A stretch of DNA of 48,582 nucleotides from an uncultured Bacillota bacterium (GTDB lineage Bacteria; Bacillota_I; Bacilli_A; RFN20; CAG-826), in contig CASEFL010000008.1 of the NCBI GenBank assembly GCA_949287245.1, forward strand, positions 1 to 48,582. Direction: 5' to 3'. The notes beneath the pieces are model-generated. The model did not search any database, was not told the origin of the DNA, and saw only the letters and a list, made by a program, of their open reading frames with translations. Shown here in pieces: positions 1 to 48,582 of this stretch; positions within the stretch are counted from its first letter, which is position 1, and every line of letters begins with the position of its first letter. The position numbers and the translations under genes were made by a program.

Positions 1-41
1 AATTTAACGAGGAATAACTTCTCCTCGAGTGTTCTTTTCAT
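1..41 (-). CDS. start of an unknown gene, cut by the window edge
   Basis: Reading leftward, an ATG at 41-39 opens a frame of 13 codons (MKRTLEEKLFLVK) that runs off the window without a stop. A GGAGG ribosome site lies at 55-51, 9 nt before the ATG, which is good spacing. The gene follows tRNA-Ser(GCU) on the same strand. Too little is present to name a family. It does not resemble a JetD start that I recognise, but 13 residues cannot exclude one. Confidence 0.45.
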   Translation of the reverse strand, partial: MKRTLEEKLFLVK

Positions 42-105
42 AGAAAAAATCCTCCATTCATCTTACCCTACTTGGGCAAAATTATGGGGGATATTTCATT
101 TCTTG

Positions 106-197
106 TGGCGGAGGCATCGAGATTCGAACTCGAGCACCGGTAAACCCGATCTAACAGTTTAGCAAACTGCCCCCTTCGGCCTCTTGGGTATGCCTCC
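106..197 (-). tRNA. tRNA-Ser(GCU)
   Basis: On the minus strand the acceptor GGAGGCA (197-191) pairs with TGCCTCC (116-110), followed by G and an encoded CCA (108-106). The anticodon loop is TTGCTAA with anticodon GCT. A long variable arm and a TTCGAAT T-loop are present, as expected for serine. It lies 45 bp downstream of jetC and may be read from that operon or from a weak promoter-like TTCCTC-17-TATTCT in between. Confidence 0.95.
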
Positions 198-242
198 AAG
201 CGATGGCAAGAATACCACGACTTTCCCAAGAGAGGAAGTAAA

Positions 243-3200
243 TTATTCGTTAACTTCGTCCGTATTTACAATTTCCTCTGTTTCAGGAGCCTTTTTTCCC
301 CCTTGATAACAAGTTAGATGCTCATTACGGCTGACAAGCACTAAGGTGCTATCAATGTGATCGGCTAAATATGAGAAACGTGAAGTAGGAACCGATACAA
401 GAAGTTGAATGTCTAAAGAACGATAGAATTCCATCATGTCTTCAATTCGGTCGCTATCCATATTGTTGAAAGCTTCATCCAACATAACGATTTCACAAGG
501 AGAGGAACCACTTCTCTTTTTCAGTTCAAAAGCGCTATCAAAGGAAGCAGCAATTAAAACATAGAATGGCGTTTGTGTTTCCCCTCCAGAACGCGCACGA
601 ACATTATCGCTATATCGCTTCTCTTGACCATCGGGAGTTGTTTCCACAATATCGTAACTTAAATAGTTTCGATAATCACAGAAACGCTCAATGGTTTCTG
701 CACTACTTTCAGCAGGATTTTCACTTGATAAAATGCGGAAAAGATAATCCATTGTCGAGCGATTTTCACCAGATAATAAGGAAGTAAATAGGTTACTTTG
801 ATAGTAATCTTCACTCGTATTTACGGCAATATCATATATCTTACGAAGTTCAGGGTCATTGGTAGGCTTAACAAGGAAGCGATAAATGGAATGTGCACTG
901 CCAAAAGGATGGCGCTTTAAGGTTTTGTTTAATTTTTGAATTTGTAAGTCAGCTTGTTCAATATTGCTTCGTAAACCAACTAAGAAACCACTTTTGAAGT
1001 TTTCAACCGCAACCATGGAGGCTTGTTCGGCCTTGCTTCTTGCCGAGACTAAGCTATCTTTTGTAATCTTATGATAACGTTCAATATAAAGAGGTAAATT
1101 CTCTAAAACAGGCTCCACATCATTTTGATTAAATTTATCGTTATAAGATGCCATGATGCGGGTAATCTTTCGCTCTGATTCCCCAAGGACCCGTTTGTTT
1201 TCTTCGTGTTCTTCACGAATCTTACTAGCGGCACCTTTTCCATAATTATGAAGTTTATGCTCCGCTAAATCTTGAATTAAAGGATCGCTATGATCAAGTA
1301 AGTAAAGATCATAAGAACGCTTTGAATTTTCTTTCGCGGCCATCGCTTGCTCTAAAGCAAGATTATAACGTCCGCGTTCTTCGGCAATCTCATCTCTTCT
1401 CTTGAATAAAGATTCTTGTTCTTCGTGTAAAGCTTTTTCTTTTGCATCAATGGCTTCTATAGCGGCACCAAACTTGGTTAAATCCTCTTCCGCCATGCTT
1501 TGTTCATAAGTACGAATCCGCTCAAGAGTTTCTTCTTTCTTTTTGCTAATTTCATCTTCTTCGTTCCATCTAGAAGGCAAGGAACGAAGAGGCATTGGGT
1601 CAAGACGCAAGGAAAGTTGTAGTTTTTCTTCAATAGGAGAAAGTTCGTTTTCCAGTTCACTAATCCGTGTCGAAAGATCCTGATAACGATCTTTCATGGC
1701 TTGAAGTTGACGCCCAATAGATTCTTGACCAATGCATAAAACAAAGTTTGGATCTTTGGCAATATAACGAATGGAAGTACCATCGTAATATAAGCCATCT
1801 CTTGTCATCCATTTATAATCTTCCCGTCCTAAGGGCTCATCTACAGCTTTGATATCCCCAAGTAAGAAGTCAACATAAGCCCGTACCAAAGGAAGTTCTT
1901 CTTCCCCAGATGCAGCAACCGCGCAATGGACTAAATCCGCTAAAGAATTATCCACTTTAAAAGGCACATCGCCTAAAGTTGAACTATCAATAACTCCAGG
2001 CGCGCCCTCTTCTTTTAACTCAGGATGACTGGAGACAACTTTTGCCGCCTCTTGATAAAATCTTTGAGGAACAAAAACGTCATAACGTCGATTCCCTAAT
2101 AAGCGTTCAATGGCTTCATCCCAAGACTCATCCTTCATCTCTAAACAGTCGCATAAAGGATTGCAGGCAAATTCATCTTCGAGTTGGAATCTTTCTTCTA
2201 ATAGGTGATAAAGATTTTTCGCCCCAACGGGGAAATCCCGTTCATGGCTTTCAAGCATTTGAATTTTGGGAGAAAGAAGACGTAATTCCTCTAATAAATT
2301 CTCTTTATTTTGACGAATTCGTTCTTTTTCACTTCGATATTGCTGACGAATTAAAGATAAAGAACTATCGTAACTTTCAAGAGCTTTTCTTAAACTAAGA
2401 CCATCTCGTTTCTTGGCAATATTCGATAAAGAGGATTTAAAACCTAAAGCAAGAGAAGACTCATCTAAGGTTTCTAACTGGCGGAGGAAAGAAACATCAT
2501 CCGCCGCTAAGGAGGCTAAACGAGAATCAAAAAGAGCAACATCACCTTTTAAACGGCTAATTTCGGTTCGTTCATCCCTATTTTCTAAAGCAGTCCGTTC
2601 TTGTCTTAAAGAGGCTAAAGCTTCATTAATTTCTAACCGACGGGCATCAAAAGCGCGTTCTTTTTCCCGTAAAGAGGCCAAATCTTCTTCGGCTTTTGTT
2701 CTTGCTTTTTCGGCCTCTTCTAAACTAATTTTCAAATCTAAAATTTCTAAAGCTTCTTCTTCTTTTAAAGCGTGATCTCTTTCCTCGGATAAAGAGAGAA
2801 GAGGAAGTAAGGCTTTGGCTTTTTCTTCTTCGTGATGAAGAAGAGTTGCAATATCTTGATACGCTTTTGCGGCCTCTTTTACCTCATCTAAGGAAACGTT
2901 TCGTTTTTGAAGTAAGAAATTGTTGGTAAATTCAAGTAAGTCAGCATTGGGATCAAATGCAATTGCGCTACTTAATAAAGTTTCGTATTCATCGGGTAAA
3001 TCAAGAGATTTTCGTACTTGAATGTAAGAAGAAGCAAGAGATTGGGCCTCTAAAGGAATAAAGGGAATCCCCTCACTTGTTGCAACCTTCTTTAATCCTT
3101 CAAAATTTAAAACTGATTTTGTTCCATCATCGCGATATTCAAAGAAAAGAGAATCATCAATTGGACCACGCAATTCATAAAATTTCGAAGGAAGAAGAAT

Positions 3201-3557
3201 TCCTCCAGTAATTTGTAAAACGCAGCCTAAAGTAACAAGAGATTCGCCATCTTCAAACTCTAAAGCAAGATGGGTAATAATATCGGATTCTGGACGTAAA
3301 AATTCTTTTCCTACAGCACCAATACGCGCACGCATATAGGTTTCCACCGTTCTTCTTGTTCCTGACATCCCATTTCTTGACGCCATATTAAATTTCTTTT
3401 GCGCTAAGCCGCCAGAAAGAACATAGTGAATCGCATCAACCAAAGTCGATTTTCCTGACCCGTTATCGCCAGAAATTAATAAATTCCCACGAATTTGGAT
3501 TGTTTGATTGGTAAATAAATGCCAATTAATTAGCTTCACTCTCGTTAGTTTCTTCAT
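243..3557 (-). CDS. jetC: JetC/MksB-like SMC ATPase of a Wadjet-type complex
   Basis: This is the 1104-residue motor subunit of an SMC-like complex related to MukB/MksB. Walker A (GDNGSGKST) is at residues 30-38. Long charged coiled coils run at about 230-350 and 620-850. The ABC signature RSGGETQ is near 988 and Walker B (VMLDEAFNNMD) near 1020. This is the usual order and size for JetC. The start follows GGAGG by 8 nt and overlaps the end of jetB by 32 nt, so translation is probably coupled. In known Wadjet systems JetABC extrudes DNA loops and JetD, a Toprim-type nuclease, cuts small circular DNA. Here no jetD follows: the next gene is a tRNA. The complex may therefore act as a condensin (MksBEF-like) or use a distant nuclease. 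Confidence 0.88.
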   Translation of the reverse strand: MKKLTRVKLINWHLFTNQTIQIRGNLLISGDNGSGKSTLVDAIHYVLSGGLAQKKFNMASRNGMSGTRRTVETYMRARIGAVGKEFLRPESDIITHLALEFEDGESLVTLGCVLQITGGILLPSKFYELRGPIDDSLFFEYRDDGTKSVLNFEGLKKVATSEGIPFIPLEAQSLASSYIQVRKSLDLPDEYETLLSSAIAFDPNADLLEFTNNFLLQKRNVSLDEVKEAAKAYQDIATLLHHEEEKAKALLPLLSLSEERDHALKEEEALEILDLKISLEEAEKARTKAEEDLASLREKERAFDARRLEINEALASLRQERTALENRDERTEISRLKGDVALFDSRLASLAADDVSFLRQLETLDESSLALGFKSSLSNIAKKRDGLSLRKALESYDSSLSLIRQQYRSEKERIRQNKENLLEELRLLSPKIQMLESHERDFPVGAKNLYHLLEERFQLEDEFACNPLCDCLEMKDESWDEAIERLLGNRRYDVFVPQRFYQEAAKVVSSHPELKEEGAPGVIDSSTLGDVPFKVDNSLADLVHCAVAASGEEELPLVRAYVDFLLGDIKAVDEPLGREDYKWMTRDGLYYDGTSIRYIAKDPNFVLCIGQESIGRQLQAMKDRYQDLSTRISELENELSPIEEKLQLSLRLDPMPLRSLPSRWNEEDEISKKKEETLERIRTYEQSMAEEDLTKFGAAIEAIDAKEKALHEEQESLFKRRDEIAEERGRYNLALEQAMAAKENSKRSYDLYLLDHSDPLIQDLAEHKLHNYGKGAASKIREEHEENKRVLGESERKITRIMASYNDKFNQNDVEPVLENLPLYIERYHKITKDSLVSARSKAEQASMVAVENFKSGFLVGLRSNIEQADLQIQKLNKTLKRHPFGSAHSIYRFLVKPTNDPELRKIYDIAVNTSEDYYQSNLFTSLLSGENRSTMDYLFRILSSENPAESSAETIERFCDYRNYLSYDIVETTPDGQEKRYSDNVRARSGGETQTPFYVLIAASFDSAFELKKRSGSSPCEIVMLDEAFNNMDSDRIEDMMEFYRSLDIQLLVSVPTSRFSYLADHIDSTLVLVSRNEHLTCYQGGKKAPETEEIVNTDEVNE

Positions 3558-4173
3558 CTTCGCTTCCTCCGATGTACTTGGATAACCGATCTTCTAACTC
3601 AGCCAAAGAAGAACTATCCACTAAAATTAATACACTGTTATAAATGACAATAGGGGTTTCTCCCTTACTAGGATCCTCTTGAAAATCAATAACTTTATAT
3701 CTTTTAAGGGTAGTAAGAGCGTTCTTAAAATCCGTCATCCCCACCCCATCAGGATAAATTTCTGTTTCGTTTAGTTTTTTTAAGATTTCTTCAACCGTAA
3801 CAATAACGCTGTTATAAGAAGCAATTTTTCTATCTCCTTTATAAGCAAGAGAACGAAGAATTAAAAGAACAACGGTTTCAAGTTTTTTAAGACGTAACCG
3901 GTTTCGTTCATTATCACCACGGATATAACAAAGTCTTTTTTCGCGATCAACAAGGAAAGAAATGTCTAAAAAGCGGAAAAAATCTTCTAATACAGCTTTA
4001 TAGCTTCCTGTTGCAACATAATAGTCGTCTTGATCTTGTCTTTTATCTTGGACTAAAAAAGTTTCGTTTAATAAACGCAACACAATTTTGGCAAAACGGT
4101 CGCATTTTGTTTCCGAAGAAGCAATAAGTCCATATTTTTCTTGGAAATCGGATAAGACATTAAGTTTTCCCAT
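3526..4173 (-). CDS. jetB: JetB/MksE-like subunit (DUF4194)
   Basis: The 215-residue product sits between the other two subunit genes, in the order jetA-jetB-jetC that is typical of Wadjet operons. Size and sequence style fit the DUF4194 family, winged-helix KITE-like proteins (MukE/MksE relatives) that bridge the kleisin and the SMC heads. The gene starts 2 nt after jetA ends, and its AAAGGAG ribosome site lies inside the jetA tail. The acidic C-terminal tail (SEDEETNES) is encoded where the frame overlaps jetC. Function is inferred from family and neighbours; no catalytic residues are expected. Confidence 0.82.
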   Translation of the reverse strand: MGKLNVLSDFQEKYGLIASSETKCDRFAKIVLRLLNETFLVQDKRQDQDDYYVATGSYKAVLEDFFRFLDISFLVDREKRLCYIRGDNERNRLRLKKLETVVLLILRSLAYKGDRKIASYNSVIVTVEEILKKLNETEIYPDGVGMTDFKNALTTLKRYKVIDFQEDPSKGETPIVIYNSVLILVDSSSLAELEDRLSKYIGGSEDEETNESEAN

Positions 4174-4175
4174 TT

Positions 4176-5549
4176 TTAGTCTCCTTTCTTTTCAATTAAA
4201 TAGTCATCTAGAAGATAGGCACCAAGTTCAAACTGTTCTCCTGTTGGTGCTCCAATTTCAAATCCTTCTGGCGCGTAGGCAGGGGCTAAAGAAAGTTTTA
4301 TGAAGCCATCTAACCCTTCTTGATTCAGTTCAGAAGCATATTCGGAATCGGAATTCATAACTTCTTTTAAGAAATCGACGATGGAATTTTTGCCATATCG
4401 TCTCTCTTCTTTTAAGAAACGTTCTGCGCGGGCAATAGCCTCTAAATCTTCTTCCCCTTCTTCAAAAGGTACTTCTCCTGGTGCTTTTCTTTGTAAATAT
4501 CGAGGTTTATAAATACTATCAGGAGCAATTGTCGCTAAATTATAAGGGGCAAAAGGTGTTTCAATTTCTTTCTCGTTAGGAATTTTCTTTAAAAGTTTCA
4601 AGGAACGATTTAAAGCTCCTTCAATATCGCGGAAATTATTTAAACGGAATTCAAGAATGGCACGTGTTGCTTGAACGTAAGAAGTATTTCGCATGGAAAT
4701 TTCTTTGATTTGATTCGGCATTGAATCGAAAAGATCAAGAACGGTGTCAAGCACTTCTGTTACAAAGTTCGTCGCTTCTTTCCGGTTTTCTTCACAATCA
4801 TCAAGATGTTTTGTTAGAAGGTAATCACCAACTAACCCTTCCATAACCGTTTCTTCTTTTAAATGCTCAATGGCTTTAATCACATCAACGTGACGAATCT
4901 CCGGATTATGAGGACCTTGTAAATTATTTAAAGCAAGTAGAGCAGGGTGTCTTTGGAATTCAATAAGTAAGGTATCTAAAATTTCTTTCTCTGTCTTTCC
5001 TTCTTCCTCTAACGCTTTTGCGGCAAAACGCTTAATTTGGCTATTAACAGAAAGAAGATGACGATATAACTGCGCACATTTATTGCTTAATTGTTCTAAA
5101 GCGGCTGTGCTTTTTCCATAATCAAAGGCTTTTAACGAACGGTAAATGTCCTCGGATAAACCAAAGTATTCGTTGCTTCTTTCCTCTTCTTCCGCAATTT
5201 CTAGAAGAACAGGAACAATTTTCATAAAGGCGTCACTTCGTGAGAGCCGTTCGGTAAAACCGTCGCCTTCTTCTTTATCTAACCAGCCATATTCCACAAG
5301 GCGTCTTAAAAAGGAACGTGCTTTCTCAAGAGGAGTCTTTGCCTCAATTTCAAAGTCATCAATGATGTCTTTTTGCATTTGTGAAGCAAGATAAGAGGCT
5401 AGTTCATCTTTATCTGCATCAAAACGCAAAGGCCCGTAATAATCGTCAATTAGGGCAATTAAGCGATAACTTTCTTCTACGTTACCTAGAGCAAGTACCC
5501 GGAAGAACTCTTTGGGTAAATTTCGATATAAAGGGGGAAATCTTTTCAT
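4176..5549 (-). CDS. jetA: JetA/MksF-like kleisin subunit (DUF3375)
   Basis: First gene of the jetABC operon, 457 residues from the ATG at 5549. The length, helical composition and place before the DUF4194 gene match DUF3375 (JetA), the MukF/MksF-like kleisin that links the SMC heads. A GTG three bases earlier (5552) is possible, but ATG is preferred. No ribosome site is visible. Instead an extended -10 (TGT-TATAAT, 5566-5558) ends 8 nt before the ATG, so the mRNA may be nearly leaderless. A strong terminator for the upstream helicase gene lies just before this promoter, so jetABC is its own transcription unit. Confidence 0.82.
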   Translation of the reverse strand: MKRFPPLYRNLPKEFFRVLALGNVEESYRLIALIDDYYGPLRFDADKDELASYLASQMQKDIIDDFEIEAKTPLEKARSFLRRLVEYGWLDKEEGDGFTERLSRSDAFMKIVPVLLEIAEEEERSNEYFGLSEDIYRSLKAFDYGKSTAALEQLSNKCAQLYRHLLSVNSQIKRFAAKALEEEGKTEKEILDTLLIEFQRHPALLALNNLQGPHNPEIRHVDVIKAIEHLKEETVMEGLVGDYLLTKHLDDCEENRKEATNFVTEVLDTVLDLFDSMPNQIKEISMRNTSYVQATRAILEFRLNNFRDIEGALNRSLKLLKKIPNEKEIETPFAPYNLATIAPDSIYKPRYLQRKAPGEVPFEEGEEDLEAIARAERFLKEERRYGKNSIVDFLKEVMNSDSEYASELNQEGLDGFIKLSLAPAYAPEGFEIGAPTGEQFELGAYLLDDYLIEKKGD

Positions 5550-5557
5550 CACTTTTT

Positions 5558-5566
5558 ATTATAACA
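5558..5566 (-). promoter_or_regulatory. extended -10 promoter of jetABC
   Basis: Minus-strand TGT-TATAAT, a perfect extended -10, lies 8 nt before the jetA ATG. No clear -35 is seen; its place is taken by the helicase gene's terminator stem. Confidence 0.6.
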
Positions 5567-5591
5567 AAAAGAGGGGGATATTTCCCCCTCT
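5566..5591 (-). terminator. terminator of the helicase gene
   Basis: The minus strand carries AGAGGGGG-6 nt-CCCCCTCT followed by TTTTTG. The 8-bp GC-rich stem lies 13 nt after the helicase stop codon and directly before the jetA -10. Confidence 0.85.
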
Positions 5592-5603
5592 AATTAATAT
5601 TTC

Positions 5604-8600
5604 TTATCGAAGTAGAGAAACGGTCATATCGGCATCTATTTTTATACCGAGCCTACCTCCTTGATTAGCCTTTAAGGCATTGCCTAAATAATTGGAGGCC
5701 TTCTTAATTAATTTTTCGTTTCCAAAAAGAAGTGATACTTGTTTATATAAGTCGGAAGCTAACATCTTCCCTTGATCGTGGAGAATATCACGCATCGCAT
5801 TACCAAGTTCAATGTAAGAAATATCACAAACATCGCGGGACTCACCTTTTGCTGGTAATCGATAGAACGAATAGGAATAACAAAGACCACTATCGGGCCA
5901 ATAGAAACGATAAGAACCACAAAATTCAATATAGACGTAAGGAAGGCAAGTTTGTAAAGCTTTCTGGAAGAAACCACGAATGTTCGCAGTCATGCGATCA
6001 ATTTGATAGCGAGCCTTAAATCTTTCTTTTAAAGTTTCTTCGGAAATAGGTGCTTCTTTGGCAATTACCTCACGTAAGAATAAAGAAAGGTTTTGTTTTT
6101 CTTTCTCGTTTTCAACAAAAGGACGCGGGGTAATTTCCGAAAAGACATAAGTAATGGCGTGACGGTTCCGTTCAACTTTCTTTGAAACTAAGTTGAGAGA
6201 AGTCTTATCCTCTTCCTCATTTTTGTCCTCTTCTTCACTTTGTGAATTAATGGCGTGATTAATCGCTTCGACAATTTGATTTAAACAAGAATCTGGGTGA
6301 TCAAAAAACTCCACTGACCACATCCGATAAATCTTCCAACCAAGATTTTTAAGAATTTCTGGTTGAACGATATTTCGATCTCGACAAGTTGGTGTATTTG
6401 TATAACTATCCCCATCAAGAATAATTCCTAAGATATAACGATCACCAAAACGTGGGTCATGAATAGCCACATCGATTTTAAAAGTCGAAGCTCCCACATT
6501 TGTATCCACACTAAAGCCTTTATTCCGCAATTCATCGGCCAAAAAATTAGCAATTGATGGCACTTCTGCACGGATTTTCCCTCTAGATAAGTACGGGAGA
6601 GCAGAAATTCCTCGTTGCGCAAAAGATAAAAACTCTTTTAGTCTTCTCGCCCCTTCATAAGTAGCCCGCTCGGCAGGAATTTCTTCTGCATAAACGGAAG
6701 AAAAGACAATCATTTCTTCCCTAGCGCGAGAAACAGCAACATTTAAACGTCGTGCTCCTTTTTCTTGTTGAGTTAAAGGCCCAAAGTTAATGGACATTTT
6801 TCCTGTTTTACGGTCAGGAGCATAGGTGATAGAAAAGAAAATACAATCGCGCTCATCCCCTTGTACATTTTCTAAATTTTTAACAAAAATGCTTTCTCCT
6901 CCAGGAAGAGCATTGGTCAAATTATTCGACGCTAAAAAACGTTCCAAATAGTCTTCAATTAAGTTTTGTTGAGGCTCGTTAAACGTCACAATACCAATAG
7001 AGTGCTTTGATAACTCTGGATCTTTTAAACGACGAATGACTTCTTTGACAATGGCTTTCGCTTCTTCTTGATTCCGATTATTGCTATAAGTGCCTTTTAC
7101 GTAACGGAAAGAAACGGCAGAACTTTCTTCTCCAGGAGAAGGGAAAGTTAAAAGAGTATTGCCATAGAAGCGACGATTGCTAAAAGCAATAAGCGATTCA
7201 TGACGACTTCGATAATGCCAATTTAAAGAACGTTTGGGAAAACCAAGAGCCTCCGCATCCTCTAAAAGTGATTCCAAATCACTTCCTAAAACAAAGGAAA
7301 CATCATCTCCATCCGTCGGTCCATTAATGGAAGTTTTAAAGAACATACTAGGAGGCATCTGATTTTTATCTCCTGCAATAATGCAAGATTTTCCACGAGA
7401 TATTGACCCAACCGCTTCTGCGGTAGGAATTTGCGATGCTTCATCAAAAATAACAACATCAAATTGGTGCTTTTCCGCGTTTAAATACTGAGCAACAGTA
7501 ACCGGTGACATTAAGAAACATGGGCAAAGTTTTAAAATAATGTCCGCGAAATCATCAAGAATTTTCCTTAAGGGGAAACCACGGAAAGAACCGGCACAAA
7601 TTTTCTTTAAATTGGCAAGTTTCGTTGATGGCGCCATTGGTGAAGACATATCGGGATAACAAGAAGTAATACGAGCAAAAGTTTCTTCAACGGTTAAACG
7701 CGCAAAATCACGAACATATTTTTTATATTGATTAATGTCACGCGTTGTATCGCTAGAATCCACTCTCCCTAAACTTCTATCGCCAATCTTTTTTTCATCA
7801 ACAGCAATAGTGGCAATCGTATTTCCTAAACTATGTTCAAAAATATCGACTAAATCTTCGGCGTCAAAAACTCCTTTTTCATAATCTTCTATAAGCTCGG
7901 AAGGCACAACCTTTTTTGCCTTGAGAACATCTCCTTGTAAATTGCACCAATACACTAAACGACCCTTATCACCACTAATCGTCCGTACACAAGATCTCGC
8001 ATATTGGAAGAAATTATAAGAAGGATCATCAAAATATCGTTCAAAATCAAAGTCATAGTCATCTTTAAGCATCTCACCATAATCCATCAGTTGCTCATAA
8101 GAATTGACCATACGCACAAAATCAGGATCAAAAATTTGTTGATCAGAACGGAAATAAGTGCTGAAGAAATTGGAAATTTCGGAAAAATCATGGCCTTTTG
8201 CAGGGTTTAATTGCTTAACAAGTTCACTAACAAGAAAGGTTTTCGAGAATTTTTTAATTAAAGCATCAAAATCAGCTGCCGTTCTTGGAGAATGAGCGGC
8301 AATGATTCTATCAGCCTGTCTTTCTTCAATGGTAGCAAAAGAAAGGGTAGAAGATGCGGAATGTAATTGTTTTAAATTCGAAGAAAGTTCAATTAAACCA
8401 TTATCTTTAAGGGCTGTTTTATTTTTTGCATAAGAACTATATTCCTTCCGGAGCTTACTCATCGCCCTATGTTTCTTAAAGAAAGATAACCCTTGGGCAT
8501 AAGAAATTTTGGCAGCAAACATGGCAGAATCTTTGGCCTTTTCACAAACTTCTAATTTCCAATCTTTTTCAATATTTTCGCGGAGGAGGTAATAGTTTTT

Positions 8601-11555
8601 TAGCCGTGTTAATTTATCTAAAATGTTCGCTTGAATCGCAAGAACATTTTTGTCTCCTAAATATTCAAAGAATAAATTGCTTTCTTTTTCAAATTCATGA
8701 AATATTTCCGTTAATAACTTTGCATTTTGAAGAGTCTCAGCAAACATTGGATGTTTAGAAGAAATTGTTGATATAGCAAGAGACATTGTTCCTAATAGTT
8801 CTTCTAATTTTGGTAGAACTTTTAAAAGATTATCCCTTTTTACAATCGAATAATCCCCGTTTAAATATGCGCGATAAGGAGAACGAGCATAACCACCAAC
8901 TTGACGGTCATGAACTTTAATTTGTTCCAATGCACTAACAGCTTCTTGATGACTTTCACGTGTTAAATTCCTAGCATACTCTTCCGATATATCAATCCGA
9001 TGACCATGAGCGCCATCTTTATGATATAAAGAAAGAAGAATGGCATCGTAAATCGAAATAAAGAAACCAGAATCGCCATGAATTGCTTTTAAAATTCCAT
9101 TTAGTTCATTTCGTTTTTCTAAAATTGCATCCGCGATTTGCGCGTATTTTTTTCCATCAGCCTCTTTTGGGCCAAGTTCCAAAAGTCTTCCCAGTTGCGA
9201 AAGAACAACCGATTTTGCTGTATTCATATTCGCAATTTGTAGGCAGAAATCACCCAGTCCTAAATCTTTTAAACGATTTTTAACAACATCAAGAGCAACC
9301 TCTTTTTCGGCAACAAACAAAACCTTCTTGCCGTGATATAAAAGGTCAACAATCATGTTAGCAATTGTCTGGCTTTTTCCTGTCCCAGGAGGGCCATCAA
9401 GAATAAAGCTCTCCCCCTGCTCTGCATCATAAATTGCTTTAATTTGGGAACTATCCGCTGGTAAAGGAATAGCCATCGAGGTAGGAGGAACAACATCGTC
9501 AAATTGTTCAATTTTAATTTCTTCGCCCTGCAAGGTAGAAATTCTTCCTCCTTCAATAAAAGAGCGTACAATCGGATGATTCTGTAAATCCTTTCTTCGA
9601 GTTTGAATATCGCTCCACATAACAAAATGAGCAAAAGAGAATAAACCAAGAACGCTTGGTGATTCCCGTACTTGCCAGTTTTTAAGTCCAGCAGCGGCAA
9701 TAATTCTTTTAATGGTATTAAAAGCCATCTGCACATTAATTCGTGTTTTTCCCTCTCCAAAATCCTCGGAAATACTCTCAATGGTCAAGCCATTGAAATT
9801 TAGATTAAATGCCTGCCGGAAATATTCAAATATGGTTGTATTTAATTGAATATCGTCAAAGGAATATTCAAATGTATATAAATTTCCCGTTTTTCTTCGT
9901 GGCATTTTTATCGGTAAAAGGAAAATTGGTGCATATAACGCCCCGGTTCCCACAGCGGCAGATTTCTCGTTCTCATACCAACAAATTAAACCAAGAGTTA
10001 AAAATAGAGGGTTACAACCAGTTTCTTCTAAAGAAGTGTTAGAACGTCTTGCTAAAGACTTTAGATAATCTTGTCCATCTTTCCCACTTCGATCAACATA
10101 ATATAAAGTGTTTCGACGATAACCATCTTCTACTAAAGAATGGGTTAGTCGTGGATCAAATTCTAAAATTCCTGATTTTTTATTTGAGGGAATAGCAATC
10201 TGAGGAGAAAAATCCAACTGCATTTTTTCTTTCCCTTGAAGAGCATCGATAAATTCTTGAGGTTCTGGAACAACCAGTTGAAGACCACTTTTCCCAAAAG
10301 GAAGATTAATTAGTCTATTTGACATATTTAAATCTAGAAGACAACGTTCCCAATGATCGATCCGATCTTCGGGTTTTTTACCTCCGATTTGAACAAAACG
10401 ATGGCGGCTTTCATCAATCTCGGGAAGTAAATAATCGGTCTCACCTGTTTCGATAACATCAAGTTTTACTTTTTTCGTTGCAATATCCGGAACGGGAATC
10501 GGTTGAATTCCTTCATTTCGGCAAGCATGAACATCCAAAGCCATGTTAAAAGAAACACAGTTTACTAAACGAGAATGACCAGCCTCTAAAGCATCCTTAA
10601 AAGTTAAAGTTTTAGCGTGTGTTAGTCCTACCACATCAATAACTGCAAGGTTTTCAAAACCTGAATCCGCTTGACTACGTAGCCAGGCCCCATTTTCATC
10701 ACATGGCGAGGTATGATGAGTGTCATCAAGCCAAACACCAACCATCGCATGATTTCCTTGCTTTTCTTTAACAAAAATTAAAACGGCATGTAAGCCAATC
10801 GCTTCACATAAGGAAGCAAAAAGAAAAGCAACATCAATGCAGCAAGCAAGTTTATGCTCCATGACCTCATATGGAGCACGAAGATACCAATAAGAATCGT
10901 TTGAATCTCCATTTACTACATACTTTAAATCAAGTTGCTGAGCAGAAAGATATAATGCGTCTAGTTCCTTTAAAACGTAGTTAGAATCTCTTGTTTGATA
11001 CCCACATAAATCCAAAGAGTCCCCATATTTGTCTTGGAATTTGGTTGTTGCCAGTGATACAAGATCAATAATTCTTGGATCACGAGGAGTAACATAACTA
11101 ACTAAAATTTCTTTTAAACGATTCGGATTGTATGATTTACGAATCGGTTGAATATCCAGTCGTTCAACGTGTTTTGTTAAAATTTCGCCAGAATCATTGC
11201 TTAAAGTTAAAACTAATTGAGCAGGTATCGCTTCATCTAACCAATATAGACCAGTAGCATCAATTACAATTGTAAAGTTATCAATTTGAAGAGAAGAACA
11301 CTTTGGAAGAACAGAGATAAGTTTATCGTCAATTTGTACTAATGGCTTATCCCCTAAACCTACACATTCAAAATGTAAGGTTAGGTTTTTAAATTCTTGA
11401 TCAAGAGGATTATGCAAGGTCACAGAATGTAAAAAACTAAAGCCATTTTGTTGTAAAGGCTGTGTTCTTTTTTGTAGACGTTCTGCTTGATAGTAAAGAT
11501 AACTTACTTCACCTGAACAATCCACTTCAAGAAAGACACCATTCTCTTTTTCCAT
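5604..11555 (-). CDS. giant DUF4011-type SF1 helicase with Vsr-like nuclease (HheA-like)
   Basis: A 1983-residue protein. Domains in order: N-terminal beta-rich part; transglutaminase-like segment around 235-280 (a Cys pair, then NHAMVGVWLDD); DUF4011 near 400 (WERCLLDLNMSNRL); Walker A GPPGTGKS near 720; coiled middle; Walker B FDEASQIPT near 1370; GDKNQMPPS; HYRSRHES near 1447; VSRAREE near 1606; a Vsr/MTES_1575-like PD-(D/E)XK nuclease at about 1680-1750 (KIDVAIHD, then GIILDGD and RDRN); and a DUF3320-like region near 1838. This plan matches the large single-gene helicases reported as anti-phage systems (Hhe type). Its target is unknown. The start is taken as ATG 11555, 8 nt after GGAGG; an earlier in-frame ATG at 11573 lies before that ribosome site. 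A perfect palindrome lies upstream. Confidence 0.85.
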   Translation of the reverse strand: MEKENGVFLEVDCSGEVSYLYYQAERLQKRTQPLQQNGFSFLHSVTLHNPLDQEFKNLTLHFECVGLGDKPLVQIDDKLISVLPKCSSLQIDNFTIVIDATGLYWLDEAIPAQLVLTLSNDSGEILTKHVERLDIQPIRKSYNPNRLKEILVSYVTPRDPRIIDLVSLATTKFQDKYGDSLDLCGYQTRDSNYVLKELDALYLSAQQLDLKYVVNGDSNDSYWYLRAPYEVMEHKLACCIDVAFLFASLCEAIGLHAVLIFVKEKQGNHAMVGVWLDDTHHTSPCDENGAWLRSQADSGFENLAVIDVVGLTHAKTLTFKDALEAGHSRLVNCVSFNMALDVHACRNEGIQPIPVPDIATKKVKLDVIETGETDYLLPEIDESRHRFVQIGGKKPEDRIDHWERCLLDLNMSNRLINLPFGKSGLQLVVPEPQEFIDALQGKEKMQLDFSPQIAIPSNKKSGILEFDPRLTHSLVEDGYRRNTLYYVDRSGKDGQDYLKSLARRSNTSLEETGCNPLFLTLGLICWYENEKSAAVGTGALYAPIFLLPIKMPRRKTGNLYTFEYSFDDIQLNTTIFEYFRQAFNLNFNGLTIESISEDFGEGKTRINVQMAFNTIKRIIAAAGLKNWQVRESPSVLGLFSFAHFVMWSDIQTRRKDLQNHPIVRSFIEGGRISTLQGEEIKIEQFDDVVPPTSMAIPLPADSSQIKAIYDAEQGESFILDGPPGTGKSQTIANMIVDLLYHGKKVLFVAEKEVALDVVKNRLKDLGLGDFCLQIANMNTAKSVVLSQLGRLLELGPKEADGKKYAQIADAILEKRNELNGILKAIHGDSGFFISIYDAILLSLYHKDGAHGHRIDISEEYARNLTRESHQEAVSALEQIKVHDRQVGGYARSPYRAYLNGDYSIVKRDNLLKVLPKLEELLGTMSLAISTISSKHPMFAETLQNAKLLTEIFHEFEKESNLFFEYLGDKNVLAIQANILDKLTRLKNYYLLRENIEKDWKLEVCEKAKDSAMFAAKISYAQGLSFFKKHRAMSKLRKEYSSYAKNKTALKDNGLIELSSNLKQLHSASSTLSFATIEERQADRIIAAHSPRTAADFDALIKKFSKTFLVSELVKQLNPAKGHDFSEISNFFSTYFRSDQQIFDPDFVRMVNSYEQLMDYGEMLKDDYDFDFERYFDDPSYNFFQYARSCVRTISGDKGRLVYWCNLQGDVLKAKKVVPSELIEDYEKGVFDAEDLVDIFEHSLGNTIATIAVDEKKIGDRSLGRVDSSDTTRDINQYKKYVRDFARLTVEETFARITSCYPDMSSPMAPSTKLANLKKICAGSFRGFPLRKILDDFADIILKLCPCFLMSPVTVAQYLNAEKHQFDVVIFDEASQIPTAEAVGSISRGKSCIIAGDKNQMPPSMFFKTSINGPTDGDDVSFVLGSDLESLLEDAEALGFPKRSLNWHYRSRHESLIAFSNRRFYGNTLLTFPSPGEESSAVSFRYVKGTYSNNRNQEEAKAIVKEVIRRLKDPELSKHSIGIVTFNEPQQNLIEDYLERFLASNNLTNALPGGESIFVKNLENVQGDERDCIFFSITYAPDRKTGKMSINFGPLTQQEKGARRLNVAVSRAREEMIVFSSVYAEEIPAERATYEGARRLKEFLSFAQRGISALPYLSRGKIRAEVPSIANFLADELRNKGFSVDTNVGASTFKIDVAIHDPRFGDRYILGIILDGDSYTNTPTCRDRNIVQPEILKNLGWKIYRMWSVEFFDHPDSCLNQIVEAINHAINSQSEEEDKNEEEDKTSLNLVSKKVERNRHAITYVFSEITPRPFVENEKEKQNLSLFLREVIAKEAPISEETLKERFKARYQIDRMTANIRGFFQKALQTCLPYVYIEFCGSYRFYWPDSGLCYSYSFYRLPAKGESRDVCDISYIELGNAMRDILHDQGKMLASDLYKQVSLLFGNEKLIKKASNYLGNALKANQGGRLGIKIDADMTVSLLR

Positions 11556-11621
11556 AGCAAAATCCTCCATCATTTATAAATTTTACGCGCATTAAGAAAA
11601 AACTCATCCAAAGAATAAAAA

Positions 11622-11653
11622 ATGTTCTATAGATAGAACATCAATAAGAACAT
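11622..11653. promoter_or_regulatory. palindromic operator candidate before the helicase gene
   Basis: ATGTTCTAT-AG-ATAGAACAT (11622-11641) is a perfect 9-2-9 inverted repeat. A third half-site AGAACAT (11647-11653) lies 12 bp from the second. It sits 67 bp upstream of the helicase start, over a possible promoter (minus strand TTGTAA-18-TATCTA). This is typical of a dimeric repressor site. No regulator gene is adjacent. Confidence 0.55.
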
Positions 11654-11678
11654 TTACAATATAGAAAATATTTTTTAA

Positions 11679-11727
11679 CAAAAAAACCGCCTCTTCCCTA
11701 TCAAGGGGCCAAAGGGAAACGGCGGCT
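11679..11727 (-). terminator. terminator of proS
   Basis: On the minus strand CCGCC-2-TTTCCCT pairs across a loop with AGGGAA-2-GGCGG, followed by a run of T. It lies about 65 nt after the proS stop. Confidence 0.8.
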
Positions 11728-11791
11728 TGCATAGTGTAAAAATTAGAAACTTACTGGTCAAGAGCAAAATGACAATGAAAGCGGTTTACTT

Positions 11792-13219
11792 TTAGTAAGC
11801 CTTTGCGAAATAACAAAGGAGTGATGCCTTTTCTCCGCAGATTGGACAAAGCGTACCATCTTTTACTTCTTCTTTGGCAATAAGACGTGCTGTTCCGCCG
11901 TTTGTTAACTCTTTAATTTTTAATTCACATTCCTCTTTCCCACAGAAAGCCATCTTCACAAAACCACCTTGATCTAAAGCCTTTTTAAATTCTTCAATGT
12001 TTCTTGCTTCGTGAATTCTCTCTTGCAGGGAAGAGAAGGCTTTTGCATACATTCTATTATGAATATCCTCTAAAATAGTGGGGATTTGCGCGGCTAATGA
12101 AGATAAAGAGGTTGTAACTTTGGACCCATCGACTCTTAAAGAAAGAACGCATTCTCCTTTTTGCAAGTCGCGAGGACCGATTTCAATCCGTAAAGGAACA
12201 CCTTTCATTTCATATTCGCTAAATTTCCATCCAGGAGTTCTTGAATCATCTTCATCAAGCAAGACACGAACATGTTCATTTAAAAGTTCTTCTTTTAATT
12301 TTCTTGCCGCTTCCAAAACTCCTTCTTCTTTTTGACGAATCGGTACAATAACCACTTGGATAGGAGCAACTTTTGGTGGTAAGACAAGACCATTATCATC
12401 ACCATGAACCATAATCATTGCACCTAATAATCGGGTAGAAACTCCCCAAGTAGAGTAATAGGGGTACTCTAATTTATTCTCACGACCTTGATAGGTAATT
12501 CCGTATGTTTTAGAAAAGCCTGTACCAAAATAGTGACTTGTTCCACATTGCAAAGCTTTTCCATCATGCATTAGGGCTTCAATGGTATAAGTATTAATTG
12601 CCCCCGCAAATTTTTCATGTTCTGTTTTTCTCCCTTTAAGGAAGGGAATGGCGAGTATTTCTTTTCCTAATTCATCATAAACTTCCTGCACAAGCAAGGC
12701 GTTCTTTTCTGCTTCTTCCCCAGTTTCAAACAAACAGTGTCCTTCTTGCCATAAGAATTCCGCTCCCCGTAAAAATGGACGCGTCGTCTTTTCCCAGCGG
12801 ACAACAGAGCACCACTGATTATAAATTTTTGGTAAATCACGATATGAAGAAAGCGTCCGACGATACATATCGCTAAATAAAACTTCCGATGTAGGGCGGA
12901 CGACTAATGGCTCATCAAGTTCTTTTCCTCCACCAATAGTACAAACAAGAGTTTCTGGAGCAAAACCTTCAACGTGTTCTTTTTCTTTATTAAATAAAGA
13001 CATCGGAATAACGGTTGGTAAATATACATTTTGCGTTCCAAACCCTTTAAAACGAGTGTTTAAATAATTTTGAATTTCTTCCCAAAGCGCATAACCATAA
13101 GGAAGATAATCAATAAAACCTTTCACTGAACCATAATCCATTAATTCAGCTTTTCGACATACATCGGTATACCACTGGGCAAAATCGACATCACGTCCAG
13201 TAATTGATTCATTTTTCAT
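11792..13219 (-). CDS. proS: prolyl-tRNA synthetase, editing-domain-free type
   Basis: 475 residues. It charges tRNA-Pro in the cytoplasm. The class II core is clear: start region with YGYALWE, motif 2 around RWEKTTRPFLRGAEFLWQEGH, and CGTSHYFG. Next come the anticodon-binding domain (about 285-390) and a C-terminal zinc-like domain with CGKEEC and CPIC, ending in Ala-Tyr. This is the shorter archaeal/eukaryotic-like ProRS (type 3) without the inserted editing domain, common in mycoplasmas and some Firmicutes. It starts 4 nt after the GGDEF/EAL-like gene, with AAAGGAAA as ribosome site inside that gene's end, so the two are probably co-transcribed. Confidence 0.95.
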   Translation of the reverse strand: MKNESITGRDVDFAQWYTDVCRKAELMDYGSVKGFIDYLPYGYALWEEIQNYLNTRFKGFGTQNVYLPTVIPMSLFNKEKEHVEGFAPETLVCTIGGGKELDEPLVVRPTSEVLFSDMYRRTLSSYRDLPKIYNQWCSVVRWEKTTRPFLRGAEFLWQEGHCLFETGEEAEKNALLVQEVYDELGKEILAIPFLKGRKTEHEKFAGAINTYTIEALMHDGKALQCGTSHYFGTGFSKTYGITYQGRENKLEYPYYSTWGVSTRLLGAMIMVHGDDNGLVLPPKVAPIQVVIVPIRQKEEGVLEAARKLKEELLNEHVRVLLDEDDSRTPGWKFSEYEMKGVPLRIEIGPRDLQKGECVLSLRVDGSKVTTSLSSLAAQIPTILEDIHNRMYAKAFSSLQERIHEARNIEEFKKALDQGGFVKMAFCGKEECELKIKELTNGGTARLIAKEEVKDGTLCPICGEKASLLCYFAKAY

Positions 13220-13223
13220 TGTG

Positions 13224-15002
13224 TTATTTCCTTTCTATTAATGCATTAATTCGTTTATGTACTTTATCTTGGATTGGTTTTACCATCGGCTCAAATCCCC
13301 CAATTGGCGTTCCTGATACGTAAGCTAATCCGCTCCGATAGAGAAGTTCTAACGTATTCCAAGTACCAACTTGAGAAGCAACAATCGGCTTTTTATAGCG
13401 AAGTAATTTTTCCACAAGCGCATGTAATCGGCTACGAATTTTCATATCAACCTTTGCCGAACCACCTTCCGTAATAGAGAAGTCCGTAAAGAAATAATCG
13501 GCTAGAGAATGGAAAGAATCGTCAAGCAATAAAGATTGTCCTTCGGCTAATAGGCCAATATGCAAGCCATATCCTTTTAATTTTTTAATTGCGGTAACTA
13601 AGGCTTCACCACTAAATTTAGCTGATTCAGAATATAAATCCGATTCTTTAAAAACCAGCACTAATCCAACTTTTTTTGCAAATTGTGCTCGTGAAAATAC
13701 TTTAATTGCGCAATCAAGTTCACACGCCATAATTGGGAGAAACAAACATTGATATTGGTATTGGCGTTGATTTTCAAATATCGCAACCGTTTCTTTTGCT
13801 AAATAAGAAAATAAAGTTTTGCCTTGCTGAACACGGTTCGCATAGGATTTTAATTCCTCAATCGAATTATAAGGAGTTCCTCGTGGGACAAATTGGCAAT
13901 AATAACCAAGGATTCGGCGCTTAATTAAGTCATAAATAGGTTGAAACAAAAACTCAATTTTTCTTTCGGAAATAATACGCGCGACATCCCCTTTCCCTGA
14001 AGCCAAATCGCTTTCATTTAAGCCTTCTTTATCGCGATCAAAGAACATGACAACTTCTTTGTTATTAAAGGCAAGATCCGCCAAACGAGCACCCATAGAT
14101 AAAATGGTTGTGCTTTCTCCTAACAAATCGGCAAAAAGAACAATGCCACAAGTTATTTCAAAAGAAGAATATTCACTATTTCTCTTTTTTGGGAGTGACT
14201 TATTTACCGTGTTTATTACTTGCAAAGCAAAGTCTAAAGCCTGCGTTCGATCAAGCAAATCGAAGTTAGCAATCGCCAGTTGGCCATCGCCATATTGAAC
14301 CATTTTTTGATTGCCTGTAGCAAAAGGGTAAAGCAAATCACGAAAGCGAGAACCTAAACCAGAAGAAATTTGATTAATAATCCGGCCAGAAGAATCACGT
14401 TCTCTCCTTCTCGTATTTAATTGGAATAATAGTAAGGCTCCCCGTTCATAGCCGTTTGCTTTAATGGCCATCGCTAATTCTTCCGTTGAAGATAAAGTTA
14501 AACGGTGAGACTTTTTTCCGAGTTTTTCCCGAATTAATATTTTTTCTAAATGGATTAATCCTTTTTCTGGATCGTGATGAACAAGACGAAAAAAACACGC
14601 GATTGGTTTTTTGCTCTCATCTAAATAGCAACGGGATTGCAAATAAGGATTCACTTCTTTTCCTTCTTTAATCGCTTTTAACCATTTTTTTAGAAGTTCT
14701 TGCTGCAAAGGAAGAAGACCTGCGCAAGCCAAATCAAAGGTTCCTTCTTTTTTCTCCTTGATATCGCTTAAATAAAAACGTAAGCAAGAATTTTCTCGAT
14801 AATTTAATTTTAAAACTTCAAAAACACAGTGGGCCATCCCAAGAGTATGGTTGTATTTTCTTTCTCGACGATAAATAAGAATATTCCAAATAAAAGTAAC
14901 AAGAACCGCTAAGGCTAAAAAACCAACAACAAAAGAAAAAACAACCAATCCCCAATCGGTTTCGTTAATAAATTCAGTTAGAACATCAAATTGGCGAGTC
15001 AT
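13224..15002 (-). CDS. membrane protein with degenerate GGDEF and EAL-like domains
   Basis: 592 residues. One membrane helix at about 20-41 is followed by a cytoplasmic part. The middle (about 165-325) resembles a GGDEF domain, but no GG(D/E)EF loop is seen: the equivalent place reads YGDGQLAIA. The C-terminal part (about 335-590) resembles EAL phosphodiesterases (FLFQPIYDL, later SGLAYVSG), but the EALLR metal motif reads YYCQFV. Both domains therefore look catalytically dead, and a binding or scaffold role is an inference. The gene begins the proS operon. No ribosome site was seen at the ATG. The family call rests on overall pattern rather than motifs, so confidence is moderate. Confidence 0.6.
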   Translation of the reverse strand: MTRQFDVLTEFINETDWGLVVFSFVVGFLALAVLVTFIWNILIYRRERKYNHTLGMAHCVFEVLKLNYRENSCLRFYLSDIKEKKEGTFDLACAGLLPLQQELLKKWLKAIKEGKEVNPYLQSRCYLDESKKPIACFFRLVHHDPEKGLIHLEKILIREKLGKKSHRLTLSSTEELAMAIKANGYERGALLLFQLNTRRRERDSSGRIINQISSGLGSRFRDLLYPFATGNQKMVQYGDGQLAIANFDLLDRTQALDFALQVINTVNKSLPKKRNSEYSSFEITCGIVLFADLLGESTTILSMGARLADLAFNNKEVVMFFDRDKEGLNESDLASGKGDVARIISERKIEFLFQPIYDLIKRRILGYYCQFVPRGTPYNSIEELKSYANRVQQGKTLFSYLAKETVAIFENQRQYQYQCLFLPIMACELDCAIKVFSRAQFAKKVGLVLVFKESDLYSESAKFSGEALVTAIKKLKGYGLHIGLLAEGQSLLLDDSFHSLADYFFTDFSITEGGSAKVDMKIRSRLHALVEKLLRYKKPIVASQVGTWNTLELLYRSGLAYVSGTPIGGFEPMVKPIQDKVHKRINALIERK

Positions 15003-15041
15003 AAATATTTATTGCGCATTGCCGCATATAAACTATACGCC

Positions 15042-15071
15042 ATTCTTTCACAGTATGCGCTTGTGAAGAAT
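15042..15071. promoter_or_regulatory. inverted repeat between divergent genes
   Basis: ATTCTTTCACA (15042-15052) and TGTGAAGAAT (15062-15071) form arms of 10-11 bp with one extra T and a 9-nt spacer. The right arm covers the -35 of the tRNA-Ser(CGA) promoter. It could bind a regulator acting on either side, or be chance. Confidence 0.35.
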
Positions 15072-15089
15072 GTCTTCCTGCTATATGAT
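15061..15089 (+). promoter_or_regulatory. promoter of tRNA-Ser(CGA)
   Basis: TTGTGA-17-TATGAT, ending 14 nt before the tRNA. Close to the sigma-A consensus. Confidence 0.8.
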
Positions 15090-15103
15090 GCGCGTTTGCG
15101 GAT

Positions 15104-15194
15104 GGAGAAGTACCCAAGCGGCTGAAGGGGTCGGTCTCGAAAACCGATAGTGGGTGCAAGCCCAGCAAGGGTTCAAATCCCTTCTTCTCCGCCA
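15104..15194 (+). tRNA. tRNA-Ser(CGA)
   Basis: Acceptor GGAGAAG pairs with CTTCTCC, followed by G and an encoded CCA (15192-15194). The anticodon stem TCGGT/ACCGA holds loop CTCGAAA with anticodon CGA. A long variable arm and a TTCAAAT T-loop are present. Confidence 0.95.
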
Positions 15195-15204
15195 CTAATA
15201 AAAC

Positions 15205-15236
15205 GAAAGGGTTGATGAAAATCAATCCTTTTTTCT
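15205..15236 (+). terminator. terminator of tRNA-Ser(CGA)
   Basis: AAAGGGTTGAT-4-ATCAATCCTTT with one G-T pair, followed by T's. Confidence 0.8.
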
Positions 15237-15406
15237 TTTATTAAAGAAAAACTTATATAAGTTCTAAATTTATAAATTGAAATAAAAATTGAAAAATCAC
15301 AAAAATAAATGGGTTTTTATAAGGTTTTTTTCTTTATCTTTTTTATTTGGTGAAAATCTTTCTTCCTTGTACAAAAATTTCAATATAATTCAAGAGGGAG
15401 GATTTT

Positions 15407-15946
15407 ATGGCCTTAGGAACAAAAAGATTTAACATCATTTCTTGTCTTGCCGCTTTAATTGGCACCTTAGTCGGGGTGGCAGGACTTATTGCTTTATTTA
15501 CCGGTCAAGGTTTCGGCCTTGTTGAAAACTGGGAAGGGATGGAAAATGGCGGCGATTTTGAATGGCTCCAAGTCAGCGCGACAGAAGCAATTTTTGGAAC
15601 TTCAGATCTTACTGCCGATACCTTTGCTATCAATGGCGTCCCACTTCTTCCTATTGGCTTTTACTTGTTTTTAGCAGCAGCAATTCTTTCTTTAATCATT
15701 CTTGTTTTAGAACTTATTAAAGTACGCGGACTCCTTACTCGTCTCTTCTCTCTTGTTTCGCTTTTAGCTTTTGTCGCTTCGGCAATTATCTTTTTTGTCG
15801 CAAGAGTCACCATTCCTAGTGATGGAACAGAAACGAGTGTTGATTTTATTAATACTTGTGTCACCCTGGGAGGAGGATTTTTAACTGCCGCTGCTTGTGG
15901 AGCAATTGGAGGTTTTACTTCCCTAATTACTTTAGCGATTTCTTAA
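15407..15946 (+). CDS. unknown four-helix membrane protein
   Basis: 179 residues with about four hydrophobic helices (10-31, 80-100, 106-128 and 152-177). The loop between helices 1 and 2 is acidic, with several Glu, Asp and Trp residues, and probably faces outward. No family is recognised and no catalytic motif stands out. It is preceded by GGGAGG at good distance and a TATAAT at 15384-15389 with no clear -35. It stands alone, between a tRNA terminator and the convergent yitT-like gene, sharing a bidirectional terminator with the latter. Confidence 0.75.
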   Translation: MALGTKRFNIISCLAALIGTLVGVAGLIALFTGQGFGLVENWEGMENGGDFEWLQVSATEAIFGTSDLTADTFAINGVPLLPIGFYLFLAAAILSLIILVLELIKVRGLLTRLFSLVSLLAFVASAIIFFVARVTIPSDGTETSVDFINTCVTLGGGFLTAAACGAIGGFTSLITLAIS

Positions 15947-15964
15947 TAACTTCTTTAAAAAAAT

Positions 15965-15987
15965 AAGGCTCTATCGAGCCTTTTTTT
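15965..15987. terminator. bidirectional terminator
   Basis: AAGGCTC-TATC-GAGCCTT with a T run on the plus side and A's on the other. It serves both the unknown membrane protein gene and the convergent YitT gene. Confidence 0.8.
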
Positions 15988-17011
15988 ATTCCACAGGTTT
16001 CATATAGAAACGACCATAAACTTGGTTGATGGTTTGCGTTTGGATAAAAGCATGTTCATCAATTTGATGAATAAAACGAATAATTGACTTTACTTCATAA
16101 GCAGAAACGACCATCGTCACGATATAGCGAACTTGTCCCGTATAAGCACCATGCGCTTCAACCACTGTTACTCCATGATGATTATTGTGCACAAGTTCTG
16201 TTCCTAAACTACGTAAAGAAGTTACTGCTTCAATACGTACTTTTTTGTTCCGAATATTAATAGCATCAATCACCATTGCGCAGGTGAATAAATAAATAAC
16301 AGAGAAGAGAAGTCTTACAAAAGGATCAGCAATGGCAATGTTCATATCCCCACTTGTACCGTAGATAACAACATCTAATATACTAAATAATGTAAATAAG
16401 GTAACACTTAGCCCATTACATAAAGCACTATATTTGCCCACATTCGTTCTTTTTCGAAGAGAAATGTAATAAGCAATAATATCAATTCCCCCTGTCGAAA
16501 TTTCAAATTTGAAACAAATTGCGCTAGATAAGCCAGTACAAACACCACCAAATAAAACCCGTGAAAGATATCCTCCTTCCGCAGTAACTAAATCCGTAAC
16601 ATCTTTAAGAAGAGGAATGTAAATAGGCGTAATAAAACGTATAAAAATGGAGGTTTCAATAACATTGATAAGCGTATAAATGGCAAAACGTTTTCCGATT
16701 CCAAGAAACGCCAATATCATCAAAGGGACATTTAATAAGAAATAAAGGAGAGAATGCGCAATATTTTCATCAAGATCACGCCAACCACACAAGCGAAGAA
16801 TCGCTGTAAGAACTTGCGATACACCAGACATTCCTCCAGAAGCAATTGGACTAATTCCACTTAATGTTGGAGCCATAAAAACATTAAAGCCAAAAGCAAA
16901 AATCAATGCTGATATTGTAGACATTAAGAAAATAAGGCCATTTTCATAAATAAGATGCATCTTCTTATGTTCTTGGAGATAGGCCTTCCAATTTGCAACC
17001 CAATCTTTCAT
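15986..17011 (-). CDS. YitT family membrane protein (DUF161 and DUF2179)
   Basis: 341 residues. The N-terminal two thirds holds five to six membrane helices with the YitT-type motif FGFNVFMAP followed by a Gly/Ser-rich stretch ending in GGMSGVSQ. The FEISTGGIDIIAYYIS region is also typical. The C-terminal 80 residues (from about 255) form a DUF2179-like cytoplasmic domain with GAYTG and a ferredoxin-like pattern. The family is widespread in Firmicutes; its substrate is not established. The ATG follows GAGGAT at 7 nt. A divergent promoter pair lies between this gene and the exported-protein gene at 17169. Confidence 0.88.
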   Translation of the reverse strand: MKDWVANWKAYLQEHKKMHLIYENGLIFLMSTISALIFAFGFNVFMAPTLSGISPIASGGMSGVSQVLTAILRLCGWRDLDENIAHSLLYFLLNVPLMILAFLGIGKRFAIYTLINVIETSIFIRFITPIYIPLLKDVTDLVTAEGGYLSRVLFGGVCTGLSSAICFKFEISTGGIDIIAYYISLRKRTNVGKYSALCNGLSVTLFTLFSILDVVIYGTSGDMNIAIADPFVRLLFSVIYLFTCAMVIDAINIRNKKVRIEAVTSLRSLGTELVHNNHHGVTVVEAHGAYTGQVRYIVTMVVSAYEVKSIIRFIHQIDEHAFIQTQTINQVYGRFYMKPVE

Positions 17012-17034
17012 GTATTATCCTCAAAGATAGGGAA

Positions 17035-17062
17035 ATTATAATTCCTAGAAACACTACTGCAA
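17035..17062 (-). promoter_or_regulatory. promoter of the YitT family gene
   Basis: Minus-strand TTGCAG-16-TATAAT, with the -10 at 17040-17035. Confidence 0.6.
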
Positions 17063-17095
17063 CGAAGTTTCAACGCAAGGTTAATCTTTGTTAGG

Positions 17096-17124
17096 TTGTC
17101 ACCTATGGTGACGAGTGCTATTAT
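17096..17124 (+). promoter_or_regulatory. promoter with an embedded operator-like palindrome
   Basis: TTGTCA-17-TATTAT is a near-consensus promoter. The perfect inverted repeat GTCACC-TAT-GGTGAC (17098-17112) starts inside the -35 and fills much of the spacer, a classic repressor position. Confidence 0.65.
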
Positions 17125-17130
17125 ACGCGC

Positions 17131-17160
17131 GCTGTCTAAGAGACGGCCTCCATGTGGAGG
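17131..17160 (+). promoter_or_regulatory. two stem-loops in the 5' UTR, the second covering the ribosome site
   Basis: GCTGTCT-AAG-AGACGGC (17131-17147, one G-T pair) starts where transcription should begin, about 7 nt after the -10. CCTCC-ATGT-GGAGG (17147-17160) then pairs the GGAGG ribosome site with an upstream CCTCC. The two stems share one base, C17147. Pairing would hinder translation of the gene at 17169. Confidence 0.5.
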
Positions 17161-17168
17161 ATAGATTG

Positions 17169-18029
17169 ATGATTATTTTAAAAAGTATTGGTGCCTTCTT
17201 TGTAAAAATTTGGAGATGGATTAAAGAAACAGCTTGGGTACAACCCTTACTTATTGTTGGGGCAATTTTTGCTGTTATTTTCTCTATTCCTTATATCACG
17301 GCTTGGGCGAATGAATGGAGTGGTAACAGTGAGGGTGCCTTCTTTGCTGACTCCCGCCTTTCTCTTGAAGGAGAAACGGATCAACCAACTTCAAATTCTG
17401 AAGCAGATCGTATTACAAATGTGATTTACGATAATATGTATGGTGCGACTTCTTATGAAGAAGTTGATCTCACAACTTATGGAGAGAAATTTTATCTTGT
17501 CTACCATAGCGCCAGTAATAGTGCTGCCACAACAGCAGAAGATGCTTTCCGTGAACTCAATACCAACTGGAATAAAGTTTCTTTAAAGCCAAGTGATAGC
17601 AATCCTTTTGCCATTTACACCATTTACGCTTCCGAAGAATCTTCTAACGATGATGATTATGAATTAACCACGAATGGTGCGACTGCCTTTAATCGTTATT
17701 TAATGAACCATGCCGATTTATTTAATCGCGTTGGTCCTTCCTTGATGGAAGCCCCTTATAAAGATCGTGCTGGTTTAGATGATGCTAATTATGTTGCCTT
17801 CTGTTTAAATGAGGAGGAAAGTAATAATCCAACGGCAAGTTTCCCTCTCCCAACTATTCTTCTTGTGGACTTTACGGAAGAAGCTTGGGATGCTGGACGT
17901 TTTGGGATTAGCGAAGTTGTTTGGAGTTTATCTGGCAGCACCGCAAGAGAAAATGCTTCTACCCTTATTGATATGTGGAATCATTTAGATCCTTATAGCG
18001 AAAATAATTTATTCACCCTACAAGATTAA
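17169..18029 (+). CDS. unknown membrane-anchored exported protein, possibly thioredoxin-like
   Basis: 286 residues from the ATG at 17169, which follows GGAGG at 8 nt. An earlier GTG frame would run through the promoter leader and is rejected. Trp-rich cationic residues precede one membrane helix (about 25-48), leaving about 235 residues outside the cell. The outer part is acidic and rich in Ser, Asn and Glu. The segments KFYLVYHSAS and PTILLVDFTEE are spaced like thioredoxin-fold strands, but no CxxC is present; this fold is a guess. The gene has its own regulated-looking promoter and a strong terminator, so it is monocistronic. Confidence 0.75.
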   Translation: MIILKSIGAFFVKIWRWIKETAWVQPLLIVGAIFAVIFSIPYITAWANEWSGNSEGAFFADSRLSLEGETDQPTSNSEADRITNVIYDNMYGATSYEEVDLTTYGEKFYLVYHSASNSAATTAEDAFRELNTNWNKVSLKPSDSNPFAIYTIYASEESSNDDDYELTTNGATAFNRYLMNHADLFNRVGPSLMEAPYKDRAGLDDANYVAFCLNEEESNNPTASFPLPTILLVDFTEEAWDAGRFGISEVVWSLSGSTARENASTLIDMWNHLDPYSENNLFTLQD

Positions 18030-18045
18030 AAGAAAAATGATTATG

Positions 18046-18070
18046 AAGGAGACTGAGGTCTCCTTTTTTT
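18046..18070 (+). terminator. terminator of the exported-protein gene
   Basis: AAGGAGAC-TGAG-GTCTCCTT followed by further T's. Confidence 0.9.
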
Positions 18071-18095
18071 GATAAGAAAGACATACAATAAAAAT

Positions 18096-18668
18096 ATGAA
18101 TATGAAAATAGAAAAAATTGATGGAAAAATCCAATATGGTTTTATTGGTAAAAATGATGAGCCTTTGCTAGGAAAGAAAGTTCAACATCTTGGGGCAACA
18201 GCAAAAAAAGGAGAAATTCTCACTCTTGATGTTGCCGATGAACTTCCCCTTATTCTTTATTCCCCCGATGGTCGTTTTGCCGCTTTGGCAAGTTATACCA
18301 AAGAAGAATTACTAGAAGGCAAACTGAAAAATGAAATTAAGGCGCTAACCATTGCTTATAGTGTGGCCATTTCTGATTTGAAAGCCTATATCGGACCATC
18401 GCTTACTTTTTCTCATGTCCTTGTTACAAGAGATGAATTGCTAAAAGCCATTGAAATGGGATATCGCGCGGCAGCAAAAAGAACCTCGGGAATTGATTTT
18501 TTAGATTTACCCGTTATTGCTATCTTAGAACTTCGTTCATTAGGCATTCCCTTTAGTCATATTCTTCCTTCGGGTCTAGACACATTTGAAGGAGAAGATA
18601 TTTTCTACAGTAAGCTTCGAGGAGATGAAAAAACAAATCAAGCTTATGTACAAATCTTAGAAGATTAA
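18096..18668 (+). CDS. YfiH/laccase-domain family protein lacking the metal-site residues
   Basis: 190 residues from the ATG at 18096. The pattern matches the polyphenol oxidase/YfiH (LACC1) family, purine nucleoside phosphorylases with a Zn site: VADELPLILYSPDGRFAAL, AYIGPSL, LDLPVIAILELRSLGI and an IFYSKLRGDEKT end. Active members have ADC, HAGW and QxHG. Here Cys is Glu49 (ADEL), the HAGW His is Ala65 (ALASYT), and the His of QxHG is lost or shifted (QHLG). It therefore looks like a pseudoenzyme. No ribosome site is visible; TACAAT ends 6 nt before the ATG, suggesting a leaderless mRNA. An earlier TTG frame overlaps the previous terminator and is rejected. Confidence 0.7.
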   Translation: MNMKIEKIDGKIQYGFIGKNDEPLLGKKVQHLGATAKKGEILTLDVADELPLILYSPDGRFAALASYTKEELLEGKLKNEIKALTIAYSVAISDLKAYIGPSLTFSHVLVTRDELLKAIEMGYRAAAKRTSGIDFLDLPVIAILELRSLGIPFSHILPSGLDTFEGEDIFYSKLRGDEKTNQAYVQILED

Positions 18669-18682
18669 TTTCTTTATCTAGA

Positions 18683-18714
18683 AACATGGACCACTGGTTC
18701 ATGTTTTTATTTTT
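18683..18714. terminator. terminator between the YfiH-like gene and coaD
   Basis: AACATGGACC-ACT-GGTTCATGTT (10 bp, one G-T) followed by a T-rich run on the plus strand. coaD ends within it from the other side. Confidence 0.8.
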
Positions 18715-19195
18715 CTAAAGGGTAGCGTGATTGAAATAATTCCAAAACCTTTTTGGGTACTAGAGGAGCAATATCTACTCCATTTTGATAAAGTTCAAAT
18801 ACCGTAGAGGAAGAAATAAAAGTTTCCTCTTTTCGTGCCATAAAGAAAACCATATCAACATCTGGATTGGCAAATTCATTTGCAGCAGCGAGTTGAAATT
18901 CATATTCATAATCAGTAACAGCACGGAGTCCACGAATTAAATGCTTCGCACCGCACTTACGACAATAATCAACAGTTAAACCAGAGTAAGCTTCTACTTT
19001 TACTCGAGGAAAATCTTTTGCGGCATCTTTCATCATTAAAAGACGGTCATCTAAAGAAAAACGAGATTTTTTCTCAATATTAACCGCAAGAAGAAAAATA
19101 ACCTCATCAAACAAATTTGTTGCGCGTTCAAGCACACCAATATGGCCATTTGTCACGGGGTCAAAAGAACCTGGATATACTGCAATACGTTTCAT
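18707..19195 (-). CDS. coaD: phosphopantetheine adenylyltransferase
   Basis: 162 residues, full length. It transfers AMP from ATP to 4'-phosphopantetheine in coenzyme A synthesis. The nucleotidyltransferase motif GSFDPVTNGHIGVLERA is at residues 9-25, and FISSSTVFEL near the C-terminus matches the second conserved motif (ISSTxxR in other species, here without the Arg). It overlaps rsmD by an ATGA junction. The order ylbF-rsmD-coaD is the same as in Bacillus, supporting one operon. Confidence 0.95.
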   Translation of the reverse strand: MKRIAVYPGSFDPVTNGHIGVLERATNLFDEVIFLLAVNIEKKSRFSLDDRLLMMKDAAKDFPRVKVEAYSGLTVDYCRKCGAKHLIRGLRAVTDYEYEFQLAAANEFANPDVDMVFFMARKEETFISSSTVFELYQNGVDIAPLVPKKVLELFQSRYPLEK

Positions 19196-19719
19196 TCTTT
19201 TCTTATTATGGCAAATTTTGTTCGCCCATGGGAATATTCTTTCTTAATCGAAACAGAAAGGGGGAAATTTCCTTCGTATTCTAAAATAAAAAGTCCTCCA
19301 TTCACTAATAAGGAACGATTCGCGATTAAGGAATAAATACGAGAATATAGTTCCCTTTCTTTATAAGGAGGATCAAAGAAAATGAGATTAAATTGTTCCT
19401 CAACCTTTTGGCAAAAGGTTTCAGCATCCATTTTCAAAACTTTTTGAGGAGATAAACGACACGAAACAAGGTTTTTTAAAATCGTCCTTACTCCCTCTTC
19501 TTCTTTTTCAATAAAAGTGACTTCCTTTGCCCCACGGGAAAGTGATTCAATTCCTAAAGCCCCAGAACCCGCGCATAAATCTAACACCTTCGCGTTTAAA
19601 AGCTCTCCTTGTAATGCATTCATCATTGCTAAACGTACCACTTCTTTTGTTGGCACTTCTAAATAGGAAGGAACCTCAATTTTTTTCCCTCGTAATTTAC
19701 CTCCTCCGATGCGAATCAT
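19192..19719 (-). CDS. rsmD: 16S rRNA (guanine966-N2)-methyltransferase
   Basis: 175 residues. A Rossmann methyltransferase that modifies 16S rRNA with S-adenosylmethionine. Seen: N-terminal IGGGKLRGKKIEVP, the VLDLCAGSGALGIESLSRGA SAM-binding loop, and the catalytic FFDPPY (DPPY motif). Its start overlaps the end of ylbF by 4 nt, and its TGA stop overlaps the coaD ATG, indicating tight coupling. The TGA stop also shows that the standard genetic code is used. Confidence 0.95.
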   Translation of the reverse strand: MIRIGGGKLRGKKIEVPSYLEVPTKEVVRLAMMNALQGELLNAKVLDLCAGSGALGIESLSRGAKEVTFIEKEEEGVRTILKNLVSCRLSPQKVLKMDAETFCQKVEEQFNLIFFDPPYKERELYSRIYSLIANRSLLVNGGLFILEYEGNFPLSVSIKKEYSHGRTKFAIIRKE

Positions 19720-20045
19720 AAGCGATAAGGTCCTATAATCATTTTGTCCAATTGATGATATACATCTGAAACTTTGCGATAAATGTCTTCATATTCTTTC
19801 ACAAGATCATAATTTTTGAAATTTTTAGTGGCTATTTGCAGAGATTTTATGGCTTCATCCTCATTCAAGTGATGTTCACGAGCTTCATAATATTGATTTT
19901 CTGCTTCCTCTTTTTTCTTTTTTAGATTCCAAAATTCATCATCCTCAATCATTTTTTGTTCTCTTTGTTTTAATTCCTTTACCAAAGGATGTTCTTTCAA
20001 TGCTTCTTTTAATTCTGATAAGGCAATTAATACTCTTTCTTCCAT
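19716..20045 (-). CDS. ylbF: YlbF/YmcA family protein
   Basis: 109 residues from ATG 20045, almost all helix (LSELKEALKEHPLVKELKQ, then many Lys/Glu). It fits the YlbF/YmcA (Com_YlbF) family. In Bacillus this family forms, with YaaT, the Y-complex that helps RNase Y mature mRNAs. The neighbours rsmD and coaD follow as in Bacillus. An ATG 42 nt upstream (20087) would add an unrelated-looking Cys/Arg segment across a promoter. The chosen ATG lies 7 nt after an extended -10 (TGC-TAAAAT) with no good ribosome site. Confidence 0.8.
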   Translation of the reverse strand: MEERVLIALSELKEALKEHPLVKELKQREQKMIEDDEFWNLKKKKEEAENQYYEAREHHLNEDEAIKSLQIATKNFKNYDLVKEYEDIYRKVSDVYHQLDKMIIGPYRL

Positions 20046-20052
20046 CCTAATT

Positions 20053-20083
20053 ATTTTAGCAAAACATTTATTTCGTATATAAT
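20053..20083. promoter_or_regulatory. divergent promoters of ylbF and def
   Basis: Minus strand: TGC-TAAAAT with the -10 at 20058-20053, 7 nt before the ylbF ATG. Plus strand: TATAAT at 20078-20083, 9 nt before the def ATG. The two start codons are only 47 bp apart and neither has a ribosome site. Confidence 0.55.
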
Positions 20084-20092
20084 TCATTTCCC

Positions 20093-20644
20093 ATGCTAAA
20101 AATTATAAAAGACAACGTTTCTTCCCTTCGTGCCCCTTCAAAAGAAGTGGAACTTCCCTTAACAAAAAAGGATAAAGATCTTCTTTTTGCCATGTGGAAT
20201 CATTTAAAAGAAAGTCAAAATGAAGACTTCCGTCAAAAACACCCCTCCGTTCGAGAAGGAATCGGCCTTGCCGCCCCACAGGTTGGAGTGAATAAAAAAA
20301 TGCTTGTTGTGCATATTCCTCTTGATGAGGAAAAAGGAGAATACATTACTCACCTTCTTGTAAATCCTAAAATTGTTTCTTCTTCTGTCAAAGAATGTTT
20401 TTTGCAAGCAGGGGAAGGATGTTTATCCGTTGAGAAAGAACATCCCGGTTATGTTTATCGTCCTTACCGAATTAGAGTAGAAGCTTATGATGCTTTAAAA
20501 GATGAAAAAGTATTAATTAAAGCTATAGGATTTGAGGCAATCGCCTTGCAACACGAAATGGATCATTTACAAGGAATTCTTTTTTATGATCATATCAATA
20601 AGAAAGATCCTTATCAGAAAAAAGATGGAGCGGTCGCTATATGA
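20093..20644 (+). CDS. def: peptide deformylase
   Basis: 183 residues. It removes the formyl group from new proteins. The three family motifs are intact: GIGLAAPQVG, EGCLSVE (metal Cys) and QHEMDHLQG (metal His pair and catalytic Glu). The insert before motif 2 fits the Gram-positive type 2 enzymes. The gene has no ribosome site and its ATG lies 9 nt after TATAAT. Its TGA stop overlaps the ATG of the downstream lipoprotein gene by 4 nt, so the two are co-translated. Confidence 0.96.
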   Translation: MLKIIKDNVSSLRAPSKEVELPLTKKDKDLLFAMWNHLKESQNEDFRQKHPSVREGIGLAAPQVGVNKKMLVVHIPLDEEKGEYITHLLVNPKIVSSSVKECFLQAGEGCLSVEKEHPGYVYRPYRIRVEAYDALKDEKVLIKAIGFEAIALQHEMDHLQGILFYDHINKKDPYQKKDGAVAI

Positions 20645-21624
20645 AAAAGAAACAGGTTCTTTCCCTTCTTTTCCTTGTCCCCTTTTTGTTTTCTTGTGGG
20701 ACAACATCTTCTCTTAAAGAGGGAAAATATGTGCATACCTTAAAAATGGAATGCGAAGATTTTAAAATTCTTCAGCTTTCGGATATTCATTGGTGTTTAT
20801 CCACAAATATTCCTCGACAAATTGAATATATGAACCTTTTAGTGAAAGAGGCAAATCCTGATTTCATTGTCATAACAGGAGATGCTTTATTTACCGCTAC
20901 AAAGCCTATTGCCGAACGTCTTTATACTTATATTGATTCTTTAAACATTCCTTATGGGGTTGTTTATGGTAACCATGACATGCAGGGAATGTGGTCTACA
21001 GAATGGATGAATGAAAATATCATGCGCAAAAATGCTGCTTTTGTGGTTTGGGAAGACGACTTGCCCGGAGAAACAAACTGGGTGGTTAATGTTGAAAAAG
21101 ATGGACATACAAAATGGCAAATCTTTGGTTTTGACTCTCATTCTTACATTCAAGATGGCGTAAGTTATGAATATGGAACGGTGACCGAGGAACAAGTACA
21201 ATGGTATGAAAAATATGCATTAAACGATGTTCCTTCCTTAGGATTCCTTCATATCCCTTTACAAGAATATATTCTTGCCGAGGAAGAAAATCCTGAAGGG
21301 ATTATCGGAGAAATGGGAGAGGGTCATTCTGTTTCTACTACTCCCTCAAGATTATTTTCTTCTGCAAAAGATCATGGGATGAAAGGAATATTTTGTGGTC
21401 ACGATCACGCCAATAACTGGGTTGGTACTTATGAGGGTGTAGCCTTAGGCTATGGCATGAAATGTGGACGCGAACTTTATTATGGCGTGACAAGCGAAGG
21501 ATATGATATGACTGGTGGCGCTTTATACACTCTACACGAGAATAAATCCTTTCAAATCGAACATATTTTTCTTGATAATTCAACTTTTGAAATGCGATTT
21601 AATGGACCAGTGGAGGTAAAATAA
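20641..21624 (+). CDS. metallophosphoesterase lipoprotein
   Basis: 327 residues. The N-terminus MKKKQVLSLLFLVPFLFSC is a lipoprotein signal with Cys19 as the lipid anchor, so the enzyme should face outward. The calcineurin-like metal motifs follow in order: DIHW, GDAL, GNHD (about residue 108), an HI near 202, and GHDHAN near 258. Such proteins hydrolyse phosphoesters outside the cell; the substrate is not clear, and DIHW in place of DxH is normal. The start overlaps def by ATGA and the stop overlaps the next gene by one base. Confidence 0.88.
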   Translation: MKKKQVLSLLFLVPFLFSCGTTSSLKEGKYVHTLKMECEDFKILQLSDIHWCLSTNIPRQIEYMNLLVKEANPDFIVITGDALFTATKPIAERLYTYIDSLNIPYGVVYGNHDMQGMWSTEWMNENIMRKNAAFVVWEDDLPGETNWVVNVEKDGHTKWQIFGFDSHSYIQDGVSYEYGTVTEEQVQWYEKYALNDVPSLGFLHIPLQEYILAEEENPEGIIGEMGEGHSVSTTPSRLFSSAKDHGMKGIFCGHDHANNWVGTYEGVALGYGMKCGRELYYGVTSEGYDMTGGALYTLHENKSFQIEHIFLDNSTFEMRFNGPVEVK

Positions 21625-22532
21625 TGTCTCTTTTTCTTCAAAAAAATGAACAAAAAATTTATTTAATTCTCCTCATTCTCCTCTTTCCTTTTTTGTCGTT
21701 AATGTTTTTTAGCGGCGCATATCATTTTATTGGCGATTTGCTTGACTTTAGTCACCTTGTTCAATTTATTCCAAGTTATTTGGCTTATTTGTTTTTGCCT
21801 TTGCTTATTGTTTTTTGTTTATATTTCTTATCTAGACCAAAAAATCTCAAAGAATTTAAAAGAGTTTGCCGTGTTTTCGGTTTTTTCTTTCTCTTGATAG
21901 GACTTCTTCTAGTTTTTCTTGTTCCCTATTACATTTCTTGTGGCTTATATTTTGCCCCTTTAATGCAAACGGTGAATGCACTGTTTCCCTTAGATCTTGT
22001 CATTTATGGAATGATTTCATTTTTATTTGGAGTTTATTTGGTCATACGGGCAACTCCCTTTGCTATTTCAAATCAATTTTTAACTTTCCAAAAGAAAAAA
22101 CGCACTGCATTTTGGATTACATTCCCTTTCGTGCTCCTTTATGTGATTATCGCCCTTTATCTTCTTGGCTCTTTATTTACGGGGATTGATTTTGCCGCGT
22201 GGAATGAAAAAACTTTCCCCTTAATGATTCCTTCTTATCTTTTAATGGGATATGTTTCCTTTCTCCCTTTTTACCAAATTGTTTTTCTTTCTAAAAGAAA
22301 AAGAAAATCAAAAGTTTTAACGATTCTTCCTATTGTTTTTACTTTGCTACTTGACTCTGCTTTATTGATAACAAATTTAATTGAACCAAATTTATACGTT
22401 TATTGTGGAAAAGCCTACTTCCCAATTGATTTTGAAGGAAGTTTAAATGTTGCCCCTTTAGTTTTAGCAATATTCCCACTTATTGGTTCTATAGGAATTC
22501 TAATTTTCTCTTATCCAAAGAAAAAAGAGTAA
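21624..22532 (+). CDS. unknown polytopic membrane protein
   Basis: 302 residues, very hydrophobic, with about eight predicted membrane helices and a Lys-rich C-terminus (PKKKE). No family is recognised. Its ATG shares one base with the stop of the phosphoesterase gene (TAATG), so it is the third gene of the def operon. It may work with the lipoprotein at the membrane, but nothing in the sequence proves that. Confidence 0.7.
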   Translation: MSLFLQKNEQKIYLILLILLFPFLSLMFFSGAYHFIGDLLDFSHLVQFIPSYLAYLFLPLLIVFCLYFLSRPKNLKEFKRVCRVFGFFFLLIGLLLVFLVPYYISCGLYFAPLMQTVNALFPLDLVIYGMISFLFGVYLVIRATPFAISNQFLTFQKKKRTAFWITFPFVLLYVIIALYLLGSLFTGIDFAAWNEKTFPLMIPSYLLMGYVSFLPFYQIVFLSKRKRKSKVLTILPIVFTLLLDSALLITNLIEPNLYVYCGKAYFPIDFEGSLNVAPLVLAIFPLIGSIGILIFSYPKKKE

Positions 22533-22546
22533 ACGCTTACTTTTTT
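22521..22546 (+). terminator. weak terminator at the end of the def operon
   Basis: AGTAA-ACGC-TTACT flanked by A's and T's overlaps the stop codon and runs into TTTTTT. The stem is short and AT-rich. The same bases also resemble a CcpA (cre) site. Confidence 0.35.
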
Positions 22547-22553
22547 CCTTTTG

Positions 22554-22582
22554 TTGAACCTTCCTTTTCTCTTTGTCATAAT
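22554..22582 (+). promoter_or_regulatory. promoter of the RNase J gene
   Basis: TTGAAC-17-CATAAT, with TGT before the -10. AAGGAGA lies 11 nt before the ATG and can pair weakly with the following TTCCT. Confidence 0.65.
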
Positions 22583-22633
22583 TTAGGTAACAAATCCTTA
22601 AAAAATAAATGACGAAAAGGAGAATTTCCTCGA

Positions 22634-24298
22634 ATGCCGCAATTGGATAATGCAATTAATATCTTCGCCTTAGGTGGTTTAGGCGAGGTCGGAAAAAACA
22701 CTTATTGTTTTGAAAGTTCTCGCTCTCTTATTCTCGTAGATGCAGGAGTTCGCTTTCCTGAAGCAAATCTTCCAGGAGTTGACTATGTTATTCCGGATTA
22801 TTCTTATCTAAGGGACAATAGAGGAAAGGTTAAAGCACTATTTATTACTCACGGCCACGAAGATCATATTGGAGGAATTCCTTTTTTAATTCGTTTAATT
22901 GATGTCCCAGTCATCTATGCCCCACGGTTAGCCGCAGCTTTGATTCGTCATAAATTAGAAGATCATCGAATTCGCGATAAAGTGGAAATTCGTGAAGTAA
23001 AAGACGGGGATGTTATTGATGTTGGAGGAGATTTTAAGGTCACCTATTTCCGTGTTACCCATTCAATTCCTGATTCCTTTGGTTTATGTATTGATACAAG
23101 TGAAGGAAGAATTATTGAAACAGGCGACTTTAAAATTGACTTAACTCCTGTTGGCCCCAACTTTGATTTAGCAAGTTTATCTCGCTATGGAACAGAAGGG
23201 GTTGATCTTTTAATGGCCGATTCCACAAATGCCGAAATTGAAGGCTATACTCCTTCCGAAAGAGCGGTTCGCTCTGGATTAAAAGAGGTTTTTGAAAAGG
23301 CACCAGGACGCATTATTGTTTCTACCTTCTCTTCTAACATCAATCGTATTCAACAGGTTGTCGAAGAGGCTGTAGAAAGCAAAAGAAAAATATGTATTCT
23401 TGGTCGCTCAATGGAAAATGTCGTTAGCATTGCTCGCGAATATGGAATTATTAAAATTCCCGATTCTACAATTATTGAAGATAGCGAAATCAGGAACTAT
23501 CGTTCCAATGAGATTTGTATCCTTTGCACTGGTAGTCAAGGGGAGGAAATGGCGGCCTTATCTCGTATCGCCCGGGGTGAACATAAATATGTACGAATCA
23601 TGCCTATGGATACTGTAGTCTTTTCTTCTAATCCTATTCCTGGCAATGGCGCTCTCGTTGACCGCTTGGTGAATTCTATTGTTAAACAAGGAGCAGACGT
23701 GAAACAAAATGGTTTAGCCTTCTCTTTGCATAGTTCTGGTCACCCAAGCAAACAAGAATTGCGTTTAATGTTGCGTCTAGTCAATCCTCGCCACTTTATG
23801 CCTGTCCACGGTGAGTATCGAATGTTAAAAATCCACGGGGAAATTGCCGAAGAAGTAGGGATTAAAAAAGAAAACATTTTCATTTGCGCAAACGGAGATA
23901 TCTTACATTTACGAGATCATAAAATTACGCGAGGGAATCATATTCCCGAAGAAGATATTTATATTGATGGGAATGATTTAGAAGGTTTATCTGGGCAAAT
24001 CATGCGCGACCGGGAAGAAATGAAAAATGATGGGATTGTTTCTATCATTTTGACTTTAAATAAAAACAACGAGGTCATCGTCCCGCCCATAATTTATACC
24101 CGAGGTTTTGCTGCAGGAGAAAATACTCATGTGGTTCGCCATGCTCAAATTCATGCAAAAGAAGCCTTAGAAAAATGTTTAAATCGCCACTGTAGTTTAG
24201 AAGAAATTAAAACTTCCTTAAAAGGCGAGGTAGAAAAATACATTTTCCGTAAAACTTCAAGAAAACCAGTCATTATTCCTGTTTTAATGGTAGGGTAA
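22634..24298 (+). CDS. rnj: ribonuclease J
   Basis: 554 residues, full length. A metallo-beta-lactamase/beta-CASP RNase with endo- and 5' exonuclease activity, central to RNA decay in Firmicutes. Seen: HGHEDHIGG metal motif (about 73-81), GDFK, MADSTNAE, STFSSNINRI (beta-CASP), SSGHPSKQELRLM and PVHGEYRML. The C-terminal domain is present. Bacillus has J1 and J2; which one this is cannot be told from the window. It has its own promoter and is followed 5 nt later by maf. Confidence 0.95.
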   Translation: MPQLDNAINIFALGGLGEVGKNTYCFESSRSLILVDAGVRFPEANLPGVDYVIPDYSYLRDNRGKVKALFITHGHEDHIGGIPFLIRLIDVPVIYAPRLAAALIRHKLEDHRIRDKVEIREVKDGDVIDVGGDFKVTYFRVTHSIPDSFGLCIDTSEGRIIETGDFKIDLTPVGPNFDLASLSRYGTEGVDLLMADSTNAEIEGYTPSERAVRSGLKEVFEKAPGRIIVSTFSSNINRIQQVVEEAVESKRKICILGRSMENVVSIAREYGIIKIPDSTIIEDSEIRNYRSNEICILCTGSQGEEMAALSRIARGEHKYVRIMPMDTVVFSSNPIPGNGALVDRLVNSIVKQGADVKQNGLAFSLHSSGHPSKQELRLMLRLVNPRHFMPVHGEYRMLKIHGEIAEEVGIKKENIFICANGDILHLRDHKITRGNHIPEEDIYIDGNDLEGLSGQIMRDREEMKNDGIVSIILTLNKNNEVIVPPIIYTRGFAAGENTHVVRHAQIHAKEALEKCLNRHCSLEEIKTSLKGEVEKYIFRKTSRKPVIIPVLMVG

Positions 24299-24303
24299 AT
24301 CTC

Positions 24304-24885
24304 ATGTTTATTTTGGCTAGCGCTTCTCCAAGAAGGAAACAACTACTGAAAGAAATTATTCACGATTTTGTAACCGTCGTTCCTATGGGAGATGAGAATA
24401 TTTATCGTAGTGCCTTAGCGAATAAAGATTTGCCTTTTGAAGAAAGCCGTTATAAAGCCTATCAAATCAAAAGCGTTTATCCTCATGAGGAAGTTTTGGC
24501 TTGTGACACCATGGTTTTGTTAAAAAATGAAGCCTTAGGAAAGCCAAAAGACGCTCAAGAAGCAAAAGAGATGTTAAGAAAAGAAGCCGGGCAGAAACAA
24601 GTTGTTTTATCTTCTTATACCTATTTAGGAGAGAGAAAAGAAATTTCAAGAACCGTAAAAACAATTGTTATATTTCGCTCATTAAGCGATGAACAAATCG
24701 AGGAATATATCCAAAAATTCGAGCCATTTGATAAGGCCGGAGCCTATGGTATTCAAGACAATTATCCTTTAATCGAAAGAATTGAAGGGAGTTACGCTAA
24801 TGTGATGGGTCTACCTATCGAAGATATTGCCTATCACGTTTTAAAGAAGAAGATTCCTCCTTATTCTTTAAAGAGTTTCTCGTAA
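24304..24885 (+). CDS. maf: Maf family nucleotide pyrophosphatase
   Basis: 193 residues. It hydrolyses non-standard or modified nucleoside triphosphates. Motifs: LASASPRRKQLL at the start, ACDTMVLL (the catalytic Asp of the ADT motif), GKPKDAQEAKEML, and DKAGAYGIQ. It starts 5 nt after the RNase J stop without a clear ribosome site, so translation is probably coupled. Its 3' end overlaps the convergent EIIB-like gene by 25 bp. In Bacillus maf is linked to cell division genes; here the partner is RNA decay. Confidence 0.93.
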   Translation: MFILASASPRRKQLLKEIIHDFVTVVPMGDENIYRSALANKDLPFEESRYKAYQIKSVYPHEEVLACDTMVLLKNEALGKPKDAQEAKEMLRKEAGQKQVVLSSYTYLGERKEISRTVKTIVIFRSLSDEQIEEYIQKFEPFDKAGAYGIQDNYPLIERIEGSYANVMGLPIEDIAYHVLKKKIPPYSLKSFS

Positions 24886-25232
24886 ACTTCCTTCGCTTTC
24901 TCTTTTACTACTAGAGTAATTTGATCTGTTTTTCGAATAAAACCTGTTACCCCTAACGCACGAAGATTGGCTTCTTCTAATAAAGAATAATCTTTTAAAG
25001 ATAAAACAATTCGACTTCCTTTTAATTCATGGGAAAGAATGTTCTCATTTCCACCTAACAAAGCAGCTAATTCCGATACTTTAACTTCTTTGTTTTTCTC
25101 TTTTTTCTTTCTTTGACGCAAAAGAAAATAAAGAGAAACACCAAGAAGAGAAATACCAAGTAAAATTACAAGAACAATCCACCAAAGATTTTGGAGGAAA
25201 TAATCATTCATATTAGAAACAAAAATTAACAT
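24861..25232 (-). CDS. membrane-anchored PTS EIIB-like domain without the active Cys
   Basis: 123 residues. One membrane helix (about 15-38) and a Lys-rich linker precede a domain that follows the glucose-type EIIB pattern: LLGGNENI, then SRIVLSLKD, then ANLRALGVTGFI and ITLVV. In working EIIB domains the phosphorylated Cys lies in a CxTRLR segment; here that place reads KGSRIV, so Cys is Lys71. No other PTS domain is attached. It cannot pass phosphate in the usual way and may be a sensor or a structural part. The ATG follows TGT-TATTAT by 6 nt with no ribosome site. The gene is convergent with maf. Confidence 0.7.
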   Translation of the reverse strand: MLIFVSNMNDYFLQNLWWIVLVILLGISLLGVSLYFLLRQRKKKEKNKEVKVSELAALLGGNENILSHELKGSRIVLSLKDYSLLEEANLRALGVTGFIRKTDQITLVVKEKAKEVYEKLFKE

Positions 25233-25237
25233 GTAGG

Positions 25238-25247
25238 TATAATAACA
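25238..25247. promoter_or_regulatory. overlapping divergent -10 elements
   Basis: On plus, TATAAT (25238-25243) serves the CYTH gene. On minus, TGT-TATTAT (25247-25239) serves the EIIB-like gene. The two hexamers overlap by 5 bp, so one open complex could feed only one direction at a time. Confidence 0.55.
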
Positions 25248-25265
25248 TAGGAATGGAGAGAGATT

Positions 25266-25850
25266 ATGTCAAACGCAATAGAAATTGAAGCAAAAGTACT
25301 CTTAAAAGAAGAAGGCTATCGTCGTTTACGAAAACTTTATCAACTTTATCCAAGTTACTGTCAGATTAATTACTATATTGATACAGAAGATGGCTTAATG
25401 CGAAAAGAAGGATTTGGCCTTCGAGTTCGTGAGAAAAATGGAAATTACGAAATGACATTAAAGGCGCCACTTTCGCAGGGATTTTTAGAAAAAAATTGTA
25501 CTTGGAACGCAGAAATGTTTCATGATTTTGAAGAAAACGGAACCTTCCCTGAAGGGGATATTAAACGCTTCCTTACGATGTGTGATATACCCGTTGAAAA
25601 ATTACGCATTCGTACAAGTTTAATGACAACTCGCGTCGATGTTCCCTATCAAGGTGGAAAACTATCTATCGATGAAAATCATTATTCTGGCATTGTTGAT
25701 TATGAAGCAGAGCTTGAATATTCAAATGAAAAAGATGCAGAACGTCTTCTTTACGAACTTCTCAACAATACCGGCATTGAATACACGATAAGTAATAAAA
25801 CAAAGGTCACTCGGGCCTTAAATGCCTACGAGGCAACAAAAAAGAATTAA
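25266..25850 (+). CDS. CYTH domain protein
   Basis: 194 residues. The N-terminal ExExK motif (EIEAK, residues 6-10) starts the CYTH triphosphate-tunnel fold. It is followed by GFGLRVREKNG, the YEMTLKAP strand and RTSLMTTRVDV, with acidic ExE pairs near the C-terminus (DYEAELEYS). The fold binds triphosphates with metal; Firmicutes members (YjbK type) are thought to hydrolyse inorganic triphosphate or similar compounds. It is preceded by GGAGAGA. It has its own promoter and terminator. Confidence 0.9.
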   Translation: MSNAIEIEAKVLLKEEGYRRLRKLYQLYPSYCQINYYIDTEDGLMRKEGFGLRVREKNGNYEMTLKAPLSQGFLEKNCTWNAEMFHDFEENGTFPEGDIKRFLTMCDIPVEKLRIRTSLMTTRVDVPYQGGKLSIDENHYSGIVDYEAELEYSNEKDAERLLYELLNNTGIEYTISNKTKVTRALNAYEATKKN

Positions 25851-25858
25851 CTGTAAAC

Positions 25859-25884
25859 GGCAAGAGAAAATCTTGCCTTTTTTA
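25859..25884. terminator. terminator shared by the CYTH gene and spx
   Basis: GGCAAGA-5-TCTTGCC followed by six or more T's on plus. The convergent spx gene ends at its edge. Confidence 0.88.
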
Positions 25885-26349
25885 TTCCTTGTTTTTTCTT
25901 TGAAGTTCTCTTAATTCCTGAAGAATGCGATCTTTTGATGGTAAACAAGATCCCCAATCGGGACAAGATTCGTCACACCACAATTCTGCCATCCTTCTAG
26001 CACGCGGAATAAAAGTCCGAATTTCTTCTGGGTCATAACCCACTTGTACTCGATGATCATCTACAATAATCGGACGTCGAAGAATGGACGGATTTTTTAA
26101 AATAAAATCCACGAGTTCGGATATTTTCATGGAGTCGAAGTCAATATTTTTTTCATTTACTATCTTACTTCGAGGAGAAATGATATCTTCCGTTCCATTT
26201 TCGCATTTTGCAATAATTTCGCGAATATCACTTTCTCTTAGTTGAGTTGAAAAAATGTCTTTTGCAACATAAGGAATTTTCTGCTCATCAAACCATTTAC
26301 GAACCTTGCGGCAAGAAGAACAACTAGCAGAATAGAAAACCTTAATCAT
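25882..26349 (-). CDS. spx: Spx-like transcription regulator with a Cys-rich tail
   Basis: 155 residues. Spx binds the RNA polymerase alpha subunit and controls thiol and disulfide stress genes. Seen: redox pair C10-SS-C13, the segment SILRRPIIVDDHRVQVGYDPEEIRTFIPR including Arg92, and ArsC-like folding. Bacillus Spx is about 131 residues; here about 25 extra residues hold C125, C129 and C135 in a Trp/Pro-rich stretch (CDESCPDWGSC), perhaps a metal or extra redox site. Related families (MgsR, ArsC) are less likely. The ATG lies 8 nt after TATAAT with no ribosome site. Confidence 0.85.
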   Translation of the reverse strand: MIKVFYSASCSSCRKVRKWFDEQKIPYVAKDIFSTQLRESDIREIIAKCENGTEDIISPRSKIVNEKNIDFDSMKISELVDFILKNPSILRRPIIVDDHRVQVGYDPEEIRTFIPRARRMAELWCDESCPDWGSCLPSKDRILQELRELQRKNKE

Positions 26350-26357
26350 GATTAATT

Positions 26358-26363
26358 ATTATA
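26358..26363 (-). promoter_or_regulatory. -10 element of spx
   Basis: Minus-strand TATAAT, 8 nt before the ATG. No clear -35. Confidence 0.5.
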
Positions 26364-26404
26364 TGATATTTCTTCTTTCTTAAAACACTTACACGGAAAA
26401 TCCT

Positions 26405-26410
26405 TATAAT
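26405..26410 (+). promoter_or_regulatory. -10 element of trpS
   Basis: TATAAT, followed by a short leader with GAGGA (26419-26423) as ribosome site 5 nt before the ATG. No T-box or attenuator fits in the short leader. Confidence 0.5.
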
Positions 26411-26428
26411 GGGTGCGCGAGGATATAT

Positions 26429-27409
26429 ATGGAACGAATTTTATCGGGAATTAAACCAACAGGAAAATTAACACTAGGAAATTATATTGGCGCTTTAAAA
26501 CACTTTAAAGATTTCCAAGAGCAGGGTGAAGTTTATATTTTTATTGCCGATTTGCACGCCTTAACTCTCCCTATTGATCCTAGTGAACTGCGAGAAAATT
26601 CGAAAGATATTGCCTGCTTTTATTTAGCTTCAGGATTAGATCCTAAAAAAACGACCATCTTTTTACAAAGTGATGTTTCCATGCACGCGGAATTAAATGC
26701 TATTCTCCAAAACTATCTTTATATTGGCGAATTAAAGAGAATGACTCAATTCAAAGATAAATGCTCAAAAATGAACGACTCCGCAATTGGACTTGGTATT
26801 TTTGCCTATCCTTCATTAATGGCCTCTGACATTTTGCTTTATGATGCAACAAAAGTTCCTGTTGGCGAAGACCAGGTTCAACATATTGAATTAACTCGAG
26901 ATCTTGTAAATCGTTTTAATCATCGTTATGGCGAAATATTAACTTTACCCAAAGCAGAAGTAACAAAAGTGGGAAAAAGAATCATGTCCCTAACTGATCC
27001 GACAAAGAAAATGAGCAAATCCGACCCTAAAGGCGATATTTTCTTAAAAGATGAAGAATCTGTTATTCGGAAGAAAATTATGTCTGCAAAAACCGATTCA
27101 GGAAGTGAGATTTATTTTGATCAAGAAAATAAGCCAGGAATTAGCAATCTTTTAACAATCTATAGCGCGATGAAGGGTATCGATTTATCCCTTGCCGTTG
27201 AACATTTTAAAAATTACCGTTATGGAGATTTTAAAAAAGAAGTCGCCGATGCTGTTTTAGAAGAACTTCTCCCCTTTCAAAAACGTTATCTAGAGATAAA
27301 AGAATCTGGAATGTATTTAGAGGTTTTAAAAGCGGGAGCAGAAAAAGCAAGAACAACCGCTCAAGTGGTTTTAAAACGCGTCAAAGATGCTGTAGGCCTT
27401 TTATCATAA
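26429..27409 (+). CDS. trpS: tryptophanyl-tRNA synthetase
   Basis: 326 residues, normal length. A class I enzyme that charges tRNA-Trp. The HIGH-like TGKLTLGNYIG is at 11-21, the GEDQVQHIELTRDL segment near 147, and the KMSKS loop (KKMSKSDP) near 193. Its leader is too short for the T-box regulation often seen with trpS in Firmicutes. Its last base is the first base of the next gene's ATG (TAATG). Confidence 0.97.
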   Translation: MERILSGIKPTGKLTLGNYIGALKHFKDFQEQGEVYIFIADLHALTLPIDPSELRENSKDIACFYLASGLDPKKTTIFLQSDVSMHAELNAILQNYLYIGELKRMTQFKDKCSKMNDSAIGLGIFAYPSLMASDILLYDATKVPVGEDQVQHIELTRDLVNRFNHRYGEILTLPKAEVTKVGKRIMSLTDPTKKMSKSDPKGDIFLKDEESVIRKKIMSAKTDSGSEIYFDQENKPGISNLLTIYSAMKGIDLSLAVEHFKNYRYGDFKKEVADAVLEELLPFQKRYLEIKESGMYLEVLKAGAEKARTTAQVVLKRVKDAVGLLS

Positions 27410-28206
27410 TGAACAAAAAACTTGTCGCCATTGATATTGATGGCACCCTTATAAATTCAAATTACGAAATTTCTACTAAGGTTTTGCAGAGTTTTTTAAA
27501 ATTTAAAGACCAAGGAATCTTTATTCTTGCTACAGGTAGACCGCCAAGAAGTGTTATATCTTACTATAAAGAATTAAGACTAGATTCTCCTTTAATACTT
27601 TATAACGGACAGTTCATTAAAGAGGAGAAAAATAACAATATACAATGGCAATATCGTTTTCCTCTTTCCTTGGTAGAACAATTTTTTACTTATATAAAAC
27701 CTTATTCTTCTACTTTCATTTCGGAAGATGATGAACATCAATTTTTCTATGGGGACAATCCTTTTTTATTTTCTTATTTCCCGAAAATGGAAAATCTTGT
27801 CCATACAAAAAAACCTAGCGATGTTCTTTTTCAAGATCCTTGGACAGCGGTTTTTTCCTGTGATACTCCTTTAACAAAAAAGAAAGCAATTGAATTTATC
27901 GAAAAGTGTTCCTATTCAAACATAGGCATTCGCTTTTGGTCAGGATCTGCCTATGGAGAATTTTATGATAAAAGAGCAAACAAAGGTGTTGCTTTAGAAT
28001 ACTTACAAGACTATTTTCACATCACAAAAGATTATTCTTATGCCGTTGGTGATTCCCTAAATGATTTAGAAATGCTTAAAGTGGTAGGGCATCCTTTCGT
28101 TATGAAAAATACAAAAAACCATGCTTTAAAAGAAAAATTCCCTGTCACTAGGGCAGGGAATGATGAGGATGGTCTTGCTTATCTATTTGAAGAAATTTTT
28201 GCTTAA
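27409..28206 (+). CDS. HAD hydrolase, Cof type
   Basis: 265 residues. The HAD motifs are intact: DIDGTL (nucleophile Asp at about 9), TGRPPRS, a Lys-containing motif 3 (KRANKG) and GDSLNDLEML. The cap between motifs 1 and 3 fits the Cof (IIB) subfamily, sugar-phosphate or flavin-phosphate phosphatases with broad range. The substrate cannot be read from sequence. It is coupled to trpS by a one-base overlap and is convergent with pgcA, overlapping it by 4 bp. Confidence 0.88.
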   Translation: MNKKLVAIDIDGTLINSNYEISTKVLQSFLKFKDQGIFILATGRPPRSVISYYKELRLDSPLILYNGQFIKEEKNNNIQWQYRFPLSLVEQFFTYIKPYSSTFISEDDEHQFFYGDNPFLFSYFPKMENLVHTKKPSDVLFQDPWTAVFSCDTPLTKKKAIEFIEKCSYSNIGIRFWSGSAYGEFYDKRANKGVALEYLQDYFHITKDYSYAVGDSLNDLEMLKVVGHPFVMKNTKNHALKEKFPVTRAGNDEDGLAYLFEEIFA

Positions 28207-29918
28207 TCTTTTACTCCTAAAATTTCTTTAATCGCTTTTACTAAAGCAAAAGCCTTTTCTTTTAAGCCTTCCTCCTTGTTACCCGAAGCCTCGACGTAGA
28301 ACTTACATTTTGGCTCCGTTCCGGATGGACGAACAGCAATCCATGAAGTATCTTCTAACACAAGTTTTACCACATCACTTAAATCCATATGAGTAGGAAT
28401 TTTTGTGTTTGTTTTTAAATCAAAGATTTCTCCTTTTTTATAATCCTCTACACGAAGGACAGGGAGATCAAGGATCATTTTAGGTGCTTCCTGGTGAAGA
28501 GAATCCATAATCGCTTTCATTGCTTTAGAACCTTCTGAGCCTTCAAAATATACGCTTTCACTTAAAGAAGAAACAAAGCCAACACGTTCTTCTAAGTTTT
28601 TATAGGCCACATCAAGAGGAATTCCTTTTTTAAAATAGAACAAAGCCATTTCGCAATATAACAATATCGCTTGAATTCCGTCTTTATCTCGGACAAAAGG
28701 AGAAATTAAACAGCCGTAACTTTCCTCATAGCCAAAAACAAAGGTTGGTCCTACCCCAAGCTTTTCATAATGGGCAATACGGTCACCAATATATTTAAAA
28801 CCAGTAAGGAAACTTTCAACTTTTAAGCCGTAACTTTCTGCCACTTTACGAGCTAACGAAGAAGATACAATCGTATCATAAACTACACCATCTTTCGGAA
28901 GCCGACCTTGCTTTTGATAGCCAGAAAGAAGGTAATCAAGAAGAAGTGCTGCACTTTCATTTCCTGTAAATCGTTCATAAGTGCCTTTACTTGATAAATA
29001 GGCCAATCCACAGCGGTCGCCATCAGGATCTGTCATTACAATAAAGGGAGCGTGAATGTCTTCAGCAAGTTTTAGCGGCTCAATAAATGCTTCTGCAACC
29101 TCGGGGTTTGGTGAAAGTGTTGCCCCAAAATTTGGATCATGAATGCACTGCTTCTCTACGGGATAAATTTCATATCCAAGGTCTTTAAAAACACGCATGG
29201 CATTTTCATAAGAAGTACCATGTTGCGGAGTATAAACAATTTTGAAACCACTTTTATCTAAATTAGGCCACACTTGAATCTTTTTAACTAATTCAACATA
29301 GTCATCATCAATTTTTGAATCGAAAACTGTCAAATGTCCAGGATGAGCATCTTTTTTTACATCAATTGAAAGTTCATCGGGAAGTTCACGAATAATCTCT
29401 AGAAGCCGTTTAATTTTTGTAGGGACAAGTTGGCAACCCGTTTCGTCATAAACTTTATAGCCATTATATTGTTTTGGGTTATGAGAGGCAGTAATCATAA
29501 TTCCGCCTACACAGTGTGCGTACCGTACAGCAAAAGAAAGCTCAGGCGTTGGACGAAGAGAATCAAAAATGTAGGCATTAATTCCCATTTCGTTAAGGAT
29601 TTGCGCCGATTCTAAAGTAAATTCACGCGATAAATAACGATTGTCATGACTAATTGCTACTCCACGAACACGTGCATCAGGATATTTTTCAAGAAGATAT
29701 AAGGCAAAAGCAATGGTTGCTTTTCTTACCGTGTGCATATTCATTCTATTCGTTCCTGGCCCTAAAACTCCCCGCATACCCGCAGTGCCAAATTCAATAT
29801 CTTGAAAGAATGCATCGTCACGTTCTTTAATTGACATGTTTTTTAAAGTTTCTTTCTCTTCGTCAGAAACTTTTGTAGAAGATAGCCAACGCTTGTAATT
29901 TTCTTCAACCCGATTCAT
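28203..29918 (-). CDS. pgcA: phosphoglucomutase/phosphomannomutase
   Basis: 571 residues. It interconverts hexose 1- and 6-phosphates, feeding cell-wall or glycolipid sugars. Seen: the phospho-Ser loop TASHNPKQYNGYK, the metal loop DPDGDRCG, the sugar-binding GYEESYG, and the phosphate-binding RPSGTEPK near the C-terminus. Length fits the Bacillus PgcA type. The start is ATG 29918, 5 nt after GGAGG; an earlier in-frame ATG at 29930 directly precedes that ribosome site and is rejected. Confidence 0.95.
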   Translation of the reverse strand: MNRVEENYKRWLSSTKVSDEEKETLKNMSIKERDDAFFQDIEFGTAGMRGVLGPGTNRMNMHTVRKATIAFALYLLEKYPDARVRGVAISHDNRYLSREFTLESAQILNEMGINAYIFDSLRPTPELSFAVRYAHCVGGIMITASHNPKQYNGYKVYDETGCQLVPTKIKRLLEIIRELPDELSIDVKKDAHPGHLTVFDSKIDDDYVELVKKIQVWPNLDKSGFKIVYTPQHGTSYENAMRVFKDLGYEIYPVEKQCIHDPNFGATLSPNPEVAEAFIEPLKLAEDIHAPFIVMTDPDGDRCGLAYLSSKGTYERFTGNESAALLLDYLLSGYQKQGRLPKDGVVYDTIVSSSLARKVAESYGLKVESFLTGFKYIGDRIAHYEKLGVGPTFVFGYEESYGCLISPFVRDKDGIQAILLYCEMALFYFKKGIPLDVAYKNLEERVGFVSSLSESVYFEGSEGSKAMKAIMDSLHQEAPKMILDLPVLRVEDYKKGEIFDLKTNTKIPTHMDLSDVVKLVLEDTSWIAVRPSGTEPKCKFYVEASGNKEEGLKEKAFALVKAIKEILGVKD

Positions 29919-29941
29919 AAGAACCTCCATGATGTTTCATT

Positions 29942-30931
29942 TTACTCTAAGTTATCCTCTCTTCGTATGAGGAAGAGTGTATTCTCTTCATCTTTCGTAA
30001 GATGAGATAAAAATGTTTTTCCTTTTAATGGCGATAAAACCCCGCTGACTTCAAAAAAAGAAATGCTTCGAGCATGCAAAAATTGGTGAGATGAGGGCCA
30101 CTTATAACGTTTTTCTACCTCACGATTTAAAGCAAAATCCCCATATTTTGCATCGCCAATAATTGGATGATGAATAGAAGATAAATGAACGCGAAGTTGA
30201 TGAGTGCGACCCGTAAGAAGTTCACATTCAACAAGAGAAAAATTGTTGAAACTTTCTAGCACTTTATAATGTGTTTTGGCTTCCAGTCCCCCTTGACTAA
30301 TGGGGGTGACATAAACCATTTTTTGTCGTGAATGTTTTTTTAAAGGAGCAGAGATGTCACCTTCTAAGGGATTTGGTACACCTTTTACTAAAGCAAGATA
30401 CTTTTTCGAAATTTCTCTCCGTTCGCGGAATAAATCCGTCAATTCCTTTAAACCACGGTCTGACAAGCCGAAACAAACAAGACCTGCTGTATTACGGTCC
30501 AAACGATGAGCAGGGCTAGGAGAAAAAATGTCCGATAAGGCATATTTCCCTTCATTTAATAAATAAGAGCGAACATAAGATGTCAAATTGTGAGAATTCC
30601 CGTTTTCATCTTCGGTAACTAATAAACCGCTTGGCTTATCTACTATTAATACATTTTCATCTTCATAGACAATAGGATAAGGAAATGGCGCGGGAGTTAG
30701 AGCGCTTTTTGCTTTCTTAAAATCCTCTAACTGCTTGTCTGTGACATATATCCTTACGAGGTCTCCCACATGAAGAACATAATTCTCTTTTTGCCAATGA
30801 CCATTCACTTTCACATCTTTTTGACGAAACGTTTTATAAATGTAAGATAAGGGAGCATCCTTTAAATATTTCTTAACAAATTTTAAAAGCTTTGCTCCCT
30901 CTAAAGATGCAGGTACTTCAACTTCAACCAT
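29942..30931 (-). CDS. RluA-family 23S rRNA pseudouridine synthase
   Basis: 329 residues. The N-terminal S4-like RNA-binding domain (about 1-70: LLKFVKKYL, VKVNG, LHVGDLVRIY) is followed by the catalytic domain with HRLDRNTAGL (catalytic Asp), KKYLALVKG, and LLTGRTHQLRVHLSSIHHPIIGDAKYG written here as the motif region near 240-265. The best fit is RluC/RluD-type; the exact uridine target is not clear. The ATG follows TATAAT by 6 nt with no ribosome site, so it may be leaderless. pgcA lies just downstream with its own ribosome site. Confidence 0.9.
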   Translation of the reverse strand: MVEVEVPASLEGAKLLKFVKKYLKDAPLSYIYKTFRQKDVKVNGHWQKENYVLHVGDLVRIYVTDKQLEDFKKAKSALTPAPFPYPIVYEDENVLIVDKPSGLLVTEDENGNSHNLTSYVRSYLLNEGKYALSDIFSPSPAHRLDRNTAGLVCFGLSDRGLKELTDLFRERREISKKYLALVKGVPNPLEGDISAPLKKHSRQKMVYVTPISQGGLEAKTHYKVLESFNNFSLVECELLTGRTHQLRVHLSSIHHPIIGDAKYGDFALNREVEKRYKWPSSHQFLHARSISFFEVSGVLSPLKGKTFLSHLTKDEENTLFLIRREDNLE

Positions 30932-30937
30932 ATTCTT

Positions 30938-30943
30938 ATTATA
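30938..30943 (-). promoter_or_regulatory. -10 element of the pseudouridine synthase gene
   Basis: Minus-strand TATAAT, exactly 6 nt before the ATG. Confidence 0.5.
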
Positions 30944-31008
30944 GAAAAAGCATAAAAGTTTTAAACCTCATGTGCTATGAAGAAATCGTTTGAAGAGGAA
31001 ATATTTTC

Positions 31009-31037
31009 TTGCTAAGAGAACAAGTAGGCCATATAAT
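31009..31037 (+). promoter_or_regulatory. promoter of tRNA-Ser(GGA)
   Basis: TTGCTA-17-TATAAT, 12 nt before the tRNA. Confidence 0.85.
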
Positions 31038-31049
31038 CGCGCCTGCTAC

Positions 31050-31140
31050 GGAGGAATACCCAAGTGGCTGAAGGGGCGGGCTTGGAAAGCTCGTAGGCTC
31101 TTAACCGGGCGCAAGGGTTCGACTCCCTTTTCCTCCGCCA
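31050..31140 (+). tRNA. tRNA-Ser(GGA)
   Basis: Acceptor GGAGGAA/TTCCTCC with G and an encoded CCA (31138-31140). The anticodon stem CGGGC/GCTCG holds loop TTGGAAA with anticodon GGA. It has a long variable arm and a TTCGACT T-loop. Confidence 0.95.
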
Positions 31141-31151
31141 AAGCAAAAATC

Positions 31152-31176
31152 GCAGCTCATCGTGAGCTGCTTTTTT
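31152..31176 (+). terminator. terminator of tRNA-Ser(GGA)
   Basis: GCAGCTCA-TCG-TGAGCTGC followed by TTTTTT. Confidence 0.92.
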
Positions 31177-31246
31177 CATTATTAAAATATAAAAAACAAT
31201 GCAAAACTTATATATTTTGTTTCATTTTTTGCAAGAAATAAAATTT

Positions 31247-31271
31247 AAAAAAGCGGGCTATCCGCCCGCTT
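31247..31271 (-). terminator. terminator of the 34.3-31.3 kb minus-strand cassette
   Basis: Minus strand AAGCGGGC-5-GCCCGCTT followed by T's, 18 nt after the last stop codon. Confidence 0.9.
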
Positions 31272-31288
31272 CCTTAAGATTTTTAAAA

Positions 31289-31657
31289 TTATTGATGATC
31301 CGTAGTAGGAGTTACTTCAAGAGAATCTTTTGTCTCAACTTCTTCAAATAGATGGCGACGTTGTTCTCTTCTTGTTTCCCGTTCACTTTCGCGTTCAGCG
31401 CGATTGGCATAATAAGAAAGAAAGATTGCAGCAATGATTGCGGCAACAATAACAAGAATGACTCCGGCCCAAGTAAAGGAAAGGTGAAAAATACCTTCAA
31501 AATAACTTTCTGAGCCAGCGAGTATATTTTCAGATGCGCGAACAGGTAAATAATCCGCAACAATTCCCAATAAAGCAAGAACAATACCTGTAGCGCCAAT
31601 TAAAGAAGCAATCACTATCCAAACTATTTCGGAACGAGAAATCTTTGTTTTCATCAT
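31289..31657 (-). CDS. unknown two-helix membrane protein
   Basis: 122 residues from ATG 31657. Two membrane helices (about 12-34 and 60-82) flank a short outer loop. A strongly charged Arg/Glu helix (about 86-105) and an acidic tail lie inside. No family is recognised. AAAGGAG lies 6 nt before the ATG. It follows the 302-residue gene by 21 nt and ends the cassette, so the two products may work together. Confidence 0.72.
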   Translation of the reverse strand: MMKTKISRSEIVWIVIASLIGATGIVLALLGIVADYLPVRASENILAGSESYFEGIFHLSFTWAGVILVIVAAIIAAIFLSYYANRAERESERETRREQRRHLFEEVETKDSLEVTPTTDHQ

Positions 31658-31678
31658 CAATAACTCCTTTCCTTAAAA

Positions 31679-32587
31679 TTAAGCTTTAGGGAGTCCAGTA
31701 GCAGGATCAATTTCTGCTGGTTCTCCATCAACTTGTTGCGGCTCCGCTTCTTTTGCCGGCGCTTGATGTTTACGAATTTCTTCTACATATTCCTTCCAAA
31801 CAGGGGCAAAAGTATCACTAAATGCTTTTTGTGACTCGGAAACTAAAGCATTAAGAGAATCCGTTAATTGTTGCATGATTGTGCGCCAATTCCCACCAAC
31901 AGGGAAATCTCTTTTTCCCGTCATATAGTCAAGAACACGGAAAGCACTATCTTCCACTGCTTTATAGCGATCATCAGTAACTCTTCCTAAATCACGAATG
32001 GAGCGTAAATTTCTTGCCACATGAGCTATATCAGCACTGATAAAGTTCGCCGATGGATTAGGAGCGCCTTTGGTTTCGTTCATGGCTGCATTGTAATCAT
32101 TAAAGAGGCTCATTAAACGATTAGAAAGGGTTAATAAAGCAACGGAACGATAAAAACGTTCTTCTGCCTTATTTAAAGTTATTCCTTCGTTCACATCAAT
32201 GTTTTTCGCGCGGCAATCGCGGACTAAAGATTGAACCATGGTTTCGATGTTTTCGTGAACGGGAATGACAAAATCAAATAAAGTGATTGCTTGTCCATCA
32301 TCAACCCGAAGCCCATCATCAGCAAGTTTCACAATTGAACCATTTTCAGCATAAACAGCATCAATAAGTTTTTGGATCATTTCCTTTAATTTTTCACCTG
32401 CTTCTCCTGAAGCATCAATGGTGTTATGAAGAACCGTTTTTGCTGTAAATTCGGTAAGAATAATTTTCTTTTTGTTTTCGTATGCTGTTGTAGAAAAATC
32501 ATTTTTCTTCAATGCATACTCGAGAGTATCGCGAACTGCACTTTTAAAGTTGACTAAGTTCACGATTGCAGCAGTTTGTGGATTCAT
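31679..32587 (-). CDS. unknown helical cytoplasmic protein
   Basis: 302 residues, no signal peptide or membrane helix. It looks mainly helical with a Pro/Glu-rich tail (about 275-302: PAKEAEPQQVDGEPAEIDP). There are no cysteine clusters or known catalytic motifs. A good AGGAAGGA ribosome site precedes the ATG. I do not recognise the family. It lies between a Cof-type HAD gene and a small membrane protein gene on the same strand; the tail could be a flexible link to a partner. Confidence 0.72.
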   Translation of the reverse strand: MNPQTAAIVNLVNFKSAVRDTLEYALKKNDFSTTAYENKKKIILTEFTAKTVLHNTIDASGEAGEKLKEMIQKLIDAVYAENGSIVKLADDGLRVDDGQAITLFDFVIPVHENIETMVQSLVRDCRAKNIDVNEGITLNKAEERFYRSVALLTLSNRLMSLFNDYNAAMNETKGAPNPSANFISADIAHVARNLRSIRDLGRVTDDRYKAVEDSAFRVLDYMTGKRDFPVGGNWRTIMQQLTDSLNALVSESQKAFSDTFAPVWKEYVEEIRKHQAPAKEAEPQQVDGEPAEIDPATGLPKA

Positions 32588-32616
32588 ATTTTTCCTTCCT
32601 TCTTCAGCAGTAATTA

Positions 32617-33492
32617 TTATTTATCTAGTGTCTCCGCTGATGGGTAGACATAAGATTCTAAATCAGATACGCGAGAGATGATATATCGCGCATGCTTCTT
32701 TACAGCATCTCTTGCGTGTGCCATACAGAAACTTTGTTCTTTATACGCCTCAAACATCGAAATGTCATTGCCTGAATCACCAACAACCACTATATCTTGA
32801 GGAGAAATTCCTCTTTTTTCTAGATAAAGTTGAATTCCGTTGCTTTTTGTAACTCCGGCATAGGTGATTTCAATTGCTTGATCGCTCCAAGAAAATTCAA
32901 ATTCAGGATACCGTTCACGAAGCACTTTATTCACTTCTTTTGCCACATTCGCAGCCTTACCAAAAGCACCAAAAATAAACATTGCTTTGTAAACGTCTGA
33001 AGATAAAATTTCTTCTTCAAAAATCTCATTACTCCAAATTACAGGCTCCCGATAAACGCCATTTGTATAGGTATAAACATCATAAATTGCCCGGTGAAAA
33101 GACTTTACAGCACTTTTCGGAATGACCATATTTCGATGTTTACAAAAAAGCATAGGGATTTTAATGGGAAATTGTTCCATAGCTTCTTTTAACATCTTTA
33201 AAAATGCTGCACCAGGCAATGTTTTTTCAAAAATTAATTCATCATCTAAGATAACAAAAGCCCCGTTGCAACCAACAATATCAATACAACGCCCTAATTT
33301 TTTCCCCAGTTTTTGCCCATATAGCATTGTACGACCAGTAACCAAAAGAAAATGACCACCATCCTCCAAATAGCGTTCCATAAAAGCGCGATTCTTCTTA
33401 GGAATCATAGAGATTCTCTTTTTTGGATAGAACAGAGTCCCATCAAGGTCACAAGCAATCACACTTTTTATCGGCTTCACGTCTTTAATCAT
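32617..33492 (-). CDS. HAD hydrolase, Cof type
   Basis: 291 residues with intact motifs: CDLDGTLF (nucleophile Asp at about 15), TGRTMLYG, a Lys in the GVTKSNG segment and GDSGNDISMF. The large cap fits the Cof (IIB) class. It is a second, divergent member beside the one at 27.4 kb. No ribosome site is visible before the ATG, which lies 21 nt after the zeta-like gene, so translation may depend on read-through. The substrate is unknown. Confidence 0.87.
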   Translation of the reverse strand: MIKDVKPIKSVIACDLDGTLFYPKKRISMIPKKNRAFMERYLEDGGHFLLVTGRTMLYGQKLGKKLGRCIDIVGCNGAFVILDDELIFEKTLPGAAFLKMLKEAMEQFPIKIPMLFCKHRNMVIPKSAVKSFHRAIYDVYTYTNGVYREPVIWSNEIFEEEILSSDVYKAMFIFGAFGKAANVAKEVNKVLRERYPEFEFSWSDQAIEITYAGVTKSNGIQLYLEKRGISPQDIVVVGDSGNDISMFEAYKEQSFCMAHARDAVKKHARYIISRVSDLESYVYPSAETLDK

Positions 33493-33513
33493 ATCAAATT
33501 TAAAAAGAAAAGG

Positions 33514-34017
33514 TTATTCGCCTTCTGCTTCTCTTTTTAAGGAAATAATTGCTGTTGCCAATTCTTCCTCTTTCATTGTTTTCGGTTCATAAGCAGATAC
33601 AAACTCAAGATCTTTAAAGTTCTTTAAAAAGAAAACTAGATCAAAAGATTGGATACAAGAGGCTAACCCCTTATACGTGTAGGAATAAGAGGCTTCAATT
33701 TCGTTTTCATTAAAATTATTTTTATTCACAATAGATTTTGAAAAACTACGATAATAAGCGAGTTTTGAGCCTGTAAATAAATAATATAAAGTAAGACGAT
33801 ATCCAAGTTTTTCAAGTTGTTTAATTTTCAACACTTCATCTGGAGATAAACTTAAAATCGTGACAAAAGAACGTTTGCTTTTGGTCCCATCTTCTAATTT
33901 TCGATATGGGAAATCCAGGGCAAAAGAATGCCGAAAATTTCCTAAAAAAGCATGTCGACCTGAAGCGATTCCTCCAGCAATAACAACACATTGAGGTTTT
34001 TCTTTGTTATTTGCCAT
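33514..34017 (-). CDS. degenerate zeta-toxin-like P-loop protein
   Basis: 167 residues. The start CVVIAGGIASGRHAFL has the shape of a zeta-toxin (UDP-GlcNAc kinase) P-loop, but the GK(S/T) end is GRH, so ATP binding is doubtful. The middle (LEKLGYRLTLYYLFTGSKLA, then IEASYSYTYKGLASCIQSFD) follows the family plan of a strand, a short helix and an RY-like helix before the D-rich strand, with many catalytic residues changed. It overlaps the 99-residue gene upstream by 11 nt. It could be a tamed toxin, a pseudokinase or a different small P-loop family; the call is tentative. Confidence 0.45.
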   Translation of the reverse strand: MANNKEKPQCVVIAGGIASGRHAFLGNFRHSFALDFPYRKLEDGTKSKRSFVTILSLSPDEVLKIKQLEKLGYRLTLYYLFTGSKLAYYRSFSKSIVNKNNFNENEIEASYSYTYKGLASCIQSFDLVFFLKNFKDLEFVSAYEPKTMKEEELATAIISLKREAEGE

Positions 34018-34306
34018 ACTTTTTCACCTCATTGAAAGGGATTTTCCTTATAAACCCATTTCGATAAGAAAAACATATGTCCGCTCCTTCTCGGTACACT
34101 AAAGGGACCCCGGCTTCGTAACATAAACGCTTAGCCTCATCAAAAAGGAAAGGCTTTCCTTCACCTGTAAGGGAAAGCAAATATTTTTTATACGCCTCTG
34201 AACCTGCTACCCCTAAATATTTGGTGATTAGTTTGCCGTTTTCCCTATGCATTAGATAGTAATAGTCTTTTCCGTTAATTCTTTTTAATGACAATGTTTC
34301 CTTCAT
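34007..34306 (-). CDS. small unknown protein paired with the zeta-like gene
   Basis: 99 residues, basic (many Lys/Arg/Tyr). The N-terminus INGKDYYYLMHRENGKLITKYLG is similar to a short segment seen at the start of some Fic, zeta and transposase-linked proteins (GKxYYYL...GKxxxKYLG), possibly nucleic-acid binding. The rest has no known motif. The overlap with the next gene suggests a two-gene unit, perhaps antitoxin and toxin-like. No ribosome site and no convincing promoter was seen. Confidence 0.6.
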   Translation of the reverse strand: MKETLSLKRINGKDYYYLMHRENGKLITKYLGVAGSEAYKKYLLSLTGEGKPFLFDEAKRLCYEAGVPLVYREGADICFSYRNGFIRKIPFNEVKKYGK

Positions 34307-34443
34307 ATTAACTACTTTTTATTTTTGTTGTTATTGCCTAATATCGACATTTTAACAAATATTTTTCTGTCACCCTTCCGTGCCTATTATTTAACCACAT
34401 TATTTATAAACATAGTTATAACTTATTAATAATATAAAATTTT

Positions 34444-34474
34444 AAAAAAGAAAAAGGCACGCTTTCACGTGCCT
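34444..34474 (-). terminator. terminator of hpf
   Basis: Minus strand AGGCACG-6-CGTGCCT followed by TTTTTCTTTTTT. Confidence 0.88.
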
Positions 34475-34491
34475 AAGATAGCTAACTTAAC

Positions 34492-35055
34492 TTAATTCAT
34501 GCTATCAAGTTTATTTTCAACTTGAATTACACCATAGCCACCGTCTAAACGTTTATAGGCGACAGAAATTTCTTCGTCATCTGCATCAAGATAAACAAAG
34601 AAGGTGTGTCCTAAAGCATCCATTCTTGTAATGGCGTCATCAAGAGTCATTGGTTCTAGATAAATGCTTTTTGTACGAACAACTTCTTCTTCATCATCTT
34701 CTTCAACTTCTTCTTCAATATTTTGTAAAGCAAGAAGCTGTCCAATACCAAGACGACCATTGTGACCACGGTTCATCCGTGTTTTAAGACGACGCATTTG
34801 ATCCTCAAGTTTATCGACAGCAAGATCCACAGCAGCGTATAAATCGTTATTTCGAACTTCAGTACGGAAATCCATTTCTTTTGTGAAAATTGTGATTTCA
34901 ACTTTTGCCCCTACTTTATAGGATTGCACAACTGCACGACAAAGAACTTCATCATTAATAACGAAGTATTTCTCCATCCGCTGCATCTTCTCTTGGATGT
35001 AAGCCGAAATCGAATCGGTCACATCAATGTTTTTACCGATAATTGTGTATTTCAT
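34492..35055 (-). CDS. hpf: long-form ribosome hibernation promoting factor
   Basis: 187 residues. It pairs 70S ribosomes into inactive 100S dimers in stationary phase. The N-terminal HPF/RaiA domain (about 1-100: IIGKNIDVTDSISAYIQEK, VDLAVDKLEDQMRRLK) is joined by an acidic linker (EEEVEEDDEEEVV) to the dimerisation domain (LEPMTLDDAITRMDALGHTFFVYLD, KRLDGGYGVIQ). AGGAG lies before the ATG. A stem-loop precedes the ribosome site, and a cre-like box lies above the promoter, suggesting carbon control. Confidence 0.95.
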   Translation of the reverse strand: MKYTIIGKNIDVTDSISAYIQEKMQRMEKYFVINDEVLCRAVVQSYKVGAKVEITIFTKEMDFRTEVRNNDLYAAVDLAVDKLEDQMRRLKTRMNRGHNGRLGIGQLLALQNIEEEVEEDDEEEVVRTKSIYLEPMTLDDAITRMDALGHTFFVYLDADDEEISVAYKRLDGGYGVIQVENKLDSMN

Positions 35056-35067
35056 TGTTTTTCTCCT

Positions 35068-35085
35068 AAGAGGAATAATCCTCTT
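35068..35085 (-). promoter_or_regulatory. stem-loop in the hpf leader
   Basis: Minus-strand AAGAGGA-TTAT-TCCTCTT, a perfect 7-bp hairpin whose base is 1 nt from the GGAG ribosome site. It could shield or expose that site. Confidence 0.5.
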
Positions 35086-35132
35086 TCCACATCTCTATTT
35101 TATAAAGAAACAAAGAAAAGAAAAGGGCGATA

Positions 35133-35146
35133 AGGAAGCGCTTTCA
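35133..35146 (-). promoter_or_regulatory. cre-like (CcpA) site upstream of hpf
   Basis: Minus strand TGAAAGCGCTTCCT matches the consensus TGNAANCGNNNNCW. It lies about 30 bp above a -10 (TAAAAT, 35102-35097), the place where CcpA activates rather than represses. No ccpA gene is in the window. Confidence 0.45.
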
Positions 35147-35164
35147 ATTTTTTTACGTTTTCTT

Positions 35165-36328
35165 TTATTTTTTACTTAAAAAATCCGTAATTTTTGTTAC
35201 TTTGTCTAATCTTTCCCAAGGAAGATTTAAATCTGGACGACCAAAGGCGCCATAAATCGCCGTAGGTTGATAAAGAATCCCGTCTCTTAAGCCAAGTTCT
35301 TTAATAATCATCCCTGGGCGACAATCAAAGAATTTTTCGATCGCTTCTAAAATTAAAGCATCATCGTAGTGGCTTGTGTGGAAAGTGGAAAAACCAATCG
35401 ACATAGGCTCTGCTCTGCCAATAGCATAAGACAATTGAACCTCTAAACGGTCTGCTACACCTGCAGCAACAAGATTCTTAGCAATATAACGAGCGTAATA
35501 AGAAGCGCTGCGGTCAACTTTACTAGGATCTTTTCCTGAAAAAGCGCCACCTCCATGTCTAGATGCTCCGCCATAAGTGTCCACAATAAGTTTTCTCCCC
35601 GTTAAGCCTGTATCACCCATTGGACCGCCAATAACAAAACGACCTGTAGGGTTAATATAAATTTCAAAGTCTTCATTCATATGAAAACTTCTCGCCACAG
35701 GTTTCATAATGTTCTCAACAAGATAGGAACGAAATTCTTCAACAGAGATATCTGGGTCATGCTGACAAGACATTAAAACTTTATAAAGTTTTGGTTTTTT
35801 TGGATCTTCATAATCAATCGTTACCTGACTTTTCATATCAGGTCTAGCATGAGGAAATAATCCTTTCTTTCGGTATTCACTAGCTACACGAACAAGTTTT
35901 TGAGCAATAGAAATGGGTAGTGGCATATATCCTTCCGTTTCATTTGTGGCGTAACCAAACATTATTCCTTGGTCGCCGGCACCCATTTCCTCTGGATGAG
36001 TACGCTCAACTCCTCTTGCAATGTCAGGCGATTGTTCTTTTACACGAACATCAATTTGACATGTATCGGCACCAATTCCTAACGTAGGAGAAACGTAACC
36101 AATATTTCTTAATACATTTCTCGCAATGTTTTCATAATCAATTTTTGCTTTGGTAGTAACTTCACCACCAATTAAGATATATTCTGTTGTAGCAAATACT
36201 TCAAAAGCAGTGTGTGAGTTTGAATCTTCTTTTAAAGCGGCATCTAATAAAGCGTCCGCAATTTGATCACAAACTTTATCGGGATGTCCTTCACTTACGG
36301 CTTCACTTGTCAATAAATTACTTTTCAT
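35165..36328 (-). CDS. metK: S-adenosylmethionine synthetase
   Basis: 387 residues. It makes SAM from methionine and ATP. Seen: GHPDKVCDQIADALLD (residues 15-30), GAGDQGIMFGYA (methionine and ATP loop), GGAFSGKDPSKVDRS (phosphate loop), and IGRAEP. Full length with no odd residues. It is preceded by a SAM-sensing riboswitch with its own terminator, so the gene is shut off when SAM is abundant. GGAGAGG provides the ribosome site. hpf follows on the same strand, but its own promoter lies between. Confidence 0.98.
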   Translation of the reverse strand: MKSNLLTSEAVSEGHPDKVCDQIADALLDAALKEDSNSHTAFEVFATTEYILIGGEVTTKAKIDYENIARNVLRNIGYVSPTLGIGADTCQIDVRVKEQSPDIARGVERTHPEEMGAGDQGIMFGYATNETEGYMPLPISIAQKLVRVASEYRKKGLFPHARPDMKSQVTIDYEDPKKPKLYKVLMSCQHDPDISVEEFRSYLVENIMKPVARSFHMNEDFEIYINPTGRFVIGGPMGDTGLTGRKLIVDTYGGASRHGGGAFSGKDPSKVDRSASYYARYIAKNLVAAGVADRLEVQLSYAIGRAEPMSIGFSTFHTSHYDDALILEAIEKFFDCRPGMIIKELGLRDGILYQPTAIYGAFGRPDLNLPWERLDKVTKITDFLSKK

Positions 36329-36347
36329 AAATTCCTCTCCTGGCTAT

Positions 36348-36475
36348 AAAAAAGCCCCTCCCCGAAGGAGGGAATGCCCTCCAGACATCGTTCCGGCGGG
36401 GACCGGCTGAGCAGAGCACTTACCACTAAGGGAGTTGCTAGTGCGTCATTGCCCAAAACGCACTTCTTGATGTCT
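36348..36475 (-). promoter_or_regulatory. SAM riboswitch (S-box/SAM-I type variant) with terminator
   Basis: P1 is AGACATC (36475-36469) with GATGTCT (36389-36383). Inside follow ATCAAGA, a P2 stem AGTGCG/CGCACT with GGGCAATGA, then GCAACT, AGTGCTCTGCTCAGC, a CCGG/CCGG hairpin and GGAACGATG. These match the SAM-I core order (ATCAAGA, GGCCCgATGA, GGCAACC, GGTGCTAAnTCCAGC, GAAAGAT) with changes. After P1, CCCTCC-5-GGAGGG and a T run form a terminator (36372-36348). An upstream GGAGGG (36382-36377) can pair with the same CCCTCC as antiterminator. The -10 TATAAT is at 36493-36488. Confidence 0.8.
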
Positions 36476-36520
36476 TTTGTGACCTAGATTATAAAAAGAA
36501 AAAGAGGGAGGAAAAAGAGA

Positions 36521-36546
36521 AAAATAAAAGTCCCTTTTATGGGACT
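36521..36546 (-). terminator. terminator of the pduL-TSCPD operon
   Basis: Minus strand AGTCCC-6-GGGACT followed by TTTTATTTTT. The stem overlaps the last gene's stop codon. Confidence 0.82.
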
Positions 36547-36808
36547 ATTTAGAAAGAGAAGAAAGAAAGTACGCTAATTGATCAGGGCAACTTGTAATTT
36601 TATTTCTTGAACCGCGACAAGCAATTCCTTTAAGCAAAGAAGAAACTTCATCAACATTTCTCCCTTGAACAAGACGCGCAATACCTTGTAAGTTGCCGTG
36701 ACATCCGCCAACAACTTCTAAAGATTCGATAATACCTTCTTCTGAAACGCGAATGATCATTTCGCGCGAGCAAACATTTTGAGGCTGAAAACGATATTCT
36801 TTACCCAT
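36545..36808 (-). CDS. TSCPD domain protein
   Basis: 87 residues, full length for the TSCPD (TIGR03905) family. The domain is named after its Thr-Ser-Cys-Pro-Asp motif, here SCPDQL near residue 73. Other family features: VCSREM (Cys near 13), GGCHGNLQGI, and CRGSRNKITSCPD. The conserved cysteines suggest metal or nucleotide binding, as in class II ribonucleotide reductase tails where the domain also occurs. It starts on the last base of pduL, so the two are co-translated. Its physiological role is unknown. Confidence 0.85.
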   Translation of the reverse strand: MGKEYRFQPQNVCSREMIIRVSEEGIIESLEVVGGCHGNLQGIARLVQGRNVDEVSSLLKGIACRGSRNKITSCPDQLAYFLSSLSK

Positions 36809-37419
36809 TAATCAACAATTTCCCCATAAATTGTGCCTGCTGCATTGGCCGCATTGCTTTCATCGGTATCAATATGCATCGCTAAGGAGAATTTCTCACT
36901 CACACGAATCACAACATCATCGAAAATGGTTTTGCGTCCTTCTCCAGGAACTAAAACTTTAACAATCTGACCATTTTCTACCCCAAATTCTTTTACATCT
37001 TCCGGGGTCATATGAATATGTCTTTTGGCAATAATGCAGCCTTCTTTTAATTCCACTTTTCTTCCATTCAGTGGATTGGCAATTGTTAAAGGAGCAGAAC
37101 CATCTAAATCACCGCTTTCACGAATAGGAGCTTTCACTCCTAAAGTACGAGCATCAGTAGCAGATATTTCAATTTGATCTGCTTTTCGTGTTGGTCCTAA
37201 AATCGAAACACCCTTAATCATCCGTTCTTTTCCTGTTTTTGGATTGATTGGACCAATAAGATCAAGACGTGTATTCGTAACAAACTGCCCAGGTTGACTT
37301 AAAGGAGCACGAACTTCTAATGCATAATGAGTGCCCTCTTCCACTCCCATTAAGTAATCTAATGTCTCTTGCGTAAGGTGAATGTGACGAGCACTTGTTT
37401 CAACTAGAATTTTCTTCAT
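36808..37419 (-). CDS. pduL: phosphate propanoyltransferase (PduL-type phosphotransacylase)
   Basis: 203 residues from ATG 37419. It exchanges phosphate and CoA on short acyl groups, probably acetyl in this setting. The His metal sites are visible: SARHIHLT (about 11-18), AKRHIHMTPED, and MHIDTDESNAA. No microcompartment targeting helix is seen and no Pdu shell genes are near, so it most likely acts as the cytoplasmic phosphotransacetylase. The start follows GAGG by 5 nt; an earlier in-frame ATG at 37443 is rejected. The promoter is shared back-to-back with mgtE. Confidence 0.9.
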   Translation of the reverse strand: MKKILVETSARHIHLTQETLDYLMGVEEGTHYALEVRAPLSQPGQFVTNTRLDLIGPINPKTGKERMIKGVSILGPTRKADQIEISATDARTLGVKAPIRESGDLDGSAPLTIANPLNGRKVELKEGCIIAKRHIHMTPEDVKEFGVENGQIVKVLVPGEGRKTIFDDVVIRVSEKFSLAMHIDTDESNAANAAGTIYGEIVD

Positions 37420-37446
37420 AAATACCTCTTTTTTATTTTTCAAAGT

Positions 37447-37453
37447 TATTATA
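37447..37453. promoter_or_regulatory. overlapping divergent -10 elements of mgtE and pduL
   Basis: Plus TATTAT (37447-37452) and minus TATAAT (37453-37448) overlap by 5 bp, in a GTATAATAAC context also present at 25.24 kb. Neither has a strong -35. Confidence 0.45.
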
Positions 37454-37503
37454 CTTACATCCCCTTAAAAGGGATATTGATATACCAAGAAAGGAGGAAA
37501 AAT

Positions 37504-39009
37504 ATGAACGAAAAAGAAAATTTAGAACAAGAAAATCCAACCTTACATCAAGATAACTTTGTCGAAGATGGAATTTTTATTACGACTATTACACCAGAAG
37601 AACTAGAAAAGGCAATTCGTGAAAAGAAAAAAGAATACCTTAACGAAATGACCGAAAAAGTTCCTGATGTTGATATCGCAGAGGCTATGGATAAGTTAGA
37701 TTCTTCTCTTATCATTCAGCTATTCCGCCTTTTAAAAAATAAAGATGCTGCTACTTTATTTGATGATTTATCGCAAGAAGCACAAGAAACTCTTATTAAG
37801 ACAATGACCGGGGCAGAACTGGCTACCTTACTCAACGATCAATCTGCTGACGATGTTGTTGATGCCTTAGACGGAATGCCAGCCAACCTAGTTAAAAAAG
37901 TACTAAGTGTTGTCTCTAGCGAAATGCGTAACGACCTCAATCAACTTCTTGGATATAAAGAAGATACTGCTGGCGCAATTATGACAACGGAATATTTAGA
38001 GTTCCGTGGGGATGTTAGCGTTAGCCAATGTATGGCCACCATACGAGAAAAAGGAAAGAAAGCGGAAACTGTCTATACTTTATTTATCCGCGATGAGAAA
38101 AGAAAATTTATTGGTACGGTCGATTTAGATGACCTTATTTTTGCCAACCCAGAAGCGAAATTGGAAGATATTATGAATCGCGACGCACCTTTTTGTTTAA
38201 CAAATACTGATCAAGAAGACGTAGGTAACTTATTCCGTCGATATAAATTAAACGCGATTGCCGTAACCAATAGCGATCAATGCCTTGTGGGTATTGTTAC
38301 TGGTGATGATGCAGTAGATGTCATGACCAAAGAAGCAACGGAAGACATTGAAAATTTAAATCAAGTTGGACATATGGAGGACGCTTATTTAGAAACACAT
38401 CCCTTTAAAATGGCCAAAAAATGTGCACCTTGGATTATTGTCTTGCTAATCTTGGGCACTTTCTCCTCTATGGTCTTATCAAGTTTCCAAGCATCTATAG
38501 CTGTTTTGCCCGTTCTAGCCGCCTTTGTTCCTGTAATTACGGATACTGGCGGAAATGCCGGAGGACAAACAATTGCCTTAATGATTCGCGGATTAGCCCT
38601 TAAAGAATTTCGCCCAAAAGATTTTCTAAAACTGATTTGGCAAGAATTAAGAAGCGCTCTTTTAATCGGAGTAATCGTCTCCGCATTTGGTTTTCTTTGG
38701 TTTACGATGGAACAATATTTTGGAATTGTTCTTGTTGATGCAGATTCCCAAGCAAGCATATGGAATGGTGCTTGTTGGACACTAGAATTCGCAACAAATG
38801 CTTTCCGCGTATCCGGTGTATTAGCACTTACCTTATTTATTGTCATTATTCTTAGTAAATTAATTGCTGTCACTCTCACGATGATTCCTGCTGCTTTAAA
38901 AAAGGATCCGGCAATTATTGGGCAACCCTTATTAACCACAGTAATTGATATAACTGGTTTGCTTGTTTATTTTGCTATTGCTGAGGTTATGATTTTAAAT
39001 TTCCTATAA
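37504..39009 (+). CDS. mgtE: MgtE family magnesium transporter
   Basis: 501 residues from ATG 37504, which follows AAGGAGG by 6 nt. An N-terminal acidic helical domain (about 25-145: SADDVVDALDGMP) and two CBS domains (about 150-275) act as the Mg sensor. Five membrane helices (about 305-500) follow, with PVITDTGGNAGGQ and the conserved late helices forming the pore. Full length. No M-box Mg riboswitch is in the short leader; only a small CCCTT/AAGGG repeat (37462-37473) is there. No terminator was found after it. Confidence 0.94.
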   Translation: MNEKENLEQENPTLHQDNFVEDGIFITTITPEELEKAIREKKKEYLNEMTEKVPDVDIAEAMDKLDSSLIIQLFRLLKNKDAATLFDDLSQEAQETLIKTMTGAELATLLNDQSADDVVDALDGMPANLVKKVLSVVSSEMRNDLNQLLGYKEDTAGAIMTTEYLEFRGDVSVSQCMATIREKGKKAETVYTLFIRDEKRKFIGTVDLDDLIFANPEAKLEDIMNRDAPFCLTNTDQEDVGNLFRRYKLNAIAVTNSDQCLVGIVTGDDAVDVMTKEATEDIENLNQVGHMEDAYLETHPFKMAKKCAPWIIVLLILGTFSSMVLSSFQASIAVLPVLAAFVPVITDTGGNAGGQTIALMIRGLALKEFRPKDFLKLIWQELRSALLIGVIVSAFGFLWFTMEQYFGIVLVDADSQASIWNGACWTLEFATNAFRVSGVLALTLFIVIILSKLIAVTLTMIPAALKKDPAIIGQPLLTTVIDITGLLVYFAIAEVMILNFL

Positions 39010-39144
39010 AATATTCGAGTTTTGCATTGATTATTTGATTTTTACACATATTTTTTAGAAAGAGATTATTCATAAAGAGACTTAGAAAAAAGAAAATTCA
39101 AACCCCTTAAAGGTAAAAATAAGTCAGGAAACTTACAAAAATGA

Positions 39145-39173
39145 TTGCGAGAACGTTGCGAAAGTCCTAATAT
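39145..39173 (+). promoter_or_regulatory. promoter of tRNA-Leu(GAG)
   Basis: TTGCGA-17-TAATAT, 9 nt before the tRNA. Confidence 0.75.
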
Positions 39174-39182
39174 GGCATCCGC

Positions 39183-39267
39183 CGCGGGAATGGCGGAATT
39201 GGTAGACGCGTACGTTTGAGGGGCGTATGGAGCAATCCATGCCAGTTCGATTCTGGTTTCCCGCACC
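39183..39267 (+). tRNA. tRNA-Leu(GAG)
   Basis: Acceptor GCGGGAA/TTCCCGC, A and an encoded CCA (39265-39267). The anticodon stem TACGT/GCGTA holds loop TTGAGGG with anticodon GAG. Long variable arm and TTCGATT T-loop. Confidence 0.95.
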
Positions 39268-39280
39268 AAAGGCAAAATAA

Positions 39281-39307
39281 AGGACCATCAATGATGGCCC
39301 TTTTTTA
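39281..39307 (+). terminator. terminator of tRNA-Leu(GAG)
   Basis: GGACCATCA-A-TGATGGCCC with one A-C mismatch, followed by TTTTTTT. The convergent DtxR-family gene ends at its T run. Confidence 0.8.
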
Positions 39308-39688
39308 TTTCTTTAATAAAAGTATATGACGCTTGATTGCTTGAAAACTTTCTTCCGATAAATCGTGTTCAATTTTACAAGCATCTTCTTTTGCTAATTC
39401 GGGAGTTACACCTAAATGAATTAAAGCGTCTTGTAAAACCAAATGCCGTTCGTAAACTTTTTCTGCAATCTCTCGCCCAAGAGGAGTTAAAAGGAGGTAA
39501 CCATTTTTATCTACTTCAACATAGCCTCCTTCTCGAAATCTTTTAATTGCGACAGAAACGCTTGGTTTGGAAAAACCTAAACTATTCGCTAAATCAATTG
39601 ACCGAACGTTCCCTATCTTTTTTTCAAGCATTAAGATGCGTTCAAGGTAATCCTCTTGCGATTCATGAATATGCATTTTTTCTTCCAT
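39305..39688 (-). CDS. DtxR/MntR-family metal-dependent repressor
   Basis: 127 residues: winged helix (about 7-70, with SKPSVSVAIKRF as recognition helix) and dimerisation domain, without the C-terminal SH3 part. Metal ligands by pattern: D13, E16, H82, C104, E107, H108. Asp at the first place is as in MntR, but Cys104 (DACKIEH) is as in iron-type DtxR/IdeR, so the metal may be iron. It is divergent from the feo operon and both sides carry matching operator boxes, so iron(II) uptake and autoregulation are the likely jobs. ATG lies 6 nt after TATAAA, with no true ribosome site. Confidence 0.87.
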   Translation of the reverse strand: MEEKMHIHESQEDYLERILMLEKKIGNVRSIDLANSLGFSKPSVSVAIKRFREGGYVEVDKNGYLLLTPLGREIAEKVYERHLVLQDALIHLGVTPELAKEDACKIEHDLSEESFQAIKRHILLLKK

Positions 39689-39694
39689 AACCTA

Positions 39695-39722
39695 TTTATA
39701 AAGTTTTATTAAAAATATTCAA
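39695..39722 (-). promoter_or_regulatory. promoter of the DtxR-family gene
   Basis: Minus strand TTGAAT-16-TATAAA, ending 6 nt before the ATG. Confidence 0.6.
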
Positions 39723-39724
39723 TT

Positions 39725-39740
39725 GTTAGTTATGCCTAAC
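39725..39740. promoter_or_regulatory. DtxR-family operator box 1
   Basis: GTTAGTTATGCCTAAC is an imperfect palindrome of the TTAGGC...GCCTAA kind used by DtxR-family regulators. It is 2 bp above the regulator gene's -35. Confidence 0.7.
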
Positions 39741-39747
39741 TTTTTTC

Positions 39748-39775
39748 TTGTTTTTCTTTCAAGGGAGAGTATATT
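39748..39775 (+). promoter_or_regulatory. promoter of the feo operon
   Basis: TTGTTT-16-TATATT between the two operator boxes. Confidence 0.6.
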
Positions 39776-39782
39776 TTGTTTG

Positions 39783-39798
39783 GTTAGCTATGCCTAAC
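39783..39798. promoter_or_regulatory. DtxR-family operator box 2
   Basis: GTTAGCTATGCCTAAC differs from box 1 by one base and covers the expected transcription start of feoA. Confidence 0.75.
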
Positions 39799-39810
39799 TA
39801 AGGAGGATTT

Positions 39811-40029
39811 ATGCCTTTATTCATTGCTCCAGTCGGCGTTAATTTGAAAGTCATTAACATCAAACTTGAAACAAAAACAAAAAAACATTTACAAAATCTT
39901 GGTTTAACCATTGATTCAATTATTCAGATTGTAAGCCAAGAAGGTCGCGGAACTGTTTTAAATCTGCTCGGTTCGCGCGTTGCTTTAGATCATGATTTGG
40001 CCTCAAAAATTTATGTTTCTACTTTATAA
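39811..40029 (+). CDS. feoA: FeoA domain protein
   Basis: 72 residues, one SH3-like FeoA domain: KVINIKLETKTKKHLQNLGL, then GTVLNLLGSRVALDHDLASKIYV. FeoA is a small cytoplasmic partner of the iron(II) transporter FeoB. AAGGAGG lies 4 nt before the ATG. This is the first of two feoA copies, and the more divergent one: it lacks the APLGDP segment seen in the second. Confidence 0.9.
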   Translation: MPLFIAPVGVNLKVINIKLETKTKKHLQNLGLTIDSIIQIVSQEGRGTVLNLLGSRVALDHDLASKIYVSTL

Positions 40030-40041
40030 GAAAGGATTTTT

Positions 40042-40305
40042 ATGAAAAAAGAAAAACTAAGTAATCTTGCTCCTGGGGATACATGTCAAGTTATCCAAGT
40101 TACTGGTGAGGACAAAAAAATTCGACGACGGTTGTTTGATATGGGTGTTACCCCACAAGCAAACATATATATTCGAAAAAAAGCTCCTCTTGGTGATCCA
40201 ATTGAAATTACCATCAGAAATTACGAACTTTCGTTAAGAAAGTCGGAAGCCGAAGCGGTAGTAGTGAATGTTCTTAAAAAAGGAGAAAGCAATGGAAGAA
40301 AATAA
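40042..40305 (+). CDS. feoA: FeoA domain protein, second copy
   Basis: 87 residues with the classic FeoA pattern: APGDTCQVIQVTG, RRRLFDMGVTP, KKAPLGDPIEITIRNYELSLRKSEAEAVVV. It starts 12 nt after the first copy and its 3' end overlaps feoB by 14 nt. Two adjacent, different feoA genes before feoB are common in Firmicutes and may act as a pair on the transporter. Confidence 0.94.
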   Translation: MKKEKLSNLAPGDTCQVIQVTGEDKKIRRRLFDMGVTPQANIYIRKKAPLGDPIEITIRNYELSLRKSEAEAVVVNVLKKGESNGRK

Positions 40306-42604
40306 GATTTATCGTTTTGCTTTAGCAGGAAATCCAAATTCAGGCAAAACAACTTTATTCAACAATCTAACGGGAAGCACCGCACACGTTGGAAATTGGC
40401 CGGGGGTTACCGTTGAGAAACGTGAAGGAACTTATAAAAATAAAAAAGAAGGAAAAAAAGTAGATATTGTTGACCTTCCTGGAATTTATTCTTTAAGCCC
40501 CTATACCTCTGAAGAAGTTATTTCCAGAAACTATATTTTAGAAGAACACCCGGATTTAGTAATTAATGTTGTAGATGCGACAAATCTAGAACGAAATCTT
40601 TATTTAACAACGCAACTGCTTGAAATGAATGTGCCGCTTGTGATTGCTCTTAATATGAGTGACCTAGTAAAAAAATCAGGAGACACAATTGATGAGAAAG
40701 AATTAGAAAAAAAGTTGGGAGTTCCTGTAGTTTCTATATCTGCTTTAAAAAGCGAAAATCTTCATTTCTTAATGAACCGTGCGATAGAAGAAGCGAAAAA
40801 TCCCCGCAAATGTTCATCTATTTTATCAAAATCTGAGTTTTTCCCACTTATTTTAGATATTGAGAAGAAAATTCAAGAGACGGAAGAAACACCTGAAAAT
40901 ACTTTATTTCACGCCATTAAATTATTAGAAGGAGACGAAATTGAAGTTAAAAAACACCAAAAACTCCTTCCTTACATTGATGAGAAGAAAAAAGATTACG
41001 AAAACGACACTTTTAAAGGTGATTTTGAAGCGCAAATTGCCGATTATCGTTATCAAGTTATCACAAAAGAATTTTCTCCTTCTTATCATCGTAAGGATGG
41101 AGTGAAAACTGATGGAGAACATAAATTAACTCTTTCTGACAAAATCGACCGCGTATTAACCAACAAATGGGCTGGTATTCCTATTTTTATTGCCATTCTC
41201 TTTCTCGTTTTCCATTTAGTTTTTGGCGAAGACTTATTTTATCTTGGGGCTATGGGCGCATTTGGAGAAGGGCTTGTAGATCCTTTCGCAGGTACGGATT
41301 GGGAAGGATTATTTGTAGGATCAGGAATTAATTCTCCTGGTGTTATCCTTCATAACCTCGTAGACATTATTTTAAATAATTTGATTTTAGGAAATATTAG
41401 TAACGGTTTAGCCTCCCTAAACATGGATCCATGGGCACAAAGCTTAATTTGTGATGGAATCTTAACTGGTATCTTCGCCGTTCTAGGTTTCTTACCAGAA
41501 ATTCTCTGTCTATTCTTATTCTTCTCTATTCTTGAAGACACTGGTTATATGGCACGTGTTGCCTTTATTCTAGACCGTATATTTAGGAGATTTGGTGTTT
41601 CTGGGCGGGCATTCATGCCCATGATTATGGGCTTTGGCTGCTCTGTACCGGCTATGATTAATACAAGAACTTTAGCCGATGAAAGAGAAAAAACTGCAAC
41701 TATTCGTGTAATTCCTTTCTTTTCTTGCGGGGCCAAGTTGCCTATTTTAACGGGGTGCGCAGGAGCAATCGTCCAATTATTTGGCTTCCCTTATGCTGAC
41801 ATCATTACTCTTTCGATGTATCTTCTTGGGGTTTTATCTGCCATTGCGATGCTTCTTTTTATGCGGCATACCACCATGCGCGGAGAGGTACCTCCGTTTA
41901 TCATGGAACTTCCACCCTATCATCTTCCCCAGTTTAAATCATTAATGATCCATTTATGGGATAAAACAAAACATTATGTAAAAAAAGCTTTCACCATTAT
42001 TTTTGCTTCAACCGTTTTAATTTGGTTCTTACAAAGCTTTACTTGGAATTGGACCTATATTGGAGTGGAAGATACAGCTTCTTCTATCCTTGCTTCTCTT
42101 GGTCAATTAATCCAACCATTATTTACTCCGCTTGGTTTTGGAAGCACGATTGGTTCGCTTGGCTGGGTATTTGCTGTAGGAGCAATTACCGGTTTAATTG
42201 CCAAAGAAAACGTAACAGGCACATTCGCTATTCTTGCCGCGATGCTTGTAGCAGGAACAGCATCAGGAGATTACGATGAAGTCAGTTCTGTTGTAGTTAT
42301 GATTGAGCAAACAGGCATTACATGGCAAGGCGTTATTGCATTTATTTCCTTTAATATGTTAACAATTCCTTGTTTTGCTGCTTGTGCAACAGCAAAAGCA
42401 GAATTACCGAAAGGAAAATTCCGCTATACCTTACTATTTTGGCTTCTTTCTAGTTATATTCTTTCTTCTATGGTATTCCTTGTTCTTTCTTGGTGGTGGA
42501 CTCTTTTCATCTTTATCCTGCTTATTGCCCTTCTTTGCTTGGCGATTTGGTATATCAATCAGGTTCGCGACGGGAAAAGAAAATTGCCTTGGAGGAAAGC
42601 ATAA
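40292..42604 (+). CDS. feoB: iron(II) transporter FeoB
   Basis: 770 residues from ATG 40292, which follows AAGGAG. The N-terminal G domain has G1 GNPNSGKTT (about 11-19), NWPGVTVE, DLPG (G3), NMSD (G4) and SAL (G5), then the GDI-like helical domain to about 265. The membrane part starts near 285, with two gate regions (FMPMIMGFGCSVPA and SCGAKLPI). Full length. It imports iron(II) across the cytoplasmic membrane. A longer frame starting 24 nt earlier has no ribosome site. It is under the DtxR-type boxes. Confidence 0.97.
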   Translation: MEENKIYRFALAGNPNSGKTTLFNNLTGSTAHVGNWPGVTVEKREGTYKNKKEGKKVDIVDLPGIYSLSPYTSEEVISRNYILEEHPDLVINVVDATNLERNLYLTTQLLEMNVPLVIALNMSDLVKKSGDTIDEKELEKKLGVPVVSISALKSENLHFLMNRAIEEAKNPRKCSSILSKSEFFPLILDIEKKIQETEETPENTLFHAIKLLEGDEIEVKKHQKLLPYIDEKKKDYENDTFKGDFEAQIADYRYQVITKEFSPSYHRKDGVKTDGEHKLTLSDKIDRVLTNKWAGIPIFIAILFLVFHLVFGEDLFYLGAMGAFGEGLVDPFAGTDWEGLFVGSGINSPGVILHNLVDIILNNLILGNISNGLASLNMDPWAQSLICDGILTGIFAVLGFLPEILCLFLFFSILEDTGYMARVAFILDRIFRRFGVSGRAFMPMIMGFGCSVPAMINTRTLADEREKTATIRVIPFFSCGAKLPILTGCAGAIVQLFGFPYADIITLSMYLLGVLSAIAMLLFMRHTTMRGEVPPFIMELPPYHLPQFKSLMIHLWDKTKHYVKKAFTIIFASTVLIWFLQSFTWNWTYIGVEDTASSILASLGQLIQPLFTPLGFGSTIGSLGWVFAVGAITGLIAKENVTGTFAILAAMLVAGTASGDYDEVSSVVVMIEQTGITWQGVIAFISFNMLTIPCFAACATAKAELPKGKFRYTLLFWLLSSYILSSMVFLVLSWWWTLFIFILLIALLCLAIWYINQVRDGKRKLPWRKA

Positions 42605-42786
42605 TGGGAACAATCTTTACGATTATTCTTGTTACTTTAATCGCTCTTTATCTTCTTTATCTTTTGCTGCGCTATCTCTACCGGAAGAAAAAGGGGCTTC
42701 CGGTTGGAGAATGTGCCGAATGTAGTTCAAAAAAAGATTGGTTAGTAAAAGAGTACCGAAAAAAGTATTCAACAAAGAAAAAGTAA
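42604..42786 (+). CDS. FeoB-associated Cys-rich membrane protein
   Basis: 60 residues, too short to stand out alone. The ATG at 42604 shares one base with the feoB stop. One membrane helix (about 3-25) precedes a basic stretch, a CAECSSKKDW pair of Cys near 38-41 and a Lys-rich end. This matches the small FeoB_associated family, found beside feoB in Firmicutes; the cysteines may handle iron. A longer frame inside feoB (from 42490) is rejected. Confidence 0.85.
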   Translation: MGTIFTIILVTLIALYLLYLLLRYLYRKKKGLPVGECAECSSKKDWLVKEYRKKYSTKKK

Positions 42787-42804
42787 GTATTTCTCTTTAT
42801 TCTT

Positions 42805-42813
42805 TGTTACACT
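42805..42813 (+). promoter_or_regulatory. extended -10 of the ABC-F gene
   Basis: TGT-TACACT, 7 nt before the ATG, with no ribosome site between. Confidence 0.5.
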
Positions 42814-42820
42814 TATCGCC

Positions 42821-44353
42821 ATGGCGTTAATAGAGGCAGAACACTTACGATTTAATTATCAAGACAAAGAACTATACCAAGATGTTTGTTTTAAAATTAA
42901 TCCTGGTGAACATGTCGTTCTTGTTGGCGCTAACGGTACAGGAAAAACGACTCTTTTAAAGTTAATCATGGGAGAAATCACTCCCGACAAAGGAAAAATT
43001 GTTTGGGAAAAAGGGGTTACTTACTCTTATTTAGATCAGAATCTTGTTGTTGCAGAAGATATTAGTGTTCTTGACTATTTATATGGTGTTTATGCCCCTT
43101 TATACGAAAAAGAAAAGCGTATGGAGGAGTTATATCTTGAAGCTTCCTCTTCCCCAAACTTTGAATCTTTGTTAAATAAAGCCGAACGTTTAGGCCAAGA
43201 ATTAAATGATGCCAATTTTTATGCTTTACAAGAAGAAGTAGGAAAACTAGTTGATGGCTTAAAAATATCAAAAGACATCCTTCCAAAGAAAATGAACATT
43301 CTCTCTGGAGGGCAAAAGGAAAAGGTCATGCTTGCTAGAATGCTTCTAGAGAAAAAAGACGTTCTTCTTTTGGATGAACCTACAAATTTTCTTGATGCTA
43401 GCCAAGTGGACTGGCTTGCATCTTACTTAATTCACTACCCTAAATGTTTTATTGCTATCAGCCATGATCAAAATTTTCTTTCACAAATTGCCGATGTTGT
43501 TTTGCTTTTAGAAAACCAAAAAATCACACGTTATAAAGGAGACTATAGTCACTTTTTAACGCAGCACGAACTAGATAAACAACAATACGAAAAAAATTAT
43601 GCTGCTCAGCAACGCTACATTAAAAAAGAGGAGATTTTTATTGCAAAACACATTGTGCGTGCAACTTCAGCAAAGGCAGCTAAGTCTCATCGAGCAAGAC
43701 TTGCTCATTTACAAAAACTTGAGGCCCCGGGAAAAAGTGAGCCTACTGTCCACTTTCATTTCCCCTTTACGCATGATGTAGGAGAAAAGCCACTTATTGT
43801 GGAAGAACTTCAATTTGGATATGGAGGAATTCCCCTTCTTGATCCGGTAAGTTTCATTTTAAGAAAAGGTGAAAAAATCGCAATATTAGGAAAAAACGGC
43901 GTAGGAAAAACAACTTTTTTAAGGACAATTCTTGGAAATATACCAACCATATCAGGAAACTTTTATTGGCTTGATGGAATTCATATCTCACATTATGAAC
44001 AAGAAGAAAAATTTGATTTATCGTTATCTCCTTTTATGTATTTAAAATCAATCTTTCCTAATAAAACGAACACAGAACTCCGAACGGCTTTAGGTAATGT
44101 TGGTGTGCGAAAAGAAGTGGCAATGCGTCCAATGAATGAGCTTTCTGGTGGAGAAAGAACCAAAACACGTTTTGCCGCAATGACGATGGAAAAAAGTAAT
44201 TTCCTTATTTTCGATGAACCGACAAATCATCTGGATCAAAAAGCCAAAGATTCCTTATTTGAGGCAATCGAAAATTATCCAGGGGCAGTAATTTTAGTTA
44301 GTCACGAAAAAGACTTTTATGATGGGCTTGTGGATTATGAACTTGAATTTTAA
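42821..44353 (+). CDS. ABC-F family ATPase
   Basis: 510 residues, two ATPase domains in one chain and no membrane part. Domain 1: GANGTGKTT (about 37-45), LSGGQKEKV, LLDEPTNFLD. The basic linker around 240-305 (AAQQRYIKKEEIF, SAKAAKSHRARL) is the ribosome-contact arm of the family. Domain 2: GKNGVGKTT, LSGGERTKTR, FDEPTNHLD. ABC-F proteins act at the ribosomal E site; some give antibiotic protection, but nothing here shows that role. The gene ends 4 bp inside the convergent LemA-like gene. Confidence 0.95.
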   Translation: MALIEAEHLRFNYQDKELYQDVCFKINPGEHVVLVGANGTGKTTLLKLIMGEITPDKGKIVWEKGVTYSYLDQNLVVAEDISVLDYLYGVYAPLYEKEKRMEELYLEASSSPNFESLLNKAERLGQELNDANFYALQEEVGKLVDGLKISKDILPKKMNILSGGQKEKVMLARMLLEKKDVLLLDEPTNFLDASQVDWLASYLIHYPKCFIAISHDQNFLSQIADVVLLLENQKITRYKGDYSHFLTQHELDKQQYEKNYAAQQRYIKKEEIFIAKHIVRATSAKAAKSHRARLAHLQKLEAPGKSEPTVHFHFPFTHDVGEKPLIVEELQFGYGGIPLLDPVSFILRKGEKIAILGKNGVGKTTFLRTILGNIPTISGNFYWLDGIHISHYEQEEKFDLSLSPFMYLKSIFPNKTNTELRTALGNVGVRKEVAMRPMNELSGGERTKTRFAAMTMEKSNFLIFDEPTNHLDQKAKDSLFEAIENYPGAVILVSHEKDFYDGLVDYELEF

Positions 44354-44877
44354 CTAAGACGTTCGCGTTTCGTAAAACCCACAAGAAAGATAAAAGGACG
44401 ATAAAAGAAAACAGTTCGCCAATACTCATATGCACCTTGGTCGCTATTATATAAAGCAATTAAACGGTGATAACTAGCTTCTAAGTCAACAAGAGCAGAT
44501 GTATAAGCTAAGTAGTCATCATTATTTAAAATCGAAGGATAGTTTCTTGATAAACGCTTAATTTCTTTCTCATAAGAGAAAAGAAGTTCATAAGTGTTTA
44601 ATGATTCATGCTCGGACTTCAACTCCGTTCTTAAAGAGGCAATTTGTGCACCAGCATTTGTCATTTTTTCATCCCAGCGACACCCTTCTTTTTCTAAAAG
44701 AACTTTCCAGGAAAGTAGAACCTCTTTCATCTCACTATAAACAACGCTAATTGCAGATAAGCGCTTTGCTAAACGAGAGCGAAAGGCAAATAAGGAAGCC
44801 AAACAAAAAATTAATCCTACTAAATAAATGAAGGCTAAGCAGAGAAGACAAATTAAGAAAATATCTAGTCCTGTCAT
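44350..44877 (-). CDS. LemA-like membrane protein
   Basis: 175 residues. One N-terminal membrane helix (about 7-32) is followed by a long helical domain. The C-terminal pattern NYPSILNNDDYLAYTSALVDLE, then HRLIALYNSD, then RPFIFLVGF matches the LemA family (NYP..., L..LE...R..YN, P...A..GF). The N-terminal LemA signature is poorly kept, so it is a divergent member. The function of LemA proteins is not established. The ATG lies 7 nt after TAAAAT with no ribosome site, and an inverted repeat overlaps that -10. Confidence 0.72.
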   Translation of the reverse strand: MTGLDIFLICLLCLAFIYLVGLIFCLASLFAFRSRLAKRLSAISVVYSEMKEVLLSWKVLLEKEGCRWDEKMTNAGAQIASLRTELKSEHESLNTYELLFSYEKEIKRLSRNYPSILNNDDYLAYTSALVDLEASYHRLIALYNSDQGAYEYWRTVFFYRPFIFLVGFTKRERLS

Positions 44878-44884
44878 GAAATTT

Positions 44885-44918
44885 ATTTTAATCGCGCAAT
44901 ATGAAAAAAGCGATTAAA
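44885..44918. promoter_or_regulatory. inverted repeat over the LemA-like gene's -10
   Basis: TTTAATCGC (44887-44895) and GCGATTAAA (44910-44918) are perfect 9-bp arms with a 14-nt spacer. The left arm covers the minus-strand -10 TAAAAT (44890-44885). No T run follows on either side, so it is not a terminator. Confidence 0.5.
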
Positions 44919-45106
44919 CAAACATATTTTTGAGAAGCATATTTTAAAATTTGAAAAAAATACGCTTGATTTGCATTGATATTAATCAACTCTTTCTACA
45001 ATAAGGCATATAGTGATTCAATATTCTTGCTTTTTACCGCTATAAACAAATAACTTTTCTAAAAAACATAGAAAATTAAACATCTTTTATCTTATTTTTT
45101 ACGTTT

Positions 45107-45112
45107 TATAAT
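45107..45112 (+). promoter_or_regulatory. -10 element of the HAD gene
   Basis: TATAAT, exactly 6 nt before the ATG at 45119. No ribosome site. The rest of the 44919-45106 gap is AT-rich and shows nothing firm; a TTGATA-15-TACAAT pair (-10 at about 45000) is a weak alternative promoter. Confidence 0.5.
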
Positions 45113-45118
45113 TAGTTT

Positions 45119-45946
45119 ATGAAAAAACCAATTGTAGCTTTGCTTTATGATTTTGACAGCACCTTAGCCCGTAGTGACATGCAAAATTTTGGTTTTATAC
45201 CAGCATTAGGTATGACTCCCAGCGAGTTTTGGCAAGAAACGACGGAATTCTCAAATAAAACAAGCGTTGAACGTACTCTTTGTTATTTATATGTAATGCT
45301 TAAAAAATGTAAGGAAAAAGGCATTCCTTTAACAAGAGAATGGTTAAAAACGATGGGTAAGGATGTCGAATTCTTTCCTGGTGTCCTTACATGGTTTGAA
45401 CGAATTAATGAGTTTGGCAAAGAACAAGGAGTTAAAGTTGAACATTATCTTGTTTCATCAGGAAATGCAGAAATTGTTGAGGGAACAAAAATTGCAAAAG
45501 AATTTAAGGAAGTTTATGCCTGTGAATTTTTATATGATCCTCAAACAAAAGAAGCTATTTGGCCAAAATTAGTCATTAATTTTACTCAAAAAACGCAATA
45601 TTTTTTCCGTATTTCTAAAGGGGTATATGACGCTAATGATGACGTTGGTGTTAATGAAAAAAGAGCAGAACGACGAATCCCTTATTCCAATATTATTTAC
45701 ATTGGTGATGGAATGACAGATATTCCAGCAATGATTTTGGCAAAAAATAATGGGGGTAAGTCCATTGCTGTTTATCCTCAAGGAAGAGAAGATAAAGTAG
45801 CCTCTTTAGTTCATGATGGAAGAGTGAATTATGCTTTTGTTGCTGACTACAGCAAAGGAAGCAAAATGGAGAAGGCTGTTCAGCTAATCATTCAAGGTAT
45901 CGCGATTGCTCAACGTTTAGGAGATGGGCAAGGTTCTCTTTCCTAA
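45119..45946 (+). CDS. HAD family phosphatase-like protein
   Basis: 275 residues. HAD motif 1 is DFDSTL (about 13-18), motif 2 is the SSGN near 122, and motif 4 is GDGMTDIPA near 196. A conserved Lys for motif 3 may be in SKGVYD. The DST and SSG patterns recall phosphoserine-phosphatase-like members, but the cap is different, so the substrate is open. The mRNA probably starts at the ATG. ispD follows after a 29-nt gap with its own -10. Confidence 0.85.
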   Translation: MKKPIVALLYDFDSTLARSDMQNFGFIPALGMTPSEFWQETTEFSNKTSVERTLCYLYVMLKKCKEKGIPLTREWLKTMGKDVEFFPGVLTWFERINEFGKEQGVKVEHYLVSSGNAEIVEGTKIAKEFKEVYACEFLYDPQTKEAIWPKLVINFTQKTQYFFRISKGVYDANDDVGVNEKRAERRIPYSNIIYIGDGMTDIPAMILAKNNGGKSIAVYPQGREDKVASLVHDGRVNYAFVADYSKGSKMEKAVQLIIQGIAIAQRLGDGQGSLS

Positions 45947-45960
45947 ATAACCTAAGCTTT

Positions 45961-45969
45961 TGTTATAAT
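45961..45969 (+). promoter_or_regulatory. extended -10 of ispD
   Basis: TGT-TATAAT, a perfect extended -10 exactly 6 nt before the ATG at 45976. Confidence 0.6.
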
Positions 45970-45975
45970 TCTTAT

Positions 45976-46650
45976 ATGAACAAAAATCGTTTTGCTTTTG
46001 TTCTTCTTTTGGGTGGAAAGGGAGAACGTTTTGGAGGAAAAAAGCAATTTCTTTCCTATCAAGAGAAACCTTTATATATGCATAATCTTCTTTTTGCCTA
46101 TCATTCCCATCTTTTTTCTTCTTATGTTTTATGCCTCTTAAAAGAAGATTTTTCTAAAGTAAAAAACGAAGTCGAGAAAGAAGGAATTCCCTTTGTTTCT
46201 TATGCTTATGCTGGAGAAACAAGAAGTGAGAGTGCATATCACGCTTTAAAGGAAGTTAATGAAGCAGATTATGTCTTTATCCATGATGCCGCAAGGCCAT
46301 TAAAAGATATTAAGGTTTTATTAAGATTAAAAGAGAATGTACTTCAAGAAGGAGGTGCGATTCCAACCTTGAACGTACCTGACTCAGTAATTTTTTGTGA
46401 AGAAAAAGAAAATAAGAATATCTATTTAAAGCGTGAAGGAGTAAAACTTGTACAGACTCCCCAGGCTTTCTCTTATCGAGAACTTATGAAAATTGAAGAG
46501 GATTTAGGGGAAAGACGCCGCGAGTATAGTGATGAAGGGTCAATGTACTTAGCCTATGAAAAGCATTTAGGACTCGTAGAAGGATCCATTTATCACCAAA
46601 AAATTACCACACAAGAGGACTTATTATGGTTTGGAGCGATATCAAAGTAG
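45976..46650 (+). CDS. ispD: 2-C-methyl-D-erythritol 4-phosphate cytidylyltransferase (IspD family)
   Basis: 224 residues. It loads CMP onto MEP in isoprenoid synthesis. Seen: LLLGGKGERFGGKKQFL (nucleotide loop), HDAARPL near 106, IPTLNVPDSV, LVQTPQAFSY and YSDEGSMY. TarI, a ribitol-phosphate relative, is the main alternative, but no teichoic acid genes are near. The S1-domain gene overlaps its 3' end by 25 nt, so these two and pgi probably form an operon. The mRNA is probably leaderless. Confidence 0.87.
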   Translation: MNKNRFAFVLLLGGKGERFGGKKQFLSYQEKPLYMHNLLFAYHSHLFSSYVLCLLKEDFSKVKNEVEKEGIPFVSYAYAGETRSESAYHALKEVNEADYVFIHDAARPLKDIKVLLRLKENVLQEGGAIPTLNVPDSVIFCEEKENKNIYLKREGVKLVQTPQAFSYRELMKIEEDLGERRREYSDEGSMYLAYEKHLGLVEGSIYHQKITTQEDLLWFGAISK

Positions 46651-46985
46651 GAGACATACTTCTTGGCATCCCTATCAAAAAGAAGGAAACGTACGCCCTT
46701 CTACTTTTTGAAGGAGGAATTACCGGCCTTCTTCACCGTAAAGAAATGCCACGTTTTGATAAACGCCCCTTTCAAGAAATTGTTGAAATAGGTGTTTGTT
46801 ATAAAGTGAAAGTTCTTGAAAAAGATGAAGAATTAGGAGAAATTCGTGTTTCTTTACGCCATATGACGACGGAAGAAAGAAAGAAACCTCTAGCGAAAGC
46901 ACTCCCCTCTCCCTCACAAATTTCATTCTTAGGTTTGAAAGAGGCATTAGAGACATGGTGCAAAGAAGAAAAAGACGCGCAATAA
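46626..46985 (+). CDS. S1 RNA-binding domain protein (YugI/GSP13-like)
   Basis: 119 residues. The first 75 form an S1 domain: VGDILLGIPI, YALLLFEGGITGLLHRKEM, GVCYKVKVLEKDEELGEIRVSLR. A helical tail follows. It resembles the Bacillus general stress protein 13 (YugI/CvfD), which binds ribosomes; yugI also lies near pgi in Bacillus, which supports the call. It starts inside ispD (25-nt overlap) and is followed 31 nt later by pgi. Confidence 0.85.
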   Translation: MVWSDIKVGDILLGIPIKKKETYALLLFEGGITGLLHRKEMPRFDKRPFQEIVEIGVCYKVKVLEKDEELGEIRVSLRHMTTEERKKPLAKALPSPSQISFLGLKEALETWCKEEKDAQ

Positions 46986-47016
46986 TGATTAAGAAAAAAA
47001 GAAAGGATGAACATTT

Positions 47017-48303
47017 ATGGTCATCAAAGTAAATTCGGAACATATTAGAAAAAGTATTTCTTGGGACCTTTATCAAGATAAAGTGAATGCCATTCACCAC
47101 ATGATTGAAGAAAAAACGGGTCCAGGTTCAGATTTTTTAGGCTGGTTAAATCATGCAAAGGAATATTTAAAAAGCGACGAACTCCCCCGTATTCTAAAAG
47201 CAGGGAAAACGATTCGTGAAAATTATGATGTTTTAGTCGTTTGCGGAATTGGTGGTTCTTATTTAGGCGCAAGAGCGGCAATTGAAGCATTAAAAGGCGT
47301 GCTTCCTCATAAAGATTTAGAAATCTTGTGGCTTGGAGAGACTTTTGATCCTACTTATATCGCACAAGCTTTAGCCTATTTAAAAGATAAAAAGTTTGCT
47401 ATCAACGTTATCTCGAAAAGCGGTACAACAACCGAAACTGCTTTATCCTTCCGTTTATTAAGAGAACTCCTTGAAAAAAGAGATGGTAAAGAGGCGGCAA
47501 GAAAAGCGATTTTTGCTACAACCGATGGAGAAAAAGGCGCTTTAAGAACATTATCCTTAAATGAGGGATATGAGATGTTTGTTTTACCTAGCGATATTGG
47601 TGGGCGATATTCCGTGCAAACGGCAGTTGGACTTTTACCAATGTCCGCCATGGGAATTGATATTATAAAATTGTTAGAAGGAAGCAAAGATGCCGCGGAA
47701 GAATATAAAAATCCTTCTTTAAAGGAAAATGCGGCTTATCAATACGCCGTACTTCGCCACGATTTGTATCAAGACGGGAAAAAAGTTGAATTATTTGTAA
47801 CTTATCTTCCTACTCTTGTTCAGTTAACCGAATGGTGGAAGCAATTATTTGGAGAAAGCGAAGGGAAAGAAGGAAAATCTCTCTTCCCAGCTTCAGCAAC
47901 TTTCACAACCGATCTCCACTCTTTAGGGCAATTTATCCAGGAAGGCTCCCCCATTTTCTTTGAAACGATTTTGCATTTACAAAAGCCAGAAGCCGATACG
48001 ATAATTCCTGAAGATAAAGAGAATCTTGATGGACTCAATTATCTTGCTGGTAAACCTCTTTCCTTTGTCCAACAAAAAGCTTTTGAGGGGGTTTTAAGCG
48101 CCCATAGCGAAAATGGGACTACTCCAAATATTGTTATCGAAATGGAAAGAATGGATGATTATCATCTTGGCTATCTTTTCTACTTTTTTGAAAAAGCCTG
48201 TGCTATGTCTGCTTACTTAAACGGAGTAAATCCCTTTAATCAGCCAGGTGTAGAAATTTATAAAAAGAACATGTTCCATCTTTTAGGGAAACCCGGCTAT
48301 TAA
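47017..48303 (+). CDS. pgi: glucose-6-phosphate isomerase
   Basis: 428 residues, the short Firmicutes type. It converts glucose 6-phosphate to fructose 6-phosphate in glycolysis. Seen: VCGIGGSYLGARAAIEAL (about 75-92), SKSGTTTETA (phosphate loop), LPSDIGGRYSV and the C-terminal NPFNQPGVEIYKK. AAAGGATGA serves as ribosome site. It is the last gene of the ispD operon; no clear terminator follows before the tRNA promoter. Confidence 0.97.
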   Translation: MVIKVNSEHIRKSISWDLYQDKVNAIHHMIEEKTGPGSDFLGWLNHAKEYLKSDELPRILKAGKTIRENYDVLVVCGIGGSYLGARAAIEALKGVLPHKDLEILWLGETFDPTYIAQALAYLKDKKFAINVISKSGTTTETALSFRLLRELLEKRDGKEAARKAIFATTDGEKGALRTLSLNEGYEMFVLPSDIGGRYSVQTAVGLLPMSAMGIDIIKLLEGSKDAAEEYKNPSLKENAAYQYAVLRHDLYQDGKKVELFVTYLPTLVQLTEWWKQLFGESEGKEGKSLFPASATFTTDLHSLGQFIQEGSPIFFETILHLQKPEADTIIPEDKENLDGLNYLAGKPLSFVQQKAFEGVLSAHSENGTTPNIVIEMERMDDYHLGYLFYFFEKACAMSAYLNGVNPFNQPGVEIYKKNMFHLLGKPGY

Positions 48304-48329
48304 TCGTAAAAGAGAATTAAAAAGAAAAG

Positions 48330-48358
48330 TTGACCCGCCAAGTACAGAGTGGTATATT
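48330..48358 (+). promoter_or_regulatory. promoter of the tRNA-Val/tRNA-Tyr unit
   Basis: TTGACC-17-TATATT. An 8-bp inverted repeat CCCGCCAA (48334-48341) and TTGGCGGG (48371-48378) spans it. Confidence 0.85.
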
Positions 48359-48480
48359 CTTGCAGCACGTTTGGCGGGCTCTTCTATGGATGCTTAGCTC
48401 AGCGGGAGAGCATCGCCCTTACAAGGCGGGGGTCGGGGGTTCGAAACCCTCAGCATCCACCACCATTAACGTGCTGCAGG
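48359..48480 (+). repeat. inverted repeat flanking tRNA-Val
   Basis: TGCAGCACGTT (48361-48371) and AACGTGCTGCA (48468-48478) are perfect 11-bp arms, extended to 13 by a T-G and a C-G pair. They could form a helix around the tRNA in the precursor RNA. If transcription starts at 48364, about 8 bp of that helix remain. Confidence 0.6.
48388..48462 (+). tRNA. tRNA-Val(UAC)
   Basis: Acceptor GGATGCT/AGCATCC, A and an encoded CCA (48460-48462). The anticodon stem TCGCC/GGCGG holds loop CTTACAA with anticodon TAC. D-arm and TTCGAAA T-loop are normal. Confidence 0.95.
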
Positions 48481-48485
48481 TTTGT

Positions 48486-48569
48486 GGGCGAATAGCGAAG
48501 TGGCCAAACGCGGCTGACTGTAAATCAGCTCCTTCGGGTTCGGTGGTTCAAATCCATCTTCGCCCACCA
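48486..48569 (+). tRNA. tRNA-Tyr(GUA)
   Basis: Acceptor GGGCGAA/TTCGCCC, A and an encoded CCA (48567-48569). The anticodon stem GCTGA/TCAGC holds loop CTGTAAA with anticodon GTA. Long variable arm. It lies 23 nt after tRNA-Val, so the two are read together. The last bases (CCCCTTGGGG) may begin a terminator cut by the window end. Confidence 0.95.
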
Positions 48570-48582
48570 CCCCCTTGGGGTG

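Follow-up and report, generated by a model that had tools for sequence, protein, structure and literature searches.

What the DNA-extruding subunits of a plasmid-destroying machine do when the subunit that cuts is not beside them is the question raised by this locus. Wadjet type I consists of JetABCD, called MksBEFG in Corynebacterium; its JetABC motor reels DNA into loops, and the nuclease JetD makes its cut when extrusion has gone right round a small circle. A nuclease-free complex, MksBEF, contributes to chromosome organisation in Pseudomonas. In the window (the whole stretch of 48,582 nucleotides analysed here) the original prediction had described an intact jetABC operon without jetD, and had left it to be an MksBEF-type condensin, a complex served by another nuclease such as the adjacent helicase-nuclease, or a Wadjet that may have lost jetD.

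The operon and the place of jetD

The three SMC-complex subunits are indeed intact, with full open reading frames, Pfam and PADLOC type I matches, and the JetA, JetB, JetC order of type I Wadjet. All are encoded on the reverse strand. jetA, for the kleisin subunit (4176..5549), is recognised by Pfam JetA PF18982 at 144.6 bits (cut-off 26.2) and by PADLOC JetA1 (E 8e-43), and starts at GTG 5552 or ATG 5549, so that JetA comprises 457-458 aa. jetB (3526..4173) encodes a KITE subunit of 215 aa with a DUF4194 domain (Pfam 73.2 bits, cut-off 32.7; PADLOC JetB1 E 3e-38), and jetC (243..3557) encodes an SMC ATPase of 1104 aa (PADLOC JetC1 623 bits, E 3e-187). With 2 bp between jetA and jetB and a 32 bp overlap between jetB and jetC, the genes form a single operon. 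The ATPase motifs of JetC are intact (Walker A GDNGSGKST, signature SGGETQ, Walker B LDEAF), and their residues do not vary across the 23 JetCs aligned. From end to end, the JetC family profile can be aligned to JetC chains of known structure (9qxt, 8as8 and 8dk2); the JetA alignment gave no match against the PDB.

The expected place of jetD is before tRNA-Ser(GCU) (106..197, reverse strand), which was found by ARAGORN in the window and five relatives and forms the conserved downstream border of the locus, 45 bp past the jetC stop. The left flank is unreadable in the window because the window opens at base 1 of its contig (C8). The five relatives (loci L040-L044) reach past the tRNA, where a gene of 290-360 aa and unrelated genes follow and no jetD occurs, and one of them, genome G104, is a single contig, 99% complete, with no jetD at the locus or elsewhere. 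In the window genome (97% complete, 13 contigs) no match was found to JetD_C (PF09983), nor to an in-family JetD profile made from six sequences, which seven JetDs of the family match with E values of 1e-57 or lower. The whole-genome search and the comparison of related neighbourhoods, both proposed with the original prediction, thus uphold it: the TOPRIM nuclease of type I Wadjet was found neither in the operon nor in the genome, and a jetD just left of the window, which would have told against the claim, was looked for and not found.

A jetD that is present but missed, through an assembly gap or strong divergence, would be in keeping with a window that ends where its contig does and a genome 97% complete. 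It is scarcely credible given relatives that have no jetD there or elsewhere, the single-contig genome among them, and an in-family profile that scores all known JetDs strongly; a hidden or diverged jetD was rejected when neither profile found a match. Orphan jetDs serving JetD-less operons were likewise set aside: genome G178 actually carries full jetABCD, and the one real orphan, in G146, is outside the window genus. This orphan (L139:6091-7731) is 546 aa long, the usual length being 370-420 aa, and has no adjoining jetABC; the same genome also has a JetD-less jetABC elsewhere. IFDR is a JetD-binding motif reported for JetB, and in the aligned JetB N-termini it is unrecognisable, even in jetD-bearing operons of this set.

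The adjacent helicase-nuclease

Upstream of jetA and in the same direction lies a gene (5604..11573, reverse strand) for a ProA/PDC-S37-type SF1 helicase of 1989 aa with an MTES_1575 nuclease domain. It scores 962 bits with PADLOC PDC-S37 and 1398 bits with NCBIfam ProA, below the 1500-bit cut-off for that family, which related full-length proteins of the genus pass at 1509. Pfam recognises MTES_1575 and DUF4011 in it, and its layout runs from a transglutaminase-like stretch through DUF4011, two helicase halves and the MTES_1575 nuclease to DUF3320. No paper on what ProA was tested for was found in the open-access literature.

It might be supposed, as the original prediction had suggested, that this protein stands in for JetD, with jetA, jetB, jetC and the helicase gene working as one defence system of four genes and the MTES_1575 nuclease doing the cutting. 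The genes share a strand with gaps of ~50 bp, five genomes whose JetCs are as little as 53% identical keep their order, and the helicase, which has a nuclease domain, is a member of a known or candidate defence family. However, the helicase is present in 16 of 16 sampled genomes of the window genus, six of which are missing jetA, and its relatives elsewhere in the order are mostly on contigs other than that of jetA. In G068 and G083 the tRNA-Ser(CGA)-EAL-proS-helicase-...-tRNA-Ser(GCU) locus has other genes where jetABC would sit, in G024 a glycoside hydrolase gene occupies that place, and in G173 jetABC and the helicase are on separate contigs. The helicase also diverges much faster: between the window and L044 identity is 64% for the helicase, compared with 85% for JetA, 89% for JetB, 82% for JetC and 80% for proS.

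Since the locus is found without jetABC, or the pair apart, the helicase-jetABC pairing is local. The helicase as replacement nuclease was dropped as the main reading on these empty-site and conservation comparisons, and the four-gene system is an unlikely explanation of the locus; the helicase is probably an independent defence gene, judging from its sequence and distribution, while some functional tie remains conceivable, as five genomes conserve the adjacency. As a separate observation, the slot between the helicase and tRNA-Ser(GCU) varies in the genus (L097, L098, L109 and the window), holding jetABC in some genomes and a glycoside hydrolase 31 gene or different small genes in others.

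Settings, descent and maintenance of jetABC

Within the family, 36 of 116 genomes have JetA and seven have a JetD_C match above the cut-off; in the order sample of 156 genomes the counts are 100 and 12, and JetA occurs in 53 of the 55 genomes from seven other families of the order. Gene order sorts jetABC into three settings. In setting (a) jetABCD has no constant location, and some copies adjoin an Eco57I-type restriction gene or a Schlafen-type helicase. Setting (b) is a JetD-less jetABC at a fixed site among conserved housekeeping genes in ~22 family genomes, in the order rlmN, PP2C phosphatase, Ser/Thr kinase, rsgA, rpe ... jetABC, glgC, glgD, glgA, leuS, these neighbours being named from their sequences and profile-tested for some of them only; glgC/glgD/glgA or leuS adjoin setting (b) jetABC in other families also. 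Setting (c) is that of the window. Genomes G005, G036 and G106 each hold settings (a) and (b), which are therefore distinct systems in one cell.

Two further loci may be mentioned here. On an Agathobacter rectalis secondary replicon (L137, NZ_CP143948.1) jetABC is followed by a carbonic-anhydrase gene in place of jetD, so the JetD-less pattern is wider than this order. Genome G026 (L076, G026:C32) holds a decaying Wadjet in which JetA is in two pieces and JetD is shortened, and the stretch between these was found to hold neither JetB nor JetC.

In the JetC tree, setting (b) sequences from all families form one clade (99) with the family clades inside it, as expected under vertical descent, and by this tree setting (b) is apparently an older, vertically inherited JetD-less lineage running through the order. 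The window clade sits instead among jetD-bearing operons, its sister being the jetD-bearing pair G103/G038 (100/99 support), and this nesting bears out the earlier suggestion that jetD may have been lost. JetD-less Wadjet-derived operons need four separate changes in every bootstrap tree, and constraining them to one clade costs 236 log units and is rejected (p-AU 3.5e-5). JetD thus appears to have been lost about four separate times among nuclease-bearing Wadjets; three of the four losses fall in the window genus. Of the 11 genomes where a Wadjet derivative without JetD occurs, the window genome included, not one holds the older setting (b) copy, which is found in 9 of the 12 with full jetABCD (Fisher p 0.001, calculated before G178 joined the jetABCD group, ignoring relatedness and resting on few independent lineages). 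The pattern is consistent with loss of the ancestral copy followed by domestication of a defence Wadjet, with few independent events behind it.

The operon might instead be a decaying Wadjet that has lost jetD and whose other genes are on their way out, given that jetA is absent from six of the 16 genus genomes, that the genomes are small, and that decaying Wadjets occur nearby (G026, with its split JetA). The frames, however, are full-length in seven genomes, codon use in the window genome is like that of the neighbouring genes, and the ATPase motifs are preserved. The dN/dS of jetABC is ~0.05-0.08 between the window and L044, where dS is near saturation, and 0.04-0.09 among the closer relatives L040-L042. 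By these ratios jetABC is evidently under purifying selection, and by protein identity it is about as conserved as proS; the operon is therefore maintained rather than decaying, and decay is very improbable.

Composition shows a feature of its own. In JetD-less jetABC (L040, L041, L105, L106, L069, L107) third-position GC is higher than in most neighbours (0.53 vs 0.36 in L105), which is not shared by jetD-bearing operons and could be read as codon selection or foreign origin. Within the one genus GC ranges from ~37% (window) to 62% (the L040 locus).

A chromosomal role and the known SMC systems

There is a second absence in these genomes. ScpA was found over cut-off in none of 116 family genomes and none of 156 order genomes, the same search being positive in nine of 14 control genomes, including B. 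subtilis and Lactococcus, and SMC_prok_B was over cut-off in none of the 116 family genomes. The SMC hinge profile has matches in 14 of 156 order genomes, of which 12 are on JetA's contig at the distance of jetC and a 13th (G187) is inside a JetC whose JetA is cut off from it by the end of a contig. By these three profiles the order appears to be without ScpA and without a recognisable Smc, and it may have a divergent condensin from some family other than those searched. About 70% of the sampled family genomes have neither jetABC nor ScpA; a chromosomal SMC complex is therefore dispensable in these, and JetABC is not essential.

For an intact, conserved operon that descends from jetD-bearing ones, in a genome and an order with no Smc-ScpAB, the reading favoured here, with moderate confidence, is a type I Wadjet that lost jetD in the ancestor of part of the genus and kept its motor as an extruder of loops in host DNA, in the manner of MksBEF. 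JetC, JetA and JetB would still assemble into an ATP-driven loop extruder. In the absence of a JetD that cuts once extrusion is complete, this motor would act on host DNA, aiding chromosome folding or segregation as MksBEF does in Pseudomonas. Since the order is without the usual chromosome-folding motor and the cutting subunit has been lost, the remaining motor probably now has the host chromosome as its substrate. Loop extrusion, action on the chromosome and the filling of the gap left by Smc-ScpAB are all ascribed to the window JetABC by analogy.

A motor without a nuclease may instead act on plasmid or phage DNA without cutting of its own, by compaction, silencing or mis-segregation, or with the help of an unlinked host nuclease. 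The ancestry of the operon in anti-plasmid systems is in keeping with this, as is extrusion being the sensing step of Wadjet (PMC10586767), and repeated losses of JetD would fit a JetABC activity that stays useful. Suppression of transformation in B. subtilis assays, however, required all four subunits (PMC10586767), and in its conservation jetABC resembles proS and not the defence gene next to it. The JetD-less operons whose neighbours were searched against protein families (L105, L068, L069, L103) adjoin ordinary genes, with a Fic gene beside one of these operons, whereas three jetD-bearing operons adjoin restriction or Schlafen-helicase genes. Defence without cutting is accordingly rather unlikely, and a host-DNA extruder remains the preferred reading.

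A wider proposal can be put forward more tentatively, at somewhat less than an even chance: that Smc-ScpAB was lost from this whole order of gut-type Bacilli with small genomes, in which a nuclease-free JetABC derived from Wadjet serves as the chromosomal SMC complex, and that the window genus lost the ancestral copy and then domesticated defence Wadjets several times through loss of JetD. In this JetABC would resemble MukBEF, which replaced Smc-ScpAB across a whole clade, and MksBEF and MukBEF have been proposed to derive from Wadjet-like defence systems (PMC10586767). JetD-less Muk/Wadjet-like complexes are already known, as MksBEF; no paper was found in the open-access literature on a type I JetABC without JetD that takes over from Smc-ScpAB across a clade, or on several recent losses of JetD. 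The transition from Wadjet-like systems to MksBEF and MukBEF is ancient and hard to see, whereas here, in an order that lacks Smc-ScpAB, one family holds jetD-bearing and jetD-less operons, jetD having been lost several times independently. With both kinds of operon side by side, the change of a machine that destroys plasmids into a motor for the chromosome becomes directly testable. PADLOC-style defence calls on JetABC can, moreover, be wrong.

Among known systems, the window operon is closest to Wadjet type I in its JetA, JetB and JetC families, gene order, overlaps, ATPase motifs and a JetC nested among jetD-bearing operons, and differs from it in having no plasmid-cutting JetD and in occupying a conserved locus rather than a defence neighbourhood. 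Like MksBEF of Pseudomonas aeruginosa, it is a Muk/Wadjet-like SMC-kleisin-KITE operon without a nuclease, for which the same evolutionary route is proposed, but P. aeruginosa retains Smc (PMC7485682), which is not recognisable in this order. The window subunits, moreover, match type I models better than MksB, MksE or MksF (Pfam MksE scores 13 bits on JetA, cut-off 27), so that the suggested MksBEF-type condensin holds as a way of working and fails as a family membership, the sequence being that of a type I JetABC. The JetC profile matches the head of MukB, but JetC has ~1100 aa against 1482 in MukB, and MukBEF has another kleisin family. With Smc-ScpAB the operon would share a proposed role in chromosome folding, while differing in that ScpA was over cut-off in none of the genomes of the order, and in a JetC that falls outside the Smc equivalog (51 bits vs 567).
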